NCBI RefSeq assembly: GCF_002161555.1
Contig: NZ_NFHZ01000003.1
Span: forward strand, 62,001-126,000
Direction of reading: 5' to 3'
DNA from: Barnesiella sp. An55
GTDB taxonomy: Bacteria; Bacteroidota; Bacteroidia; Bacteroidales; Barnesiellaceae
Length of the DNA: 64,000 nt
Shown here: positions 1-64,000 of the stretch, piece by piece
Numbering within the stretch: the stretch's first letter is position 1
Layout: the number at the start of each line of letters is the position of its first letter
Translations under genes and position numbers: made by a program
Notes under the pieces: generated by a model
Told to the model about the DNA's origin: nothing
What the model saw: the letters and a program-made list of their open reading frames with translations, nothing else
The model's database searches: none

Positions 1-552
1 CGCACCGGTCTGGCCTACCAGGTTGTTCCCTTGAAAGGGGTGGGCAACAACATCAATACCGACAAGATGTACGACAACATGGTCAACCGTTTCCGCTGGG
101 GTGGCATCGACCAGGCTACGAAAGAGCATCCGCTCTATCTCGATGAGAATGTGCGCCGCATGTGCAACACCATCCGCATGATGTTTGCCGACCTGGTAGA
201 GCAACTCATCAAAGAGGGCAAGAACGAGAAGGCCCTGACGGCTCTGAACCTCATTATGGAGAAGATTCCGGGCTGGCAGGTAACTCACGACCTCACCTCG
301 ATATCGTTTGGCCAGTCTTATCTCGAGTTGGGCGAACGGGAGAAAGGCGAGGCTCTGTTGAGCGAAATCTTCGAAACCTCGGCCAGCTATCTCAACTGGT
401 ACAAGGATCTCACGCCGGGACAGCTTCGCTCCATTCGCAACGATTATGAGAAGCATGTATATATGGTTCACACGATCAATGAGTTGAGCGCGGTTTATGG
501 TTTGACCGATTTGCAAAATAAGATTGCGTCGCGTTTTGCCATTCAAGAATAA
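1..552 (+). CDS. DUF2723 family membrane protein, C-terminal part
   Basis: This reading frame is open from the first base of the window, so only the last 183 residues of a larger protein are visible. The visible part is soluble and helical, with an opening segment LAYQVVPLKG, a conserved-looking stretch with DKMYDNMVNRFRWGG, and a helical tail reminiscent of tetratricopeptide pairs. This matches the C-terminal periplasmic region of the Bacteroidota DUF2723 family, whose N-terminal half is a multi-pass membrane domain related to protein O-mannosyltransferases. The biochemical role of the family is not established. A terminator-like hairpin follows directly, so this gene ends its transcription unit. 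Family assignment rests on the remembered C-terminal pattern and would be settled by the missing upstream half. Confidence 0.7.
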   Translation, partial: RTGLAYQVVPLKGVGNNINTDKMYDNMVNRFRWGGIDQATKEHPLYLDENVRRMCNTIRMMFADLVEQLIKEGKNEKALTALNLIMEKIPGWQVTHDLTSISFGQSYLELGEREKGEALLSEIFETSASYLNWYKDLTPGQLRSIRNDYEKHVYMVHTINELSAVYGLTDLQNKIASRFAIQE

Positions 553-570
553 ATAGTATATAATCTTTTG

Positions 571-617
571 CGGGAGAGGGTCGGGAAAAACAGTTCTTCG
601 ATTCTCTCCCGGCTTTT
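571..617 (+). terminator. Rho-independent terminator after the DUF2723 gene
   Basis: CGGGAGAG (571-578) pairs with CTCTCCCG (604-611) around a 25-base loop and is followed by GCTTTT. It lies 18 bases after the stop codon. Confidence 0.6.
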
Positions 618-635
618 ATCTCATACACCCTGTTT

Positions 636-1244
636 ATGTTTATAGAGCAACCCCCGTTTTTCTACCGCATGCTGTTCCCCGAGACCATTTGGCGTATCCC
701 GGGCGACAAGAAGACCGTCTATCTCACCTTCGACGACGGGCCTATTCCACAGGTTACTCCGTGGGTACTCGATGTGCTCGACTATTATTCGGTGAAGGCT
801 ACCTTCTTCTGTGTGGGAGAGAATGTGGCTCGCAATCCCAACCTCTTTCAGGAGTTGAGACGGCGGGGACACCAGGTGGGGAACCACACGATGAACCATG
901 TGCAGGGTATGTCCACCCCGCCCGAAAAATATGTGCGCAACGTGCTCAATGCCCACGACCTCATCCAGAGCCAGCTTTTCAGACCACCCCATGGTCACAT
1001 GCTCCCCGGGCAGGCCAAGTTGTTGAAGAAAGATTTCAGCATCATCATGTGGGATGTCGTGACCCGCGATTACAGCAATAAGCTGTCGGGCGAGCAGGTG
1101 TTTGGCAATGTGAAACGCTATGCCCGCAACGGCTCCATCATTGTGTTTCACGACTCGATCAAGGCCGAGCGCAATCTGCATTATGCCTTGCCGAGAACCA
1201 TAAACTGGTTGCGAGAAAATGGATTCCTCTTCCGAACGCTTTGA
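636..1244 (+). CDS. Polysaccharide deacetylase (NodB homology) family protein
   Basis: The protein has 202 residues and consists of a single carbohydrate esterase family 4 fold. The visible motifs are TFDDGP (31-36, catalytic and metal-binding aspartates D33/D34), HTMNH (metal histidines H84 and H88), RPPHG (116-120, normally RPPYG) and VFHDS with H172. Enzymes of this family remove N-acetyl groups from peptidoglycan or other amino-sugar polymers. No signal peptide or membrane segment is seen, so it may act in the cytoplasm, or export may need another start; an internal ATG at 669 would still leave no leader. The last 26 bases overlap the start of queG, which implies translational coupling, although the two functions are not obviously related. 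The family is certain; the substrate is unknown. Confidence 0.88.
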   Translation: MFIEQPPFFYRMLFPETIWRIPGDKKTVYLTFDDGPIPQVTPWVLDVLDYYSVKATFFCVGENVARNPNLFQELRRRGHQVGNHTMNHVQGMSTPPEKYVRNVLNAHDLIQSQLFRPPHGHMLPGQAKLLKKDFSIIMWDVVTRDYSNKLSGEQVFGNVKRYARNGSIIVFHDSIKAERNLHYALPRTINWLRENGFLFRTL

Positions 1245-2163
1245 CCTCCGGGAGCAAATTCGATGCGAAGCCCTTCGGTTGGGTTTCGATGCTTGTGGCT
1301 TCGCACGGGTGGACGAGGTGGACTCTCGTGCGCGTGAAGCCTATCGGCAATGGCTCGACGACGGCAAGCAGGCCCAGATGGACTATCTGGGCAATTACCT
1401 CGACTTGCGCGACAATCCGGCTCTGCTCTATCCGGGAGCCCGCACCCTCATCTGTGTGGCTCTCAATTATTACCCGGCTCGGTTTCAGCCGCAGGAGAAT
1501 CCACAGTTTGCCTACTATGCCTATGGACGTGACTATCACGAGGTAATGCGTGAAAAATTGCGGCAGTTGGCCGCTTTTGTCGCCCCCCTCTCGGGTGACG
1601 AGGGTCGGGTGTGTTGCGACACGGCTCCCGTGCGTGAGCGTTATTGGGCCGTGCGGGCCGGCTTGGGATTTGTGGGGAAAAATGCCCAGTTGATTATTCC
1701 GGGTAAAGGCTCCTATTTCTTTTTGGGCGAATTGCTTACGGCGCTTGCCTTACCCCCCGACGAGCCCCTTGCTGCGCGTTGTGGCGATTGCACTCGCTGT
1801 CGCGACCATTGTCCCACGGGAGCTCTCGATACTTCGGGACAAGTCGATGCCCGGCGGTGTATCTCGTGCCAGACCATCGAGAACCGCGGCGAAATACCCC
1901 CGGACGTAGCGACACAGATGGGCAACCGGGTCTATGGCTGTGATACTTGCCAGCAGTGCTGTCCGTGGAATCGGGCGGCCTCCCCTTCGACGCATCCCGA
2001 GTTTGCCCCGAGAGACGAATTTCTCGCCCTCGACGCTGCCCGTTTCGAAACCCTTACTCCCGACGAATTCAATCGCATCTTTCGCCACTCGGCCGTTCGC
2101 CGTGCCAAGTATGCGGGACTCATGCGCAACTTTGCTGCGTGGAAAAAGAACCAAAATTTTTGA
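1219..2163 (+). CDS. queG: Epoxyqueuosine reductase QueG
   Basis: QueG catalyses the last step of queuosine synthesis, the cobalamin-dependent reduction of epoxyqueuosine to queuosine in the wobble position of GUN tRNAs. The 314-residue protein carries the expected two [4Fe-4S] clusters: C188, C191, C194 and C198 (CxxCxxCxxxC), and C214, C217, C241, C244, C247 and C248, followed by PWN. The N-terminal half is the cobalamin-binding nitroreductase-like region. The ATG lies inside the end of the deacetylase gene; an N-terminus of SSERFDLREQI fits the family. It is slightly short compared with E. coli QueG because it lacks the C-terminal HEAT-like extension. queA, the preceding step of the same pathway, lies at 13513. 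Cobalamin dependence links it to the B12 riboswitch seen elsewhere in this window. Confidence 0.93.
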   Translation: MDSSSERFDLREQIRCEALRLGFDACGFARVDEVDSRAREAYRQWLDDGKQAQMDYLGNYLDLRDNPALLYPGARTLICVALNYYPARFQPQENPQFAYYAYGRDYHEVMREKLRQLAAFVAPLSGDEGRVCCDTAPVRERYWAVRAGLGFVGKNAQLIIPGKGSYFFLGELLTALALPPDEPLAARCGDCTRCRDHCPTGALDTSGQVDARRCISCQTIENRGEIPPDVATQMGNRVYGCDTCQQCCPWNRAASPSTHPEFAPRDEFLALDAARFETLTPDEFNRIFRHSAVRRAKYAGLMRNFAAWKKNQNF

Positions 2164-2260
2164 CGAACCGCTGCAAAGCGATAGCAAGTGCATCCCTTCG
2201 CAGCGATACAGCTCTCTGTAACCTCTCTTTTTGAAATCTATATCCTTCCCTTCACTTCGA

Positions 2261-2295
2261 AAAAAACGAGGGCTCCAACCGGTGTGGAACCCTCG
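2261..2295 (-). terminator. Terminator of nagB
   Basis: The hairpin arms CGAGGGCTCC (2267-2276) and GGAACCCTCG (2286-2295) pair with one mismatch. On the minus strand they are followed by a run of T residues (complement of the A run at 2260-2266). It lies 33 bases after the nagB stop. Confidence 0.8.
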
Positions 2296-2327
2296 CTTAT
2301 AATCGGGTAAAAAGATATTCGCTGTGA

Positions 2328-3140
2328 TTATTTCAGCAGGCTGTCGGGGTCGAGGTTGTTGTGCTCGATGTCCAGGAAATATTTGTAAGTGCCCACTTTC
2401 AGTTCGGCCGTAGCTGCATCGTCGCAAACGATAATGCTCTTGGGGTGCATTTGCAGGGCCGTGATAGTCCACATTTGCGAAACGCCGCCCTCTACGCCCT
2501 GTTGCAGTGCGCGAGCCTTGTTGTGGCCGTTGACGATGATGAGCACGTTGCGGGCAGCCATTACCGTGCCTACACCTACCGTGAGAGCCGTCTTGGGCAC
2601 GAGGTTGGTATCGCCGCCGAAGAAACGCGAGTTGGCGATGATGGTGTCTTGAGTCAACGTTTTTACACGGGTGCGCGAAGTGAGCGACGAACCCGGTTCG
2701 TTGAAGGCGATGTGACCGTCGGGACCTACACCACCGAGGAAGAGCTCGATGCCTCCGTAGGAAGCAATCTTAGCCTCGTAGCGAGCGCACTCCTCTTCGG
2801 GATTGGCCGCATTGCCGTTGAGTATGTTCACATTCTCGGGACGGATATCGATGTGCGAGAAGAAGTTGCTCCACATGAAAGTGTGGTAGCTTTGCTCGTG
2901 ATCCTCGGGCAGATTGCAATATTCGTCCATGTTGAAGGTCACCACGTTGCGGAACGAAACCACCCCTTTCTTGTTCAACTCGATGAGGTGTTTGTACATG
3001 CCCAGGGGAGACGAACCGGTGGGAAGACCCAGCACGAAAGGTTTCTCCTCGGTGGGTTTGAATTTATTGATGCACGATGCCACATAGTTAGCGGCCCAAC
3101 GCGAAACAGCATCATAGGTTGGTTCGATAATCAGTCTCAT
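2328..3140 (-). CDS. nagB: Glucosamine-6-phosphate deaminase
   Basis: NagB converts glucosamine-6-phosphate to fructose-6-phosphate and ammonia, feeding amino sugars into glycolysis. The protein has 270 residues, the usual length. Catalytic residues are all present: D72 in FNMDEY, and the aspartate, histidine and glutamate of [14 protein letters not shown] (equivalent to D141, H143 and E148). The ATG at 3140 (MRLIIEP) is chosen over an in-frame upstream start because it matches the family's N-terminus. The gene is divergent from the NagB/PIG-L fusion at 3328. A minus-strand TACTTTTG box at 3175-3182 could be its -7 element, but no well-spaced -33 element was found. A clear terminator follows. 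Confidence 0.95.
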
Positions 3141-3327
3141 GATTTTATAGATTTTTATAGATTTTAGCTTTCCCCAAAAGTAATCATTTTTTGGCAAGTA
3201 TCGACCAACGGGGGAATTTTTTGTGTATTTTTCTAAAAATCGAATATCCTTCCATCATTTTTTACTTTTTTTGTGTAGAAAAAATGTAAAGGAATCATTA
3301 AGTTTGTAACTCAAAAATACTATCGCG

Positions 3328-5310
3328 ATGAAAACAAATCTAAGTTCTCAAATTAAACTGGACCGAATACCCAAACGGTATTACGCTCCTGATGGTGAGT
3401 TGGAACTCGCGGCTCTCACGCGGGAAGAAAAGATCTATACCAAAATCTTTGAAGGTTCTGATGAGGGTTCGGTTTATGTCGCTCACGACATTGCCGAGTT
3501 GATTCAGAAATGCAAGGCCGAACACCGCCATTGCGTGCTTGCTTTGGGTTCGGGTGCAGCCACCCACTCGGTCTATGCCGAATTGGTGCGCATGTATCAG
3601 GCCGGTGAAGTGAGCTTCTCGAATGTAATCGTATTCAACATTGGCGAATACTATCCCTTGGCCGAAGGTGCTCCCGGCACCATGAGTCTCTTGAAAGAGT
3701 TGCTGCTCGACAAGGTAAACATCGATCCCGAGAATATCCACACACCCAGCAAGATGATCTCGAAAGAGGATCTCTATGTATATTGCAAGAAATACGAGGA
3801 GGAGATCGAAGCCTGTGGAGGCATCGACCTGGCTCTGTGCGAAATCGGTGCCGTAGGCAACCTCGCCTTCAACGAACCGGGCTCGCAGCTCAACTCGTCG
3901 TGCCGTCTCATGTTGCTCGGTAGCGACGCCCGTCACGTGGCCTCGTCGCAATTCAACTCCAGTGAGAATGTACCTCGCAGCGCCATCACGCTGGGTATCT
4001 CGAACCTCATGGCCGCCCGTCGCATTATCTGCGTGGCTTGGGGTGAGAATCGTGCCAACATTGTGAAACGCACCATCGAGGGCGAGATTACCGACCTTAT
4101 CCCCTCGACCTTCCTGCAGACCCACCGTCGTGCCAAAGTGGTGCTCGACCTCTCGGCTGCCGAAGCCTTGACCCGTATCAGCCGCCCCTGGCTCGTTACC
4201 TCTTGCGAGTGGGACGAGAAACTCATTCGTCGTGCCATCGTTTGGTTGTGCAAGGTAACCGGTAAACCCATCTTGAAGTTGACCGACAAGGACTACAACG
4301 ACAACGGCTTGAGCGAGCTGGTTGCCCTCTTCGGTTCGGCCTACAACGTGAACATCCGCATCTTCAATTCGCTGCAACATACCATCACCGGCTGGCCCGG
4401 CGGTAAACCCAATGCCGACGATACCTTCCGTCCCGAGCGTGCTAAACCCTATCCGAAACGGGTTATCGTCTTCAGCCCGCACCCCGACGACGATGTTATC
4501 TCCATGGGTGGTACCCTCAAACGTCTCGCCGTGCAGAAACACGATGTGCATGTAGCCTATGAGACCTCGGGCAATATCGCCGTAGGCGACGAGGATATGA
4601 TGCGTTACATCATGCTCATCGACAATATTGCCAAGAAATTCAAATTCGATACTCCCGAACTCTTGAAGGAGAGCAGCGAGATTCACAAATTCATCGAGCA
4701 GAAGAAAGACGGTGAGTCCGATACTCCCGATATCCGCTTCATCAAGACGATGATTCGTCGGGGCGAGGCTCGCACCGCCTGCAACTATATCGGCATCAAA
4801 CCCGAGAACGTTCACTTCCTCAACCTCCCCTTCTATGAAACGGGAACCATCAAGAAAGGCGACCTCACCGAAACCGATATCCAAATCGTGAAAGACCTTA
4901 TCGAATCGGTGAAACCGCACCAGATTTTCGTAGCCGGCGACTTGGCCGACCCGCACGGAACTCACAAGGTTTGCCTCGATGCCGTGCTCGCCGCCATCGA
5001 CGAGATCAAGGACGAAGAGTGGATGAAAGATTGCCGCATCTGGATGTATCGTGGCGCCTGGGCCGAATGGGAAATCGACCACATCGAAATGGCCGTGCCC
5101 CTCAGCCCCGAAGAGCTGCGTCAGAAACGTAACTCGATTCTCAAACACCAGTCGCAGATGGAGAGCGCTCCCTTCCTGGGCGACGACGAACGTCTCTTCT
5201 GGCAACGTGCCGAGGATCGTAACAAAGCTACGGCCGACCTCTATGCCAGCCTGGGTTTGGCTTCCTACGAGGCTATCGAAGCCTTTGTTGAGTATCATCC
5301 CATTCGATAA
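3328..5310 (+). CDS. NagB-like domain fused to a PIG-L deacetylase
   Basis: The 660-residue protein has an N-terminal NagB/6-phosphogluconolactonase fold (about 35-320) and a C-terminal PIG-L/LmbE domain (about 375-655). The PIG-L metal motif SPHPDDDV (H385, D387, D388) and the distal DPHGTH motif are intact, so this half should be an active Zn-dependent de-N-acetylase acting on an N-acetylglucosamine-type substrate. In the NagB-like half the catalytic positions have changed: FNIGEY has G106 where D72 belongs, and IGAVGNLAFNEP has V176 and N178 where D141 and H143 belong; only the glutamate (E183) remains. Databases commonly label such proteins glucosamine-6-phosphate deaminase, but the deaminase activity is probably lost and the domain may bind sugar phosphate. 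It faces the true nagB across a shared intergenic region, suggesting joint amino-sugar metabolism. Confidence 0.85.
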   Translation: MKTNLSSQIKLDRIPKRYYAPDGELELAALTREEKIYTKIFEGSDEGSVYVAHDIAELIQKCKAEHRHCVLALGSGAATHSVYAELVRMYQAGEVSFSNVIVFNIGEYYPLAEGAPGTMSLLKELLLDKVNIDPENIHTPSKMISKEDLYVYCKKYEEEIEACGGIDLALCEIGAVGNLAFNEPGSQLNSSCRLMLLGSDARHVASSQFNSSENVPRSAITLGISNLMAARRIICVAWGENRANIVKRTIEGEITDLIPSTFLQTHRRAKVVLDLSAAEALTRISRPWLVTSCEWDEKLIRRAIVWLCKVTGKPILKLTDKDYNDNGLSELVALFGSAYNVNIRIFNSLQHTITGWPGGKPNADDTFRPERAKPYPKRVIVFSPHPDDDVISMGGTLKRLAVQKHDVHVAYETSGNIAVGDEDMMRYIMLIDNIAKKFKFDTPELLKESSEIHKFIEQKKDGESDTPDIRFIKTMIRRGEARTACNYIGIKPENVHFLNLPFYETGTIKKGDLTETDIQIVKDLIESVKPHQIFVAGDLADPHGTHKVCLDAVLAAIDEIKDEEWMKDCRIWMYRGAWAEWEIDHIEMAVPLSPEELRQKRNSILKHQSQMESAPFLGDDERLFWQRAEDRNKATADLYASLGLASYEAIEAFVEYHPIR

Positions 5311-5331
5311 TCCTCTCACAGGTATATATGA

Positions 5332-5368
5332 TACGGGAGGCGGTGTAAAACCGCCTCCCGTTCTTTTT
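5332..5368 (+). terminator. Terminator of the NagB/PIG-L gene
   Basis: The arms ACGGGAGGCGGT and ACCGCCTCCCGT form a strong stem with a very short loop and are followed by TCTTTTT. Confidence 0.9.
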
Positions 5369-5432
5369 ATGTCCTTTTCGCTGGAGGAAATACGACGGCT
5401 TCAGCCTCGTTTCCGCCCGCACGCAGGGCTTG

Positions 5433-5472
5433 AAAAAAGTACCCCCGGGCTTGCTTGGCGGCCCGGGGGTAC
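5433..5472 (-). terminator. Terminator of the CoA-transferase gene
   Basis: A perfect 12-bp stem, GTACCCCCGGGC (5439-5450) with GCCCGGGGGTAC (5461-5472), is followed on the minus strand by six T residues (complement of 5433-5438). Confidence 0.92.
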
Positions 5473-5499
5473 TGCATATCGATGAAGTTTGATTATTTG

Positions 5500-6990
5500 T
5501 TATACATAATCGGCCCAGTTGGTGAGAGCCATATCGCCCGACTTCAGGAACTCGTTGTGGAACCCGAAGGCGGCCTTCAGGTTATGAGGCGTGTGGCCCT
5601 TGCCCAGTTTCAGGTAGTCCCACAGCAGCTCTTTGTACATGGGGTGAACACAGTTCTCGATGATGGTGTGGGCTCGTTGGATGGGCGATTTGCCGCGCAG
5701 ATCGGCCACACCCTGCTCGGTGATGATTACCTGTACCGAGTGTTCGCTGTGGTCGAGGTGCGAAACCATGGGCACGATAGCGCTTATCTTGCCGCCCTTG
5801 GCTACCGAGGGGCAGGTAAATATCGAAAGGTAGGCGTTGCGGGTAAAGTCGGCCGAACCGCCAATACCGTTCATCATCTTGGTACCCGTCACGTGAGTCG
5901 AATTCACGTTGCCGAAGATATCGGCCTCGAGAGCCGTGTTCATGGTGATGAGGCCCAGTCGGCGCACAATCTCGGGGTTGTTCGATATTTCGCCGGGACG
6001 CATGATGACTTTGTCGTGGAAGAACTTGATGTTATTGAATACCTCCTCTTGCTTACTGTCGCTTATCGTCATGGAACAGCAGCTGGCAAATTTGCATTTG
6101 CCCTCTTTCATCAGGTCGATAACGGCGTCTTGAATCACCTCGGTGTACATTTCGAAGGCCGGGATATCGGGGTTAGAGCCCAGGCAACCCAGCACGGCGT
6201 TGGCAATGTTGCCTACACCCGATTGCAATGGCAGGAATTGGGGCGGGATGAGGCCGGCTTTCAATTGACTCACGAGGAAGTCGCACACGTTGTTTCCGAT
6301 TTTCAGCGTCGTTTCATCGACCGGGGTGAAGGGTTTCACACCGTCGAGCTTGTCGCTCTCGACGATACCCACGATTTTCTTGGGATCTACTTTCACGATA
6401 GGGTCGCCTATGCGGTCGCTCGGTTTGTAAATGGGAATTTCGCGACGATAGGGCGGGTCGAGAGGCTGATAGATATCGTGCATGCCCCGCAGCTCTTTGG
6501 GGTCGTGATGGTTCAGCTCGATAATGATTTTGTCGGCCAGGGCGCAGAAGGTAGGAGTGGCACCTACACCGTTGCCCAGCAGAATCTCACCGTTGGGAGT
6601 CACCTCGGTAGCTTCGATAATAGCCACGTTCACCTTGCCCAGGAATCCGTAGCGAAGGCTTTGCGACAGGTGCGACAAGTGCATGTCGAAGTAGGCAATT
6701 TCGTTATTATTGACAGCCGCACGGGTATCTTTGTGCGATTGATAAGGGGTGCGGCTTTTGATTGCTTTGGCACGGGTGAGGGCACCATCGACATAGTCGC
6801 TGGTCGAAGCTCCCGTATAGACCCCTATCTGAAAGGGGCGACCGGCAGCATGTTCGGCTTCGGCCCGTTGGGCGAGAGCGACAGGGACTACTTTGGGGGT
6901 ACCTGCTGCGGTAAAACCGCTAAATCCCACATTATCGTTGTGGTGAATGAATTGAGCCGCTTCTTCGGCGGTAAGAATATTAAATGCCAT
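5500..6990 (-). CDS. Acetyl-CoA hydrolase/transferase family protein (succinate CoA-transferase type)
   Basis: The 496-residue protein belongs to the class I CoA-transferases related to AarC, Cat1 and ScpC, which move CoA between short-chain acids and succinate. The catalytic glutamate is predicted at E284 in MYTEVIQD, and the glycine-rich GVGNIANAV and STHVTGTKMMNGIGG segments typical of the family are present. In Bacteroidota such enzymes are thought to exchange propionyl-CoA or acetyl-CoA with succinate or acetate at the end of fermentation. The ATG at 6990 (MAFNILTAEE) is preferred over a TTG two codons upstream. The exact acid pair cannot be read from the sequence. It ends in a strong terminator and begins 58 bases after the upstream gene on the same strand. 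Confidence 0.88.
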   Translation of the reverse strand: MAFNILTAEEAAQFIHHNDNVGFSGFTAAGTPKVVPVALAQRAEAEHAAGRPFQIGVYTGASTSDYVDGALTRAKAIKSRTPYQSHKDTRAAVNNNEIAYFDMHLSHLSQSLRYGFLGKVNVAIIEATEVTPNGEILLGNGVGATPTFCALADKIIIELNHHDPKELRGMHDIYQPLDPPYRREIPIYKPSDRIGDPIVKVDPKKIVGIVESDKLDGVKPFTPVDETTLKIGNNVCDFLVSQLKAGLIPPQFLPLQSGVGNIANAVLGCLGSNPDIPAFEMYTEVIQDAVIDLMKEGKCKFASCCSMTISDSKQEEVFNNIKFFHDKVIMRPGEISNNPEIVRRLGLITMNTALEADIFGNVNSTHVTGTKMMNGIGGSADFTRNAYLSIFTCPSVAKGGKISAIVPMVSHLDHSEHSVQVIITEQGVADLRGKSPIQRAHTIIENCVHPMYKELLWDYLKLGKGHTPHNLKAAFGFHNEFLKSGDMALTNWADYV

Positions 6991-7048
6991 ATCCAAGATA
7001 AATTTTGTTGTTTTTTGAGATATTTCAAGGTTAAGGTGTTCTTCTGTA

Positions 7049-7675
7049 TCAATACTTTCGATTCAGTATTTCCGACGCGATTATCGCCTTGCGCCAGTCT
7101 ATATCGCTCACATCTATGGCGGCCACGTCGTTGGGCTCGTTGGTTTGTGACAGCAGTGCCGAGAGTTGTGGTTGTGCCGTGTGGGCAAAAACCGATTCTC
7201 CTTCTTCGGCTGGTGTCGAAACCTGAGTCGGTGGCTGAGCCTGGACTTTCTCCTCGACAGTTTTTTCTGTCGGGTAAGGCTTGGGCCGCCACTCTGTTTG
7301 AGGCTGTCGTCGCTCCAAGGGTTGTGGCCTGGATGGGGTGCGTGCCTGTACCGGCTGCGGTTGGGGGTGAGAAGCAACTCTTCTTTGGGGAGAGCGAGGT
7401 ATGTAATCGTCCTCCTCGCGGGCCATCTTCCTTTGTTCCTCCTCTTCGCGGGCACGGCGCAATTCTTGAAAAATTTCGTCTAAGGTTTTAGTGCGAGGGG
7501 CGCCCCATTCCTCCTCGTCATCTTCTTTAGAAGTGGACTCTTCGGGAAACGGGCTTTGACCGGGCTGTCTTCTGGGTTGATTTTGAGAGCTTTGTTGCTT
7601 CTTAGAGCCCAGGGTATTGATGGCGAGAATGACCAGCCCGATGATTATGGCGACGATTATCTCTGAAAAATCCAT
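7049..7675 (-). CDS. Membrane-anchored, low-complexity protein of unknown function
   Basis: The protein has 208 residues with one N-terminal membrane helix (about 5-22, EIIVAIIIGLVILAINTLG). A long, charged and proline/glutamine-rich linker follows, including an EEEEQRK-rich stretch likely to form a short helix. It ends in a compact motif, DWRKAIIASEILNRKY. Membrane anchor plus disordered linker plus a short conserved-looking C-terminal peptide resembles an adaptor that presents the tail to a cytoplasmic partner. Similar tails occur in hypothetical proteins of other Bacteroidales, by memory. The gene has a good promoter 23 bases upstream. No function can be assigned. Confidence 0.8.
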   Translation of the reverse strand: MDFSEIIVAIIIGLVILAINTLGSKKQQSSQNQPRRQPGQSPFPEESTSKEDDEEEWGAPRTKTLDEIFQELRRAREEEEQRKMAREEDDYIPRSPQRRVASHPQPQPVQARTPSRPQPLERRQPQTEWRPKPYPTEKTVEEKVQAQPPTQVSTPAEEGESVFAHTAQPQLSALLSQTNEPNDVAAIDVSDIDWRKAIIASEILNRKY

Positions 7676-7697
7676 CTCTTTTTTGTATTTTTGTCCT

Positions 7698-7729
7698 CAA
7701 ATATAGAGTATTATTGAGAATCTTCCAAA
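7698..7729 (-). promoter_or_regulatory. Promoter of the membrane-anchored protein gene
   Basis: On the minus strand TTTG (7726-7729), a 20-base spacer and TATATTTG (7698-7705) match the Bacteroidota primary sigma consensus TTTG-N19/20-TAnnTTTG. Confidence 0.7.
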
Positions 7730-7934
7730 TTTTGGGGCTCTATAAATAACTAAGAGCTGTTTCTCAACAACTCTTAGCCGATTTAACCTAAACCTTAACT
7801 ATGAAAAAATTTCATGTAATGTGTTTGCAAAGAAAATAATTATTTTTTAAAAAACAAATTTTGAAAAAGAAAATATCACTTTTTTGTTGATTTTGTTGAT
7901 AAATTAAAATTAAATGTAGAAAAAATCGTACAGA

Positions 7935-9305
7935 ATGAAAAATATAACAAACAATGAGCCTTTGACCGAACAGCCGGTGGCCGAGAAAAAATTGTTTATC
8001 GAAACCTATGGTTGCCAGATGAATGTGGCCGACAGCGAGGTGGTTGCGTCGATTATGCAGATGGCCGGTTATACCCTTTGCGATAGCATCGAAGAGGCCG
8101 ATGCCATTTTTGTCAATACCTGCTCGATTCGCGACAATGCCGAGCAGAAGGTACTTTCGCGCCTGGCCTACTTCCAGTCGTTGCGCAAGCATCACAAACC
8201 CCTGGTTGTGGGGGTGTTGGGTTGTATGGCCGAGCGGGTGCGCGAACGGCTTGTGACCGAAAACGGTGTCGATCTAGTGGCTGGCCCCGACTCTTACCTC
8301 GACCTGCCCAACCTCGTGGGGGCTGCCGAGCGAGGCGAGAAGGCGGTGAATGTCGAGCTATCGACTACCGAGACCTATCGTCAGGTTATTCCCTCGCGCA
8401 TCGGGTTGAACCGCATCTCGGGGTTTATCTCCATCATGCGGGGGTGCAACAACTTCTGTTCCTATTGTATTGTGCCCTATACCCGCGGACGTGAACGCAG
8501 CCGCGAACCCGAGAGTATTCTGGGCGAGTTGGCCGACCTCAAGGCCAAAGGGTTTAAAGAGGTGACTCTGCTGGGGCAGAATGTCAACTCCTATCGTTAC
8601 GAACGGGCCGACGGTACGGTGGTCGATTTCCCCGCTCTTTTGGCGATGGTAGCCCAGGCTGCCGGTGAGATGCGGGTGCGTTTCACCACCTCGCACCCCA
8701 AGGATATGAGCGACGAGACCCTGCATGTGATGGCTGCCTGGCCCAATCTGTGCCGCCACATACACCTGCCGGTACAGTCGGGGAGCAACCGCATTTTGAA
8801 ACTGATGAACCGCAAATATACCCGCGAGTGGTATCTCGACCGCATTGCCGCCATCCGCCGTATCCTGCCCGGTTGTGGTATCACGACCGACATGTTCAGC
8901 GGGTTCCACTCCGAGACCGAGGAGGATTTTGAAGAGACTCTCTCGCTCATGCGCGAGGTGGGTTTCGACTCGTCGTTCCTCTTTAAATACTCCGAGCGCC
9001 CCGGTACCTACGCCTCGAAGCACCTGCCCGACGATGTGCCCGAGGAGGTGAAGATTGCCCGTCTGCAACGCATGATCGACTTGCAGAACGAGCTTTCGCT
9101 CGAGAGCAACCGCCGCGATATCGGACACGAGTTTGAGGTCCTGGTCGAGGGTTTCTCGAAGCGTTCGCGCGAGCAACTCTTCGGACGCACCTCACAAAAC
9201 AAGGTGGTCGTTTTCGACAAGGGCAACCACCGCATCGGTCAGTTTGTGCAGGTAAGGGTTACCGACGCCTCGTCGGCCACCCTACTGGGCGAAGCGTTGG
9301 ACTAA
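7935..9305 (+). CDS. miaB: tRNA-2-methylthio-N6-dimethylallyladenosine synthase MiaB
   Basis: MiaB is a radical SAM methylthiotransferase that converts i6A37 to ms2i6A37 in tRNAs reading UNN codons. The 456-residue protein has the N-terminal UPF0004 domain beginning FIETYGCQMN with its three cluster cysteines, the radical SAM CxxxCxxC motif at C171, C175 and C178 (GCNNFCSYC), and a C-terminal TRAM domain (about 385-455). The sequence ETYGCQMNVADSE and the length point to MiaB rather than RimO or MtaB. The 259 bases upstream are AT-rich, with a hairpin CTAAGAG/CTCTTAG (7750-7777) and no clear promoter. The MFS gene follows after 15 bases. Confidence 0.95.
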   Translation: MKNITNNEPLTEQPVAEKKLFIETYGCQMNVADSEVVASIMQMAGYTLCDSIEEADAIFVNTCSIRDNAEQKVLSRLAYFQSLRKHHKPLVVGVLGCMAERVRERLVTENGVDLVAGPDSYLDLPNLVGAAERGEKAVNVELSTTETYRQVIPSRIGLNRISGFISIMRGCNNFCSYCIVPYTRGRERSREPESILGELADLKAKGFKEVTLLGQNVNSYRYERADGTVVDFPALLAMVAQAAGEMRVRFTTSHPKDMSDETLHVMAAWPNLCRHIHLPVQSGSNRILKLMNRKYTREWYLDRIAAIRRILPGCGITTDMFSGFHSETEEDFEETLSLMREVGFDSSFLFKYSERPGTYASKHLPDDVPEEVKIARLQRMIDLQNELSLESNRRDIGHEFEVLVEGFSKRSREQLFGRTSQNKVVVFDKGNHRIGQFVQVRVTDASSATLLGEALD

Positions 9306-9320
9306 AATCGCGAGAGACCC

Positions 9321-10511
9321 ATGGAAAAAGTGGCTAAAGACAAGCTGTGGACCCCCAGTTTCTGTGTCGTGGTGGCCGGGAACTTTCTGCTCTTTTTTGC
9401 CTTTTATCTGTTGTTGCCGGTGTTGCCCATGTATTTGAGCGAGGCCTTTGCTGCCAGCCGTTCCACGGCCGGTTTCATCCTCTCGTCCTATACCATCACC
9501 GCCCTCATGATACGTCCCTTTGCCGGGTATATGGTCGATACCTTTCCCCGCAAGCGGTTGCTGCTCATTTGCTATTTTGTATTCCTGCTCTTTTTTGGCG
9601 GCTATCTGTTGGCGGGCACTCTGCTCCTGTTTGCCATTATTCGGGCAGGACACGGTATTGCGTTTGGCCTGCTCACCGTCTCGAACAGCACGGTGGCCAT
9701 CGATGTGATGCCCTCCTCCCGGCGAGGCGAGGGGATAGGCTACTACGGGGTGAGCAACAACCTGGCCATGGCCATTGGGCCCACCCTCTCGCTCTACATA
9801 CACGATGCCTATGCCAACTTCGACTATATCTTTCTCCTCTCAATGGCTTCGGCTGCAATAGGTCTGTTATGTGTCTCGACCATCAAGATGCCCTATCGTC
9901 GCGACCCGGTGCCCGAGAAACCGCCTGTCTCGCTCGACCGGTTCCTGTTGTTGAAGGGGATACCCGAGGCGGTCACCCTCATCTTCTACTCGTTCAGCTA
10001 TGGAGTTCTCTCGACCTATCTGGCCGTTTATGGCAAGGAGGAGTTGGGCATAGAGTCGGGGGCCGGCTTCTTCTTCATCCTGCTTGCCGTGGGGCTCATC
10101 TTGTCGCGACTCGCCTCGGGACAATGGCTCAATCGGGGATACGTCACCCGCAACATCTTCGTGGGCATGCTGTTGTCGCTGCTCGGTTATCTCATTTTCG
10201 TGAGTGTGCGCAACGAGTGGGGCTACTATGGCGCCGCCGTAGTGCTGGGGTTGGGCTACGGATGCATCTGCCCCGCCTACCAGACCATGTTTATCAACCT
10301 TGCGCCCAACAACCAGCGGGGAACGGCCAACTCGACCTACCTTACGGCCTGGGATTTGGGTGTGGGGTTGGGGGTGCTCATTGGCGGACAGATTGCCGAG
10401 ATAACCAACTATGCTACAGCCTATATAACCTCTTGTGTATTATGTGCTATCGGTTATCTGCTCTTCAAGTTCAAAACAGCGGCCCATTTCGAAAAATATA
10501 AGTTGCGATAG
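9321..10511 (+). CDS. MFS transporter
   Basis: This is a 396-residue polytopic membrane protein with about 12 predicted helices. The loop between helices 2 and 3 carries a major-facilitator signature-like segment, RPFAGYMVDTFPRKR, and a second basic loop (SRRGEGIGYYG) follows helix 4. The pattern resembles the drug/sugar exporter group (YfcJ/YhhS-like and arabinose efflux permeases). The substrate cannot be inferred. It starts 15 bases after miaB and is probably co-transcribed with it; the association looks incidental. Confidence 0.85.
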   Translation: MEKVAKDKLWTPSFCVVVAGNFLLFFAFYLLLPVLPMYLSEAFAASRSTAGFILSSYTITALMIRPFAGYMVDTFPRKRLLLICYFVFLLFFGGYLLAGTLLLFAIIRAGHGIAFGLLTVSNSTVAIDVMPSSRRGEGIGYYGVSNNLAMAIGPTLSLYIHDAYANFDYIFLLSMASAAIGLLCVSTIKMPYRRDPVPEKPPVSLDRFLLLKGIPEAVTLIFYSFSYGVLSTYLAVYGKEELGIESGAGFFFILLAVGLILSRLASGQWLNRGYVTRNIFVGMLLSLLGYLIFVSVRNEWGYYGAAVVLGLGYGCICPAYQTMFINLAPNNQRGTANSTYLTAWDLGVGLGVLIGGQIAEITNYATAYITSCVLCAIGYLLFKFKTAAHFEKYKLR

Positions 10512-10704
10512 AAAACATTAAAATATGTGAATAAAAGGAGCGATTTCTGTTATCCGTACTTTAATTTGCATAAAATTTGGGCTAGCTATATCCTTTTGTT
10601 TTTAGCATTGTCGAAAGAAAGGGGTAAGAACGTCGAAATACGTATCGAACAGAGGCGTAGAAACCTCACGAAACAAAAGGCTTGGTTTGGTAAAAAAGAG
10701 AGAT

Positions 10705-11586
10705 ATGAACAATAAGACTTCTTTCAGCAAACGGATTTCTTTTCTGAATGCTCGAATGACTTCGACATTAAGTGTTTCACTGGTCCTTTTCATCTTGGGA
10801 ATTATGGTTTTGATGGGCTTTTTGGCCAATAACCTCTCCCGGCATGTCAAGGAGAATATAGGCTTTTCGATCGTTCTTAACGAGTCGGCCGGTGAGCAAC
10901 AGGTACATCAGTTACAGCGTATGCTCGAGCGGGCCGATTATGTGAAGGCTGCCCAGTATATCTCGAAAGAGGATGCCTTGAAAGAGGTGATGATCGAGTT
11001 GGGCGAAAACCCCGAAGATGTATTGGGCGTCAACCCCATGCAATCGTCGATCGAGGTGAAACTCAAGGCCGAGTATGCCAATACCGACAGTCTCTCGATT
11101 ATCGAAACCAAGTTGCGCGACCAGGTAATCGTGAACGATATTCTGTATCAGAAAGACCTCATTCAGTCGGTCAACGACAACATGAGCCGCATCGGTCTCA
11201 TTCTGTTGGCCTTGGCCATCGTGCTCATGATTATCTCCTTTGCCCTCATCAGCAATACCATTCGGTTGGGAGCCTACTCCAAGCGGTTCCTCATCCACAC
11301 GATGAAGTTGGTAGGGGCTACGCCGGCGTTTATCCGACGGCCATTTATCGTCTCAAATATTATCAATGGCATTGTGGCCTCGGTCATTGCTATGTTGCTC
11401 CTCTCGGGATGTGTCTATTACCTCATGTCTGAGATGGAGAGTTTCACCACGCTGTTGTCGTTGCCCATGATGCTGCTGGTATTTCTCACCATCCTGGTGC
11501 TGGGTATCGTGCTGTCGGCCGTGTCGGCCTATTGGGCCGTAAATCGCTACATCCGCATGGATAGAGACGACCTGTATTATGTCTGA
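10705..11586 (+). CDS. ftsX: Cell division permease-like protein FtsX
   Basis: FtsX forms, with the ATPase FtsE, a membrane complex that controls peptidoglycan hydrolases at the division site. The 293-residue protein has the expected topology: one N-terminal membrane helix (about 27-48), a periplasmic domain of about 110 residues, then three helices (about 165-190, 215-240 and 255-280). The ATG at 10705 (MNNKTSFSKR) is preferred to a TTG six codons earlier. The fixed order ftsX-DUF3098-uppP-truB-queA is familiar from Bacteroidales. No ftsE lies nearby. The 193-base gap upstream has AT-rich sequence but no convincing promoter match. Confidence 0.9.
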   Translation: MNNKTSFSKRISFLNARMTSTLSVSLVLFILGIMVLMGFLANNLSRHVKENIGFSIVLNESAGEQQVHQLQRMLERADYVKAAQYISKEDALKEVMIELGENPEDVLGVNPMQSSIEVKLKAEYANTDSLSIIETKLRDQVIVNDILYQKDLIQSVNDNMSRIGLILLALAIVLMIISFALISNTIRLGAYSKRFLIHTMKLVGATPAFIRRPFIVSNIINGIVASVIAMLLLSGCVYYLMSEMESFTTLLSLPMMLLVFLTILVLGIVLSAVSAYWAVNRYIRMDRDDLYYV

Positions 11587-11606
11587 TTAAAAAAAATTGT
11601 AACCCT

Positions 11607-11903
11607 ATGAAATCTCAAGAAAAGAAAAGTGTATCGGCGCTCCCCGAAGAGGGACAAAAAACCTCCTTTGCGCTGGGGAAAACCAATCTCATACTCATTG
11701 CCATATCTTTTGTGGTTATCGTCATCGGTTTCCTGCTGATGCTGGGAAACGGTACCACCCCCGAGGCCTATAACCCCGACATCTTCAGTTTCCGTCGCAT
11801 TGTCCTGGCCCCCGGCATTGCCTTTGTGGGTTTTGTATTTATGGTCTATGCGATCATGCACAACTCCAAAAAGAGACAGCAAAGCGACAACAAGGCAGCT
11901 TGA
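11607..11903 (+). CDS. DUF3098 family membrane protein
   Basis: The 98-residue protein has a charged cytoplasmic N-terminus and two predicted membrane helices (about 27-48 and 68-90). The segment LMLGNGTTPEAYNPDIFSFRRIVLAPG between them matches the DUF3098 family of Bacteroidota. It always appears, by memory, between ftsX and uppP, which suggests a role in envelope growth or division, but its function is not known. Confidence 0.85.
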   Translation: MKSQEKKSVSALPEEGQKTSFALGKTNLILIAISFVVIVIGFLLMLGNGTTPEAYNPDIFSFRRIVLAPGIAFVGFVFMVYAIMHNSKKRQQSDNKAA

Positions 11904-11930
11904 TATTACCCTGTTTAATTTTTCAAGAAA

Positions 11931-12779
11931 GTGGATTTTTTAGAAACGATTATTATTGCCATAGTAGAGGGATTGACCGAGTTTCTACCTGTTTCCTCTA
12001 CGGGGCACATGATTATTACACAAAGTATTCTCGGTGTAGAAAGTACACCCTTCGTAAAGGCCTTTACGGTAATTATACAGTTTGGTGCTATTTTGTCGGT
12101 GGTATGTCTCTATTGGAAACGGTTTTTCCGGCTCAATCGTACTCCGCTCCCGGGTAATCCCTCGGCATTGCGGCGTTTCCTGCACACCTATGATTTCTAT
12201 TGGAAGCTGTTGGTGGCATTCATTCCTGCAGCCGTATTCGGTTTGGCTTTGGGTGACTGGATTGACACCCTGCTCGAAAATGTGGTAGTCGTTGCCGTCA
12301 TGCTGGTTATTGGCGGTATCTTCATGCTCTTCTGCGACCAAATATTCAACAAGGGTAACGACAAAACCGAGCTCACCGAGAAACGTGCATTTTATATAGG
12401 ATTGTTTCAATGTATAGCCATGATACCGGGTGTATCCCGTTCGATGGCGACGATTGTGGGAGGTATGGCACAGAAACTTTCGCGTAAGGCGGCAGCCGAA
12501 TTTTCGTTCTTCCTAGCAGTTCCCACCATGTTTGCGGCAATGGCATATAAAATATTGAAACTATTTTCCGAACCTGGAGGAACCGATTTGATTATGAACA
12601 ACATGGGCACTCTGTTATTGGGCAACGCAGTTGCCTTTGTAGTAGCCTTGCTGGCAATCAAATTTTTCATAAGTTTTGTTACCCGCTATGGATTCAAGGC
12701 CTTTGGGTGGTATCGTATAATAGTGGGTGGTGTGATTCTCGTCATGTTGTTGATGGGGCATAACTTAACGATTGTGTAA
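11931..12779 (+). CDS. uppP: Undecaprenyl-diphosphate phosphatase UppP (BacA)
   Basis: UppP dephosphorylates undecaprenyl diphosphate on the membrane, recycling the lipid carrier for peptidoglycan and surface glycans; excess confers bacitracin resistance. The 282-residue polytopic protein shows both active-site motifs: [14 protein letters not shown] (13-26, with E17, S22, S23 and H26) and PGVSRS with the catalytic arginine. The start is a GTG at 11931, 27 bases after the DUF3098 gene. The stop overlaps the start of truB by one base. Confidence 0.95.
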
Positions 12780-13510
12780 TGGATTTTAACGAAGGCGAAA
12801 TTATATATATCGACAAACCGTTGCATTGGACTTCGTTCGATGTGGTCAAGCGCATCCGGTTACGCATCCTGCGTCGGCTCAAGCAGAAGAAGCTGAAAGT
12901 AGGCCATGCCGGTACACTCGATCCCCTGGCCACCGGGGTGATGATTGTATGCACCGGTCGGGCCACGAAGCGCATCGAGGAGTTCCAATATCACACCAAA
13001 GAGTATATCGCTACCCTGCGGTTGGGAGCAACTACCCCCTCCTTCGACTTGGAGACCGAGGTCGATGCCCTCTATCCCCACGAGCATATTACCCGCGAGG
13101 TGGTGGAACGAACTTTACCGCGTTTTGTCGGTTCCATTATGCAGATACCGCCCTCCTATTCGGCCTGTAAGATAGACGGTCGCCGGGCCTACGACATGGC
13201 TCGCAAAGGGCAGGAGGTAGAGCTCAAGCCCAAGGAGCTGGTGATCGACGAAATCGAACTGCTCTCCTGCGAACTGCCCATCATTCAGATACGGGTCGTA
13301 TGCAGCAAGGGTACCTACATCAGGGCGCTCGCCCGCGATATTGGCGTTGCCCTTGGTAGCGGAGCCCACTTGATAGGGCTTAGGCGTACACGGGTGGGCA
13401 GTGTGACACTGGCCGATTGCCTCTCGGTCGATGAGGTGGCTCGAATGATCGACGAAGCTCCCCTGACCATAAACGAGCAAGAAACAAAAGAAGAAAGTAA
13501 TAACAAATAG
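12779..13510 (+). CDS. truB: tRNA pseudouridine(55) synthase TruB
   Basis: TruB makes pseudouridine-55 in the T-loop of nearly all elongator tRNAs. The 243-residue protein contains the catalytic motif [13 protein letters not shown] with the nucleophile D48, and the family motifs [19 protein letters not shown] and [12 protein letters not shown]. The ATG overlaps the last base of the uppP stop codon, so the two are translationally coupled. The C-terminal PUA-like extension is short, as in many bacterial TruB proteins. Confidence 0.95.
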
Positions 13511-13512
13511 AT

Positions 13513-14562
13513 ATGAAACTGTCCCAATTCAAATTTAAATTGCCCGAAGCGCAAATCGCTCAGTACCCGGCAAAAAACCGGGACGAGTCCCGGTTGATGG
13601 TAATCGACCGGAAAACGGGAAAGATCGAGCACCGCATCTTCAAAGAAATTATCGACTATTTCGACGAGAAAGACGTGTTTGTATTCAACGATACCAAAGT
13701 CTTTCCGGCCCGCCTTTATGGTAATAAGGAAAAGACCGGTGCCAAAATCGAGGTCTTCCTCTTGCGCGAACTCAACGAGGAGAACCGCTTGTGGGACGTT
13801 CTGGTTGAGCCGGCCCGTAAGATTCGTATCGGTAACAAACTCTATTTCGGTGACGACGACTCGATGGTAGCCGAGGTGATCGACAACACTACCTCGCGTG
13901 GCCGCACCCTGCGATTCCTCTACGACGGCTCGCACGACGAGTTCAAAGAGGCTCTCTATAAACTGGGCGAGATGCCGCTGCCGGCCTATATCACACGCCC
14001 TGTCGAAGAGCTTGACACCGAGCGCTATCAAAACATATTTGCCCGTCACGAAGGTGCTGTGGTCACTCCAGCTGCCGGGCTTCACTTCAGCCGCGAACTG
14101 CTGAAACGGATGGAGATCAAAGGTATCGATTACGGCTTCTTAACCCTTCACTCGGGGTTGGGCAACTTCCGTGAAATCGATGTCGAAGACCTCACCAAGC
14201 ACAAGATGGACTCCGAGCAACTGATTGTTACCCCCGAGTTGGTAGAGCTCGTCAACCACGCCAAGGATGGTGGGCACAAGGTGTGTGCCGTGGGTACCTC
14301 GGTCATGCGGGGTATCGAGAGCGCCGTCAGCACCGGTGGGCACATGAAGACTTACGACGGGTGGACCAACAAGTTCATTTTCCCGCCCTACGACTTTACC
14401 GTAGCCACCAGCCTGGTGACCAATTTCCACATGCCGCTATCGACCATGCTGATGATGGTGGCCGCATTCGGCGGATACGAAATTGTGCTTTCGGCCTACG
14501 ATGCAGCCCTCAAAGAGGGATACCGTTTCGGAGCCTATGGCGATGCCATGCTCATTTTGTAA
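13513..14562 (+). CDS. queA: S-adenosylmethionine:tRNA ribosyltransferase-isomerase QueA
   Basis: QueA transfers the ribosyl part of SAM to 7-aminomethyl-7-deazaguanine in tRNA and isomerises it to epoxyqueuosine, the substrate of QueG (encoded at 1219). The 349-residue length and motifs such as [22 protein letters not shown] and TAAGLHFS-like [10 protein letters not shown] are characteristic. It begins two bases after the truB stop and ends the ftsX operon, followed by a strong terminator. Confidence 0.95.
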
Positions 14563-14591
14563 AAAAAGACAGATACATCTCATATGGCAAA

Positions 14592-14625
14592 GGGAGCAGC
14601 GTATTCACGCTGCTCCCTTTTTTTT
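14592..14625 (+). terminator. Terminator of the ftsX-queA operon
   Basis: GGGAGCAGCG pairs with CGCTGCTCCC around a short loop, followed by eight T residues. Confidence 0.93.
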
Positions 14626-14704
14626 GCGGGTAGAAAAATTTTTAAGAAAAGGCAGATAAAAGTAATATTTGTAGTAAAAATATATTTTTTTATGTATATT
14701 TTTA

Positions 14705-14712
14705 TATCTTTG
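14705..14712 (+). promoter_or_regulatory. -7 box of the four-gene secreted operon
   Basis: TATCTTTG matches the TAnnTTTG element. The upstream 25 bases are A/T-only and offer no distinct TTTG at the normal spacing. The implied leader is about 85 bases. Confidence 0.5.
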
Positions 14713-14802
14713 CCAAACAGTGCTGAATAATTGCTGTGGGACTGTATTTCTAAGTGAAGGGACTGAATTTCTGTAAATAGTTTAACCTTTAATATAAGAA
14801 CG

Positions 14803-15444
14803 ATGAAAAAGATTTTATCCGCTATGCTGCTGGTGGCATCGATTGTATTCTGCCCCGTTATGCTCAATGCACAAACCAAATCTCAGATTAAACAGGCCGA
14901 AAAGGCTGGTAAAACAGAAGCCAAGAGACTCGAGAAAGAGGGTTGGAAAAACAGTAGTGCAACTCCCCTGAGACTGGCTATCAAGAACCATTTGCTTAAA
15001 ACCGAGGACTTCGGGGGGACAGCAACCTCTTACGATGCAACGGCCGTAGCCGTAAAATCGCTCATCCTGGGGGGGCGTATGGCTCGTTCGGACATCAGAA
15101 CCCAATATGCCGATATGAACAAGAGTGTGATCAAAGCCCGCATCAACGACCAGTCGCAAGCCATCTCGATCGAGCAGGCCGATAATTTTGTAGCTGCTTA
15201 TGAGAGTATGGTGATGAAAGAGTTTGACGGCGAACTGCAAAAGTCATTCTCGCTTTATCGGGAGCGCAAAGATGGTCTCTACGATGTGAGAGTCTATTTC
15301 TTGCTGGACGAGGATAAGGCTTCGAAAACTCGCATCAGAGCACTGAAGAATGCGGCTGCCGAAGCACAAATCGCACAGGAGATTGCCGATGATATGTCTA
15401 AGTTTATCAACGAAGGATTCAAAGACAATAGCGCAAAAGAGTAA
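14803..15444 (+). CDS. Secreted protein, possibly LPP20-like
   Basis: The 213-residue protein has a clear signal peptide (1-23, cleavage after LNA before Q) and no lipobox. A lysine-rich helix follows, then an alpha/beta region containing a long helix (SLILGGRMARSDIRTQYADMNK) and a strand pair SFSLYRERKDGLYDVRVYFLLDED. The helix-then-'YR..DG.Y.V.VYF' arrangement resembles the LPP20 fold seen in the next gene, but similarity is weak. It ends in a helical, alanine-rich tail. The gene starts an operon of four secreted proteins; the next start is one base after its stop. Its function is unknown; an envelope role is inferred only from export. Confidence 0.8.
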   Translation: MKKILSAMLLVASIVFCPVMLNAQTKSQIKQAEKAGKTEAKRLEKEGWKNSSATPLRLAIKNHLLKTEDFGGTATSYDATAVAVKSLILGGRMARSDIRTQYADMNKSVIKARINDQSQAISIEQADNFVAAYESMVMKEFDGELQKSFSLYRERKDGLYDVRVYFLLDEDKASKTRIRALKNAAAEAQIAQEIADDMSKFINEGFKDNSAKE

Positions 15445-15445
15445 G

Positions 15446-17377
15446 ATGAAGTATATCTCGATATTGATTTTTCTCTGCCTTCTCCCGGCCTCTTTGGGGG
15501 CACAGAGTGTGGCAGAGAAAATGAATAGCTATTTGAATAATTCGGCATATAAATGTGGTAAAGCAAGTGCTTCGACTCTCGAAGAGGCCGACAAGGCCGC
15601 TTTGGAGATGCTTGTCAGCCAGATATCGGTATCGCTGGGAAGCGTCTATGAAGAGGAGTTGTCGCAACACGATACCAGTAACGGGCTCGATTACCAGAGC
15701 AAAGTAAATAGCCAGGTACGCTCCTTCTCGTTTGGTACCCTCCCCAACGTAGGGCAGATTATAGACGAGAGTGAGCCGGGCGTGGTGACGGTGCTTCGTT
15801 ATGTAAAAGTGACCGACTTGAAAAATATCTTTCAAGAGCGGGAAAAGAAGATTTCGGACTTTGTCGCCTCGGGGATGGAGGGCGAGAGACAGTTGCAGAT
15901 TAATGTGGCTTTGCGCTACTACAACTGGGCCCTCATGCTGCTTATTGCCCATCCCAAAACCGTGTATAGCGATATCGACGGGAAAAAGACCAATCTCAAG
16001 TTGTGGTTGGATACCAAGATCAACAACATCTTCAATACCCTTGATGCCGAGGTTGAAGAGTGTGTGGAGACGGGTAACCCCATCGACAAGTATGAAGTGA
16101 AGCTGCGCTTCTCATATTTGGGCGAGCCGGTTTCCGACCTGGAGTTCTACTACAACAATGGCGAGCGATATGTAGGTCCCTGCCGGGTACATGATGGGGT
16201 AGCCATTGTCAATTTCGACAGACTGCCCGACAAGGAGTTGCGCATCCGCTATGACTATAAATTTGAGAACCAGGCCAAGAATTTCGATGCCGAGTTGCGG
16301 GCCGTGCTTGAACTGATCAAGCCCCAAAGTTTCCCCAATGCCGCAGTAGCCTTGCCGGTGAAGAATCGCCGGGGGGTGATTGTGGCCGATAATAAAAAGA
16401 GTACACAACAGAAACTCGAAGAGGCGGTATCGGTAGCGAGTGCTTCGATAGCACCCCCCATTGTGCAGAATAAGGTCGAGCGATTGCAGCTGGAACCGAT
16501 AAGCGACGATGTAGAGTATCGAGCTGTCATGGAGCGGGTCGAGGCAGCCGTGCGTGCAGGCGATATTGCCCCCGTGCAGGACTGCTTTACCCCCGATGGT
16601 TTCAACCTCTTTAAGCAGATGCTGGACCTGGGCAAGGCCTCGATTGTGGGAGATCCTCAATATTCGTTTTGGAAAAGTGGAGGCCCTTATGTCATAGGCA
16701 AGTCGCTCCCGATGAAATTCAAGTTCAGAGGGCGGGGAAACACGTTTGTCGAAGAGATACGATTCAGATTTGACCGAAACAAGAAAATAGCTTCGGTAGC
16801 TTTCGGGTTGACCCAACGGGCCGAAGACGATATCTTCAAGGCCGCGGCCAAGTGGAGCGAAGCCTCGAGATACTCGATCATGTCTTTCCTGGAAGACTAT
16901 CAAACGGCCTACGCGTTGAAACGGTTGGATTTCATCCAGAGTATTTTTTCCAGCAAGGCCATTATTATTACCGGTGTCGTGTGTCAGACGATAGGAAAAG
17001 GGACCTTCCTGGAAGGGGGGCTTAATCTGCCCGAGGAACAAAGTATCAAGACCGTTCGCTATAATCATTACACCAAGGGCGAATATATTGCCAAACTGAA
17101 AAAGAGCTTCGCTTCCAAAGAGTTTGTACATCTGATTTTTGAAGATAACATCATCAAGAAAATAAATACCAATGGCATTATCAACGGTGAAGCTTACGGG
17201 ATACAGATCAAGCAGAGCTATTTCTCCGATAATTATGCCGACTCGGGCTACCTCCTGCTGCATCTGGATATGCGAGGCGAGTATCCCACTATACGGGTGA
17301 GAGCCTGGATTCCCGAAAAGAACGAAGACGCTTCGTTGGACAGGTTTTTAAATCGATTCAGGTTGGGTGGAATCTGA
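15446..17377 (+). CDS. LPP20 family secreted protein
   Basis: The 643-residue protein starts at the ATG at 15446 (MKYISILIF), giving a signal peptide of 19 residues ending LGA before QS. Residues about 30-150 form an LPP20-type domain, recognised by CGKASASTLEEADKAALEML and the helix LVSQISVSLGSVYEEE. LPP20 is a widespread envelope lipoprotein fold of unclear function; here no lipobox cysteine is present. The middle (about 200-310) contains beta-rich segments with FYYNNGERYVGP, possibly a small beta-sandwich. The C-terminal third (about 380-640) looks like a repeated alpha+beta NTF2-like region. It is translationally linked to the preceding gene and followed after 12 bases by the beta-barrel gene. 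No enzymatic motif is visible. Confidence 0.82.
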   Translation: MKYISILIFLCLLPASLGAQSVAEKMNSYLNNSAYKCGKASASTLEEADKAALEMLVSQISVSLGSVYEEELSQHDTSNGLDYQSKVNSQVRSFSFGTLPNVGQIIDESEPGVVTVLRYVKVTDLKNIFQEREKKISDFVASGMEGERQLQINVALRYYNWALMLLIAHPKTVYSDIDGKKTNLKLWLDTKINNIFNTLDAEVEECVETGNPIDKYEVKLRFSYLGEPVSDLEFYYNNGERYVGPCRVHDGVAIVNFDRLPDKELRIRYDYKFENQAKNFDAELRAVLELIKPQSFPNAAVALPVKNRRGVIVADNKKSTQQKLEEAVSVASASIAPPIVQNKVERLQLEPISDDVEYRAVMERVEAAVRAGDIAPVQDCFTPDGFNLFKQMLDLGKASIVGDPQYSFWKSGGPYVIGKSLPMKFKFRGRGNTFVEEIRFRFDRNKKIASVAFGLTQRAEDDIFKAAAKWSEASRYSIMSFLEDYQTAYALKRLDFIQSIFSSKAIIITGVVCQTIGKGTFLEGGLNLPEEQSIKTVRYNHYTKGEYIAKLKKSFASKEFVHLIFEDNIIKKINTNGIINGEAYGIQIKQSYFSDNYADSGYLLLHLDMRGEYPTIRVRAWIPEKNEDASLDRFLNRFRLGGI

Positions 17378-17389
17378 CCCTATGTATAA

Positions 17390-19132
17390 ATGAAACATAT
17401 GAAGAAACTGATAACTACTGCATTGGTGGCTATCTTGGCCATCCATGCATCGGCCCAATTGCGATACATATCCGATTCGTTTCGGATGTTGAGCTATCAA
17501 GCCTATGATGGCGATATGGGAGGAGGCGACCTCTCCTATGAATACTTGAAAGACCAGTGGCCTACCGACGACAATGGAGACCCTGCGGCACTGTTGGTAA
17601 TCAAGTTTAGGAATATGTTGCCCGACGAGAGCCGCCGGTTCCAAATCTCGTTTACGGCCGGGTGTAACAAGGCCGGCGAGGAGTTTCCCACACGCGACAA
17701 GCACCCCGATTCATACTGGTTGTATGTCACGGCCGGCGACCATGTGGGAATAACCATCTACCATCCCGAGTATGGTTCGGTCAAGGTTGGGCCCCTTAAA
17801 CTGGAGCAGACCAAGATGTATGAGTTTATGCTGGAAAACGAAAAGTCGATAAACCTCTCGTTTGCCACCGATCCCCCGGGATCCATTGTCATCTTCGACG
17901 ACCAGCGGTTGCCTCAGGTTACCCCGTGTGAGAAAAAAAATACCACTTATGGTGAGCACAGGTTGTTTCTCATATCGGGAGCAACCCAGTTAGACACGGT
18001 TATCCATGTCGATGGTTCGCGTTCGCACTTCGATTTTAATATGCGCAAAAAGCATTTTTTCAACTTCACTTGCGAGCAGGACGATGCCCAGTTGTATATC
18101 AATGGGAAACTGTATGGCCGATTGCCGCAAAGCAACGTCCCCCTGTATGAGGGCCTTTCCTACACGTTGGTAGCCCTTAAGGGGGGTATAGGCGATACCG
18201 TTTCGTGGTATGTCGATGATAATGTGAGTCGGGAGTACCAGTTCCAGATTGTGAAAAAGAAAACCGTTGAGCTGTATGCCTCGTATCAGGGCGAGCGGGT
18301 GAATGCCTATTTGACGGTCAACCGTTTGGATGGTGCCTATCATAATCATCAGCTACAAAGCTCAGGCTCGTCATTCCGGTTGAATCTGCCTTATGGGCGC
18401 TATCGTTTCAGAATGTCGTATGGCGGAAACTATAAAGAGCGCACCGAGAAGATTTCGGAGAAAAGCAAATCGATTTATGAGTTCCCTATCAAGGCCAAGA
18501 ATTCGATAGTATGGCCCTGGCAGCGCGAGTACGATGTGCGTCCGGTAGGTTTCTCAATGGGATATGTCTCCAAGCAGCTGGTGACTACCGGCAATGGTAT
18601 GAAACTTAAAGAAAATGGTTTTTGGTCCGATGGAGAGGGTACCTCGCTTCATGGTATGCAGGTAGGACTTCATTTCCAACCCTGTTTCTCTTTTGGATTG
18701 GGCCTCTACACGGGTGCGTTCTATGAGTTGTATATGTCGTTCAACGACGATGGTTACGCCTACGACGAATTTCTGGAGCATTGCGCCTATGTGCCCGTAC
18801 ACCTGTATTACAGACTACCCTTCTCGAGTACCGTGGCCCTGTCGTTCCATGGTGGAGTCGGGTTTAATTATAGCATTTATGGAGCTTTTGGAAAGAAAGA
18901 CGACTCGGTAGAAGAATATACCGATTGCTATGGCGAAGCGGGGTATCCCAAGCGTTTCAATATGGCCGCCGAGGTAGGTGTAGGATTCAGAATCGGTTCT
19001 ATTCAAATCAATGCCCAGTATGCCAAGGGCTTGAACGATCACAAATCCTACTCTTCGTTGGGCAGTGGTTATAAAACCATACAAAACAAATTGTCAATTA
19101 GCCTGTCGTGGTTGATTAGTTCGGGTTATTAA
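17390..19132 (+). CDS. Secreted protein with PEGA-like region and outer-membrane beta-barrel
   Basis: The 580-residue protein has a signal peptide; the ATG at 17399 gives the cleaner leader (19 residues ending ASA before QL), the ATG at 17390 adds three residues. Residues about 145-365 consist of short beta-sandwich modules that look like PEGA or carboxypeptidase-regulatory repeats (INLSFATDPPGSIVIFDD, FTCEQDDAQLYINGKLYG). From about 385 to the end there are alternating amphipathic strands and a terminal segment NKLSISLSWLISSGY, typical of a small outer-membrane beta-barrel. It probably anchors the products of this operon in the outer membrane. It lies between the LPP20 gene and the transglutaminase-like gene with gaps of 12 and 17 bases. 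Confidence 0.8.
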   Translation: MKHMKKLITTALVAILAIHASAQLRYISDSFRMLSYQAYDGDMGGGDLSYEYLKDQWPTDDNGDPAALLVIKFRNMLPDESRRFQISFTAGCNKAGEEFPTRDKHPDSYWLYVTAGDHVGITIYHPEYGSVKVGPLKLEQTKMYEFMLENEKSINLSFATDPPGSIVIFDDQRLPQVTPCEKKNTTYGEHRLFLISGATQLDTVIHVDGSRSHFDFNMRKKHFFNFTCEQDDAQLYINGKLYGRLPQSNVPLYEGLSYTLVALKGGIGDTVSWYVDDNVSREYQFQIVKKKTVELYASYQGERVNAYLTVNRLDGAYHNHQLQSSGSSFRLNLPYGRYRFRMSYGGNYKERTEKISEKSKSIYEFPIKAKNSIVWPWQREYDVRPVGFSMGYVSKQLVTTGNGMKLKENGFWSDGEGTSLHGMQVGLHFQPCFSFGLGLYTGAFYELYMSFNDDGYAYDEFLEHCAYVPVHLYYRLPFSSTVALSFHGGVGFNYSIYGAFGKKDDSVEEYTDCYGEAGYPKRFNMAAEVGVGFRIGSIQINAQYAKGLNDHKSYSSLGSGYKTIQNKLSISLSWLISSGY

Positions 19133-19149
19133 TCGATGACAGAAAGAAT

Positions 19150-20616
19150 ATGAATAGAAGATTGTGTATTATCATAGCTCTTTGTGCATTACTCCCTGCC
19201 AAGGGTAATGCACAGGATCCCTATGAGGAGTTTAAGAAACAGGCCCTCGAGGAGTATAGCCAGTTCTCCGACCAGGTGCGAAAGGAGTATGCCAGTTTCA
19301 GAGATCAGGCCAATGCCGAGTATGCCCGTTTCATGCAGGAACCGTGGCCCAAGGCCGACTTGAATAGTCCCGAGCCGGTACCCGATCGCCCCGAGCCGGT
19401 AGATCCGCCGGTGAAGACCGACCCCGACAAAAAGCGTCGCCCCGAAGAGATTCCTTACGACGAAGTGATACCTCTCCCCGACAGGACTCCGGCTCCGCAA
19501 CCGGTCGAGCCTATCGTTCCGCCTCCTGCCCCGGTGGTTTCGACCTTTGACTTCGACTTCTACCATACGAAGTGCACGGTAAGTCTGTCGCCCGAGCAGA
19601 AGTTTACCCTGTCGCAAATCGACGAGCAATCGGTCTCTGAGGCCTGGACAATGCTCTCGCAGAATTCATACAACAACTTGATAATCGATTGCTTGCGCTT
19701 GAGAGACGAACTGAATCTGTGCGATTGGGCCTATGTGATACTGCTGCAACGGCTCACCGAGAGCTACTTCGGGTCGGCCTGGTCGAGTGAGGCTGCACTG
19801 ATGCAGATGTATATACTCACCCAGTCGGGGTATAAGGTGCGCATTGCCCGAGCCGGTACCCGGTTGGTTCTGCTTGTCCCGTCGGATTATACGATTTATC
19901 AGTATCGCTATGTCTATCTGGGGGGGACGAAGTTTTATGTCCTGAATACCTCTGTCAAAGAGAATCTGTATGTATATGACCAGGCATTCCCCAAGGAGCA
20001 GATATTCTCTATCTCGATGAAGCATGCTCCTCAGTTGGCTCTCGAGGTGACCCCCGATCGGGTGTTGACCTCGAGGAAATATCCCTCGGTAACCGTTCGT
20101 TTGAGAACCAATAAGAACTTGATCGATTTTTACAACGACTACCCGCTCAGCAGCAACTGGGATGCCTACTCCCGTTCTTCTTTGAGCGATGAGGTGAAAG
20201 ACAGGCTCTATCCGGTTTTGAAGAGCGCCATTGCCGGGAAGTCGGAAGAAGAGGCCGCCAATATCCTTATCAATTTCGTTCAAACCGCCTTTGAATACAA
20301 GACCGACGATGAGCAGTTTGGTTATGAGCGTCCGCTCTTTGGCGACGAGACAATTTATTACCCCTATAGCGATTGCGAAGATCGGGCCATTCTGTATTCT
20401 ATCCTGGTGCGTGAACTCTTGGGAAGGTCTGTCGTATTGTTGTATTACCCGGGCCATCTGGCTACGGCCGTTCAATTCAGCACCGATATCCAGGGCGACT
20501 ATCTGATGGTCAATGGTACGAAGTATGTCATTTGCGATCCTACCTATATAGGCGCTCCTATCGGCGAGGCCATGCCCTCCTATAAGAATACGAAATGCAC
20601 AGTCATTTACATATAG
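19150..20616 (+). CDS. Secreted transglutaminase-like protein
   Basis: The 488-residue protein has a signal peptide (1-21, ending GNA before QD), a helical repeat of the form YxxFxxQAxxEYxxF (about 24-65), a proline-rich linker (about 70-125) and a C-terminal domain with a transglutaminase/papain-like triad: C409 in YSDCEDRAIL, H436 in YYPGHLATAV and D463 in VICDPTYIG. Such domains act as peptidases, amidases or cross-linking enzymes. The spacing C-27-H-27-D is normal for the family. It closes the operon of four exported proteins and is followed by two hairpins, the second a clear terminator. A role in processing or cross-linking an envelope structure built by its neighbours is inference. Confidence 0.83.
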   Translation: MNRRLCIIIALCALLPAKGNAQDPYEEFKKQALEEYSQFSDQVRKEYASFRDQANAEYARFMQEPWPKADLNSPEPVPDRPEPVDPPVKTDPDKKRRPEEIPYDEVIPLPDRTPAPQPVEPIVPPPAPVVSTFDFDFYHTKCTVSLSPEQKFTLSQIDEQSVSEAWTMLSQNSYNNLIIDCLRLRDELNLCDWAYVILLQRLTESYFGSAWSSEAALMQMYILTQSGYKVRIARAGTRLVLLVPSDYTIYQYRYVYLGGTKFYVLNTSVKENLYVYDQAFPKEQIFSISMKHAPQLALEVTPDRVLTSRKYPSVTVRLRTNKNLIDFYNDYPLSSNWDAYSRSSLSDEVKDRLYPVLKSAIAGKSEEEAANILINFVQTAFEYKTDDEQFGYERPLFGDETIYYPYSDCEDRAILYSILVRELLGRSVVLLYYPGHLATAVQFSTDIQGDYLMVNGTKYVICDPTYIGAPIGEAMPSYKNTKCTVIYI

Positions 20617-20679
20617 ATTTGTGCGTGTAAAACGGGATAATCCTGTGTGGGATTATCGCCCGTGAGACAAGAGAAAAAG

Positions 20680-20719
20680 CCTCGTTGAGCCTCTGAGAAA
20701 AGCCTCAACGAGGTTTTTT
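20680..20719 (+). terminator. Terminator of the secreted-protein operon
   Basis: CCTCGTTGAG (20680-20689) pairs perfectly with CTCAACGAGG (20704-20713) and is followed by six T residues. A second inverted repeat, GGATAATCC with GGATTATC, lies just upstream (about 20634-20658). Confidence 0.92.
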
Positions 20720-20749
20720 ATTCAATAAGATGCATTTGTCGGTTTATAT

Positions 20750-20780
20750 GTTGTGCGACCCAAAACAATCTCTATCTTTG
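20750..20780 (+). promoter_or_regulatory. Promoter of the BACON lipoprotein gene
   Basis: GTTG (20750-20753), a 19-base spacer and TATCTTTG (20773-20780) fit the Bacteroidota consensus. The leader to the start codon is about 105 bases. Confidence 0.65.
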
Positions 20781-20892
20781 TGGCTATGGCAGATGGTGAT
20801 TGTCAATCGGAAGTGCTCCGCAAGGGTGGACGACTCTGCATTTTCTGTATTCATTAACCGCATCACGAGAGTCGGGATGTAAGAAAAATCTT

Positions 20893-22122
20893 ATGATGAA
20901 AAATTTTTATGTATTTACTTTGATGGCCCTTCTCTTGATGGGCTGTTCGAAAGAGAAGGATGCTGTGGCCGACAAGGCCATCCAGTTGGCCGATGGGGTG
21001 TCCAGTAGCTACACGGTCTATGCCGACCAGACGACCGCCTCTCCCTCACAGGGAATCACCTTTACCACAACCGGGCCTTGGAAGGCTACGGTAGCCGAGA
21101 CCCGGGCTGCGGCCGACTGGGTGAAGGTTTCGCCCGACCATGGCGACAAGGCCGGCAGTTACACGATTACTATCCTGCTTGATGTCAATACCACGGGGCA
21201 AGACCGTAAAGCGGTCGTGACCATTGAGTGCGGTGCGACCCGCATCGAGATTATCGTCGAGCAGAAGGCTGTGACCGAGAGTGGCGAAGAGCCTCAAAAC
21301 CCGGCTGTCGATGAGCCTCGGGTATCTCGCCTGGAGACGGCCTACTTCTATTACGACGGCACGACGGTGGTGCCCGAGGAGACGTCGGCCTTTGATTTCT
21401 TCTACGACGAGATGGGGCGGCTTTCTCAAATCGTTTCGAATGGTGTTAACGAAGTCCGCTCGATGACTCTTACCTATGGCGAAGGTGGGGTCTCTTATAC
21501 CGTCGTATTGACCGAAAACGGGGTTGAAGATCCGCATGGCGACAAGGGTAAGGCAACGCTCGACGAAGCCGGTCGGGTTGCATCGGGTGAATACTTCTAT
21601 ACGTATGAGAAAAACGGCGAATGGATTACGGGCAAATATAACTACCAGTTGGCATACGATACCGAGGGCTATTTGATCGGATGTGAGTCGAGCACGTCGG
21701 AGCCGGGAGTGTCGCACATTACCTGGGAGAATGGAAATCCCGTGCAGGGACTGTGGGGGGCCGAGAATAATCTAATCGATAGAGCTACCTATGGCGATGT
21801 GCTCAACAGAGCCAATATCGACCTGAACTGGTTGTGTGTATTGACCTCCGAAGGGTGGGACTACTCGGTTGGCGATCCCAACAAATTCTTTGCACTCGCC
21901 GGGCTCGTAGGGAAACGGGCAACCCACATGGTCTCGACAATCTCCGAGTCGGGGGCCGGTCCAACACCTCGGCTTAGCAAGTATAATTATATCCTCGACG
22001 ACGCAACGGGTATGCCCGTTGAGATTTCGCGTGTGACGACCGACTACACCTCCACGAAAGAGTATATATCGATTACACGTGTAAAATTGAGTATGCGAAA
22101 TAATCTTTTGGATTGGAAATAA
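20893..22122 (+). CDS. Lipoprotein with BACON and DUF4595-like domains
   Basis: The 409-residue protein begins at 20893 (a second ATG follows immediately) with a lipoprotein signal whose lipobox is LLLMGC, cysteine followed by SKEK, consistent with surface lipoproteins of Bacteroidota. Residues about 38-130 form a BACON beta-sandwich: a tryptophan in ADWVKVSP, a glycine-rich turn, then VTIECG and IEIIVEQKA. The remainder (about 150-405) is beta-strand rich with FDFFYDEMGRLSQIV and resembles DUF4595, a domain of repeated aromatic strands. BACON domains are thought to bind mucin or carbohydrate. The gene stands alone between its promoter and a strong terminator, so no polysaccharide utilisation locus is indicated. 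Confidence 0.85.
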   Translation: MMKNFYVFTLMALLLMGCSKEKDAVADKAIQLADGVSSSYTVYADQTTASPSQGITFTTTGPWKATVAETRAAADWVKVSPDHGDKAGSYTITILLDVNTTGQDRKAVVTIECGATRIEIIVEQKAVTESGEEPQNPAVDEPRVSRLETAYFYYDGTTVVPEETSAFDFFYDEMGRLSQIVSNGVNEVRSMTLTYGEGGVSYTVVLTENGVEDPHGDKGKATLDEAGRVASGEYFYTYEKNGEWITGKYNYQLAYDTEGYLIGCESSTSEPGVSHITWENGNPVQGLWGAENNLIDRATYGDVLNRANIDLNWLCVLTSEGWDYSVGDPNKFFALAGLVGKRATHMVSTISESGAGPTPRLSKYNYILDDATGMPVEISRVTTDYTSTKEYISITRVKLSMRNNLLDWK

Positions 22123-22178
22123 TGAATAGATGGTAATTTATTTTATCGAAGTCTGTCGTTGAAATAATTTTTAGGAAT

Positions 22179-22236
22179 ATCCTGCCTTGCATCTTCCGTT
22201 CATCCGGTCGGGGGAATGCAGGGCAGGATGTTTTTT
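22179..22236 (+). terminator. Terminator of the BACON lipoprotein gene
   Basis: ATCCTGCCTTGCAT (22179-22192) pairs with ATGCAGGGCAGGAT (22216-22229) with one mismatch and is followed by six T residues. Confidence 0.92.
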
Positions 22237-22385
22237 ATATTGTCTGGTTTATAGATAAATATAATCGATATTGTACTTTGCTGAAATCTTCAGGACGAGT
22301 CGGTTCGTGTATCTATTGGGGAAACTTTTTTAGAATTTGATTTTAAAAAGTATTCCCAAAGAGAGAACTTTTCTTTTGTCGATTG

Positions 22386-22417
22386 TTGTTTTGTTGGTCA
22401 AAATTTGTGTACCTTTA
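22386..22417 (+). promoter_or_regulatory. Probable promoter of the B12 riboswitch-nrdDG transcript
   Basis: TACCTTTA (22410-22417) is one base from TAnnTTTG, with TTGT 20 bases upstream. The implied transcription start, about 22424, falls right at the 5' edge of the riboswitch, which supports it. Confidence 0.45.
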
Positions 22418-22426
22418 CACCCACAT

Positions 22427-22606
22427 TCCGGTTCGGTATTGTCCGTTGGACAGCACCGATAAAAAGGGAATCGGGTGAAAATCCCGAGCAGTCCCGCTGC
22501 TGTAATTCCTGTGAAAGTCCGTTGACACGAGCCACTGACGAGAATCTGTTTCTGTAGAGTCGGGAAGGCGCCATCGGGCAGGGAAGAGCCAGAAGACCTG
22601 CCGGAG
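22427..22606 (+). ncRNA. Cobalamin riboswitch
   Basis: The leader contains the conserved parts of the adenosylcobalamin aptamer in the right order. These are a 5' stem segment with CCGGTTCGGT, the core GGGAATCGGGTGAAAATCCC (22466-22485), GCAGTCCCGCTGCTGTAA, GCCACTG (22531-22537), GGGAAGGCG (22562-22570) and the B12 box AGCCAGAAGACCTGCC (22587-22602). A small hairpin, GAGCGT with ACGCTC (22623-22642), lies between the aptamer and the nrdD start and could belong to the expression platform. No T-run terminator is seen, so control may act on translation. Riboswitches of this class normally shut down expression when cobalamin is plentiful. Confidence 0.95.
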
Positions 22607-22673
22607 TGAGAGAGAAGCAAATGAGCGTTCGAGGAGACGCTCGCAGTATCCAATTTCTTAACAACTTATCAGC

Positions 22674-25055
22674 ATGGATTATGCAGGTATTACCATCGCC
22701 AAGCGCGATGGTGCCCGGGAGTGTTTCTCGATTGAGAAGATCGAGCGGGCCATTGCCAAGGCTTATCGGGCCGACGGCATCAACGACGATGAGGCCTCGG
22801 TGAAGCAGATTGCGGCCGAGGTGACGGCAGCCATCGACAAGAACGAAATTTCGGTCGAAGAGATTCAAGACCTGGTCGAGCGCCAGTTGATGAAGCGCAA
22901 CCCCTCGGTGGCCAAGCGGTTTATCATCTATCGCGAGTGGCGCACCAAGGAGCGCGAGAAGCGCACCTCGATGAAGCAGGTGATGGACGGCATTGTGGCC
23001 GTCGAGAAGAACGACGTGAACCTGAGCAATGCCAACATGTCGTCGCACACGCCGGCCGGGCAGATGATGACCTTTGCCTCGGAGGTGACCAAGGATTATG
23101 CCTACAAGTACTTGGTGGGGGTACGCTATGGGCGCGCTCATCGCGAGGGCGACATTCACATTCACGACCTCGACTATTATCCCACCAAGACCACAACCTG
23201 TGTGCAGTACGACCTGGAGGATATCTTCAACCGCGGGTTTTACACCAAAAACGGCACCGTGCGCACGCCCCAGTCGATACAGAGCTATGCCACACTGGCT
23301 ACCATCGTGTTCCAGACCAACCAGAACGAGCAGCACGGCGGGCAGTCGATACCGGCCTTCGATCACTTTATGGCTCCTGGTGTGTTGAAGAGTTTCCGCA
23401 AACACCTCGAGATGGCCATCGACTTTATTCTGCGGTTGCGGGGTGCCAGCGACCACCCGTCGCTCAAGGAGCCGATAGTCGAGACGGTGACCTCGATTAC
23501 CGGTTCCGAGGACCAACAGGCTGCGCTGGCGGCCCGGTTGCAGACGTTGGGCGTGGAGCTGTCGCCCGACGAGTTTCGCACCGCCTGGACACAAAGCTAC
23601 GAAACAACCCGCAGGGATACGCATCAGGCCATGGAGGGGTTGGTGCATAACCTCAACACGATGCACTCGCGGGGCGGCAACCAGGTCGTGTTCAGTTCGA
23701 TAAACTATGGCACCGATACCTCGCCCGAGGGGCGTATGGTCATACGCGAGCTGCTCTCGGCCACTACCGAGGGGTTGGGCCACGGCGAAGTGCCGGTCTT
23801 TCCCATTCAGATTTTCAAGGTGAAAGAGGGCGTTTCGTACAGCGATGAGGATTATGCCGTAGCAATGGCCGACTTCGAAGGGGCGATGGCCGGACGCATC
23901 GCCTTCAAGGCGCCCAACTTCGACCTCTTGCTCGAGGCGTGTCGCACCACATCGACCTCGCTCTTCCCCAATTTCCTCTTTCTCGATGCGCCCTATAACC
24001 AAAATGAACTCTGGCGGGCCGACGACCCCGACCGTTTCCGCTACGAGGTGGCCACGATGGGATGTCGCACTCGGGTATTCGAGAATCTGCACGGCGCAAA
24101 GAGTTCGTGGGGGCGGGGCAATCTCTCTTTTACCTCGATGAATATGACCCGCCTGGCTATCGAAGCCCGGCGCGAAGCCGAGGAGTTGCACCCCGATGGC
24201 GACAAGCATGCCATTCGTCGCGAGGCTCGTATCCTCTTCCTCGAGAAGGTGCGCACCACTGCCGCAATGATAGCCGAGCAACTGCACGAGCGGTATGAGT
24301 ATCAGCGCAAGGCGCTCGCCCGTCAGTTCCCCTTCATGATGGGCAACGATGTGTGGAAGGGTGGAGGCCGCTTGCGCCCCGACGAAGAGGTGGGCGATGT
24401 GATCGACAGTGGTACGCTGGGCATCGGCTTCATTGGCGGACACAATGCCATGTGCGCCATCTATGGCGAGGGGCACGCCCACAGCCACGAGGCCTGGCAA
24501 ACGCTCTACGATGCCGTGGTGGTGATGAACAACGTGGTCGAGGAGTACAAGACCCGCTATCACCTCAACTACTCGGTACTGGCCACGCCGGCCGAGGGGC
24601 TTTCGGGGCGCTTCACCCGTCTGGATCGCAAGCGCTACGGGGTTATCCCGGGGGTAACCGACCGCGAATACTACGTCAACTCGTTCCATATCGATGTGAA
24701 GGAGCCGGTAACCATCGTCGAGAAGATCAAGAAGGAGGCCCCCTTCCACGCCATTACCCGGGGCGGCCATATCACCTATGTCGAGCTCGACGGTGAAGCC
24801 AAGAAGAATATATCGGTTATTCTGAAAATCGTGAAGGTGATGCACGACGAGGGCATCGGTTACGGTTCGATAAACCACCCGGTCGATACCTGCCGCGCGT
24901 GCGGGTATCGGGGGGTCATCTATACGCAGTGCCCCGTGTGCAAGAGCGAGGACATATCGCGTATGCGTCGCATTACCGGTTACCTTACCGGCAGTCTCGA
25001 GTCGTGGAATTCGGCCAAGCAGGCCGAGGAACGCGACCGTGTAAAGCACAGGTAG
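22674..25055 (+). CDS. nrdD: Anaerobic ribonucleoside-triphosphate reductase NrdD
   Basis: NrdD is the class III, oxygen-sensitive glycyl-radical enzyme that reduces NTPs to dNTPs using formate or a thiol. The 793-residue protein has an N-terminal ATP-cone (about 5-95), the ten-stranded barrel, a C-terminal zinc site (C740, C743, C753 and C756) and the glycyl-radical loop RITGYLTG with the predicted radical at G769. The N-terminus MDYAGITIAKRDG is slightly longer than usual. It follows a cobalamin riboswitch, so it should be repressed when B12 is available and a B12-dependent class II reductase elsewhere in the genome can take over. nrdG follows without a gap. Confidence 0.97.
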   Translation: MDYAGITIAKRDGARECFSIEKIERAIAKAYRADGINDDEASVKQIAAEVTAAIDKNEISVEEIQDLVERQLMKRNPSVAKRFIIYREWRTKEREKRTSMKQVMDGIVAVEKNDVNLSNANMSSHTPAGQMMTFASEVTKDYAYKYLVGVRYGRAHREGDIHIHDLDYYPTKTTTCVQYDLEDIFNRGFYTKNGTVRTPQSIQSYATLATIVFQTNQNEQHGGQSIPAFDHFMAPGVLKSFRKHLEMAIDFILRLRGASDHPSLKEPIVETVTSITGSEDQQAALAARLQTLGVELSPDEFRTAWTQSYETTRRDTHQAMEGLVHNLNTMHSRGGNQVVFSSINYGTDTSPEGRMVIRELLSATTEGLGHGEVPVFPIQIFKVKEGVSYSDEDYAVAMADFEGAMAGRIAFKAPNFDLLLEACRTTSTSLFPNFLFLDAPYNQNELWRADDPDRFRYEVATMGCRTRVFENLHGAKSSWGRGNLSFTSMNMTRLAIEARREAEELHPDGDKHAIRREARILFLEKVRTTAAMIAEQLHERYEYQRKALARQFPFMMGNDVWKGGGRLRPDEEVGDVIDSGTLGIGFIGGHNAMCAIYGEGHAHSHEAWQTLYDAVVVMNNVVEEYKTRYHLNYSVLATPAEGLSGRFTRLDRKRYGVIPGVTDREYYVNSFHIDVKEPVTIVEKIKKEAPFHAITRGGHITYVELDGEAKKNISVILKIVKVMHDEGIGYGSINHPVDTCRACGYRGVIYTQCPVCKSEDISRMRRITGYLTGSLESWNSAKQAEERDRVKHR

Positions 25056-25535
25056 ATGGAGGAGCCGCTACATCTTATCCAGGTATATCCAGAGACCATC
25101 TCCGATGGTTTCGGGATTCGTTATGCCATCTATCTGGCCGGGTGTACGCACCGCTGCCCGGGGTGTCACAATCCCGGCAGCTGGAATCCGGCGGCGGGTG
25201 AGCCGCTCACCGGAGCTCTGCTCGACCGCATGGTGGCCGAGATACAGGGCAACCCCTTGCTCGACGGCATCACCCTCTCGGGGGGAGACCCCTTTTACAA
25301 TCCGCCGGCCCTGCTGGCTCTGTTGCAACGGCTCAAGGCCGAAACTCAACAGAATATCTGGTGCTATACCGGCTACACCTATGAGGCTTTGTTGGCCGAT
25401 GAGGCGCGTCGCCCCTGCCTCGACTATATCGATACGCTGGTCGATGGTCCCTTTGTGCAGGCGCAGTTCGACCCCACGCTCTCCTTTCGGGGAAGTCGCA
25501 ACCAGCGCATCCTGCATCTGTCGCAGATGCGGTAA
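25056..25535 (+). CDS. nrdG: Anaerobic ribonucleotide reductase activating protein NrdG
   Basis: NrdG is the radical SAM activase that installs the glycyl radical on NrdD. The 159-residue protein carries the cluster motif GCTHRCPGCHN (C30, C34 and C37), the glycine-rich SAM-binding segment TLSGGDPF and the C-terminal VDGPF motif. Its ATG begins on the base after the nrdD stop, so the two subunits are co-translated. It is convergent with the DUF3843 gene; no terminator is obvious in the 33 bases between them. Confidence 0.96.
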   Translation: MEEPLHLIQVYPETISDGFGIRYAIYLAGCTHRCPGCHNPGSWNPAAGEPLTGALLDRMVAEIQGNPLLDGITLSGGDPFYNPPALLALLQRLKAETQQNIWCYTGYTYEALLADEARRPCLDYIDTLVDGPFVQAQFDPTLSFRGSRNQRILHLSQMR

Positions 25536-25568
25536 GGGGAAGGGAGTGGTGATGCCAATATTACAATC

Positions 25569-26768
25569 TTACACAGCCCGGTAGTAGTCTTGCAGGAGGC
25601 AACGGGCAATGAAATCCCAGTTGTCGGCCACGAGATGCGGGTCGCCGTCGGCAAAGCAGGCATCGGGCAGCAGGCTGTGAGAGCAGAGGTAGAGCAGCAG
25701 GTCGATAGGACATCGGCCGGGAACGGTGAGCAGCGATATGGCCCCCTTTCGAGCCTCCTCGGCGTTGTAGTAGGGGTTGGCCGGGTCGGCGATGAACTGG
25801 GCAATATCCGAGGCTATCAACATTCCCTTATAGGGAGTCACATAGAGTACGAAGTTCTTTTTGTGAGCCAGGTGCGAGAGATGCCCGCCCTCGGTCTCGC
25901 CCCATTGCATCCCCTCGGTGAGGAAACGGTCGAGTTCGGCATACGAGCCCAGGTACTTCACGGGTGCGCCTCCGGTCGATTGGGTAAACTGCTGGTAATA
26001 GGGGTGCAGCTCTTTTTTCTCCTCGGGCTCTTCGGGCAGGGTGTGTTGCCACAACAGCGACACCCATTCGTGGGCAAAGAGGGCCAGCGGCCCGGCCGGC
26101 AGGGTATAGAGCGACTCCCGACGCAGTTTCTCGAGTCGGCTCAACTTCTCTTTGTCGCTGTGAGACTTGCTGTGGACCTCGTGCAGCAGTTGGCGGGCCA
26201 GCGAGCGGTTCGACGGGCCCAGCAGATAGGATTCCCAAAAGAGCCACTCGGCAAATCGGTAGCGCGCTTCGGGGTCGGTCGTTTCGTTGAGTTCGGGCAA
26301 ACAGAACTCTTGCAGCAGCGGCGAATCGGGAGCGGTCTCGTATTCACCTTCCAGTAAGTTGTAGATAAGATCGGCCGTAGCGATGAGGTTGTCGTCGAGC
26401 GGTGACAGCACCTCGTGTTCGTTGCCGTAGGCGGCCGACAGATACCACAACAGTACCCGCACATCTTCCCGGTTCACCTCACCCTCGTAGTAGTTGGCCG
26501 TGTCGAAGAAAGGAAGCGTGCGGCCATAGAAGGCCCGGTGCTGGGCAAGCAGCGATGCCCACAAGCCCGTCCCCGACAAGATATCGGCAAAGTAGCCCAC
26601 CAGGTCGCAGCAGATCGATTTCAGGGATTCGTCGTTCCACTGTGCTTTCATAGGCGAGCGTTTTATTTCGTCATATAATTGGTTGGCCAGTCGCGTGTAA
26701 TAGCGGTCGCTGTCGGTCGTTTGGGTGTAGGGCTGCCGGGCCAGCCACTGTTGCAGGGTGATGTTCAT
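25569..26768 (-). CDS. DUF3843 family protein
   Basis: The 399-residue soluble protein is mostly helical, with many tryptophan and tyrosine positions and no signal peptide or membrane helix. Segments such as CCDLVGYFADILSGTGLWASL and the C-terminal DGDPHLVADNWDFIARCLLQDYY fit, by memory, the DUF3843 family found only in Bacteroidota. No catalytic motif stands out. It is the last gene of the tcdA-lolD operon on the minus strand, 63 bases after the DUF3467 gene. Function unknown. Confidence 0.72.
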   Translation of the reverse strand: MNITLQQWLARQPYTQTTDSDRYYTRLANQLYDEIKRSPMKAQWNDESLKSICCDLVGYFADILSGTGLWASLLAQHRAFYGRTLPFFDTANYYEGEVNREDVRVLLWYLSAAYGNEHEVLSPLDDNLIATADLIYNLLEGEYETAPDSPLLQEFCLPELNETTDPEARYRFAEWLFWESYLLGPSNRSLARQLLHEVHSKSHSDKEKLSRLEKLRRESLYTLPAGPLALFAHEWVSLLWQHTLPEEPEEKKELHPYYQQFTQSTGGAPVKYLGSYAELDRFLTEGMQWGETEGGHLSHLAHKKNFVLYVTPYKGMLIASDIAQFIADPANPYYNAEEARKGAISLLTVPGRCPIDLLLYLCSHSLLPDACFADGDPHLVADNWDFIARCLLQDYYRAV

Positions 26769-26831
26769 GTTGCCAGTTTTTAATAAGAATTATGTAGGGG
26801 CGGGGCCATGCGACCACACCCCGGGATATGG

Positions 26832-27140
26832 TTAAGCCTCGCCACCGGGAGCCATGAAGGGAGGCATACCGCCGCCGCGTTGCGGGTCGTTCATCTGGAT
26901 GGGACCGAACTGGGCCTCATATTTGCGGATGTTGTCCTGAAGGGCAAACAGCAGTCGTTTGGCATGTTCGGCCGTGAGGATGATGCGCGATTTCACCGGC
27001 GCTTTGGGGGCACCCGGGGTGACCCGGATGAAGTCGATGACAAACTCCGACGGAGCGTGCGAAATGATAGCCAGGTTGGAGTAGGTGCCTTCGGCTACGG
27101 CGGCCGACAGCTCTATTTGAATCTCTTTTTTCTCTTCCAT
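26832..27140 (-). CDS. DUF3467 family protein
   Basis: The 102-residue protein begins MEEKKEIQIELS at the ATG at 27140 and has the DUF3467 pattern: GTYSNLAIISHAPSEFVIDF, then VKSRIILTAEHAKRLLFALQDNI, and a flexible glycine/proline/methionine-rich tail. The family is small, cytoplasmic and of unknown function, and is common in Bacteroidota and other phyla. The start lies just past the stop of the upstream NigD-like gene (two bases apart), which shows operon membership. Confidence 0.88.
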   Translation of the reverse strand: MEEKKEIQIELSAAVAEGTYSNLAIISHAPSEFVIDFIRVTPGAPKAPVKSRIILTAEHAKRLLFALQDNIRKYEAQFGPIQMNDPQRGGGMPPFMAPGGEA

Positions 27141-27142
27141 AA

Positions 27143-27808
27143 TCAATGTAATTTGAAGTAATAATATTTATAATCGAAGTTGACTTGATTGACATATACC
27201 TGCAACGTGGTGTAGGGCCGGCTGCGGTAGGCCTCGATGTTGAACGACGAGTAGAGGTTGGTCCAGTGCCCCTCGGGGTCGTCGTTGCGGCTGTGGCGCA
27301 ACTCCACCTTGAGGGTATCGCTCTCGAGTGTCGATTCGTCGGCCACGAGTCTGATGCCGTGGGGGCGGCTGTGATAGTCGATGCGGTATCGCAGGTTGAG
27401 AAAATCGCCCGTTTTCCAGATGCTTTGCAGGTAGAGGGTATCGTTGGGCAATTGGGCCAATTGCTCGTGCGAGACCAGTCGCAGCGTGTCGAAGTGGATG
27501 GCCGAGAGCGCCTGTATCTCTATCCGTTCACGATTCTCGCCCAACGATTCGAGGGGCTTGTATTGCAGCAGCACGCGCACCCCTTCGGCCGTGAGCGACT
27601 CGTTTGGGGTTTCGGTGGGGTAGAGGGTATCCATCGGGGCCGAATCGGTAGCCTGGTGGGTAAAGTAGGTATTCCCGTCGTGATGGTGACAGGTGACGAT
27701 ATCGAGGTAAAAGACCCCGTAGATATCCTCCTCTTTCTCGCAGGCTGTCGTTGCCAGAAGCAACGGCACCACCCAGAACCACCCGTGGAATATCGCAAGC
27801 CGTTTCAT
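27143..27808 (-). CDS. NigD-like lipoprotein
   Basis: The 221-residue protein has a lipoprotein signal with the cysteine at about position 23 (LLATTAC followed by EKEED). The remainder follows the NigD-like layout: an N-terminal OB-like domain and a C-terminal beta-sandwich with [17 protein letters not shown] and a histidine/aspartate segment [15 protein letters not shown]. NigD-like proteins are named from a Bacteroides nim-linked gene cluster; their role is unknown. The start overlaps the end of the LolD-type ATPase by four bases, suggesting a link with lipoprotein sorting or envelope maintenance, though this is inference. Confidence 0.75.
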
Positions 27809-28509
27809 ACCTTGTCCTCCTCGGTTGCGGGGGATTCCTCTTCGTCCTTCTCGGCCGGATCGACGATTGAGCCGTCTTTCATGAACAGGATACGGTCGGT
27901 CATCTGGGCCAGTGTTTCGTCGTGGGTGACGATGACAAACGTCTGTTTGAACTCGTCGCGCAGGTCGAAAAAGAGTTTGTGCAGTTCGATTTTGTTTTTC
28001 GAGTCGAGGCTGCCCGACGGCTCGTCAGCCAAAATCACCGACGGACGGTTGATGAGAGCCCGGGCCACGGCTACCCGTTGCTTTTCGCCGCCCGAGAGTT
28101 GGGCCGGTTTGTGGCCGAGGCGGTCGCCCAGATTCAGAAAATCGAGTATCCGTTTGGCTTCCCGTTCGGCCTCCGAGCTGCTGCGCCCTCCGATGAGGGC
28201 GGGAATCATCACGTTTTCGAGAGCCGAGAATTCGGGTAACAGTTGGTGAAACTGAAAAACAAACCCGATGTGGCCGTTTCTGAAGCGGGCCATCTCACGG
28301 TCGGGCAGGTTGTCCACCCGTTTGCCGTCGTAGCGTATCTCGCCGCTGTCGGGCTTGTCGAGGGTGCCCACGATTTGCAGCAGGGTGGTTTTACCGGCGC
28401 CGCTTGCACCCACGATGGCGACAATCTCGCCCTGCTCGATGGTGGCGTCGATACCTTTGAGCACCTCCAGGGAGCCATAACTCTTGTGTATGTTTTTAAT
28501 CTCTATCAT
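27805..28509 (-). CDS. lolD: ABC transporter ATP-binding protein, LolD type
   Basis: The 234-residue ATPase has Walker A GASGAGKT (34-41), the signature [15 protein letters not shown], Walker [13 protein letters not shown] and the H-loop IVTHDE. Among ABC ATPases the sequence is closest to the LolD/MacB group ([22 protein letters not shown]), which releases lipoproteins from the inner membrane with LolC/E-type permeases. No permease gene is adjacent, as is common in this phylum. A charged C-terminal tail (about 215-234) is an extension. It overlaps tcdA upstream and the NigD-like gene downstream by four bases each. Confidence 0.85.
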
Positions 28510-29225
28510 GTCTCAGTGAGTTTTCCAATGACATAGCTGGCCAGGTGGCACCCAAACAGGGCCGGCAGGTACGAGATGGTGCCTACGGTCGATTTTTTAT
28601 TGCGTTCGCCTTCGACTGCGACCACGGCATGAGGGTCGGCCTGCTCGGTCGAAAATACCGTTTTCAATCCTTTCGAGATGCCTGCTTTGCGCAGCCGCAG
28701 CCGCACGGCTCGGGCCAGACCGCAGTGGTAGGTGTCGGCAATATCGGCCAGGCGTATGGCCGAGGGGTCTTTGCGACCTCCTGCTCCCATCGACGAAACA
28801 ATCTTCACCTTGTGCCGCAGGCAGTAGGTGATGAGGGCTATCTTGGGGGCCAGGGTGTCGATGGCATCGACCACGAAGTCGATGGGTTCGCGTTCGAGCA
28901 AGGGGGCGATATCGTCGGCCTCGAGATACCGGAATTCGGCGTTGAGCTTCAGCTCGGGGTTGATGTCGAGCAATCGGGCTGCCAGCACCTCGGTCTTGGG
29001 TCGGCCCAGTGTGCTGTGCAAGGCCACGAGCTGACGGTTGAGGTTGCTCTCGGCCACCGTGTCGCCGTCGATGATGGTCATGCGGCCTACCCCGGCGCGC
29101 GCAATCATTTCGGCGGCATAGGCGCCCACGCCGCCCACACCCACCACCATTACGTGTGCGTGGTGCAGCCGCTCCAAGGCGTCGTCGCCTATCAGCTGGC
29201 GGGTTCGTGAGAGCCAATCTTCCAT
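28506..29225 (-). CDS. tcdA: tRNA threonylcarbamoyladenosine dehydratase TcdA
   Basis: TcdA is an E1-like enzyme that activates t6A37 in tRNA with ATP and dehydrates it to the cyclic ct6A form. The 239-residue protein has the nucleotide-binding [13 protein letters not shown] motif, the [14 protein letters not shown] region with the catalytic arginine and lysine, and [11 protein letters not shown]. The CxxC zinc pair of some E1 relatives is absent, as expected for TcdA. It is the first gene of the five-gene minus-strand operon. A TATCTTCG sequence at 29259-29266 (minus strand) may be its -7 box. Confidence 0.92.
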
Positions 29226-29396
29226 TGCTTCCGCGGTTTGAAGTGTATAATTGATTTACGAAGATACTTTTTTTTGTAGAAAATAGGAAATCCCGGCTGT
29301 AAAATGAGTCGATAATCGGGCTCTTTTTGCCGCAACATCTCGGTATATGTGTGGTGTGTATCGTTTCTGCCCGATATCGCAGTGATGGCCGTCGAA

Positions 29397-29427
29397 TTTG
29401 TTTCGTTCGTCAATTATGCTATCTTTG
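29397..29427 (+). promoter_or_regulatory. Promoter of the DUF456 gene
   Basis: TTTG (29397-29400), a 19-base spacer and TATCTTTG (29420-29427) match the Bacteroidota consensus exactly. Confidence 0.78.
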
Positions 29428-29516
29428 TACCGGTAAGCCCCGGGATTGGCAGGGGGGACATCCGCCAGGCGACAAGGGGAATCAATAACCACTATTACAA
29501 AAAAAAGAGAACCGAT

Positions 29517-29993
29517 ATGGATATCGTTTGGATTATTCTGGGAGCCGTGTGTCTGCTCGTGGGGTTGGCCGGCTGTTTTCTGCCCGCATTGCCCGGGCCG
29601 CCGCTCGCCTATGTGGGTATGCTGTTGCTCCACATAACCGACCGGGTGCAGTTTACCGTTACGCAACTTGTCGTGTGGGCCATACTGGTCATCGTGGTGC
29701 AGGTGCTCGACTACTTTACGCCTCTCATCGGTACCAAGTATGGAGGCGGCAGCAAGTGGGGGAATCGCGGTTGTATTGCCGGCATGGTACTGGGCATGTT
29801 TCTTTTTCCCCCGTGGGGAATTATTCTGGGTCCTCTCGTGGGGGCCATCGTGGGCGAACTGTTGGCAGGCAAACTCACGCACGAAGCTCTCAAGGCCGGT
29901 TTGGGTGCCTTCCTGGGATTTTTGCTGGGGGTGATTATCAAGGTGTCGCTTTGCGGCTATTTTATCTATGCTTTTGTGGCGGCTCTCGTGTGA
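29517..29993 (+). CDS. DUF456 family membrane protein
   Basis: The 158-residue protein starts at the ATG at 29517 (MDIVWIILGAV). It has about four predicted membrane helices and the conserved glycine/proline pattern CFLPALPGPPLAYVGMLLLH, followed by a segment with KYGGGSKWGNRGCIAGMVLG and glycine-zipper-like helices. This is the DUF456 family, whose function is unknown; glycine zippers suggest helix packing or oligomerisation. It stands alone with its own promoter and ends in a bidirectional terminator shared with pckA. Confidence 0.88.
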   Translation: MDIVWIILGAVCLLVGLAGCFLPALPGPPLAYVGMLLLHITDRVQFTVTQLVVWAILVIVVQVLDYFTPLIGTKYGGGSKWGNRGCIAGMVLGMFLFPPWGIILGPLVGAIVGELLAGKLTHEALKAGLGAFLGFLLGVIIKVSLCGYFIYAFVAALV

Positions 29994-30044
29994 GTGGCGC
30001 TACGGGGCATGTGTGTCGTGTGTGACATTGTTTCTTTAAAAAGC

Positions 30045-30079
30045 AACCGAGGCTGCTCCTGTGCGGGGCAGCCTCGGTT
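30045..30079. terminator. Bidirectional terminator between DUF456 and pckA
   Basis: AACCGAGGCTGC (30045-30056) pairs perfectly with GCAGCCTCGGTT (30068-30079). T residues follow on the plus strand and an A run precedes it (T run on the minus strand), so it serves both convergent genes. Confidence 0.93.
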
Positions 30080-30103
30080 TTTATTTGGTCAATCGATTTT
30101 CGA

Positions 30104-31711
30104 TTAGAGTTTCGGGCCAGCGGCAACCAGAGCCTTACCAGCGGCGTTTCCTTCGAACTTAGCGAAGTTCTTGATGAAGCGGCCAGCCAGGTCTTTGGCT
30201 TTGGCATCCCAATCGGCAGGATTGGCATACGTGTCGCGAGGATCGAGGATGTTCTTGTCAACACCCGGCAGTTCGGTAGGAACAACGAAGTCGAAGTAGG
30301 GGATAACTTTCGTCGGAGCCTTGTCGATAGAACCGTCGAGGATGGCGTCGATGATACCACGAGTATCGCGAATCGAGATACGTTTGCCAGTTCCGTTCCA
30401 ACCGGTATTTACCAGGTAAGCCTTGGCACCAACCATTTCCATCTTCTTAACCAGCTCTTCGGCATATTTGGTAGGATGCAACGACAGGAAGGCTGCACCG
30501 AAGCAAGCCGAGAAGGTAGGAGTAGGCTCGGTGATACCACGCTCGGTACCGGCCAATTTGGCGGTGAAGCCCGAGAGGAAGTAGTATTTCGTTTGCTCGG
30601 CGTTCAGGATAGAAACGGGGGGCAATACACCGAATGCATCGGCCGACAGGAAGATAACCTGTTTGGCGTGCGGGCCTTTCGATACGGGTTTAACGATGTT
30701 GTTGATGTGGTAGATAGGATACGATACACGGGTGTTCTCCGTTACGCTCTTATCGGCGAAGTCGATTTTGCCGTTGGCGTCAACCGTAACGTTCTCGAGG
30801 AGGGCGTCGCGTTTGATGGCGTTGTAGATATCGGGCTCGCTGTCTTTATCGAGGTTGATAACCTTGGCATAGCAACCACCTTCGTAGTTGAATACACCGT
30901 CGTTGTCCCATCCGTGTTCGTCATCACCGATGAGCAGACGTTTCGGGTCGGTCGAAAGAGTAGTTTTACCTGTACCGGAGAGACCGAAGAAGATAGCGGT
31001 GCTCTTGCCCTCTTTGTCGGTGTTGGCCGAGCAGTGCATCGAAGCCATGCCTCTCAAGGGGTTCAGGTAGTTCATGATCGAGAAGATACCTTTTTTCATC
31101 TCACCACCGTACCAGGTGTTCAAGATTACTTGCTCGTTGGTCTTCAGGTTGAATACCGTAGCGGTTTCGGAGTTCAAGCCCAGTTCTTTGTAGTTGTCAA
31201 CTTTGGCTTTGGCGGCGTTGAACGATACGAAATCGGGTTCGCCATAGTTGGCCAGTTCCTCTTCGGTAGGACGGATAAACATGTTCTTTACGAAGTGAGC
31301 TTGCCAAGCAACCTCCATGATGAAACGTACTTTCAGGCGGGTAGCAGGGTTGGCACCGCAGAAAGTATCCATCACGAACAGTCTCTTGCCCGAGAGTTCT
31401 TTTACGGCTTTGGCTTTCAAATCGGCCCAAGCAGCTTCGGAGCAAGGTTTGTTGTCGTTTTTATATTCGTCGCTAGTCCACCACAGAGTGTCCTTGCTGG
31501 CCTCATTCATAACAAAGAATTTATCTTTGGGAGAACGACCGGTATAGATACCCGTCATTACATTCACAGCACCAAGCTCAGTTACCTGACCTTTTTCGTA
31601 GCCTTCCAAGCCTGCTTTGGTCTCTTCCTCAAACAGTACTTCGTAAGAAGGATTGTGTAAAATCTCTTTTACATCTTTAATACCATACTTGCTTAAATCT
31701 AATGTTGCCAT
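30104..31711 (-). CDS. pckA: Phosphoenolpyruvate carboxykinase (ATP)
   Basis: PckA interconverts oxaloacetate and phosphoenolpyruvate with ATP/ADP. In Bacteroidota it runs mainly in the carboxylating direction, fixing CO2 on the route to succinate and propionate. The 535-residue protein carries the kinase-1a P-loop [10 protein letters not shown] beginning at G243, the metal-binding [12 protein letters not shown] motif, and the oxaloacetate-binding GRSPKDKF segment. Length and sequence are those of the ATP-dependent family. A minus-strand TAATTTTG at 31775-31782 is a likely -7 box. Confidence 0.97.
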
Positions 31712-31926
31712 TGTTCTTGAATTTAATGGTTTATAAAATATTACTCTATTTTCTTAGTCCATGAAAACCGACTGCAAAATTAACAACAAATTCTACAAGT
31801 AGCGATTTAATTAAAGAAAATTTTCGCTAATTGTTTGTATTTATTACAAATATACCCTCAATCGCTATGCCGGCATTGCAAAACGGCGCTTTTTTTAGGT
31901 TAAAAAGGAGAAAAAACAATTTATAA

Positions 31927-31957
31927 TTTTCTAAAACAAAATTTATACGTACTTTTG
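31927..31957 (+). promoter_or_regulatory. Probable promoter of upp
   Basis: TACTTTTG (31950-31957) fits TAnnTTTG; a TTTT sequence lies 19 bases upstream. The start codon follows 25 bases later. Confidence 0.55.
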
Positions 31958-31982
31958 TTCTTCGGCAAAAAAATAGAAAAAT

Positions 31983-32633
31983 ATGGAAGTTATCAATTTT
32001 GCCGAGAAAAACTCGGTAGTAAACCGTTTCATGGCCGAATTGCGGGATGTAAATGTTCAAAACGACCGAATTCGGTTTCGTCGAAATCTTGAGCGTATAG
32101 GCGAAATCATGGCTTATGAGATAAGTCATCGCCTCCACTACTCCGAAAAAGAGGTAACTACTCCGTTGGGTACCGCCCGGGTCAACCTTCCCGACGATAC
32201 GGTTGTGCTGGCTACGATTCTGCGGGCAGGCCTCCCGTTTCACCAGGGATTCCTCAGTTGCCTCGACGATGCCGAAAATGCGTTTGTTTCGGCTTATCGC
32301 AAGTATAAGGATAAACTCAATTTCGATATCTTCATCGAGTATATCGCCTCACCCCGTCTCGACGGAAAGGTCTTGGTTATTACTGACCCCATGCTCGCCA
32401 CGGGTGGTTCCATGGAGCTCTCGTACAAGGCGTTGCTCACCAAGGGCAACCCCAAGAGTGTACACATTGCGTCGGTCATTGCAAGCCGGCAGGCTATCGA
32501 TTATGTGAAACAGCACTTCCCCGACGATACAACGCTGTGGGTAGGAGCTATCGACGACGAGCTCGACGACCACTCCTATATCGTGCCCGGCCTTGGCGAT
32601 GCCGGTGACCTTGCCTATGGTATTAAAGAGTAG
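31983..32633 (+). CDS. upp: Uracil phosphoribosyltransferase
   Basis: Upp salvages uracil by joining it to PRPP to make UMP. The 216-residue protein has the PRPP-binding signature VITDPMLATGGSM and the uracil-binding C-terminal segment ELDDHSYIVPGLGDAGDLAYG. The N-terminal region with RNLERIGEIMAYEIS is normal for the family. It is followed by a GNAT-like gene after 45 bases, perhaps in the same transcript. Confidence 0.94.
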   Translation: MEVINFAEKNSVVNRFMAELRDVNVQNDRIRFRRNLERIGEIMAYEISHRLHYSEKEVTTPLGTARVNLPDDTVVLATILRAGLPFHQGFLSCLDDAENAFVSAYRKYKDKLNFDIFIEYIASPRLDGKVLVITDPMLATGGSMELSYKALLTKGNPKSVHIASVIASRQAIDYVKQHFPDDTTLWVGAIDDELDDHSYIVPGLGDAGDLAYGIKE

Positions 32634-32678
32634 CAGGGGATAGATAGTGAGGAATATTTTGCTGAAATTATAAACATC

Positions 32679-33809
32679 ATGTCAATCACAATTAAGGAAA
32701 TTGCCGGGAATCGTGCCCTGAAGAAATTTGCGAAATTCTCGATCGACCTGTACAAAGACAACGAGTACTATGTGCCTTCGTTGGTCCTGGACGAGGTGGG
32801 TACCCTCAGTGCAAAAAGCAACCCGGCTTTCGACTTTTGCGAGTCGGTTTATTACATGGCCTATCGCGACGGCAAACCTGTGGGTCGCATTGCCGGTATC
32901 ATCAACCGCAAAGTCAACGAAAAGACAGGCGAGAAGGCGGCCCGATTTGGTTTTGTCGATTTTATCGACGACCGCGAGGTGAGCAAAGCGCTCTTCGATG
33001 CCGTAGAGAAATGGGCCCGATCCAAAGGGATGAACCAGATGCATGGTCCCCTGGGTTTTACCGATATGGATCCCGAGGGATTGCTTGTCGAGGGTTACGA
33101 CCAGCTCAGCACCATGGCTTCGATTTATAACTATCCCTACTATGTCGATCACATCGAAGGGTTGGGTTATGAAAAGGCCGTCGATTGGGTTGAGTACAAA
33201 ATCAAGGTGCCCGAGTGTGTGCCCGAGAAGCATCAGCGCATCAGCGATATCGTGCAACGCAAGTACAACCTGCGCATCCTCAAGTTCAAGAAGGCTTCGG
33301 AGGTTCATAAGGGAAATTACGGTCAGAAGATTTTCGATCTCATCAACGATGCCTACGCCAATCTGTATGGCTATTCGGCTCTCTCGCAGCGTCAAATCGA
33401 CTACTATGTCAATATGTACATCCCCTTGTTGCGTCTCGAGAATGTGACCCTCATTGTCGATGAGCACGATGATCTCATTGCCGTGGGTATTGCCATCCCC
33501 TCCATGTCGAAGGCGTTGCAGAAATCGCGTGGCCGCCTCTTCCCCTTCGGTTTCATCCATCTGCTCAAAGCGCTCAAAGGGAAAAACGACGGCGTCGATC
33601 TGCTGTTGGTGGCCGTGCGTCCCGACTATCAGAGCAAGGGGGTCAATGCTCTCCTCTTCTCGGATCTTATCCCCGTCTTCATCCGCAACGGCTATAAGTA
33701 TGCCGAGAGTAACCCCGAGCTCGAGGAGAATGAGAAGGTGCAGTCGCAGTGGCAATACTTTGAGCGTCACCAGCACAAGCGCCGTCGGGCCTACACCAAG
33801 AAGATTTAG
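32679..33809 (+). CDS. GNAT-fold acetyltransferase-like protein (YghO-like)
   Basis: The 376-residue protein shows two regions with an N-acetyltransferase fold. The N-terminal region (about 1-170) contains ESVYYMAYRDGKPVGRIAGI and the well-conserved MHGPLGFTDMDPEGLLVEG; the C-terminal part (about 270-360) has LLLVAVRPDYQSKGVNALLF, a GNAT acetyl-CoA-binding-like segment, and ESNPELEENEKVQSQW. Such proteins are common in Bacteroidota and are usually called hypothetical or YghO. The substrate is unknown; relatives act on amino-acid-like or lipid substrates. No signal peptide is seen. Confidence 0.78.
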   Translation: MSITIKEIAGNRALKKFAKFSIDLYKDNEYYVPSLVLDEVGTLSAKSNPAFDFCESVYYMAYRDGKPVGRIAGIINRKVNEKTGEKAARFGFVDFIDDREVSKALFDAVEKWARSKGMNQMHGPLGFTDMDPEGLLVEGYDQLSTMASIYNYPYYVDHIEGLGYEKAVDWVEYKIKVPECVPEKHQRISDIVQRKYNLRILKFKKASEVHKGNYGQKIFDLINDAYANLYGYSALSQRQIDYYVNMYIPLLRLENVTLIVDEHDDLIAVGIAIPSMSKALQKSRGRLFPFGFIHLLKALKGKNDGVDLLLVAVRPDYQSKGVNALLFSDLIPVFIRNGYKYAESNPELEENEKVQSQWQYFERHQHKRRRAYTKKI

Positions 33810-34174
33810 TCGTTGGTAAAGAGAGCCGGGAGCCAGAGGCTTCGGCGATAGCTTTGCCGTGAGATAGCGTTTGGGTTGTCCCCTTTGCCACAAGGTTTCT
33901 TGTGGCAAAGAGGACAATTGCTTTCTGTAGAGGGGGCTTTTGAATAAAGACCGGAGCTATCGGCCGGGCTCCATCGGGGCGTGTATTTAAATTTTTTCAG
34001 CAAACGTATCTTCCGAACCATAAAAAAGAGTTAATTTTGCCGCTGTTTTTTCTGGCCGACGGTGAAGTCGGCTGCTCTTCATAGCCATTGTCCATCGGCA
34101 TGGTTACAAATGTGAGGAGCGAGACTCCCTGTGGGGAGATAGGTAAATAGGTATTATCAGGTAAAAAGAAAAAG
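33810..34174 (+). other. 365-base gap: hairpin and leader of the SulP gene
   Basis: No coding region is supported here. A perfect 11-bp hairpin, TTTGCCACAAG (33884-33894) with CTTGTGGCAAA (33899-33909), lies 75 bases after the preceding gene but lacks a T run, so it is only a possible terminator. TAATTTTG at 34032-34039 is a likely -7 box for the SulP gene, giving a leader of about 130 bases. That leader contains GCCGA/TCGGC and GGAG/CTCC hairpins. No known riboswitch was recognised. Confidence 0.5.
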
Positions 34175-35860
34175 ATGAAAAGCAGATTGGATTTTCACCC
34201 GAAGTTTGTGGCTTCGTTGGCAAACTATTCCAAAGAGAGATTCCTCAAAGACCTCATGGCCGGTATCATCGTGGGCATCGTGGCGCTGCCACTGGCCATT
34301 GCTTTTGGTATCGCCTCGGGGGTATCGCCCGAGAAGGGTCTTATCACGGCCATCATCGGTGGCTTTATCGTTTCGTTTCTGGGGGGTAACAGCGTGCAGA
34401 TAGGCGGCCCCACCGGAGCTTTTATTGTCATTGTCTATGGCATCATTCAGACCTATGGTCTCGAGGGGCTGGCCATCGCCACCTTCATGGCGGGGTTGAT
34501 TCTGGTGCTCATGGGCTGTTTCAGACTGGGGACCATCATCAAGTTCATTCCCTATCCCATTGTGGTAGGATTTACCAGCGGTATCGCCCTTACCATCTTT
34601 GCCACGCAGATAAAAGATCTGCTGGGACTCACGATGGAGAGTGTGCCTGCCGATTTCATATCGAAGTGGATTGCCTACTTCCAGCATATCGACTCTACCA
34701 ACTTCTGGTCGTTGGGCATCGGGGTGCTCAGTATTCTCATCATTGCCTATACGCCGCGCATATCCAACAAGATACCGGGCTCGCTCATGGCCATTATTCT
34801 CATGACGGTGCTGGTCTATGTGCTCCGTCATATCTGGGGTATCGAGGGTATCGAGACGATTGGCGACCGGTTCAATATCAGCAACGAGGTGCCCGAGCCG
34901 CAATCGCTCAATATCAATATGGATACCATAAACCAGCTCCTCTCCCCGGCCTTCACCATCGCCGTGCTGGGAGCCATCGAGTCGTTGCTTTCGGCTACCG
35001 TAGCTGATGGTGTGACCGGCGACAAAACCAACTCGAACACCGAGTTGATAGCCCAGGGAGCTGCCAACATCGTGGTACCTTTCTTCGGTGGAATCCCCGT
35101 GACCGGCGCCATTGCCCGCACCATGACCAACATTAACAACGGGGGTCGCACTCCCGTAGCCGGCATGATACACGCCGTGGTGTTGTTGCTGATATTCCTT
35201 TTCCTCATGCCGCTCATCCAGCTCGTTCCCATGTCGTGTCTGGCCGGTGTACTGATTGTGGTTGCCTATAACATGAGCGGCTGGCGCACGGTGCGTTCGT
35301 TGTTGAAGAATCCCAAGTCCGACGTATCGGTGCTCATCATCACCTTCCTGCTCACCGTTATCTTCAACCTCACGATTGCCATCGAGATAGGTCTGTTGCT
35401 GGCCGTGGTACTCTTCTTGCGTCGTATGACCGAGACGACCCGTATCTCGGTATTCCACGACGAACTCGATATTGCTCACGGCACCGAGTCGAATCAGCAC
35501 GAGGTGTTGAAGGTGGCCAAGGGGGTAGAGGTGTACGAAATCGAGGGGCCCTTCTTCTTTGGCATCGCTACCAAATTTGACGAACTCATGCGTAGCATGG
35601 CCGACCGTCCGCTGGTGCGCATTATCCGCATGCGCAAGGTTCCCTTTATCGACTCTACCGCCATTCACAACCTTGAGATATTGATTACTTCGTCGCAGAA
35701 GGAGAAGATTCACGTCATCCTCTCGGGGGTTAATCCCCGGGTACACGAGACCCTCAAGAAGGCCAATATCGACAAGCTCATCGGCGACGACCACATCTGC
35801 GATCACATTACCAAAGCGGTGGCCAAGGCCAACGAGTTTGTGGCCGAAATGAAGCGATAA
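34175..35860 (+). CDS. SulP family inorganic anion transporter
   Basis: The 561-residue protein has the SulP/SLC26 layout: a membrane domain of about 12-14 helices (about 25-420), with the signature GIIVGIVALPLAIAFGIASG and GGPTGAFIVI, followed by a cytoplasmic STAS domain (about 445-550, EIEGPFFFGIATKFDE and IDSTAIHNLE). Family members carry sulfate, bicarbonate, C4-dicarboxylates or other anions; the substrate cannot be told from sequence alone. Bicarbonate or sulfate are the usual guesses. A bidirectional terminator separates it from the convergent cysS. Confidence 0.92.
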   Translation: MKSRLDFHPKFVASLANYSKERFLKDLMAGIIVGIVALPLAIAFGIASGVSPEKGLITAIIGGFIVSFLGGNSVQIGGPTGAFIVIVYGIIQTYGLEGLAIATFMAGLILVLMGCFRLGTIIKFIPYPIVVGFTSGIALTIFATQIKDLLGLTMESVPADFISKWIAYFQHIDSTNFWSLGIGVLSILIIAYTPRISNKIPGSLMAIILMTVLVYVLRHIWGIEGIETIGDRFNISNEVPEPQSLNINMDTINQLLSPAFTIAVLGAIESLLSATVADGVTGDKTNSNTELIAQGAANIVVPFFGGIPVTGAIARTMTNINNGGRTPVAGMIHAVVLLLIFLFLMPLIQLVPMSCLAGVLIVVAYNMSGWRTVRSLLKNPKSDVSVLIITFLLTVIFNLTIAIEIGLLLAVVLFLRRMTETTRISVFHDELDIAHGTESNQHEVLKVAKGVEVYEIEGPFFFGIATKFDELMRSMADRPLVRIIRMRKVPFIDSTAIHNLEILITSSQKEKIHVILSGVNPRVHETLKKANIDKLIGDDHICDHITKAVAKANEFVAEMKR

Positions 35861-35930
35861 TCTTGCCGCGACGGGGGCTATTGCTTCTGCGGTGGCCTCG
35901 CACAAGGCATGGATATGACAGTGCATATAC

Positions 35931-35970
35931 AAAAAAGGAGGCCCGGGATTATGGTCCCGGGCCTCCTTTT
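35931..35970. terminator. Bidirectional terminator between SulP and cysS
   Basis: AAGGAGGCCCGGGA pairs with TCCCGGGCCTCCTT around a short loop, with an A run before it and T residues after it. Confidence 0.94.
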
Positions 35971-35988
35971 ATATTGGGTCGAGAGGAG

Positions 35989-37461
35989 TTATTTCAGTTT
36001 CCACTCTACACCCTCTTTGGTATCTTTGATTTCGAAACCGATTTCGGTCAACTTGTCGCGGATGTAGTCCGAGGTGCTCCAGTCCTTGCGGGCCTTGGCC
36101 TCTTTGCGAACATCGAGCAGCAAATCGACAGCCTTGTGGTAAGCCTCGTTCCCTTCGTCCGAAGCCTTGGCCTCCTCGCGGATGCCCATGATGTCGAACA
36201 GGAAGGTCGAGAAGGTCTCCTTCAGGTGAGCGATATCGTCGGCCGTCAGTTTAGCCTCGCCGGCCAGAGCCGTGTTGATTATCTTCACGGCCTCGAAGAG
36301 GTGCGAGATGACGATGGGCGTACTCAGGTCGTCGTTCATGGCCTCGTAGCAGTGTTCGCGAATAGCCTTGACATCGACCGTAGAGCTGTCCGACGGAGTA
36401 ATCTTGGCCAGGTTGTTCCAACCCTCGAGCATGCGTTGCAGGGCCTTTTCCGAAGCTTGCAGCGCCTCGTTGCTGAAATCGACGGTGCTGCGGTAGTGGG
36501 CTTGCAGGATGAAGAACCGGATGGTCATGGGCGAGTAGGCCTGTTGCAGCAACTTGTGGTTGCCGGAGAAGAACTCGTCGAGGGTGATGAAGTTGCCCAG
36601 CGACTTGCCCATCTTCTGGCCGTTAATCGTAATCATGTTGTTGTGCATCCAGTAGTGCACGGTCTCGTGTCCCTGAGCGGCTACCGACTGGGCAATCTCG
36701 CACTCGTGGTGGGGGAAGAGCAGGTCCATGCCGCCACCGTGAATGTCGAACTCCTCGCCTAGATACTTGGTGCTCATGGTCGAGCACTCGAGGTGCCAGC
36801 CGGGGAATCCGTCGCTCCAGGGCGAAGGCCAGCGCATGATGTGCTCGGGGGCTGCCTTTTTCCACAGGGCGAAGTCGAAGCTGTTGTGCTTCTCGCTCTG
36901 CCCGTCGAGCTCGCGGGTGGTGTTGAGCAGGTCGTCGATGTTGCGGCCCGACAGTTTGCCGTAGTGGTGGTCTTTGTTGTATTTCACCACGTCGAAGTAA
37001 ACCGAGCCGTTGCTCACATAGGCATAGCCGGCATCGAGAATCTTCTTGATATACTCGATCTGTTCGATGATGTGTCCCGAGGCGTGCGGCTCGATGCTGG
37101 GGGGCAGCACGTTGAGAGCCTCCATCGCCTTGTGGTAGCGGTTGAGGTAATATTGTACCACCTCCATCGGTTCAAGCGATTCGAGGCGGGCCTTCTTGGC
37201 AATCTTGTCTTCGCCTTCGTCGGCATCGTTTTCGAGGTGTCCCACGTCGGTGATGTTGCGCACATAGCGCACCTTATATCCCAGATGTTTGAGATAGCGG
37301 AACAGCACATCGAATGTGATAGCCGGGCGGGCGTGCCCCAGGTGAGCATCGCCATAGACGGTGGGGCCGCACACATACATGCCCACATAAGGCGGGTTCA
37401 GCGGTTTGAACTCCTCCTTCTTGCGGTCGAGTGTATTGTAGATGAAAAGGGGTTGTGTCAT
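35989..37461 (-). CDS. cysS: Cysteine-tRNA ligase
   Basis: CysS charges tRNA-Cys. The 490-residue class I synthetase has the HIGH-type motif HLGH (40-43), the zinc ligands beginning with C31 in [11 protein letters not shown], the [18 protein letters not shown] segment and the KMSKS-type loop KMGKS (283-287), followed by [12 protein letters not shown]-terminal anticodon-binding DALR-like domain completes it. The gene is downstream of, and on the same strand as, a Bax-inhibitor-1 gene and argS; the 35-base gap suggests a shared transcript. Confidence 0.96.
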
Positions 37462-37496
37462 ATTGCGTGTATTTAGATACCTGATTCAGAGGTTCC

Positions 37497-38198
37497 TTAA
37501 TCGTTGCCGCGGCCAAAGAAGCGGAGCAGGTAGAGGAACAGGTTGATAAAGTCGAGATAGAGCGACAGGGCACCGATGGTGGCCAGTTTGCCCATCTGCG
37601 AGGGTTCTACCACATAGGCGGCATTCTTAATCTTCTGTGTATCCCAGGCGGTGAGGCCGATGAAGAGGGCTACACCCACGAAACTGATAATCCAGTCGAG
37701 GGTGCTGCTGGCTACGAAGATGTTGACTACCGTGGCGATGATGAGTCCGAAGAGGGCCATCATGCAGTAGCTGCCAAACTTGGTCATATCGTTTTTGGTC
37801 ACCAGTCCATACACGCTCATGGCACCGAATACACCGGCCGTGATGAAGAAGGTATAGGCGATGGAGCCCAGCGAATAGACGACGAAGATAGACGAGAACA
37901 CTACGCCGTTGAGTATGGCATAGAGGTAGAAGAGCAGCACGGCCGTGGTCGAGCTGAGCTTGTGGAGCATCCCCGACACGACGAATACGATGGCCAGCTC
38001 GGCAATGATCAGGCCGAAGAAGATGGCCCGGCTGCCCATGATGGTCATCAGCAGGGAGGGCGACGAGGCTACATAAAGAGCCGTGAAGGCGGTCACCACA
38101 AGGGCCAGAAACATGCGCACATAAACTTTGCGCATGACAATCGACAATACCGATGAGTTGGCGGTCGATTTATACGAAGAATCATACAAGTTTTCCAT
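37497..38198 (-). CDS. Bax inhibitor-1 / YccA family membrane protein
   Basis: The 233-residue protein has seven predicted membrane helices. The C-terminal helices contain the family's conserved aspartates and tyrosines: FIGLTAWDTQKIKN and GALSLYLDFINLFLYLLRFFG. BI-1 proteins form pH-sensitive calcium leak channels (for example YetJ), and E. coli YccA restrains the protease FtsH. No partner is encoded nearby. It lies between argS and cysS with gaps of 27 and 35 bases. Confidence 0.9.
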   Translation of the reverse strand: MENLYDSSYKSTANSSVLSIVMRKVYVRMFLALVVTAFTALYVASSPSLLMTIMGSRAIFFGLIIAELAIVFVVSGMLHKLSSTTAVLLFYLYAILNGVVFSSIFVVYSLGSIAYTFFITAGVFGAMSVYGLVTKNDMTKFGSYCMMALFGLIIATVVNIFVASSTLDWIISFVGVALFIGLTAWDTQKIKNAAYVVEPSQMGKLATIGALSLYLDFINLFLYLLRFFGRGND

Positions 38199-38225
38199 AT
38201 CTGTTCTATTTATGGGTTATTGTTG

Positions 38226-40019
38226 TTACATGCGGTCGGGTACCTCGATACCGAGCAGACCCATACCGGTTTTGATGACTTTGGCTACATTGGCCGAGAG
38301 CATCAGTCGGAAAGCCCGAACCTGAGCGTTCTCTTCGCGCAGAATCGAGTAGTCGTGATAGAACTGGTTATACTCTTTGACCAAGTCATATACATAGTTG
38401 GCAATGAGCGAGGGGCTGTAGATGCGCCCGGCCTCGGCCACTACCGAGGGGAAATCGGCCAGATGTTGAATGAGCGAAATCTCTTTTTCGGTAGGCTCTA
38501 CGTGGCTGGTATCTTCGTGACGATAGTCGATACCGGCCTCGGCGGCCTTGCGCATTACCGAGCAGATGCGGGCGTGGGTATATTGGATGAAGGGACCCGT
38601 GTTGCCGTTGAAGTCGATCGACTCTTTGGGATTGAAGGTCATGTTCTTGCGGGGATCGACCTTCAGGATAAAGTATTTCAAGGCTCCCAGACCCACGATG
38701 CGCGAAATCTCTTCGGCCTCTTCGGCGGTGCAACCGTCGAGTTTGCCCAGTTCGGCCGAAGTCTCGCGGGCCGTGGCAATCATCTCGTCCATGAGGTCGT
38801 CGGCATCGACCACCGTACCTTCGCGCGACTTCATCTTGCCCTCGGGCAGCTCTACCATACCGTAGGAGAAGTGCACCAGGTCTTTGCCCCACTTGAACCC
38901 GAGTCGGTCGAGCAGTATGGAGAGAACCTGGAAGTGGTAGTTTTGTTCATTCCCCACGACATAAATCATCTTGTCGATGGGGTAGTCTCTGAACCGCTGT
39001 TGGGCTGTACCGATATCCTGGGTCATATAGACCGAGGTCCCGTCTTTGCGCAGCAGCAGTTTCTGGTCGAGCCCTTCGTTGGTGAGGTCGGCCCATACCG
39101 AGCCGTCTTCCTTGCGGAACATGATTCCTTTTTCGAGCCCTTCGAGAACCTTTGCCTTCCCTTCGAGGTAGGTCTGCGACTCGTAATATATCTTGTCGAA
39201 ATCGACACCCAGGCGACGGTACGTCTCGTCGAATCCGGCATATACCCAGTTGTTCATCATCTCCCACACCTTGCGCACCTCGGGGTCGCCTGCCTCCCAC
39301 TTGCGCAGCATTTCGCGGGCCTCCTGCATGAGGGGCGATGCGGCTTCGGCCTCTTCGGCAGTCATGCCTTTGGCCTCCAGCTCCTTCACCTCCTGTTTGT
39401 AGTGCTTGTCGAAGAGCACGTAGAAGTCGCCGATGAGGTGGTCACCCTTCTTGCCGGCCTTCTCGGGGGTGATGCCGTTGCCCCACTTCTCCCAGGCCAG
39501 CATCGACTTGCAGATGTGGATACCGCGGTCGTTCACGATGTTGGTCTTCACTACCCGGTTGCCGTTGGCTTTCAAAATTTCCGAGAGGCTGTAGCCCAGC
39601 AGGTTGTTGCGCACGTGACCCAAGTGCAGCGGCTTGTTGGTGTTGGGCGAGGAGTACTCGACCATGATGAGCGGTGCATCGGGGGTAGCCTGGCGGATGC
39701 CGAAGTGCTCCTCCTCGTCGATGTGGTGAAGCATATTGCTCCAGAACGCCGGGGCGATGACCAGGTTGAGGAAGCCCTTGATCACGTTGAACGAGGCAAC
39801 GGCCGGTTCGTGCTCCTTCAGATACTCGCCAATCTCCTGAGCCGTAGCTTCGGGAGCCTTGTGCGAGGCTTTCAGGAAGGGGAACACCACGAGGGTGAGG
39901 TTACCTTCAAACTCTTTTTTGGTCTTTTGGGGAGTGGTAGTCCCCGGGGCCGCGTCGATTCCATACAAGGCCTTTACAGCCTTGGTGGCGGCATCGGATA
40001 TGATTTGTTCTATTTTCAT
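38226..40019 (-). CDS. argS: Arginine-tRNA ligase
   Basis: ArgS charges tRNA-Arg. The 597-residue protein starts at the ATG at 40019 (MKIEQIISDAATKAV), which fits the N-terminal Add-1 domain that recognises the tRNA D-loop. The catalytic core has SSPNTNKPLHLGHVRNN (HIGH motif as HLGH), and the C-terminal part the arginine-family ALKYFILKVDP and DALR helices. KMKSREGT replaces the canonical KMSKS, as is usual for ArgS. A consensus promoter lies 28 bases upstream of the start. Confidence 0.96.
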   Translation of the reverse strand: MKIEQIISDAATKAVKALYGIDAAPGTTTPQKTKKEFEGNLTLVVFPFLKASHKAPEATAQEIGEYLKEHEPAVASFNVIKGFLNLVIAPAFWSNMLHHIDEEEHFGIRQATPDAPLIMVEYSSPNTNKPLHLGHVRNNLLGYSLSEILKANGNRVVKTNIVNDRGIHICKSMLAWEKWGNGITPEKAGKKGDHLIGDFYVLFDKHYKQEVKELEAKGMTAEEAEAASPLMQEAREMLRKWEAGDPEVRKVWEMMNNWVYAGFDETYRRLGVDFDKIYYESQTYLEGKAKVLEGLEKGIMFRKEDGSVWADLTNEGLDQKLLLRKDGTSVYMTQDIGTAQQRFRDYPIDKMIYVVGNEQNYHFQVLSILLDRLGFKWGKDLVHFSYGMVELPEGKMKSREGTVVDADDLMDEMIATARETSAELGKLDGCTAEEAEEISRIVGLGALKYFILKVDPRKNMTFNPKESIDFNGNTGPFIQYTHARICSVMRKAAEAGIDYRHEDTSHVEPTEKEISLIQHLADFPSVVAEAGRIYSPSLIANYVYDLVKEYNQFYHDYSILREENAQVRAFRLMLSANVAKVIKTGMGLLGIEVPDRM

Positions 40020-40047
40020 GTGCTTACTATAATTAATATATGGGGTA

Positions 40048-40079
40048 CAAAGATAGTGAAAGGTGAGCGCAGAGGCAAA
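40048..40079 (-). promoter_or_regulatory. Promoter of argS
   Basis: On the minus strand TTTG (40076-40079), a 20-base spacer and TATCTTTG (40048-40055) match the Bacteroidota consensus. Confidence 0.78.
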
Positions 40080-40135
40080 CGGAAAACGAAGTTTTCGACG
40101 TTTGATTATGCCAAATTGCCTCTTTTTCACAACAA

Positions 40136-40165
40136 ACCCATTCGTCCCCGTCGGGACGAATGGGT
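40136..40165 (-). terminator. Hairpin after the lysO genes
   Basis: ACCCATTCGTCCC (40136-40148) pairs with GGGACGAATGGGT (40153-40165). The sequence after it on the minus strand (TTGTTGTG) is only modestly T-rich, so terminator strength is uncertain. Confidence 0.55.
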
Positions 40166-40204
40166 GTATAGCTTGGAGACCCAGCGGGAGGGGTGCAGTT
40201 TGTA

Positions 40205-40831
40205 TCAGCAGAAAGCGTTGATGAGGATAGGTACACTCACCTCGAGCACTATGCCATGCAGGATTGCTATGGGAATGAGCTCTTCGCCTCGCGAGGTGTT
40301 GCGCACAATCATGGGCAGGCACACATCCATCGAGTTGATACCAGCCACCGATATGGGTACCAGTCGTCCTCCCCAACGGGCCAAAGTAGGAGTGCCGAAG
40401 AGGGCGATCATCTCGCGTATGACATTGGCAAGCAGCGCTACGGTAGCCAGTTCGGTAGCACCCTGCACGCCGAGGGTTGCGCTTTTGAGGTCGGCAATCA
40501 GTACCGACGACAGCGAGTAGTATCCAAAACCGCTACCCACGAGCAGGCAGTCGCTGAGGTTGCGCCCGTGCAGCAGCAATACCCCTATGGCCGAGAAGAG
40601 CAACGTACCTGCAATGGTAAAGAGGGGAAGCAACGACATGCGGGGGTTGAGCGAGTGGATGATGTGGCGCAGGTCGGTGCCGCCGCCGAGACTTATCCCC
40701 ACTTGCAGGATGAGGAGCGAGAGTATAATCATGGGCAGATCGTGTCCCAGCAGCCAGTCGGGAGCTTGTTGCGAGAGGCCCAGCCCGATACCGGCAATGA
40801 AGCAAAGCAGAATGAACAGATTCTCTTTCAT
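40205..40831 (-). CDS. lysO: Lysine exporter LysO, C-terminal (large) subunit
   Basis: The 208-residue membrane protein has six or so predicted helices and the LysO/DUF340 pattern: GVLLLHG, VGSGFGYYSLSSVLI, ELATVALLANVIREM and the conserved ISVAGINSMDVCLP followed by an ILHG segment. E. coli LysO (YbjE), about 299 residues, exports lysine and thialysine. Here the protein is encoded by two overlapping genes: the small N-terminal part at 40828-41106 and this larger part, overlapping by ATGA. The two should assemble into one transporter. Split versions are known to me from other Bacteroidota, so this is not a recent frameshift. Confidence 0.82.
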   Translation of the reverse strand: MKENLFILLCFIAGIGLGLSQQAPDWLLGHDLPMIILSLLILQVGISLGGGTDLRHIIHSLNPRMSLLPLFTIAGTLLFSAIGVLLLHGRNLSDCLLVGSGFGYYSLSSVLIADLKSATLGVQGATELATVALLANVIREMIALFGTPTLARWGGRLVPISVAGINSMDVCLPMIVRNTSRGEELIPIAILHGIVLEVSVPILINAFC

Positions 40832-41106
40832 AACTTACCTCCTTTCTTCAGAAATAGCCGTTGGGCCACCCAAGCGGCTACAATGCTTCCGGCTACGCCC
40901 AGGCAGGCTATGACCATGGCTTGCCAGCCAAAATTGTAGAGATTGTCGATGAGGTCGCGATTGGAGCCTATCGAGACGCCAAAGACAAACAATAAAAGAC
41001 AGACGGTGGCCTGGATGCTCCATTTCGTCGCCTTGATGCAGGAGCGCCCCCGCAGGAGTACACCTACACCTATTCCTATGATGAGTAAAACGAGAATACG
41101 TAACAT
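40828..41106 (-). CDS. Lysine exporter LysO, N-terminal (small) subunit
   Basis: The 92-residue protein starts at the ATG at 41106 (MLRILVLLIIGIGVGVLL) and has three predicted membrane helices. FGVSIGSNRDLIDNLYNFGWQA matches the N-terminal part of LysO (DUF340). It overlaps the larger subunit by four bases, which keeps the two products stoichiometric. A promoter about 290 bases upstream gives an unusually long leader, described separately. Confidence 0.8.
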   Translation of the reverse strand: MLRILVLLIIGIGVGVLLRGRSCIKATKWSIQATVCLLLFVFGVSIGSNRDLIDNLYNFGWQAMVIACLGVAGSIVAAWVAQRLFLKKGGKL

Positions 41107-41629
41107 GGTTGTGCAATCTTTGTGCAACAGTGTACCACCGGCTGTCGGGGCCAGAGGGGCTCTGTTGCGATGATGTAAAACTGAATGGTTTGATTAAGCG
41201 GGCAGTAGGGCCCGGGGGGAGGTGTGCGGAAATGCAGCCCTCCCGTTGTGTAGAAGGGTAACGGTTCAAATGAATCCACTGAACCAGTGAACATACACCG
41301 TGGGCGAGGTATGCCGTGCGATACCCTGTGCAATCGTGTAGCGATGTCTGTTCAATGATACTGTCATACAAATAAACGTATAAAAATTCGACGCAAAGGT
41401 ACTTATCTTTTGGAAAGAGGCAACAGGGGAATGGTGGACTTAATATAATTTAAGAGAAAAACAGGGCTTTTTCACGCCCTTTTGCGGTGATTGTGCCGGG
41501 TTGCTATGTTTGCCCGGTAGCTCAGCGGGGGGATGGATTGGATACAGCAGGGGGTACAAAAAGAAAAGAGCCGTGTCGATGGTACTCGACTCAGCCCTTA
41601 TTCCATTTCTTTTTTTCGATCAATCGATT
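41107..41629 (-). other. 520-base gap: long lysO leader and its promoter
   Basis: The minus-strand promoter at 41394-41424 implies a leader of about 280 bases before lysO. It contains an inverted repeat GGTTCA/TGAACC (41264-41286), repeated TTGCACA copies (near 41110, 41120 and 41328), and a short open frame of 33 codons (41266-41367, minus) rich in arginine and histidine. The known lysine riboswitch core was looked for and not seen. Between 41425 and 41629 nothing is recognised apart from the 3' flank of the cysteine-rich gene. Confidence 0.45.
41394..41424 (-). promoter_or_regulatory. Promoter of lysO
   Basis: On the minus strand GTTG (41421-41424), a 19-base spacer and TACCTTTG (41394-41401) match xTTG-N19-TAnnTTTG. 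Confidence 0.68.
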
Positions 41630-41980
41630 TTACTTGCTTGTGTTGCCTTTTTTACAACAGGGAGTTTGGCCCTTGTTGCAGTTGGCTTTGCAAGGAGCTT
41701 TTTGTCCGCACTTGGTAGTAGCGTTGCAGTTGGCTTTCTCCTTGCAGCAAGGAGTAGCCGATTGGCAGTTGCTTTTGCAATTGCCTTTGCAGGAAGCCTG
41801 TTTCCCACAAGTACCTTTACAATCTTTGCACTTGCAGTCGGTACATTTACACTCTTTTTTAGCACACTCTTTTTTGCAACATTCTGTTTTAGCCTTTTCG
41901 CTCTTGGTATTTTGGGCAACAGCCGGCAAAGCGATTATCGAAGCGGCGGCAATGCATGCCAGGATAAGTAATTTCTTCAT
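41630..41980 (-). CDS. Secreted cysteine- and lysine-rich small protein
   Basis: The 116-residue protein has a clear signal peptide (about 1-22, ending PAVA before Q). The mature part of about 94 residues has 20 cysteines, in patterns such as CxC, CxxC, CC and KxC (for example ECKCTDCKCKDCKGTCG), and many lysines with almost no hydrophobic residues. This looks like a metal-binding or heavily disulfide-bonded protein, in composition similar to metallothioneins, but exported. Open frames on the opposite strand are shadows; the signal peptide and a perfect promoter on this strand decide the matter. No homologous family is recognised. It stands alone. Confidence 0.8.
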   Translation of the reverse strand: MKKLLILACIAAASIIALPAVAQNTKSEKAKTECCKKECAKKECKCTDCKCKDCKGTCGKQASCKGNCKSNCQSATPCCKEKANCNATTKCGQKAPCKANCNKGQTPCCKKGNTSK

Positions 41981-42011
41981 AGGATATAATGTATTTAATG
42001 AGATTACAGTG

Positions 42012-42042
42012 CAAATATAGTACGAAGTGGCTGTGTGTCAAG
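42012..42042 (-). promoter_or_regulatory. Promoter of the cysteine-rich protein gene
   Basis: On the minus strand CTTG (42039-42042), a 19-base spacer and TATATTTG (42012-42019) match the consensus. It is 31 bases from the start codon. Confidence 0.75.
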
Positions 42043-42163
42043 TGTGGTGAGTCTTATTTTTTCAAAAAGCCGGACAATAAATTTGTAAAAGGTGTAAAAT
42101 CGTATCGATTCTTTTCTTGAGTCTGCATCTCTGTGTTCTTGGAGATAAGGGATTGAAGATGGA

Positions 42164-42221
42164 CTTCGCCTCGACAAAATTCAAATAAATTTGGTTTTGC
42201 TCTCGGCTTGCGCTATCTTTG
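42164..42221 (+). repeat. Repeated promoter element, copy 1
   Basis: This 58-base block is 52/58 identical to 43337-43394. It contains an imperfect palindrome centred on AAATAAATTTGG and a promoter: TTTG (42190-42193), a 20-base spacer and TATCTTTG (42214-42221). It lies about 50 bases upstream of the acyltransferase gene. Confidence 0.85.
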
Positions 42222-42268
42222 TTTTTGAAACAAGATTTACAAACAAGGAGTCACAGGATTGAATAGCT

Positions 42269-43309
42269 ATGGAGGCCGGAGCTCGAGCAATAGAGGATAG
42301 AGGAATGTCTCGCACGCAGGGACGCAGTTCGAATATCGAGTTGTTGAGAATTGTCTCGATGTTCCTCGTTTTGATGATTCATTATATTCCATCCCGGCCG
42401 GTCCCGACTGGCGAGACCCTGGTTCACGATACGCTCGGGACGCTATTTACACTCGAGTTGCGCAGCATTTGTTTCGTATGCGTCAACTGTTTTATTCTCA
42501 TCTCGGGCTATTTTGGTATTCGTTGGCGGTTGAAGTCATTTGCCAATTTGCTGTTCCAGATTTTCTTTTGGGTTATTGTCTGTCCGTTGGCGATGGCTGC
42601 GATAACGGGTTCGTTCGAGTTGGGTGGACTCTTGCGCGCTTTCTACAACGGTTCAACCCGCTGGTTTATCGAGGCTTATATAGGCCTGTATGTGATAGCT
42701 CCGGTATTGAATAGCTTTATCGAGAAATCTACCCGGCGGGAATTGGGCCTTTTTATCCTGGCTTTTTACCTTTTCGGTACCGTGTGGGGTTATGTGGGAC
42801 AGGCGGTCGATTTCAATCGGGGCATGAGCGTAATCAGTCTCATGGGTCTCTATTTTATAGGCGCTTATCTGCGTGAAAACCAAGAGGGTGTATTTGCTCG
42901 GCCGGCATGGTTTCATTTGGCCGTTTATCTGGTTACCGGCTTCGTGATGGTGGGGATAGCTGTTGCAGGGCTGAAGGCGGGTATCTCGAAGAGTCCTCAC
43001 AGCTTAATCAATCCGTTGATTATTCTCGAGTCGGTGGCGCTGTTTCTCTTTTTCAAGCAGTTGAATTTGGGCTCCATTGCTTGGATCAACTCTGTTGCGG
43101 CTTCGGCGTTTGCTGTCTATCTGATTCACATGGACAGCACAGTCAATCCCTATTATAAGGCGGCCTGTGACTACATCGAGGCACATTATTCGCTGTCGTT
43201 CCTTTATACACTCGCGTTTTTGATAGGGGTGTTTGTAGTCTCGGTTTTGGCCGACAAGGTGCGTATCGTAGTATATCGCCTCACCGTGCAGCGGTGGCTG
43301 AAGCTTTAA
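42269..43309 (+). CDS. Acyltransferase family membrane protein (Acyltransferase_3)
   Basis: The 346-residue protein has about ten predicted membrane helices. The family signature SNIELLRIVSMFLVLMIHY, with the presumed catalytic H38, is at the N-terminus. Acyltransferase_3 proteins transfer acetyl, succinyl or other acyl groups to sugars of lipopolysaccharide, capsule or secreted glycans. An internal ATG at 42305 (MSRTQGRSS) is an alternative start that fits the family better; the 12 residues before it are not conserved-looking. The gene has its own promoter within the repeated element. The substrate is unknown, and no glycan cluster surrounds it. Confidence 0.87.
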   Translation: MEAGARAIEDRGMSRTQGRSSNIELLRIVSMFLVLMIHYIPSRPVPTGETLVHDTLGTLFTLELRSICFVCVNCFILISGYFGIRWRLKSFANLLFQIFFWVIVCPLAMAAITGSFELGGLLRAFYNGSTRWFIEAYIGLYVIAPVLNSFIEKSTRRELGLFILAFYLFGTVWGYVGQAVDFNRGMSVISLMGLYFIGAYLRENQEGVFARPAWFHLAVYLVTGFVMVGIAVAGLKAGISKSPHSLINPLIILESVALFLFFKQLNLGSIAWINSVAASAFAVYLIHMDSTVNPYYKAACDYIEAHYSLSFLYTLAFLIGVFVVSVLADKVRIVVYRLTVQRWLKL

Positions 43310-43336
43310 GTCTGTTTCTCCATATTCTGAATTAAG

Positions 43337-43394
43337 CTACGCCTCGGCAAAGCCCAAATAAATTTGGTTTTGCTCTCGGCTTGCACTATCTTTG
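43337..43394 (+). repeat. Repeated promoter element, copy 2
   Basis: This is the second copy of the 58-base block at 42164. It carries TTTG (43363-43366), a 20-base spacer and TATCTTTG (43387-43394), placing the promoter 24 bases before the GHL10 gene. The six differences lie almost all in the outer, upstream arm; the promoter core is conserved. Confidence 0.85.
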
Positions 43395-43417
43395 ACACAG
43401 AAACAAAATTCAAGACA

Positions 43418-44914
43418 ATGAAACTTAAAATTTATTTATCGCTCCTGCTGCTTGCCTGCCTGGGTAGCAGTCTGGTTCGGGCCGACGAGCACCCGAAGCG
43501 GGAGTTTCGTGGGGCCTGGATTCATACGGTAGGGCAGAGCCGTTATCGGGAGATGGATCGGGACTCGATGCAGCGCTATTTCAACCAGATGTTGGACAGC
43601 CTTCAGCACATAGGTATCAACGCGGTGATTTTCCAGGTGCGTCCCACGGCCGATGCTTTCTATCCGTCGCAACTGGAGCCTTGGAGCAAATACCTCACCG
43701 GGAAGCAGGGCGAAGCGCCCAACCCCCTGTGGGACCCTCTGCAATATCTTATCGAACAGTGCCATGTCCGCAACATGGAGTTGCATGCCTGGCTCAATCC
43801 CTATCGGGTGGGGACGGTCTCGAGTGAACCGCTGGCGCCTTCGCACATCTATTATAAACACCCCGAGTGGTTTGTCCAGTATGGCAAGCAACTCTATTTC
43901 GACCCGGGATTGCCCGAGTGCCGCGAATTTATCGGTAAGGTGGTCGATGATATCGTGACTCGCTACGATGTCGATGCCATCCACATGGACGACTACTTCT
44001 ATCCCTATCCCATTGCGGGCAGCGAATTCCCCGACGACAACAGCTATGCCCGTTACGGCAACGGCCTGGAGCGGGGCGACTGGCGTCGTGAGAATGTCAA
44101 CTTGCTCATCAAGGAGTTGAGTGGGATTATCAAGACCCGCAAGCCGTGGGTACGTTTCGGCATCAGTCCCTTCGGGATTTACCGGAACCAGAAGAGTGAC
44201 CCCGACGGCAGCGCTACCAACGGCCTGCAAAACTACGATCAGCTTTATGCCGACGTGTTGCTGTGGACTCGCAACGGTTGGGTGGACTATATGCTGCCGC
44301 AACTTTATTGGGAGATAGGCCACAAGGCGGCTTGTGTCGAGACGCTCATCTACTGGTGGAACAACCATGCCAACGGCCGTCACCTCTACATTGGGCAGGA
44401 TGTGGTGCGCACCATGAATGCTACCGATGTGAATCCCATCTACACGCAATTGAACCACAAGATGCAGCTGAGCCGCTACCTCGACCATGTGGGTGGTAAC
44501 TGTTTCTGGCCCGGCTACTCGTTGCTCGAGAACTACAAAGGCATTGCCGACGACTTGCGCAACTATTATCATGCCGTGCCGGCCCTTATTCCCGCCTATA
44601 CCTTTATCGACAGCGAGGCCCCCGACGAGGTGAAAGGCCTGAAGGCCCGTTGGACCCCCGACGGCTACGAGTTGCAGTGGAAACGGAAAGATACCAAAGA
44701 CGAGATGCAGAAACAGATCTATTTCTGTGTCTATCGGTTTACACCCAGCGAGAAGATCAATCTCTACGATACCTCTCATCTGGTCACGGTTACCCGCGAC
44801 ACCCGCTATCGGCTCCCCTATGTGCGGGGCACACGCGAGTATGTCTATGTGGTCACGGCTGTGGATCGCATGCACAACGAGAGCGACGGGAAGAGCAAGA
44901 AGGTGAAACTGTAA
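43418..44914 (+). CDS. GHL10 (DUF187) family secreted glycoside hydrolase
   Basis: The 498-residue protein starts at the ATG at 43418, giving a signal peptide of about 23 residues (ending LVRA before DEH). The main domain (about 30-370) is the TIM-barrel GHL10 family: EFRGAWIHTV, INAVIFQVRPTADAFYPS, ELHAWLNPYRVG, DAIHMDDYFYPYP with likely catalytic aspartates, and VDYMLPQLYWEIGH. A fibronectin type III-like domain (about 400-495) follows. GHL10 enzymes are thought to act on peptidoglycan-type or other amino-sugar glycans (some cleave denuded glycan strands). Transcription ends at a strong terminator. Confidence 0.9.
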   Translation: MKLKIYLSLLLLACLGSSLVRADEHPKREFRGAWIHTVGQSRYREMDRDSMQRYFNQMLDSLQHIGINAVIFQVRPTADAFYPSQLEPWSKYLTGKQGEAPNPLWDPLQYLIEQCHVRNMELHAWLNPYRVGTVSSEPLAPSHIYYKHPEWFVQYGKQLYFDPGLPECREFIGKVVDDIVTRYDVDAIHMDDYFYPYPIAGSEFPDDNSYARYGNGLERGDWRRENVNLLIKELSGIIKTRKPWVRFGISPFGIYRNQKSDPDGSATNGLQNYDQLYADVLLWTRNGWVDYMLPQLYWEIGHKAACVETLIYWWNNHANGRHLYIGQDVVRTMNATDVNPIYTQLNHKMQLSRYLDHVGGNCFWPGYSLLENYKGIADDLRNYYHAVPALIPAYTFIDSEAPDEVKGLKARWTPDGYELQWKRKDTKDEMQKQIYFCVYRFTPSEKINLYDTSHLVTVTRDTRYRLPYVRGTREYVYVVTAVDRMHNESDGKSKKVKL

Positions 44915-44956
44915 TCGGTTCCGTCCGATTCGCCATTACGACGGTCTGTCGTCCAG

Positions 44957-44992
44957 GAGGCTGCCCCTGTTTACGGGGCAGCCTCTTTTTTT
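44957..44992 (+). terminator. Terminator of the GHL10 gene
   Basis: GAGGCTGCCCC (44957-44967) pairs perfectly with GGGGCAGCCTC (44975-44985), followed by seven T residues. Confidence 0.94.
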
Positions 44993-45012
44993 GGGGGAGA
45001 CAGCGTGCAGCT

Positions 45013-46890
45013 TCAGGCCCTGAACCCGATGGGCATGGGCAGGATTGTGCGGGGGCCGGAAGAGCTCGAGAGCCACTCTTCGGCCCGGTCGATATCGGCG
45101 GCTACAATCGTGCTGAGCAGAGCCCGGTCGGTGCAGTCGTGGCTGTTCATGGTCATGATGCGGCGCGCCATGTTTTTGACGATACCCTGCTCGACCAGGT
45201 TGTGCACCCAACGCCCGTTTCCGAAGCCGGTATCGGGGTGGGCGACCGTTCGACCGATGATTCGGGTCAGCCGTTGGTCGGCCTCACGGGTGAGTACAAA
45301 TTCACGCTCATGAAGAAGTTGGCAGGCAATTGCGTGCAACTCGTCGGCCGAGTAATCCTCGAAGTGGAATTGCAGGGGAAAACGCTCCTTCAACCCCGGA
45401 TTCGACCGAAGCAGGGTTTGCATCTTCTCCTCATACCCCGCCAGGACGATAATCATATCGGGGTGAGGTTCCGACAGCACCGGGAGCAAGGCGTGGATTA
45501 CCTCTTTGCCAAAGTCGTTCGACTCGCGGTTGTGGCTCACGAGCGTGTAGGCCTCGTCGATAAACAACACGCCACCCCGGGCCTGCTCCAGTATCGCCTG
45601 GGTACGCTGCTCGGTTTGGCCGATAAACTCGCCTACCAGTTGCGAGCGACAGGTCTCTACCGTGTGTCCGTTCGAGAGCAGCCCCAGATGGTGATAGATC
45701 TCACCTACCAGTCGGGCCACCGTTGTTTTGCCCGTGCCCGGATTGCCATAGAAGATCATGTGGTAGCGGTCGTCACTCTCTGTGGCCAGCCCGAGTTGCC
45801 GACGCTCCCGGGCGAAGCGAGCCATCAGCCAGGCATCCCGCATGTCGCTCTTCAGGCGGGAGAGCCCTATCAGTTTCTCCAGTTTTTCGATAGCCACGCA
45901 GGGGGTATCGACACTCCCCTTGTTCGGGAGTGGGGTGCTGTGACGGTCGGTCGCGAAGGGGTATGATGCAACTGGCTCGTTGTCATCGTTGCACATAGGG
46001 ACTTCGGGATCGTTCGGTAGTTCGATCTTTGAGCGGTCGTCAAACAGGTCGCCCAAGGCCGGAATGTATTGCAGCAGGAGGTCGATATTTCGCTCGGTCC
46101 CGTAGAAGATACAGGGTAGCGCTCTCGGACTCCTGAGCCAGTCGGCCAGCAGGTCGAGCATATTCTCGGCCGAGTCGTCGTCGCCAATTCGTTCCACCTG
46201 TATTACTACCGCCTTTTTCCCTTCGAAACTCTCTTTTAACCGCGACCAGCCCACGCGACCCGTGAGCAGGTCGTTGAGCGAGAACCGGCAACAAGCCTTC
46301 GGGGTATTGTCGGTGAGACTGGCTGCCAGGATATCGGTAGCAAAGGTTGCAGCCCGACTCTCGGTGCCCGACACGACCCAATGAGGCATCGGGTTGGGCG
46401 TCGTGGCCCGATGGTACAGTTGCTCGATCAAGTTTCCGATGATGGCCGGTGAGACCCGCTCCTGTTTCAGGCGGCACCACCAACCTTGGTAACTCAAGTG
46501 GTTGACGAAGAAGAGTTGCTCGGGGTGGTCGGTCGCCGCTTCGAGTTCGACCCCTGTCCACCGTTCATAATTGGCCGTGAGGGGAAACGAGGCATACCAT
46601 CGGGGCTGTCCGTTGCAATAGAGAAACAGGTGGCAGAGAGGTTCGTCCCAATAGCTGTCGGAGTAAAGGTTGAGCCTTATTTTTCGGGGCGGTTTGCGAC
46701 CGTTGGGCTTTTGCCACACGCCGCAGCCCAAAAGTTGATAACACTCCGAATAGACTCGTATCGACCACTCTCGAGTGTCGGCTATGGGAGCATCCGAGGC
46801 AATTTCGGCCACCAGCAGGTTGCAGGCATATTCGGGTCCGCTGCACGATTCGTCCAGCGAACGCATGATTCGTAACGTGAGATTATTCAT
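45013..46890 (-). CDS. CbxX/CfxQ-type AAA+ ATPase with a degenerate first AAA domain
   Basis: The 625-residue protein starts at the ATG at 46890 (MNNLTLRIMRSLDE). The C-terminal AAA+ module (about 345-610) is complete: Walker A GNPGTGKT (382-389), Walker B GGVLFIDEAYTL (about 439-450), sensor VLAGYEEKMQTLL and the arginine-finger region NPGLKERF. The preceding region (about 165-300) aligns with it as a second AAA domain that has lost function: GTESRAAT (175-182) stands in place of the P-loop, VVIQVERIG around E233 in place of Walker B, then FYGTERNIDLLLQYIPALGDLF parallels the sensor and finger segments. The N-terminal 160 residues are not recognised. CbxX proteins remodel protein complexes; the client here is unknown. 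The gene stands alone. Confidence 0.85.
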   Translation of the reverse strand: MNNLTLRIMRSLDESCSGPEYACNLLVAEIASDAPIADTREWSIRVYSECYQLLGCGVWQKPNGRKPPRKIRLNLYSDSYWDEPLCHLFLYCNGQPRWYASFPLTANYERWTGVELEAATDHPEQLFFVNHLSYQGWWCRLKQERVSPAIIGNLIEQLYHRATTPNPMPHWVVSGTESRAATFATDILAASLTDNTPKACCRFSLNDLLTGRVGWSRLKESFEGKKAVVIQVERIGDDDSAENMLDLLADWLRSPRALPCIFYGTERNIDLLLQYIPALGDLFDDRSKIELPNDPEVPMCNDDNEPVASYPFATDRHSTPLPNKGSVDTPCVAIEKLEKLIGLSRLKSDMRDAWLMARFARERRQLGLATESDDRYHMIFYGNPGTGKTTVARLVGEIYHHLGLLSNGHTVETCRSQLVGEFIGQTEQRTQAILEQARGGVLFIDEAYTLVSHNRESNDFGKEVIHALLPVLSEPHPDMIIVLAGYEEKMQTLLRSNPGLKERFPLQFHFEDYSADELHAIACQLLHEREFVLTREADQRLTRIIGRTVAHPDTGFGNGRWVHNLVEQGIVKNMARRIMTMNSHDCTDRALLSTIVAADIDRAEEWLSSSSGPRTILPMPIGFRA

Positions 46891-47195
46891 AACAACAAAT
46901 GATTTGAAGGTGAAAAAATGAGAAAAAGAGATTGTGTGCTGCCCTCTTCGCCTCACGCGAAAACGACAACTGAACCACGCTCGTTTCCCAGGACGAAACG
47001 AACGTAACTTTTCCGATTACGTCAAAGAACGCAACAGTCCGGCCCTCCCGACAGGCAGATACAGTTACACGCTGCTCGCCCCGCTATGGAGCAAACAGGC
47101 TGTACAGACTTGTTGCATACTTCTCTTTGACAATCATTTGTTGCATATGATCAAAGGACAAAAAACGACTGTCGCAAACAACAGCCGCTCGGCGA

Positions 47196-47227
47196 CAAAG
47201 ATAAACTATTCGTCAAAGACCGCCAAT
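47196..47227 (-). promoter_or_regulatory. Promoter of the AAA+ gene
   Basis: On the minus strand ATTG (47224-47227), a 20-base spacer and TATCTTTG (47196-47203) match the consensus. The leader to the start codon would be about 300 bases. Confidence 0.6.
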
Positions 47228-47266
47228 ATTTCTGCTCTTTTTTCGCGAAAATTTAGAGAAAAGATT

Positions 47267-47297
47267 TTTGCAAAAAAGCCCCTTTTTGCTATCTTAG
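47267..47297 (+). promoter_or_regulatory. Promoter of folK
   Basis: TTTG (47267-47270), a 19-base spacer and TATCTTAG (47290-47297) match the consensus with one change in the -7 box; the start codon is 22 bases downstream. Confidence 0.65.
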
Positions 47298-47319
47298 TAG
47301 CGCAAAAAAGCATAAAACC

Positions 47320-47796
47320 ATGGGGAAACGAGTATATCTGGGCTTGGGCTCAAATCTGGGAAATAAAGAGCAAATCATCAAAAAAGCCATCGACCGCATA
47401 GGCAATCGGGTGGGCCCGGTCGTAGCCGTGTCGTCGTTCTACAAAACCGAGCCCTGGGGATATCAGTCGGTACACACCTTTTGCAACGCGGCTATGGCGG
47501 TCGATACCGACCTCTCGCCCGAGGAGGTGCTCCTGACCGTGCAGTCCATCGAACGGGAGTTGGGTAGCAAGGATCACCGCAAGAGCGATGGCAGCTACGC
47601 CGACCGGCTTATCGACATCGACCTGCTCGACTATGACGGCCAGGTGCTCGACACCTATGCCCTGGTACTGCCTCACCCCTACATGCACAAGCGCACCTTC
47701 GTGATGGAACCTCTTGCCGAGATAGCCCCGCAGTGGCTGCACCCCGTGCTGGGCAAGACGGCCACCGACATATTGGCCGGCTTGAGAACTCGATAG
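47320..47796 (+). CDS. folK: 2-amino-4-hydroxy-6-hydroxymethyldihydropteridine pyrophosphokinase FolK
   Basis: FolK transfers pyrophosphate from ATP to hydroxymethyl-dihydropterin, a step of folate synthesis. The 158-residue protein has the expected motifs: YLGLGSNLGNK at the N-terminus, SSFYKTEPWG, FCNAAM, and RLIDIDLLDYDG with the magnesium-binding aspartates, then LPHPYMHKRTFV. In the segment before the aspartates it reads KDHRKSDGSYADR where many FolK proteins have RxRxxRWGPR, so the ATP-contacting arginine pattern is slightly altered. It has its own promoter; no other folate gene is adjacent. It precedes metK by 287 bases. Confidence 0.93.
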   Translation: MGKRVYLGLGSNLGNKEQIIKKAIDRIGNRVGPVVAVSSFYKTEPWGYQSVHTFCNAAMAVDTDLSPEEVLLTVQSIERELGSKDHRKSDGSYADRLIDIDLLDYDGQVLDTYALVLPHPYMHKRTFVMEPLAEIAPQWLHPVLGKTATDILAGLRTR

Positions 47797-47870
47797 CCGA
47801 AGGGGCGGCATGTGTCTGGTCTGCCCCTGTCATGCCGGCGGGATGATGTGTGCGAAATCATCGGCAAAAA

Positions 47871-47902
47871 TTTGGTATTGCCCAAGGTGTGTATTATCTT
47901 TG
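47871..47902 (+). promoter_or_regulatory. Promoter of metK
   Basis: TTTG (47871-47874), a 20-base spacer and TATCTTTG (47895-47902) match the consensus. The predicted start of transcription (about 47908) falls just before the SAM-II-like element. Confidence 0.78.
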
Positions 47903-47920
47903 CCGCGCAAATGCAAAAAC

Positions 47921-47970
47921 TGTGGAAGGATTTGGCTGCTTGCAACCACGAAAAAAAATGCTAAAACTGC
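47921..47970 (+). ncRNA. SAM-II-like riboswitch in the metK leader
   Basis: The segment has the order of parts of the SAM-II (metA motif) pseudoknot. A stem GTGG (47922-47925) pairs with CCAC (47946-47949); its loop contains GATTTGG and TTGCAA. An A-rich linker follows, then the hallmark GCTAAAA (47960-47966). These match the conserved GAUUU, UUGCAA and GCUAAAA of SAM-II in the same spacing. It sits at the very 5' end of the predicted metK transcript, about 115 bases before the start codon. SAM binding would lower expression of SAM synthetase. A GC-rich hairpin (47974-47996) follows but without a clean T run. The call is from memory of the consensus; a covariance search is the test. Confidence 0.65.
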
Positions 47971-48083
47971 GTTACGGGGTCTCGCCGAGGCCCGTCCGGC
48001 TTTATCAAAATCATTTTACTTTTGTGGGTTTTGCAGTCTTTCTTCCTTGAAAAAGAGATATTTACTATTTATTCAAGAGAGAA

Positions 48084-49406
48084 ATGAACTATTTGTTTAC
48101 CTCGGAATCGGTGTCGGAAGGACACCCCGATAAAGTGGCCGATCAGATTTCGGACGCTTTGCTTGACGAGTTTCTGGCCTATGACCCCAACTCGAAAGTT
48201 GCTTGCGAAACCCTTGTGACGACCGGGCAGGTCGTTTTGGCGGGCGAGGTTAAGTCGAATGCCTATGTCGATTTAATGGAGGTGACCCGTCGGGTCATTC
48301 ACCGCATTGGATACAATAAGAGTTCCTACAAGTTCGATGCCGATTCGTGCGGCATCTTCTCGGCCATTCACGAACAGTCGGCCGATATCAACCGGGGCGT
48401 GGAGCGTGCCGATGCCATGGAGCAGGGGGCCGGCGACCAGGGTATGATGTTTGGCTATGCCTGCAACGAGACCGACAACTACATGCCGCTCTCACTCGAC
48501 CTGTCGCACCTGTTGCTCATCGAGTTGGCGGCTATCCGGCGCGAAGCCTCGGCCATGACCTATCTGCGCAAGGGGCGGGTGACGTCGTATCTGCGCCCCG
48601 ACTCGAAGTCGCAGGTGACCATCGAGTATAACGAGAAGAACGAGCCGGTGCGTGTGCACACGATTGTCATATCGACCCAGCACGACGAGTTCGTGACTCC
48701 GGTCGATGGCTCGAAAGAGGCTCAGGATGCTGCCGACCGTGAGATGTTGCAGACGATTTATAACGATGTGAAAACGGTGCTTCTGCCCCGTGTCATTGCC
48801 CAGTTACCCGAGCGGGTGCGTGCCCTCTTCGACGACCAACTGGTGTTGCTGGTCAACCCCACGGGCAAGTTTGTCATTGGCGGGCCTCACGGCGATACGG
48901 GTTTGACGGGCCGCAAGATTATTGTCGATACCTATGGGGGCAAGGGAGGCCACGGAGGTGGAGCCTTCTCGGGCAAAGACCCCTCGAAGGTCGATCGGTC
49001 GGCTGCCTATGCCGCCCGTCACATTGCCAAGAACCTGGTGGCTGCCGGTGTTTCGGATGAGATTCTGGTACAGGTATCCTATGCCATCGGTGTGGCCGAG
49101 CCGGTAAGCATCTATGTAAATACCTACGGCAAGTCGCATGTGGCCATGAGTGATGCCGAGATTGCCCGTCGCGTGGGCGAGATATTCGACATGCGTCCCC
49201 GGGCTATCGAGGAGCGTTTGAAGTTGCGCAACCCCATCTATGAGGAGACGGCAGCCTATGGTCACATGGGTCGCAAACCGCAAACGGTGGTCAAGACCTT
49301 CACGTCGCATTACAACACCGAGCCGGTGGTGCGCGAGGTGGAGCTCTTTACCTGGGAGAAACTCGACTATGTCGATACGGTGAAGAAGGCTTTCGGCCTC
49401 GACTAA
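48084..49406 (+). CDS. metK: S-adenosylmethionine synthetase
   Basis: MetK makes SAM from methionine and ATP. The 440-residue protein has FTSESVSEGHPDKVADQISD at the N-terminus, the ATP-binding signature GAGDQGMMFGYA, and the phosphate-binding GGKGGHGGGAFSGKDPSKVDRS. It is longer than the roughly 385 residues of E. coli MetK because of insertions in the middle third, a feature of the Bacteroidota enzyme. Expression is probably controlled by the SAM-II-like RNA in its leader. Confidence 0.97.
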   Translation: MNYLFTSESVSEGHPDKVADQISDALLDEFLAYDPNSKVACETLVTTGQVVLAGEVKSNAYVDLMEVTRRVIHRIGYNKSSYKFDADSCGIFSAIHEQSADINRGVERADAMEQGAGDQGMMFGYACNETDNYMPLSLDLSHLLLIELAAIRREASAMTYLRKGRVTSYLRPDSKSQVTIEYNEKNEPVRVHTIVISTQHDEFVTPVDGSKEAQDAADREMLQTIYNDVKTVLLPRVIAQLPERVRALFDDQLVLLVNPTGKFVIGGPHGDTGLTGRKIIVDTYGGKGGHGGGAFSGKDPSKVDRSAAYAARHIAKNLVAAGVSDEILVQVSYAIGVAEPVSIYVNTYGKSHVAMSDAEIARRVGEIFDMRPRAIEERLKLRNPIYEETAAYGHMGRKPQTVVKTFTSHYNTEPVVREVELFTWEKLDYVDTVKKAFGLD

Positions 49407-49431
49407 AAAAGTCTCGATTTAAGAAATCAAA

Positions 49432-49472
49432 CGAAGGGTGTACCCGCGATTTTTGAGCGAGTGCACCCTTCG
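49432..49472 (+). terminator. Probable terminator of metK
   Basis: CGAAGGGTG (49432-49440) pairs with CACCCTTCG (49464-49472) over a 23-base loop; only a short TTT follows, so it is weak. Confidence 0.5.
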
Positions 49473-49521
49473 CTCGTTTCTCGCCGTAGGCCTTGCCGCT
49501 TCTTGACAGAGGCGCAGGCTG

Positions 49522-50352
49522 TCAAAAGTTGCTGAAGTTTTGTGGCTTGATGACAAACCCGATGCGTAGTCGGGAGTGGAATTTGTTGTAGTCGAGCAGC
49601 CCCTCGCCATAGCCGTTGTAGTATTGCAGAAACAGGTATTGGTTCTCGTTCTTGAAGAGGCGGGCGCTCAACTCGATAACCGTGTTGAAATTGAAGTTCC
49701 AGCCGCTGCGTTTGGTAAGGATGACCGAGGCGCCGAATCGTCGGTTGTCGCTCAAGTAGCTGCCTGCCAGTTGGAAGATGCCGCAATACTTGAGTATGTC
49801 GCGGTTGTTGCCGCTGTCGATAATGGGAATCCAAGTCTTGAACTGGAGCTCTATGTTGTGATCGACCGCCAGGGCCCCCATGAACGATACCTTGTTCCAG
49901 CTGCGTGACCAGATACTGTCCTTCCCGTTCGATTCATGTTCGACAAGTAGGGTGATTTGCCCGATGAACCGGTCGTGATAGATAACCGGGTGGGTGAGAC
50001 CTATACCCGGGTTGAAGTTGAGGTCGTACATGGGCAGAGACTGCTGGAATACGTTCCAGAAAGCCTTTTGGGTATAGGTGATGAACAGATAGGTATCGAA
50101 GGGCAGCTTGCTCTTGGTGAGTCGCTGGCTGATGCTCAACTGGAATTTTACATCGGAGTTCTGCCCGGTAGGTTTCGCTCCCAGGGTGGTACCGCCAATG
50201 AAGTAGTTGTCTTTGAAAAGAGAGAAGTAGGGGCGTTTGTCAAGCTCTGCGCGCACGCTGTCGGGGTTGTATTTGGGTACATTGCTGCGTATCTGTGCGC
50301 CGGCAGCGACAGCCAGAAGGAGCAGGGGGAGGAGGATGGCAAGTCGTTTCAT
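49522..50352 (-). CDS. Outer-membrane phospholipase A (OmpLA type)
   Basis: The 276-residue protein starts at the ATG at 50352 and has a signal peptide (about 1-19, ending AGA before Q). The catalytic residues of OmpLA are present with exact spacing: H139 and S141 in VEHESNG, and N153 in SWNKV, corresponding to H142, S144 and N156 of E. coli PldA. YFSLFKDNYFIGG and the alternating strands are those of the 12-stranded barrel, and the protein ends in phenylalanine. OmpLA hydrolyses phospholipids that reach the outer leaflet, helping envelope asymmetry. TATATTTG at 50375-50382 (minus strand) is a likely -7 box. Confidence 0.9.
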   Translation of the reverse strand: MKRLAILLPLLLLAVAAGAQIRSNVPKYNPDSVRAELDKRPYFSLFKDNYFIGGTTLGAKPTGQNSDVKFQLSISQRLTKSKLPFDTYLFITYTQKAFWNVFQQSLPMYDLNFNPGIGLTHPVIYHDRFIGQITLLVEHESNGKDSIWSRSWNKVSFMGALAVDHNIELQFKTWIPIIDSGNNRDILKYCGIFQLAGSYLSDNRRFGASVILTKRSGWNFNFNTVIELSARLFKNENQYLFLQYYNGYGEGLLDYNKFHSRLRIGFVIKPQNFSNF

Positions 50353-50550
50353 AGACAAGGTATCAGATGTTTTGCAAATATATTGAAAGTCGGAGGCAAA
50401 AAACAAGTAATCCCGTAAATTTTACAGGCCCCCGTTTTATACCCGCAAAAGTAGGTCAATTTGAGTGTGTCGTGTAGATAAAAAGGGCGGTCATTTTGTT
50501 CTTTTTTTTCAGAAAGTTCGGTGCCGTTTATGGGTTTTAGAGCGATAAAG

Positions 50551-50581
50551 TTTGGCTTCTCCAGCAAATAGAGTACATTTG
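50551..50581 (+). promoter_or_regulatory. Promoter of the DUF4369 lipoprotein gene
   Basis: TTTG (50551-50554), a 19-base spacer and TACATTTG (50574-50581) match the consensus exactly; the start codon is 23 bases downstream. Confidence 0.78.
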
Positions 50582-50604
50582 CAAGAAAAGAAAAAAGGTT
50601 TTGC

Positions 50605-51675
50605 ATGAGTAAGATAGGCGCGATTCTGTGTGTATGCGTGCTGCTGTTGAGTGGTTGTGGCGGCAATAGCAACGAGTTTTCGGTCGAAGGCACCCTCAAC
50701 AATCTGGGCGGTCGTCCCCTCTATGCCGTTTATCAGCTCGAGAGTGGCATTGTGGTCGATACTCTCAATCCGCAGAACGGATATATCTCGTTCAAGAACT
50801 CCTCGCCCGAGCTCATACCTATCCAATTCTACTATTTCGACAAGACTCCGTTCATACAGCTCTACGTGCAGAACGGCGACCGCATCGAACTGTCGGGCGA
50901 CGGGCAAGACCCGTTTGGTCTCAAGGTGAAGGGCAGTGCGCTGAACAAGGAGTTGTTTAAGTTCAACCAGGAGAATAAAGAGCTGTTGCAGACCTGGATG
51001 GCCGAACGCAATGCCTCGGCATCGGGTTCGCGCACCCGTCGCTACGAGCAGTTGTGCCGGGAGCTTCAAGGGGTGGTAGCCACCTATGTGGGCAAGCATC
51101 ACGATTCGCCCGTGAGTGCCATTCTGTTGAATGACTATCTGTTGGGCGAGGCCGATGAGGCTTCTTGCGACTCGCTCATCGGGTTGCTCGACGAAGGGGT
51201 ACTTGCCGGTGGCGCAGGGGCTCCGTTGGTCAGCTATCGGGAGTTCAAGGCCGAGTTGAAGAAAGACTCGGTGCTGCCCTATCTCTCGCTGGTGACGCTG
51301 GCCGATACCAACCTGGTGATCGATGCCCAGAAGGCTCGGGCTACGCTGCTCTGTTTCTGGGCGGCCGAGACAGCCGGGAGCCGCCAGTATGAGAACTTTT
51401 TGAATCAGATGACCGCTCGGGACGATTCGACCCTGCAGGTTATCGACATATCGCTCGACCGCGACAGCGCCAGGTGGCACAAGGCTGTGGTGGCCGATAC
51501 CACACGTTGGACCCGCCTTTGGGCCAAAGGGGGCTACCTCTATCCCGGGGTGAAGTGGCTGCAGATACATCGCCTGCCCTACCTGATGGTGGCCGATTCG
51601 GCCGGTCGTGTGGTGGCGCGCGGGCTTCCGCCCGACTCGATGCGGGTCTATATCGACCGCTTGGTCAAACCATAG
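50605..51675 (+). CDS. DUF4369 lipoprotein with a thioredoxin-like domain lacking CxxC
   Basis: The 356-residue protein has a lipoprotein signal (lipobox LLSGC, cysteine at about 18). An N-terminal DUF4369 beta-sandwich follows (about 25-115, FSVEGTLNN and VDTLNPQNGYISF). The C-terminal third (about 235-350) has the thioredoxin/peroxiredoxin-like fold (ATLLCFWAAETAGS, LQVIDISLDRDSARW and LPYLMVADSAGRVVARG). Where redox members read WAxWCxxC this protein reads WAAETAGS, so the active-site cysteines are missing and it cannot act as a disulfide oxidoreductase. It may be a binding or scaffold protein of the periplasm. It precedes the comM-like gene by 35 bases. Confidence 0.82.
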   Translation: MSKIGAILCVCVLLLSGCGGNSNEFSVEGTLNNLGGRPLYAVYQLESGIVVDTLNPQNGYISFKNSSPELIPIQFYYFDKTPFIQLYVQNGDRIELSGDGQDPFGLKVKGSALNKELFKFNQENKELLQTWMAERNASASGSRTRRYEQLCRELQGVVATYVGKHHDSPVSAILLNDYLLGEADEASCDSLIGLLDEGVLAGGAGAPLVSYREFKAELKKDSVLPYLSLVTLADTNLVIDAQKARATLLCFWAAETAGSRQYENFLNQMTARDDSTLQVIDISLDRDSARWHKAVVADTTRWTRLWAKGGYLYPGVKWLQIHRLPYLMVADSAGRVVARGLPPDSMRVYIDRLVKP

Positions 51676-51710
51676 CCGATTTGTGTGACACGAAATCTTA
51701 ATCTATTACT

Positions 51711-53252
51711 ATGTTGGTGAAAGTGTTTGGAGCAGCCGTGCAGGGCATCGACGCCCTGGTCGTCACCATCGAGGTGAACTGCTCGCAGGGGATTCGTTTT
51801 TTCATGGTGGGGCTGCCCGATGCGGCGGTCAAAGAGAGCCACGAACGCATTGTCTCGGCCGTAGAACACAACGGCTATAAATTTCCACGACGACAGGTTA
51901 TCGTGAATATGTCGCCCGCCGATATCCGCAAGGAGGGGGCCGCCTACGACTTGCCTCTGGCCGTTGGTATTCTCGCCAGCGACGGCAAGATAGGGGTCGA
52001 TCGACTCAACGACTATATGCTCATGGGCGAACTTTCGCTCGACGGGTCGGTACTTCCCATCAAAGGAGCTCTGCCTATCGCCATCAAGGCGAGAGAAGAG
52101 GGCTTCAAGGGGCTGATTATCCCCAAAGCCAACGTGCGGGAGGCTGCCGTGGTCAATAATCTGGATGTGTATGGCGTGGAGAATATCACCGAGGTGATAC
52201 GCTTTTTCAACGGGGAGCTCGAGCTGGAGCCTACCGTAATCGATACCCGGGCCGAGTTTTTCAAGGAGTGCAACCACTTCGACCTCGACTTCAGCGATGT
52301 CAAGGGGCAGGAGAGTGTGAAGCGCGCCTTCGAGGTGGCCGCTGCGGGTGGGCACAACATCATACTCATAGGGCCGCCGGGAGCCGGCAAATCGATGATG
52401 GCCAAACGGTTGCCGTCGATACTGCCGCCACTCACCCTGCAAGAGGCGCTCGAAACAACCAAGATTCACTCCGTAGCCGGCCGTATGGAGCGGGGCAGTT
52501 CGTTGTTGTCGCAACGGCCATTCAGGGCACCCCATCACACCATCTCGTCGGTAGCGCTGGTGGGTGGAGGTTCCTATCCCCAGCCGGGCGAAATATCGCT
52601 GGCACACAACGGGGTACTCTTTCTCGACGAGTTGCCCGAGTTCTCGCGACAGGTGCTCGAGGTGATGCGACAGCCGCTTGAAGATCGCAAAATCACCATC
52701 GCCCGGGCCAAATACTCTATCGAATATCCCGCCAGCGTAATGCTGGTTGCCTCGATGAATCCTTGTCCCTGTGGCTATTACAACCATCCCGACAAGGAGT
52801 GCATCTGTAGTCCGGGAGCCATTCAGCGCTATTTGGGAAAGATATCGGGCCCGCTGCTCGACCGCATCGATATACAGGTCGAGATTGTGCCCGTGCCGTT
52901 TGAGAAGATATCCGACACCCGCCCGGCCGAGTCGAGCGAGGCAATACGTCGGCGAGTCATGGCCGCTCGTGAAATTCAGGCCGCTCGCTTTGCCGAGTAT
53001 CCCGGCATCTATTGCAATGCCCAGATGACCACCCGGCTGCTGAACCGCTATGCCGTGCCCGATGCCGCCGGTCTGAAACGTCTGAAGGATGCCATGGCCC
53101 GTTTCCACCTCTCGGCCCGGGCCTATGACCGCATTTTGAAAGTAGCTCGCACCATTGCCGACCTGGAGGGGAGCGAGGCGGTGCAGGTGCAGCACATCAA
53201 CGAGGCGGTGAACTATCGCAATCTCGACCGCGAGAACTGGGGCGACCGTTGA
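51711..53252 (+). CDS. comM: YifB/ComM family magnesium chelatase-like AAA ATPase
   Basis: The 513-residue protein has the ComM layout: an N-terminal Lon-type S16-like domain (about 20-145), an AAA+ core with Walker A GPPGAGKS (221-228), GVLFLDELPEF as Walker B and an inserted zinc-like motif region (NPCPCGYYNHPDKECIC), and the C-terminal Mg-chelatase helical domain. In Vibrio and Haemophilus ComM is a hexameric helicase that promotes branch migration in natural transformation; its role in Bacteroidota is not shown, and no competence gene is near. Symbol given by family, not by demonstrated function. Confidence 0.9.
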   Translation: MLVKVFGAAVQGIDALVVTIEVNCSQGIRFFMVGLPDAAVKESHERIVSAVEHNGYKFPRRQVIVNMSPADIRKEGAAYDLPLAVGILASDGKIGVDRLNDYMLMGELSLDGSVLPIKGALPIAIKAREEGFKGLIIPKANVREAAVVNNLDVYGVENITEVIRFFNGELELEPTVIDTRAEFFKECNHFDLDFSDVKGQESVKRAFEVAAAGGHNIILIGPPGAGKSMMAKRLPSILPPLTLQEALETTKIHSVAGRMERGSSLLSQRPFRAPHHTISSVALVGGGSYPQPGEISLAHNGVLFLDELPEFSRQVLEVMRQPLEDRKITIARAKYSIEYPASVMLVASMNPCPCGYYNHPDKECICSPGAIQRYLGKISGPLLDRIDIQVEIVPVPFEKISDTRPAESSEAIRRRVMAAREIQAARFAEYPGIYCNAQMTTRLLNRYAVPDAAGLKRLKDAMARFHLSARAYDRILKVARTIADLEGSEAVQVQHINEAVNYRNLDRENWGDR

Positions 53253-53526
53253 GGCGTGCTCTTCTCGGGGGGAGAGAAATCTTGAGCGTCCAGGGAATCA
53301 CTCTCCTGTATGGGTGAAATGAGCCCTCGACATCAATCGGGTGCAGGGGAGTTCCAAGGCTCGGAATGAGCAAGATGGATAAATTGTATAAAAATTAATT
53401 TGTTTTAAGAAAAATGTTTAATTTTGCCGCGAAATAATGAAATGGGTGCTCCCGCATAGGAGTCGATGCAATTGAGATATCCTTAAATTTATAGACAAAA
53501 ACATAAATCCAATCATAATATTAACG

Positions 53527-53997
53527 ATGAAAAAAGTATGCTTGTTGGGCATATGCTTATGCCTGAATTTTATGCTGTACTCCGAGACCTTGAAGAAGGT
53601 AATCGACGTGGAGTATAAGGACAATACGATAGCCAGTGTGGTATTGTCGCCCGATTTGACGATGAAGTTCGTCGATAATGCCCTCGTGTTTGAGAGTGCC
53701 GACTCCAACGAGAGTTTTGCGCTGGCCGATATATCGGGGTTCCGCTATACGAAACGTGCCATTTCGAGTGTCGATGAGGTGACGGGCGAATCGTTTATCG
53801 TCACGGCCGACGAGTTGCAGATTGCCGGTTTGCCCGAAGGTACGGTTGTGCGGGTTTACGATTTGAAGGGAGTCATGGTCGCCGAGAGTCGGGTTGACGG
53901 GCTCTACCGCCTCGAGTTGGCACAGTTGCCCCATGGGGTCTATGTCGTGAACTATCGCGATGTATCACGCAAAATCATGGTCAACAAGCGGGGCTGA
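53527..53997 (+). CDS. Small secreted protein with T9SS-like C-terminal domain
   Basis: The 156-residue protein has a signal peptide (about 1-19), a short beta-strand region (about 20-75, ending ALADISGFRYTKR) and a C-terminal domain of about 70 residues whose pattern VRVYDLKGVMVAES, LPHGVYVVNY and RKIMVNK matches type A sorting domains of the Por/type IX secretion system. Without a functional catalytic part the role is unclear. In gut Bacteroidales such domains also occur in genomes lacking the secretion system, so sorting activity is not assured. TAATTTTG at 53419-53426 may be the -7 box. It is followed after 58 bases by the CotH gene, probably in one transcript. Confidence 0.75.
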   Translation: MKKVCLLGICLCLNFMLYSETLKKVIDVEYKDNTIASVVLSPDLTMKFVDNALVFESADSNESFALADISGFRYTKRAISSVDEVTGESFIVTADELQIAGLPEGTVVRVYDLKGVMVAESRVDGLYRLELAQLPHGVYVVNYRDVSRKIMVNKRG

Positions 53998-54055
53998 TGA
54001 TTCCCGGTAGAGAGTTAAATAAACAATTGTCATACAAGTAGTTCAATATATACAC

Positions 54056-55462
54056 ATGAAAAAATTATTCCTCCTTCTCCTGTTGCTCCCGCTGTTGTCG
54101 TATGGTGAGCAACCAGATCCCTGGCTTCACATCTATCGCAACGATGTCAACTTTCACTCGATAAAGGCCGAGGAGATTACCAATATGACCCACCACCTCT
54201 CCGACGATGATTCGCTCGACAGCCTCATCGTCAACACTCAGGAGGGGCGGTTACCTGTGGCACTCTCCAGCATCGACCGGTGCGAAGTGGGTAAGAATGT
54301 GCCCACCGTATATATAACCATTCCCGATTATCCCGATTTGACCGAACTCTACGACAAGGAGTTGTATCTCAGTGCCATGATCAGTATCGATGGCAACGGT
54401 GTCGTCGATGACCTGGAGCCTACGGCCGTTTCGATCAAGGGTAGAGGTAACAGCACCTGGAACTATGTCAAGAAACCCTATCGGTTGAAGTTCGACAAGA
54501 AAATCGCTATTTGCGGTCTGGCCAAAGCCAAGAGCTATGCTCTCATTGCCAACTACATCGATTGTACCCTCATGCGCAATGCCGTTGCCCTGAAGCTGGG
54601 CCAATTGCTCGAGATGCCTTATACCAATCACTGCCAACCGATAAGAGTCTATTTCAACGGTATTTTCAAAGGGGCCTACTTCATCACCGAGAAGATAGGT
54701 ATCACCGGGGCAAGTGTCGATATCGACGAGGAGAGCGGTATCTTGTTTGAGATGGATACCAACTTCGACGAGGCCTATAAATTCTGGTCGATGTATTACA
54801 ACCTCCCCATGATGGTAAAGGATCCCGACCTGAGCGAGATAGCTGAGCTGAAGGGGGTGACTCCCGAGTCGTTGTTGAGTACCTGGGGCGATGACTTTAC
54901 CGAATTTGAACGGAAGGTGTATGAAGGCGAAGACCTCTCAACCAGTCTCGATATGGAGTCGCTTGTCAACTACCTGCTTGTCTATAACGTGTGTGGCAAC
55001 CGCGAACCGGTGTGGCCCAAGAGTGTCTATCTCTACAAAGCCAATGCCGAGGATGTCTATCACTTCGGCCCCATCTGGGATTTTGACTGGGGATTTACCT
55101 ATAACGACGGTGTAGAAAACCAGGTGACCACCCTGCCTATGTTGGACACGTTCGATTATCCGCAATATGGTGGCCCGTTCTTGAAGAGCATCGCTACTCG
55201 GCCCGAGTTCAAGGCTCTCTATAAAGAGAAGTTCGACAACTTCAAGGCCAATCTGCTGCCGCAGCTTCTGGACTATATGGACCAGTATGCCGACGAGATT
55301 GAGCCGTCGGCCCTGGAGAATGGCTTGATATGGTCTGTAGAGCCGGGAGTTACCGAAGGTTCGTTCAACTTCAGAGAGAATGTCGAGAAGCTGAAAACGT
55401 GGATACTCGACCGTGTAGAGTTTATCTCGAACGACCCCAACTACGGGTTGTACAGCTATTGA
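54056..55462 (+). CDS. Secreted CotH-type kinase family protein
   Basis: The 468-residue protein has a signal peptide (about 1-17, ending SYG). The CotH domain (about 85-440) shows SIKGRGNSTWNYVKKPYRLKF, the atypical protein kinase-like motif GPIWDFDWGF with the metal-binding aspartates, LMRNAVALKLGQLL and YFNGIFKGAYFITEKIG. CotH proteins phosphorylate secreted proteins: in Bacillus spore coat protein, in fungi and other bacteria surface proteins. The 40-80 segment repeats a motif like that in the preceding small protein (SIKAEEITNMTHHL compared with FALADISGFRYTKR), suggesting both belong to one set. The substrate is unknown. Confidence 0.85.
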   Translation: MKKLFLLLLLLPLLSYGEQPDPWLHIYRNDVNFHSIKAEEITNMTHHLSDDDSLDSLIVNTQEGRLPVALSSIDRCEVGKNVPTVYITIPDYPDLTELYDKELYLSAMISIDGNGVVDDLEPTAVSIKGRGNSTWNYVKKPYRLKFDKKIAICGLAKAKSYALIANYIDCTLMRNAVALKLGQLLEMPYTNHCQPIRVYFNGIFKGAYFITEKIGITGASVDIDEESGILFEMDTNFDEAYKFWSMYYNLPMMVKDPDLSEIAELKGVTPESLLSTWGDDFTEFERKVYEGEDLSTSLDMESLVNYLLVYNVCGNREPVWPKSVYLYKANAEDVYHFGPIWDFDWGFTYNDGVENQVTTLPMLDTFDYPQYGGPFLKSIATRPEFKALYKEKFDNFKANLLPQLLDYMDQYADEIEPSALENGLIWSVEPGVTEGSFNFRENVEKLKTWILDRVEFISNDPNYGLYSY

Positions 55463-55520
55463 TCGGGCACACCCGGGGAAACGGCCGGGTAAGCCGGTCG
55501 CCCCGAGTCTCGAATAGAGC

Positions 55521-55570
55521 AACGCCTTTTATCCTTTTCACGAAGCGATAAAAGGCGTTTACATTTTTTT
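55521..55570 (+). terminator. Terminator of the CotH gene
   Basis: AACGCCTTTTATC (55521-55533) pairs perfectly with GATAAAAGGCGTT (55547-55559), followed by TACATTTTTTT. Confidence 0.85.
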
Positions 55571-55572
55571 AA

Positions 55573-55604
55573 TTTCACAAATTCGGTCGAAACCCTTATC
55601 TTTG
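55573..55604 (+). promoter_or_regulatory. Probable promoter of mutS
   Basis: TATCTTTG (55597-55604) fits the -7 consensus; TTTC lies 20 bases upstream as a weak -33 element. Confidence 0.6.
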
Positions 55605-55647
55605 TTTCTCTTAAACAGTAGTAAACAAGAAGATAAAGAAATATATC

Positions 55648-58263
55648 GTGGCCAAGGAAATTGTTGAAACTCCGCTGATGAAACAGTATATCGAGATGAA
55701 GGCCCAGCATCCCGATGCGATACTGCTTTTCAGAGTCGGGGATTTCTATGAGACCTTTTCGGAAGATGCCATCGTAGCATCTGAGATTCTGGGTATTACG
55801 CTTACCCGCCGGGCAAACGGCGCCGCGCAGTATGTCGAGTTGGCCGGTTTTCCGCACCATGCTCTCGACACCTATCTGCCCAAGTTGGTGAGGGCCGGCA
55901 AGCGGGTGGCTATCTGCGAACAGCTGGAGGACCCCAAACTGGCCAAGAAGCTGGTGAAGCGGGGCATTACCGAGCTGGTGACTCCGGGTGTGTCGATCAA
56001 CGACACGATACTGGATCATAAGGAGAATAATTTTTTGGGTGGTGTTCACTTTGGGAAAAACAACAAGGTGGGCGTAGCCTTTCTCGATATATCGACCGGC
56101 GAATTTCTGGCGGCCGAGGGCGACTATGACTATGTAGATAAACTGCTGGGCAACTTCTCGCCCAAAGAGGTGCTGTTTGAGCGTACGAAACGGAAACTCT
56201 TCGAAGAGCACTTCGGGAACCGTTTCTTCACTTTCGAACTCGACGACTGGGTCTATACCGAGGATGCCGCGCGTGATCGGCTGTTACGCCATTTCGAGAC
56301 CAAAAACCTCAAGGGATTCGGTGTGCACAATATGCCTTGTGCCATCATTGCGGCCGGGTCGCTGCTCCACTACCTCGACATCACCCAGCACACACACATC
56401 TCGCACATTACTTCGCTGGCTCGTATCGAGGAAGAGCGGTATGTGCGCCTCGACAAATTTACGGTGCGCAGCCTCGAGCTGATAGCACCTATGAACGAAG
56501 GGGGCAAGAGTCTGCTTGATGTTATCGACCGCACCGTCACCCCCATGGGAGCCCGTATGCTCAGGCGGTGGATTATCTTCCCTTTGAAAGATGTGAAGCC
56601 CATCGAAGACAGGCTCAACGGGGTGGAGTTCTTCTTCCGCCATCCCGAGGTGCGCGAGGTCATCGACCCGCAGCTCGATACGATAGGCGATATGGAACGG
56701 CTCATCTCGAAGGTGGCCGTGGGGCGCATCTCGCCCCGCGAGGTGGTACAGCTCAAGGTAGCCTTGCAGGCGATAGAGCCCATCAAGGCCGTTTGCGAGC
56801 AGAGCGACGAGCCGGTGTTGCAGCGCATAGGCGAGCAACTCAACTGCTGCGCGAGCATACGCGACCGCATCGAACGCGAGATTGTGCCCGATGCCCCCAA
56901 CGTCTCCAACCGGGGAGGCATCATCAGCAAGGGGGTCAACGCCGAACTCGACGACCTGCGCGAAATCTCCACCTCGGGCAAAGACTACCTGCTGCATGTG
57001 CAGCAGCGCGAGAGCGACCGCACGGGTATCCCCAGCCTCAAGGTGGGTTACAACAACGTGTTCGGTTACTACATCGAGGTGCGCAACACTCACAAGGACA
57101 AGGTGCCGGCCGACTGGGTGCGCAAACAGACTTTGGTAAATGCCGAACGATACATCACTCAGGAACTCAAGGAGTATGAAGAGAAGATACTCGGGGCCGA
57201 GGAGAAGATTCTCTCGCTCGAAAGCCAGCTCTTCAACGACCTCGTTCTGGCCCTGGCCGATTATATTCCGGCCATCCAGCTCGACTCGACCTTGATTGCC
57301 CGACTCGACTGCCTGTTGTCGTTTGTGAAGGCGGCTGTCGAAAACCATTATATCCGACCCGAAATCAACGATTCGCTCACCATCGATATCAAGGAGGGGC
57401 GTCACCCCGTCATCGAGAAGCAGATGCCCCCCGGCGAGAGCTACATCAGCAACAGCGTGGAGCTCGACAACGACAAGCAGCAGATTATGATGATTACGGG
57501 TCCCAACATGGCCGGTAAGTCGGCCCTGTTGCGGCAGACGGCGCTCATCGTGCTCATGGCGCAAATCGGTAGTTTCGTTCCGGCCGATGCGGCCCGCATC
57601 GGCGTTGTCGATAAGATATTCACCCGTGTGGGAGCTTCGGACAATATTTCGCTGGGCGAATCGACCTTCATGGTCGAGATGACCGAGGCGGCCGATATCC
57701 TCAACAACCTGTCGGAGCGCAGTCTGGTACTCTTCGACGAGTTGGGGCGCGGCACCAGTACCTACGACGGCATTTCCATTGCCTGGGCCATTGTAGAGCA
57801 CATTCACGAGCATCCCAGGGCACGGGCCAAGACCCTCTTTGCTACCCACTATCACGAACTCAACGAGATGGAGCGCACATACAAGCGCATCGTCAACTAC
57901 AACGTGTCGGTCAAGGAGATTGACAACAAGGTGATATTCCTGCGCAAGCTGGTGCGGGGAGGCAGCGAACACAGTTTCGGTATCCATGTGGCCAAGCTGG
58001 CGGGTATGCCTCAGAGCATTGTCAAACGGGCCAACCAGATATTGAAGCAGCTCGAGTCGGAGAACCGGCAGACGGGCCTGGCCAAACCTACGGCCGAGAT
58101 TGCCTCGTCGCGCGGTGGTGTGCAGCTGAGTTTCTTCCAGCTCGACGACCCCGTGCTCTCGCAGGTGCGCGACGAGATTCTGCGAACCGATATCAACAAC
58201 CTCACCCCTGTCGAGGCGTTGAACAAACTGAATGAGATAAAAAAGATAATCACCGGGAAATAA
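55648..58263 (+). CDS. mutS: DNA mismatch repair protein MutS
   Basis: MutS recognises mismatches and starts methyl-independent repair with MutL. The 871-residue protein begins at a GTG; the mismatch-binding motif [10 protein letters not shown] (aromatic F and E contacting DNA) is near residue 30. The ATPase has Walker A GPNMAGKS (618-625), Walker [16 protein letters not shown] and the helix-turn-helix region, and a C-terminal dimerisation tail. Length and motifs identify the MutS1 type. It heads a gene run in which the U32 gene follows after 9 bases. Confidence 0.97.
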
Positions 58264-58272
58264 CAGTGATTC

Positions 58273-59532
58273 ATGATGAAGAGAAGCGATTTTGAAATTA
58301 TGGCGCCCGTGGGGTCCTACGACTCGCTGGCCGCCGCCATACAGGGAGGAGCCGACTCGATCTACTTCGGTATCGAGGGGCTCAACATGCGTTCCCGTTC
58401 GTCCAACAACTTTACCATCGACGACCTGCACGAGATTGTGCGCATCTGCAACGAACACCATATCAAGAGTTACCTCACCGTCAACACCGTCATCTACGAC
58501 GACGATATCGCTCTGCTGCATCGTATCATCGATGCGGCCAAGGAGGCGGGACTCACGGCCGTTATCGCCAGCGACGTAGCTGCCATGACCTATGCTCGCG
58601 AGGTAGGAGTCGAGGTGCACCTATCGACCCAGTTGAATATCTCGAACACCGAGGCATTGCGCTTTTATGCCCGCTTTGCCGATGTGGTGGTGTTGGCCCG
58701 CGAGTTGAATCTGGAGCAGGTAACCCACATCCACGAGGCCATCGAGTGCGACCACATCGTGGGCCCGGGCGGAGAGCCGGTGCGCATCGAGATGTTCTGT
58801 CACGGCGCTCTTTGCATGGCCGTCTCGGGCAAGTGTTACCTGAGTCTGCACGAGATGAACGCCTCGGCCAATCGGGGTGCCTGCATGCAGATTTGCCGTC
58901 GCTCCTACGAGGTGAAAGACAAGGAGACGGGCGATGAACTCGAGATAGACAATGCCTACATCATGTCGCCGAAAGATTTGAAAACCATCCATTTCCTCAA
59001 CAAACTCATCGATGCCGGCGTGCGGGTATTCAAGATCGAGGGGAGGGCCCGGGGTCCCGAATATGTGCGCACCGTAGTCTCGTGCTACAACGAGGCCATC
59101 GATGCCTATCTGGCCGGCGATTTTACCGACGAGAAGATAGCCCGGTGGGACGAACGGCTCGCTACGGTCTTCAATCGCGGTTTCTGGAACGGCTACTACC
59201 TGGGTCAGCGGTTGGGCGAGTGGACCCACAATTATGGGTCGGCAGCCACCAAACGCAAGGTCTATGTAGGCAAGGGGGTGAAATACTTCTCCAACCTGGG
59301 CGTAGCCGAGTTCCTGCTCGAGAGCGGGTCGTTGAGCGTGGGCGACGAAGTACTCATCACGGGGCCCACGACCGGGGCGCTCTTCCGCAAGGTCGAAGAG
59401 ATACGGGTCGATTTGAAACCGGTCGAGACTGCTGTGAAAGGCGATCGTTTCTCGATGCGGGTCGATGAGAAGATACGTCCGTCGGACAAATTGTATAAAT
59501 GGGTTGACAGTTCGGAACTTAAATCAAAATAA
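58273..59532 (+). CDS. Peptidase U32 family protein, probable tRNA hydroxylation protein (TrhP/YegQ type)
   Basis: The 419-residue protein has [27 protein letters not shown], an N-terminal TIM-barrel, and the U32 signature with cysteines [19 protein letters not shown] and [12 protein letters not shown], which should bind an iron-sulfur cluster. A C-terminal beta domain (about 330-415) follows. In E. coli and B. subtilis such proteins (TrhP, and relatives RlhA and UbiU) hydroxylate RNA or ubiquinone precursors using prephenate; in this anaerobe, 5-hydroxyuridine-34 formation in tRNA is the likely role. Classical peptidase activity is doubtful. Confidence 0.82.
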
Positions 59533-59534
59533 CT

Positions 59535-62500
59535 ATGTTCAGGAAACGAGCAATTGTGATATGTCTGGGAATCGCCTGTGCGGGGTCGCTCTCGGCCTCC
59601 AAACCGGGGGTGCCGGTTTATAACGATTACCGGGCTTTGATAGAGCGAGGCATCTCTCTTTTCGAGGAGCAGAACTATGTGGGTTGTGCCGATCTCATGC
59701 AAGAGGCTTGTGCAGGCGATCTGCCGCGTGAGTTGCGCGAGACGGCCGACTGGTATCTGGCCCTGGCCGAGGCCCGCAACCACTCGTCGCAGACGGTGAG
59801 CCGCCTGACGGCTTTTCTGCGCGAGTATCCCGAGTCGTCGCACACCTTGCAGGCCCGGTTGGCTTTGGCCGACTATTACTACGACCGGCAAGAGTATGAC
59901 CGGGCTCTGGAAGCCTACCGTTCGGTCGATGTGAGTCTGCTCACCGGCGACGAAGAGGATAGTTGGGGCTATCACACCGCCTGCTCGCTGTTGAAAACCG
60001 GCGATGCCGGGGCGGCCAAACCTCTTTTCCAGATTCTCGTGGCGAAAGATAAATACCGGGTAGGAGCCACCTTCTACCTGGCCTACATACAGATGAACGA
60101 AGGCGACGACCAAGCCGCTTTGAGCAACTTTGCCAAGGTCAAGGGCGATGCTCAATACGGCTATTCGGCGCGGCTGCACATGCTGCAAATCTATTTCAAG
60201 CAGAAATGGTTTGCCCAGGTATTGAGCGAGGGGAAAGAGTTGCTCTCTCACCCCATGGCCGAGGCCGACGCCTATACCGAGCTGCTCCGTCTGCTGGGCG
60301 AGAGTGCCTACCAGGAGGGCGACGACCAGTCGGCCACGACCTATCTCGAACGCTATTTGCAGCGCTGCGGAACCCCCGAGCGTTCGTCGCTCTATGCCTT
60401 GGGTATCATCGCCTACCGTCGGGGCGAGGATGTGCGCACCATCGACTATCTGAGCCGGGTTACCGGCCCCGACGATGCTCTGTCGCAGAATGCCTACCTC
60501 TACATCGGCCAGGCCTATCTGCGGGCAGGCGACAAAAACAATGCCCGCATGGCTTTCGAGATGGCCTCGCAGGGCACCTACGACACGCAGGTGCGCGAGA
60601 CGGCGCTCTACAACTATGCCCTTTGTCTCTATGATCATTCGGCCTCGCCGTTCGACAACTCGGTGGGGGTATTCGAGCGTTTCCTCAACGAGTTCCCCGA
60701 CTCGCGCTATGCCGATAAAATCAACGACTATCTGGTCGAGGTCTATATGACGACCCGCAACTACCGGTCGGCCCTGGCCTCAATCGAGAAGATACAGCGT
60801 CCCGACAGCAAGATATTGGCTGCCAAACAGCGCATCCTGTTCCAGTTGGGAACCGAGGCCTTTACCAACGCCCGCATCGATGAGGCCCGGCAACTCTTCA
60901 CCCAGGCCATTGCCGTGGGTAACTACGATGCCGACATACGGGCCAAGTCCTCGTTCTGGCTGGCCGAGTGCCAATACCGCCAGGGACAGTACGGAACGGC
61001 TGCCCGCAACTACTCGACCTACCTCTCGAGTTGCAAAGACAAGAAGAGCGAGATGTATGCCCTGGCTTGGTACGACTGGGCCTATTGCCAGTTCAAGCAA
61101 CATAACTTTTCGCAGGCACTCGACGGCTTCTCGCGTTACCTCTCGGCCCAGTCGGGCGCCGATAAACGCCTGTTGGCCGATGCCTATGCCCGCACCGGCG
61201 ACTGCTATTACTACGCCCGCCGGTATGCCGATGCCGAGCAGTATTATGGCCGGGCCCAGCAGACCGATGCCTCGAGCGGCGACTACGCCCTCTTCCAGAA
61301 AGCCTTTATGGCCGGGCTGCAAAAGAACCAGGAGCGCAAAATCGAATTGCTCGATCAACTCATTGCCCAATATCCCCGCTCGAGCTACCTGGCCAATGCC
61401 TGGTTCGAGAAGGGGCAAGCCTACTCGATACTCAATCGCACCGACGAAGCCATTGCCAGCTATCGCCAGTTGATGGCCAGCTATCCGCAGAGTGCAGTGG
61501 CCCGCAAAGGCGGCCTGCAACTGGGTATGATCTACTTCAACAGCGGGCAGACCGACGCCTCGATTGCGGCCTACCAGCAGGTTATCGAGCGCTATCCCAC
61601 CAGCGAAGAGGCCCGTGTGGCCGTGGCCGACCTGAAATCGGTCTATGTCGAGAAGGATGCCGTCGATGCCTATGCCGCTTACCTCAATCGTGTGGGATTG
61701 GCCGAGCAGGCTCCGGTGGCCGAACTCGACTCGCTCTCCTACATGGCCGCCGAGCGCACCTACATGACGGGTAAAGGGGTGGCCTCACTCGAGAAATACC
61801 TGCGCAACTATCCCTCGGGAGCCTTCGGCATACCGGCCAACTTCTACGTGGGGCAGGCTGCGTTTGCCGCCAAGGAGTATGACAAGGCCCTCACTTCGTT
61901 TGACTATGTGGTAACCCATGCTCCTGATGGCGAATTCGCCGAGGAGGCACTGGCCCGCAAGTGCGAGATACTCTATGTGAACAATCGCTACGACGAGGCC
62001 CTCGAAGGCTTCAAGGCTCTCGAGAAGAAGGCTACCACCAGCGAGAACAAGCAGGCGGCCTGGCTGGGTATGTTGCGCATTGCCCGCAACAAGCAGCAGT
62101 ATGACCTGGTACTGACCTCGGCCGAAGGTCTGTTGGACGAGAGCAAGTTGTCGCCCGACTTGCGGCAAGAGGTACTCTTTGCCCGGGCCGATGCCTATGT
62201 CCACACCCAGCAGGGCGAGAAGGCTGCCGCCGATTGGACGGAGCTCTCGCAAGACACCCGTTCGCTGTACGGCGCACAAAGTGCCTATCTGTTGGCTCAG
62301 TATCAGTTTGACAACAAGGCCCTCAACAACGCCGAGAAGACCTTGAACGCCTTTATCGACAAGGGCACTCCCCACAGCTATTGGCTGGCCCGCGGCTTCC
62401 TGCTCATGGCCGATATCTATGAGAAGCGGGGCGAGACCTTCCAGGCCCGGCAATATCTGCAAAGCTTGCGCAACAACTATCCGGCGAGCGACGACGATAT

Positions 62501-62549
62501 CATGACCCGCATCGACGAGCGTCTGGCCCGGTTGGGTAAAACAGAGTAA
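59535..62549 (+). CDS. Large secreted tetratricopeptide-repeat protein
   Basis: The 1004-residue protein has a signal peptide (about 1-21) and is otherwise made of helical TPR-type repeats, visible as recurring AxxxYxxAL and YPxSxYAxxA patterns (for example [29 protein letters not shown] and [14 protein letters not shown]-like). The length of about 980 repeat residues means some 25 repeats. The style resembles BamD- and YfiO-like repeats and the periplasmic scaffolds of Bacteroidota. It starts two bases after the U32 stop and is followed after 22 bases by a beta-barrel protein, which it may serve as a periplasmic partner. Function not known. Confidence 0.82.
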
Positions 62550-62571
62550 AACGATTCAATACAACGAACTT

Positions 62572-64000
62572 ATGAAACGCTTTTCTTTTTTGACGATATT
62601 GATAATCCCGTTTATGCTGTCGGCTCAGCAGGCCGACTCCCTGCGTCGGGAGGTAACCATAGAGAAAGACTTTACGCCCATTGTGCGTGATGCGTCGAAA
62701 ATCAATACCCTGCCCGAGGTCGAGGCTCCCGTCGTTACCCGCCAGTCGATACAATACAGCGACTGGACGGTGCCCGCTTCGCTCGAGGCTCGGGCTGTGC
62801 AACTGCAACCGGGTGGATTTGGCGACCCGGCACGGGAAAATGGCTCGCGCGGCTATTTCGACTTCGGCTTGGGAAACTACTGGAATATGGTAGGCAATGC
62901 CGGTTACCGCATCTTGCAGAACGAGAAAGATCGCCTGGAAGTGTGGTGGCAACATCGCTCGACCTGCGGCTCGGTCGATTACAACCAAAAGCTGCCCGGC
63001 TATGAAACCTCGCGCACGATGAGGCAACTCGAAGAGCGGTTGGTGGCCGACTATCGGCACACGTTCGAAAAACTCGACCTGGGTGTCCGGGGTGGTTATC
63101 GCTACGATTCGTTCAACTATTACGGGTTGCGCTATCCCGGTGTGCAGGGCATCGCTTCGCCCGGACAGGAGATAAACCGCTTCTTCCTCAAGAGCGATAT
63201 TGCCTCCAACAATCCCGAGGCACAAATGCGCTACAAGGCTTCGCTGGCCTATTATCGCTATGGTTACCAGCGGGGCTATCTGTCGGGCGACAAGGGGGCG
63301 GCCGAGAATGTGGTAGAGGCCGACTTCTCCCTCATGGCCCCCATCGACAAACATAGCGATATTGCCATCGATGGTGTGTTCGACTATGTGGGCTACAGCC
63401 ATCTGCCGTCGGTGTCGGGCTATGCCATGCTGTCGCTCAATCCCAGTTACAACTGGCACAACGACCGGGTGTCGCTCTCGGCCGGTGTCAAGGCCGATGT
63501 CTCGTTTAACAACGGCACCATATTCCGCTTTGCTCCCGACATACGGTTCGACTGGACCATCGTGCCCAACCTGCAATTCTACACCTGGCTCACCGGTGGT
63601 AAACAGCTGAATACCTGGAATCGGGTATCGGCCTATACGCTCTACTTCAACCCCTCGGCCATGATCGATAACAGCTACATCCCGCTCGATGCCCAATTGG
63701 GGTTGCGGGTCAACGCCTTGCGAGGCTTCTCGTTGGGCCTTTCGGGCGGATACGAGATAGGCAAGCGAGTACTCTTCCTCTTGCCCGAGCAGACCTTGAA
63801 CGGCGAGTTTACGGGTGTTTCCCGCTTCTGGGGAATGGATGCCTATGCCTTCAAAGCCGGGCTGGACATGTCGTATCGCTACGGCACTCTGTGGGAAGCT
63901 TCGGCCCGGGTCGATTACTACCGCTGGACCACCAGCCGTGGCAAGCAGGTTGTGTCGTATGACCGCCCGCAATGGCAGGGCGAAATCGATGTGCGCTACA
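62572..64000 (+). CDS. Outer-membrane beta-barrel protein, N-terminal part (runs off the window)
   Basis: From the ATG at 62572 the frame stays open to the end of the window (476 residues seen). A signal peptide (about 1-18, ending MLSA before QQ) is followed by EVTIEKDFTPIVRDASKIN, a pattern seen in conserved Bacteroidales outer-membrane proteins, by memory. The remainder alternates aromatic amphipathic strands and turns (GYFDFGLGNYWN, LDLGVRGGYRYDSF and IAIDGVFDYVGY), as in a large barrel; no TonB box or plug domain is evident in the visible part, although such proteins are often labelled TonB-dependent. It starts 22 bases after the TPR gene, suggesting that the two act together at the outer membrane. 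Confidence 0.8.
   Translation, partial: MKRFSFLTILIIPFMLSAQQADSLRREVTIEKDFTPIVRDASKINTLPEVEAPVVTRQSIQYSDWTVPASLEARAVQLQPGGFGDPARENGSRGYFDFGLGNYWNMVGNAGYRILQNEKDRLEVWWQHRSTCGSVDYNQKLPGYETSRTMRQLEERLVADYRHTFEKLDLGVRGGYRYDSFNYYGLRYPGVQGIASPGQEINRFFLKSDIASNNPEAQMRYKASLAYYRYGYQRGYLSGDKGAAENVVEADFSLMAPIDKHSDIAIDGVFDYVGYSHLPSVSGYAMLSLNPSYNWHNDRVSLSAGVKADVSFNNGTIFRFAPDIRFDWTIVPNLQFYTWLTGGKQLNTWNRVSAYTLYFNPSAMIDNSYIPLDAQLGLRVNALRGFSLGLSGGYEIGKRVLFLLPEQTLNGEFTGVSRFWGMDAYAFKAGLDMSYRYGTLWEASARVDYYRWTTSRGKQVVSYDRPQWQGEIDVRY

Follow-up and report, generated by a model that had tools for sequence, protein, structure and literature searches.

Positions 14803–20616 of the window, i.e., the 64,000-nucleotide stretch of Barnesiella sp. 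An55 DNA that was analyzed, hold four adjoining genes on the + strand, separated by gaps of 1, 12, and 17 bases (Table 1). Re-reading of the open reading frames gave the same coordinates, strand, and gaps as the first-pass annotation, and the signal peptide that it had assigned to each product was confirmed by reading the N-termini by eye. The predicted signal peptides of genes 1–4 end in NAQ, GAQ, SAQ, and NAQ, respectively, and no lipobox was seen by eye in genes 1 and 2. The start of gene 2 was placed at the ATG at 15446; the mechanical open reading frame begins at 15350, inside gene 1.

Table 1. Genes and flanking features of the cassette in the window.
Feature	Position	Strand	Description
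Accessory segment	14563..20673	.	Window sequence without match in congeners with aligned flanks (left flank, queA; right flank, from 20674)
Intrinsic terminator after queA	14589..14628	+	14-pair stem 14589-14620, loop of 4, T run
TATCTTTG	14705..14712	+	Fits the Bacteroidetes -7 element TAnnTTTG
Gene 1 (p1)	14803..15444	+	Predicted exported protein of 213 aa without lipobox, possibly distantly LPP20-like
Gene 2 (p2)	15446..17377	+	643 aa; predicted signal peptide, LPP20/SHS2-type domain, linker and beta domain, NTF2-like C-terminal domain
Gene 3 (p3)	17390..19132	+	580 aa; predicted signal peptide, PEGA domain (approximately 154-194), probable outer-membrane beta-barrel (approximately 421-550)
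Gene 4 (p4)	19150..20616	+	488 aa; predicted signal peptide, helix 24-62, proline-rich stretch, N-terminal half, C-terminal domain of predicted transglutaminase fold
Downstream terminator	20680..20719	+	10-base arms 20680-20689 / 20704-20713, T6; seen in sequence

Both flanking terminators of the first-pass annotation were present, the upstream one found by the scan and the downstream one read from the sequence; the scan allows a loop of 8, and the latter, with a loop of 14 bases, is thus absent from its list. One site ahead of gene 1 fits TAnnTTTG, the motif of the Bacteroidetes -7 element, and no full -33/-7 promoter pair was found around it. The same scan of 14500–20900 yielded 6 promoter-like sites, where shuffles gave an expectation of 8.7, and 11 terminator-like sites, against an expectation of 6.0 (sd 2.4); such matches alone therefore mean little.

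The cassette was absent at this site in five congeners and is therefore accessory here. In G001 and G008, the alignment runs to window position 14562 and resumes from 20674 (72–73% over 110–111 bases); the two genomes have 42 and 51 unrelated bases, respectively, in place of the cassette. In G003, G004, and G006, the alignment resumes only from 22320, 22383, and 22320, respectively. The downstream terminator falls in sequence common to G001 and G008, and hence is part of the site, not of the cassette.

Gene 2 had been annotated as an LPP20 protein, which was supported by its family profile and not by a Pfam match of its own. LPP20 (PF02169) did not match the window protein and matched 10 of 20 family members at 0.01, and the family profile (A2) found the LPP20 entry 4kzs of the PDB with an E-value of 4.3e-6, so that an LPP20-type domain is well supported at the sequence level. 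This LPP20/SHS2-type domain, approximately residues 30–122, includes a predicted beta-hairpin (64–93; low confidence, pLDDT < 50) at the position where the SHS2 domain of FlgP, as described in PMC12222027, has its ring-forming insert hairpin. The stretch from the helix to the second strand is 42–43 residues long in 17 of 20 rows and 38, 34, and 30 residues long in the other three. The same type of domain is found in the FlgP/FlgQ basal disk, the FlgT ring proteins, and Helicobacter pylori Lpp20; unlike these, gene 2 would add a beta domain and an NTF2-like end, and no flagellar genes were noticed adjoining it. Fold comparisons of the gene 2 model covered mainly the NTF2-like end (approximately residues 465–627), and the SHS2 fold thus rests on sequence and on our own reading of the model. 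The NTF2-like end aligned with Csd6 (Z 15.2, 155 residues, rmsd 4.1), and a Cds6_C domain was found in 7 of 20 gene 2 relatives; unlike in Csd6 and Pgp2, no peptidase domain was recognized in gene 2. NTF2-like folds are very common, and many matched gene 2 at Z 13–15.

Gene 1, also annotated as LPP20-like, retained that label weakly, with some profile support and no direct Pfam match. LPP20 did not match the window protein in Pfam and matched 2 of 34 family members at 0.1, and the family profile (A5) found the Lpp20 structure 5ok8 with an E-value of 0.0087, which weakened to 0.3 when the profile was reduced to 24 of its 34 rows by removing the lipoproteins and some others. The gene 1 and gene 2 profiles were weakly related to each other (E 1.2e-4, probability 55%). 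Of the nine other loci with exactly the same gene order (see below), all but L093 and L128 were inspected at the gene 1 position, which holds a small lipoprotein in six and a soluble protein in L076. Comparing the profile of the gene 1 type directly with that of the small lipoprotein type failed to establish them as homologues (probability 0.9%, E 0.061), and iterated searches with the two types ran into each other. The two types are treated here as occupying a single cassette position, without homology being taken as proven.

For gene 3, annotated as a PEGA-like and barrel protein, both Pfam matches of the window protein were below threshold (PEGA, PF08308, 19.3 bits versus a cut-off of 20.8; OMP_b-brl_2, PF13568, 21.4 bits versus a cut-off of 27, E 3e-4). 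PEGA was matched at 0.01 in 20 of 20 members of the family (A3, to which 19 of 24 candidate relatives were admitted), with a best E-value of 2.9e-55, and on these profiles gene 3 carries a PEGA domain. The outer-membrane barrel is probable, with PF13568 matched in 7 of 20 family members.

The model of gene 4 has a transglutaminase fold with an intact C-H-D triad, as had been annotated. C409, H436, and D463 are present; H436 and D463 were kept in 65 of 65 aligned rows, in which C409 is partly ensured by the Cys search pattern, and in the 15 rows chosen without that pattern, C409 was found in 14 and H and D in all 15. Pfam at E ≤ 10 gave gene 4 only Transglut_core (PF01841; 13.7 bits versus a cut-off of 23, E 0.078), ACP_PD, and MucB_RseB, and no match to the LapG/BTLCP family (Peptidase_C93, DUF920). 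Searching the PDB with a gene 4 sequence profile found no transglutaminase, and a Transglut_core search of its own genome matched two other genes and not gene 4. Foldseek with the gene 4 model returned LapG first (4fgp_B), with an E-value of 4.5e-3 that is above 0.001 and a match spanning the catalytic domain only. In VIA-align, LapG occupied ranks 1–4: 4u65_E was best (Z 10.4, 139 residues, rmsd 3.9; chain E is LapG by our reading of an incomplete title), and three LapG entries had Z 9.2–9.4. The next matches were TglA (Z 9.1) and PNGase, TG2/TG3, and FXIII (approximately 8), where Z < 8 can mean a common arrangement.

The first-pass annotation had left open whether this enzyme processes or cross-links its substrate. 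The nearest solved folds being LapG proteases, cutting is favored over cross-linking, with other transglutaminase-fold enzymes ranking close. A cross-linker, i.e., a true transglutaminase or isopeptide former joining the products of genes 1 and 2 mutually, to gene 3, or to peptidoglycan, would have the same fold and triad, and TG2, TG3, FXIII, and Streptococcus pyogenes TglA are among the fold matches; moreover, gene 2 has an NTF2-like domain similar to that of Csd6 and that of Pgp2, enzymes that act on peptidoglycan. We regard cross-linking as unlikely, however, with LapG first in both fold comparisons and gene 4 below the Transglut_core cut-off. Processing has a precedent in LapG, described in PMC3032545 as a cysteine protease whose action frees a surface adhesin. 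Like LapG of the LapG/LapA/LapD system, gene 4 is predicted to be exported and to have the fold and triad described above; unlike it, gene 4 has an additional N-terminal half and helix and no LapG/BTLCP match, and no LapD-type receptor or giant adhesin was noticed by eye in the cassette. Comparison of the two halves of gene 4 by hhalign gave a score of 27.0, as high as none of 150 column shuffles (best 24.9), versus 13.7 for the reversed control and at most 17.1 for 30 unrelated segments, at a reported probability of 10–18%. The N-terminal half may be a decayed copy of the transglutaminase fold that arose by internal duplication, which is likely, not proven.

Conservation was assessed at the loci of the 80 closest fetched relatives of gene 4, which are not a random sample (81 loci with the window), using our own ORF caller and single-linkage clusters. 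The order small gene-p2-p3-p4 was exact in 9 of 80 relatives' loci (10 of 81 with the window), which belong to Parabacteroides, Bacteroides, Prevotella, Muribaculaceae, and others. Both p2 and p3 occurred with p4 in 19 of 81 loci and a small LPP20-type gene in 64 (this class joins two profiles, and two kinds of 290-aa gene were merged as one class); 15 p4 genes lay outside every cassette class. L117 and L118 have almost identical maps. L073 and L142 agree in length (102,685 bases) and in map and very probably represent one contig, so that the locus and genome sets overlap.

Among 295 genomes of the order, 68 have gene 4. Full-length p2 was accompanied by p4 in 22 of 23 holders, versus 46 of 272 other genomes (Fisher 9e-15), and in 21 of 22 without the window genome (Fisher 4e-14); the p2 profile derives from p2 genes found close to p4 and may favor p2 of p4-bearing genomes. 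The 23 holders include three (G139, G262, and G044) with gene 2 in pieces or with a stop, and 12 of 35 genomes matching gene 2 held only part of it and were left out (4 of these 12 have gene 4). The two genes lie within approximately 4 kb in 9 of the 22 genomes with both and are unlinked in 13. The p2 region was fetched from 17 of the 23 holders, and 13 of these regions have a p3-profile match at most three genes from p2. Single-sequence searches of 60 relatives found genes 2, 4, and 3 in 8, 14, and 4 genomes, respectively, several matches being partial or weak; profiles were needed. The proposal that the four genes form a common system was upheld by this search for the gene order across relatives, which found the set kept together in both order and co-occurrence. 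Co-directional, unrelated exported genes that are neighbors by chance would be in line with the frequent separation of genes 2 and 4 elsewhere; however, since the order is conserved across several genera, the arrangement is more than chance, and with strong co-occurrence even when unlinked, this explanation is scarcely credible.

The window set (type A) represents one version, among several, of a wider modular Bacteroidota envelope cassette. Elsewhere, gene 4 and the small LPP20-type gene accompany other middles, namely PEGA-FGE proteins, surface-type lipoproteins, and secreted caspases. Among 68 small LPP20-type operon genes, 25 fit a lenient lipobox pattern, and at least two acidic residues follow the lipid cysteine in 0 of these 25 versus 18 of 31 type B lipoproteins. 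An acidic export signal after this cysteine marks surface lipoproteins, according to PMC5080379, and the small LPP20-type lipoproteins of other loci therefore probably sit on the periplasmic side of the membrane. For the periplasmic or surface assembly suggested in the first-pass annotation, these loci favor the periplasm and not the surface.

The swappable middles (PEGA-barrel, FGE, Lcl_C/LamG ends, and leucine-rich/WG repeats) could instead be the binding parts of a surface-recognition or adhesion system, which gene 4 and the LPP20-type genes would present and release. Of the 32 long type B middle proteins, 20 were scanned and contain CarboxypepD_reg (19), BACON_2 (15), fn3 (13), Lcl_C (10), and LamG (4); type B lipoproteins are often acidic after the lipid cysteine, and an FGE domain occurs in 5 of 20 PEGA proteins. 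Adhesion is nonetheless unlikely, as no binding domain was recognized in the window version and type C has a caspase domain instead (11 of 12 proteins scanned). In type C, 7 of 81 loci, the run with p4 includes a gene of the caspase cluster and one of DUF4384 or DUF5683 type, and one caspase protein from such a locus matches the PADLOC model 'caspase' (E 5.9e-6), which could point to a secreted proteolytic or suicide pathway with gene 4 and caspases in cascade, the caspase having been lost from the window version. Caspase types are a minority, however, the window cassette has no caspase, and 0 of its 4 proteins match PADLOC anti-phage defense profiles at E 0.01, making such a pathway very improbable.

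We tentatively favor a modular envelope cassette that pairs a periplasmic scaffold at the outer membrane with a processing enzyme like LapG. The operon-like arrangement, the conservation and co-occurrence, the swapping of the middle, the absence from the site in congeners, and the triad were observed directly; signal peptides, folds, and barrel are predictions, and assembly, proteolysis, substrate, and purpose are inferred. All four products would be exported; gene 3 would sit in the outer membrane via its barrel and display PEGA sandwiches, and the products of genes 1 and 2 would lie in the periplasm beneath. The LPP20 domain of gene 2 would assemble side by side through its hairpin, as in FlgP, and its NTF2-like end would grip a partner or peptidoglycan. 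Gene 4 would be a periplasmic cysteine peptidase that trims or frees a cassette component, as LapG frees LapA. Because gene 4 and the small LPP20-type gene stay while the middle swaps, they would be the common base. A more doubtful extension is a general Bacteroidota envelope machine, in which this fixed base of a small LPP20-type protein and a two-domain LapG-like peptidase would carry exchangeable modules at the surface (a barrel, a lectin-like lipoprotein, a PEGA protein tipped with FGE, or a caspase). Such a machine would be arranged beneath the outer membrane as a ring or a sheet, with proteolysis releasing or switching it, and would resemble no secretion, adhesion, or flagellar system described so far. 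If the favored reading is right, many gut and rumen Bacteroidota would share an unstudied envelope cassette with a swapped surface part and a constant peptidase and LPP20-type base, LPP20 proteins would gain a role outside flagella, and Bacteroidota would have a LapG-like release step, of which we know no example.

In agreement with the earlier statement that the joint role is undescribed, no description of the cassette was found in the open-access literature searched; most subscription papers lie outside this scope, and the absence is unproven. No open-access text was found joining LPP20 with a PEGA domain, or with transglutaminase or CsgG in Bacteroides, and none on DUF6175. Judged by title, texts on LPP20 operons in Bacteroidetes deal with other subjects, and at least two of those joining DUF4384 with caspases deal with cyanobacteria. 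By word search, LPP20, PEGA, and transglutaminase are absent from the main text describing a Bacteroidota BAM complex (PMC12578637). CsgG/LpoB-type envelope operons are resembled by the Bacteroides finegoldii locus, which has an LpoB-like protein upstream (25.5 bits, cut-off 22.3); unlike them, the window cassette has no LpoB-like gene, and no curli-like subunits were noticed. The B. finegoldii LpoB-like protein also gave weaker FlgT_C, CsgG, and FlgT_M matches. A plasmid search returned one 137-base match, to a B. finegoldii record.

The first-pass annotation had described four consecutive genes separated by short gaps, each encoding a product with a signal peptide, between two terminators. 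When the coordinates were rechecked in the window, all four reading frames agreed with this description in strand and spacing, the N-terminus of each product read as a predicted signal peptide, and both terminators were located. The cassette is flanked by queA on one side and by a lipoprotein gene on the other.

Features of the four-gene cassette and its downstream flank in the window
Feature	Position	Description	Basis
Terminator preceding the cassette	14589-14620	strong	terminator scan
Presumed Bacteroidetes-type -7 element, TATCTTTG	14705	without a matching -33 element	similarity to the motif
Genes 1 to 4	14803-20616	+ strand	coordinates rechecked
Terminator following the cassette	20680-20719		read in sequence
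Lipoprotein gene	20896-22122	adjoins the cassette	
Cobalamin riboswitch RF00174	22412-22619	109.6 bits; directly upstream of the next gene	
Gene taken to encode anaerobic ribonucleotide reductase	22674-25055		putative assignment

At least 585 gene 4 relatives were confirmed in GTDB contigs, and the best 80 of them were kept and compared with the window, giving 81 loci. In 64 of the 81 loci, a small LPP20-type gene shared a same-strand run with gene 4, and genes 2 and 3 both accompanied gene 4 in 19. The exact order small gene-2-3-4, which had been proposed as a test of the set, was kept in 10 loci, namely the window and nine others labelled Parabacteroides acidifaciens, Dysgonamonadaceae, Bacteroides muris, Candidatus Amulumruptor, Muribaculaceae, Prevotella, Bacteroidaceae (two), and Bacteroidales. 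Among these nine, Parabacteroides acidifaciens 426-9 and Bacteroides muris NM69_E16B are cultured commensals. When 295 genomes of the order were drawn evenly, 23 had full-length gene 2, 68 had gene 4, and 22 had the two together (Fisher p 9e-15, or 4e-14 with the window genome left out), with a possible bias since the gene 2 profile was built from genes near gene 4. The 22 holders of gene 2 besides the window genome were spread over 19 families. Genes 2 and 4 were closely linked in 9 of the 22 genomes having both, and a gene matching the gene 3 profile lay within three genes of gene 2 in 13 of the 17 gene 2 loci followed, two of the remaining four being at contig ends. Across the phylum, gene 4 relatives were detected in 43 of 296 genomes, many as partial matches. 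Because of this conservation, the four genes very probably act together.

Since the Pfam matches of the window proteins were weak, relatives were used for domain assignment. The residues C409, H436, and D463, noted earlier in the transglutaminase-like product of gene 4, were invariant in an alignment of the window protein and 64 proteins from gene 4 loci, the invariance of C409 in these 65 rows being partly ensured by the search pattern; in a 15-row alignment predating this cysteine pattern, they were kept in 14, 15, and 15 rows, respectively. The predicted model of gene 4 was confident (mean pLDDT 93.4), and the best Foldseek match of its C-terminal domain was LapG (4fgp_B, E 4.5e-3). VIA-align ranked 4u65_E, probably a LapG chain, at the top (Z 10.4, 139 residues, rmsd 3.9), followed by three LapG entries (Z 9.2-9.4), TglA (9.1), PNGase, transglutaminases (about 8), and pseudomurein endoisopeptidases (7.7-7.8). 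A search of the structure database with the gene 4 sequence profile found no such transglutaminase-type structure. The main alternative for gene 4, a cross-linking enzyme, would accord with the transglutaminases in the VIA-align ranking, and a processing peptidase with the LapG entries above them. The cysteine protease LapG, whose triad is C-H-D, cleaves the adhesin LapA and thereby frees it from the surface (PMC3032545). The order of elements in the N-terminal and C-terminal halves of gene 4 was alike when the model was read by eye, and the profile similarity between the halves was weak, yet above controls, suggesting that the fold may have been duplicated in gene 4, one half being dead. A C-terminal extension is present in many relatives of gene 4, which are about 860-920 residues long (e.g., L032:6735-9383, L033:2361-5015, L044:6670-9288, and L045:6687-9344). 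The genome of the window has a further copy of gene 4 standing alone on contig C34 (L026:1468-2988; 34% identity); its neighbours are the same in the congener G001, and the congener G002 has only a short remnant there.

The products of genes 1 and 2 had been called LPP20-like and that of gene 3 PEGA-like with a barrel. The LPP20 assignment is probable for gene 2, whose profile matched the LPP20 structure 4kzs (E 4.3e-6); of 20 family members scanned, 10 carried LPP20 and 7 carried Cds6_C. In profile comparisons, gene 1 matched a family of small exported proteins (E 1.3e-17), and its likeness to LPP20 was weak. For gene 3, all 20 family members scanned had PEGA, 7 had the barrel domain OMP_b-brl_2, and 5 had an FGE-sulfatase domain; in the alignment, the FGE stretch occupies the barrel position of the other members. 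The model of gene 2 was middling (mean pLDDT 75.8). Its C-terminus is NTF2-like, resembling Csd6 (Z 15.2, 155 residues, rmsd 4.1) and 3rob (Z 14.8, 120 residues, rmsd 1.8) in comparisons covering mainly the C-terminal domain. A hairpin (64-77/80-93; pLDDT below 50) was predicted between the helix 45-60 and the following strand 103-107, and was shorter in 3 of 20 aligned rows. Its predicted position is the same as that of the ring-making insert of FlgP, and ring formation in the family accompanies such an insert according to the FlgP authors (PMC12222027). In two congeners (L047:7353-9671 and L048:6688-9015), the gene 2 C-terminal domain is in a separate, shorter exported protein adjoining a larger protein, which has TPR repeats in L047; this arrangement is perhaps a related system. 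At L050:1540-15720, a protein with this domain lies near two proteins with putative TIR-like N-termini and a large, putatively NTPase-like protein, as judged by eye.

In the other loci, the middle of the cassette differs and gene 4 stays, mostly together with the small gene. Type B (19 of 81 loci) has a protein of about 290 residues, with DUF5683 in three of three tested (two above the cut-off), and at least one CarboxypepD_reg-cluster protein; among 20 scanned of the 32 long ones in this cluster, CarboxypepD_reg was found in 19, BACON_2 in 15, fn3 in 13, Lcl_C in 10, and LamG in 4. Type C (7 of 81) has a DUF4384-kind gene (two of two tested, one above the cut-off) and a caspase-domain protein, with Peptidase_C14 in 11 of 12 scanned and TPR, Sel1, leucine-rich or WG repeats in some. 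Ten loci had one of genes 2 and 3 and lacked the other, 8 had the small gene alone with gene 4, and 3 had the small and 290-residue genes. Fifteen loci had no class; six of them begin where the contig begins, and in three a caspase- or CarboxypepD-cluster gene still adjoins gene 4.

With a lenient lipobox pattern and a threshold set by us, at least two acidic residues within positions +2 to +7 were found in 0 of 25 small LPP20-type genes and 18 of 31 type B cluster genes having a lipobox. The minimal export signal reported for Capnocytophaga canimorsus is a basic or polar residue followed by two acidic ones, and for B. fragilis the prediction is SDDDD (PMC5080379). From this contrast and these signals, the small LPP20-type lipoproteins are expected on the periplasmic side and many of the exchanged ones on the outer side. 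In a long operon of bacterium isolate Tb.RUG.391 (L102:4891-21608), which may belong outside Bacteroidota, gene 4 is surrounded by several LPP20-type genes and by genes of the CarboxypepD_reg cluster. Another version is present in a Bacteroides finegoldii record labelled as a plasmid (L052:5087-12309), with LpoB/CsgG-like, DUF6175, LPP20, LPP20 lipoprotein, and unknown genes and a gene 4 relative; with dprA adjoining, the record may be a chromosome piece.

By analogy, the set may work in the manner of a LapG-type processing unit whose base is of LPP20 type, although gene 4 was not matched by the LapG family profile and the LPP20-lipoprotein lipobox was absent from the window genes. The whole mechanism, in which a periplasmic LPP20 scaffold on the outer membrane is combined with the gene 3 barrel and gene 4 as a processing peptidase, is tentative, the chances leaning somewhat against it. 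The main alternative for the cassette, a role in recognition or adhesion, is compatible with this model. Every single domain is already known, and no description of their combination was found in the open-access literature searched, most subscription papers lying outside that search.

QueA is 95-99% identical across eight congeners. The distance from queA to the reductase gene on one contig was 0.5-2.1 kb in five of them versus 8.1 kb in the window; no reductase gene was detected in the remaining three. In G001 and G008, the alignment to the window ends at 14562 and restarts at 20674, the place between being taken by 42 and 51 unrelated bases, respectively, and the missing stretch was larger in the other three congeners with the linked genes. 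When the eight congeners were searched with single sequences, neither a full-length gene 2 nor any gene 3 was detected. The gaps and missing genes suggest that the segment was either gained in the window genome or lost in the congeners. No mobile genes were noticed next to the cassette when the window ORF list was inspected by eye, and the G+C content of the segment was not unusual. The adjoining lipoprotein gene has matching sequence in G001 and G008 and none at the site in the congeners G003, G004, and G006; judging from these alignments, it is a further accessory gene at this location.
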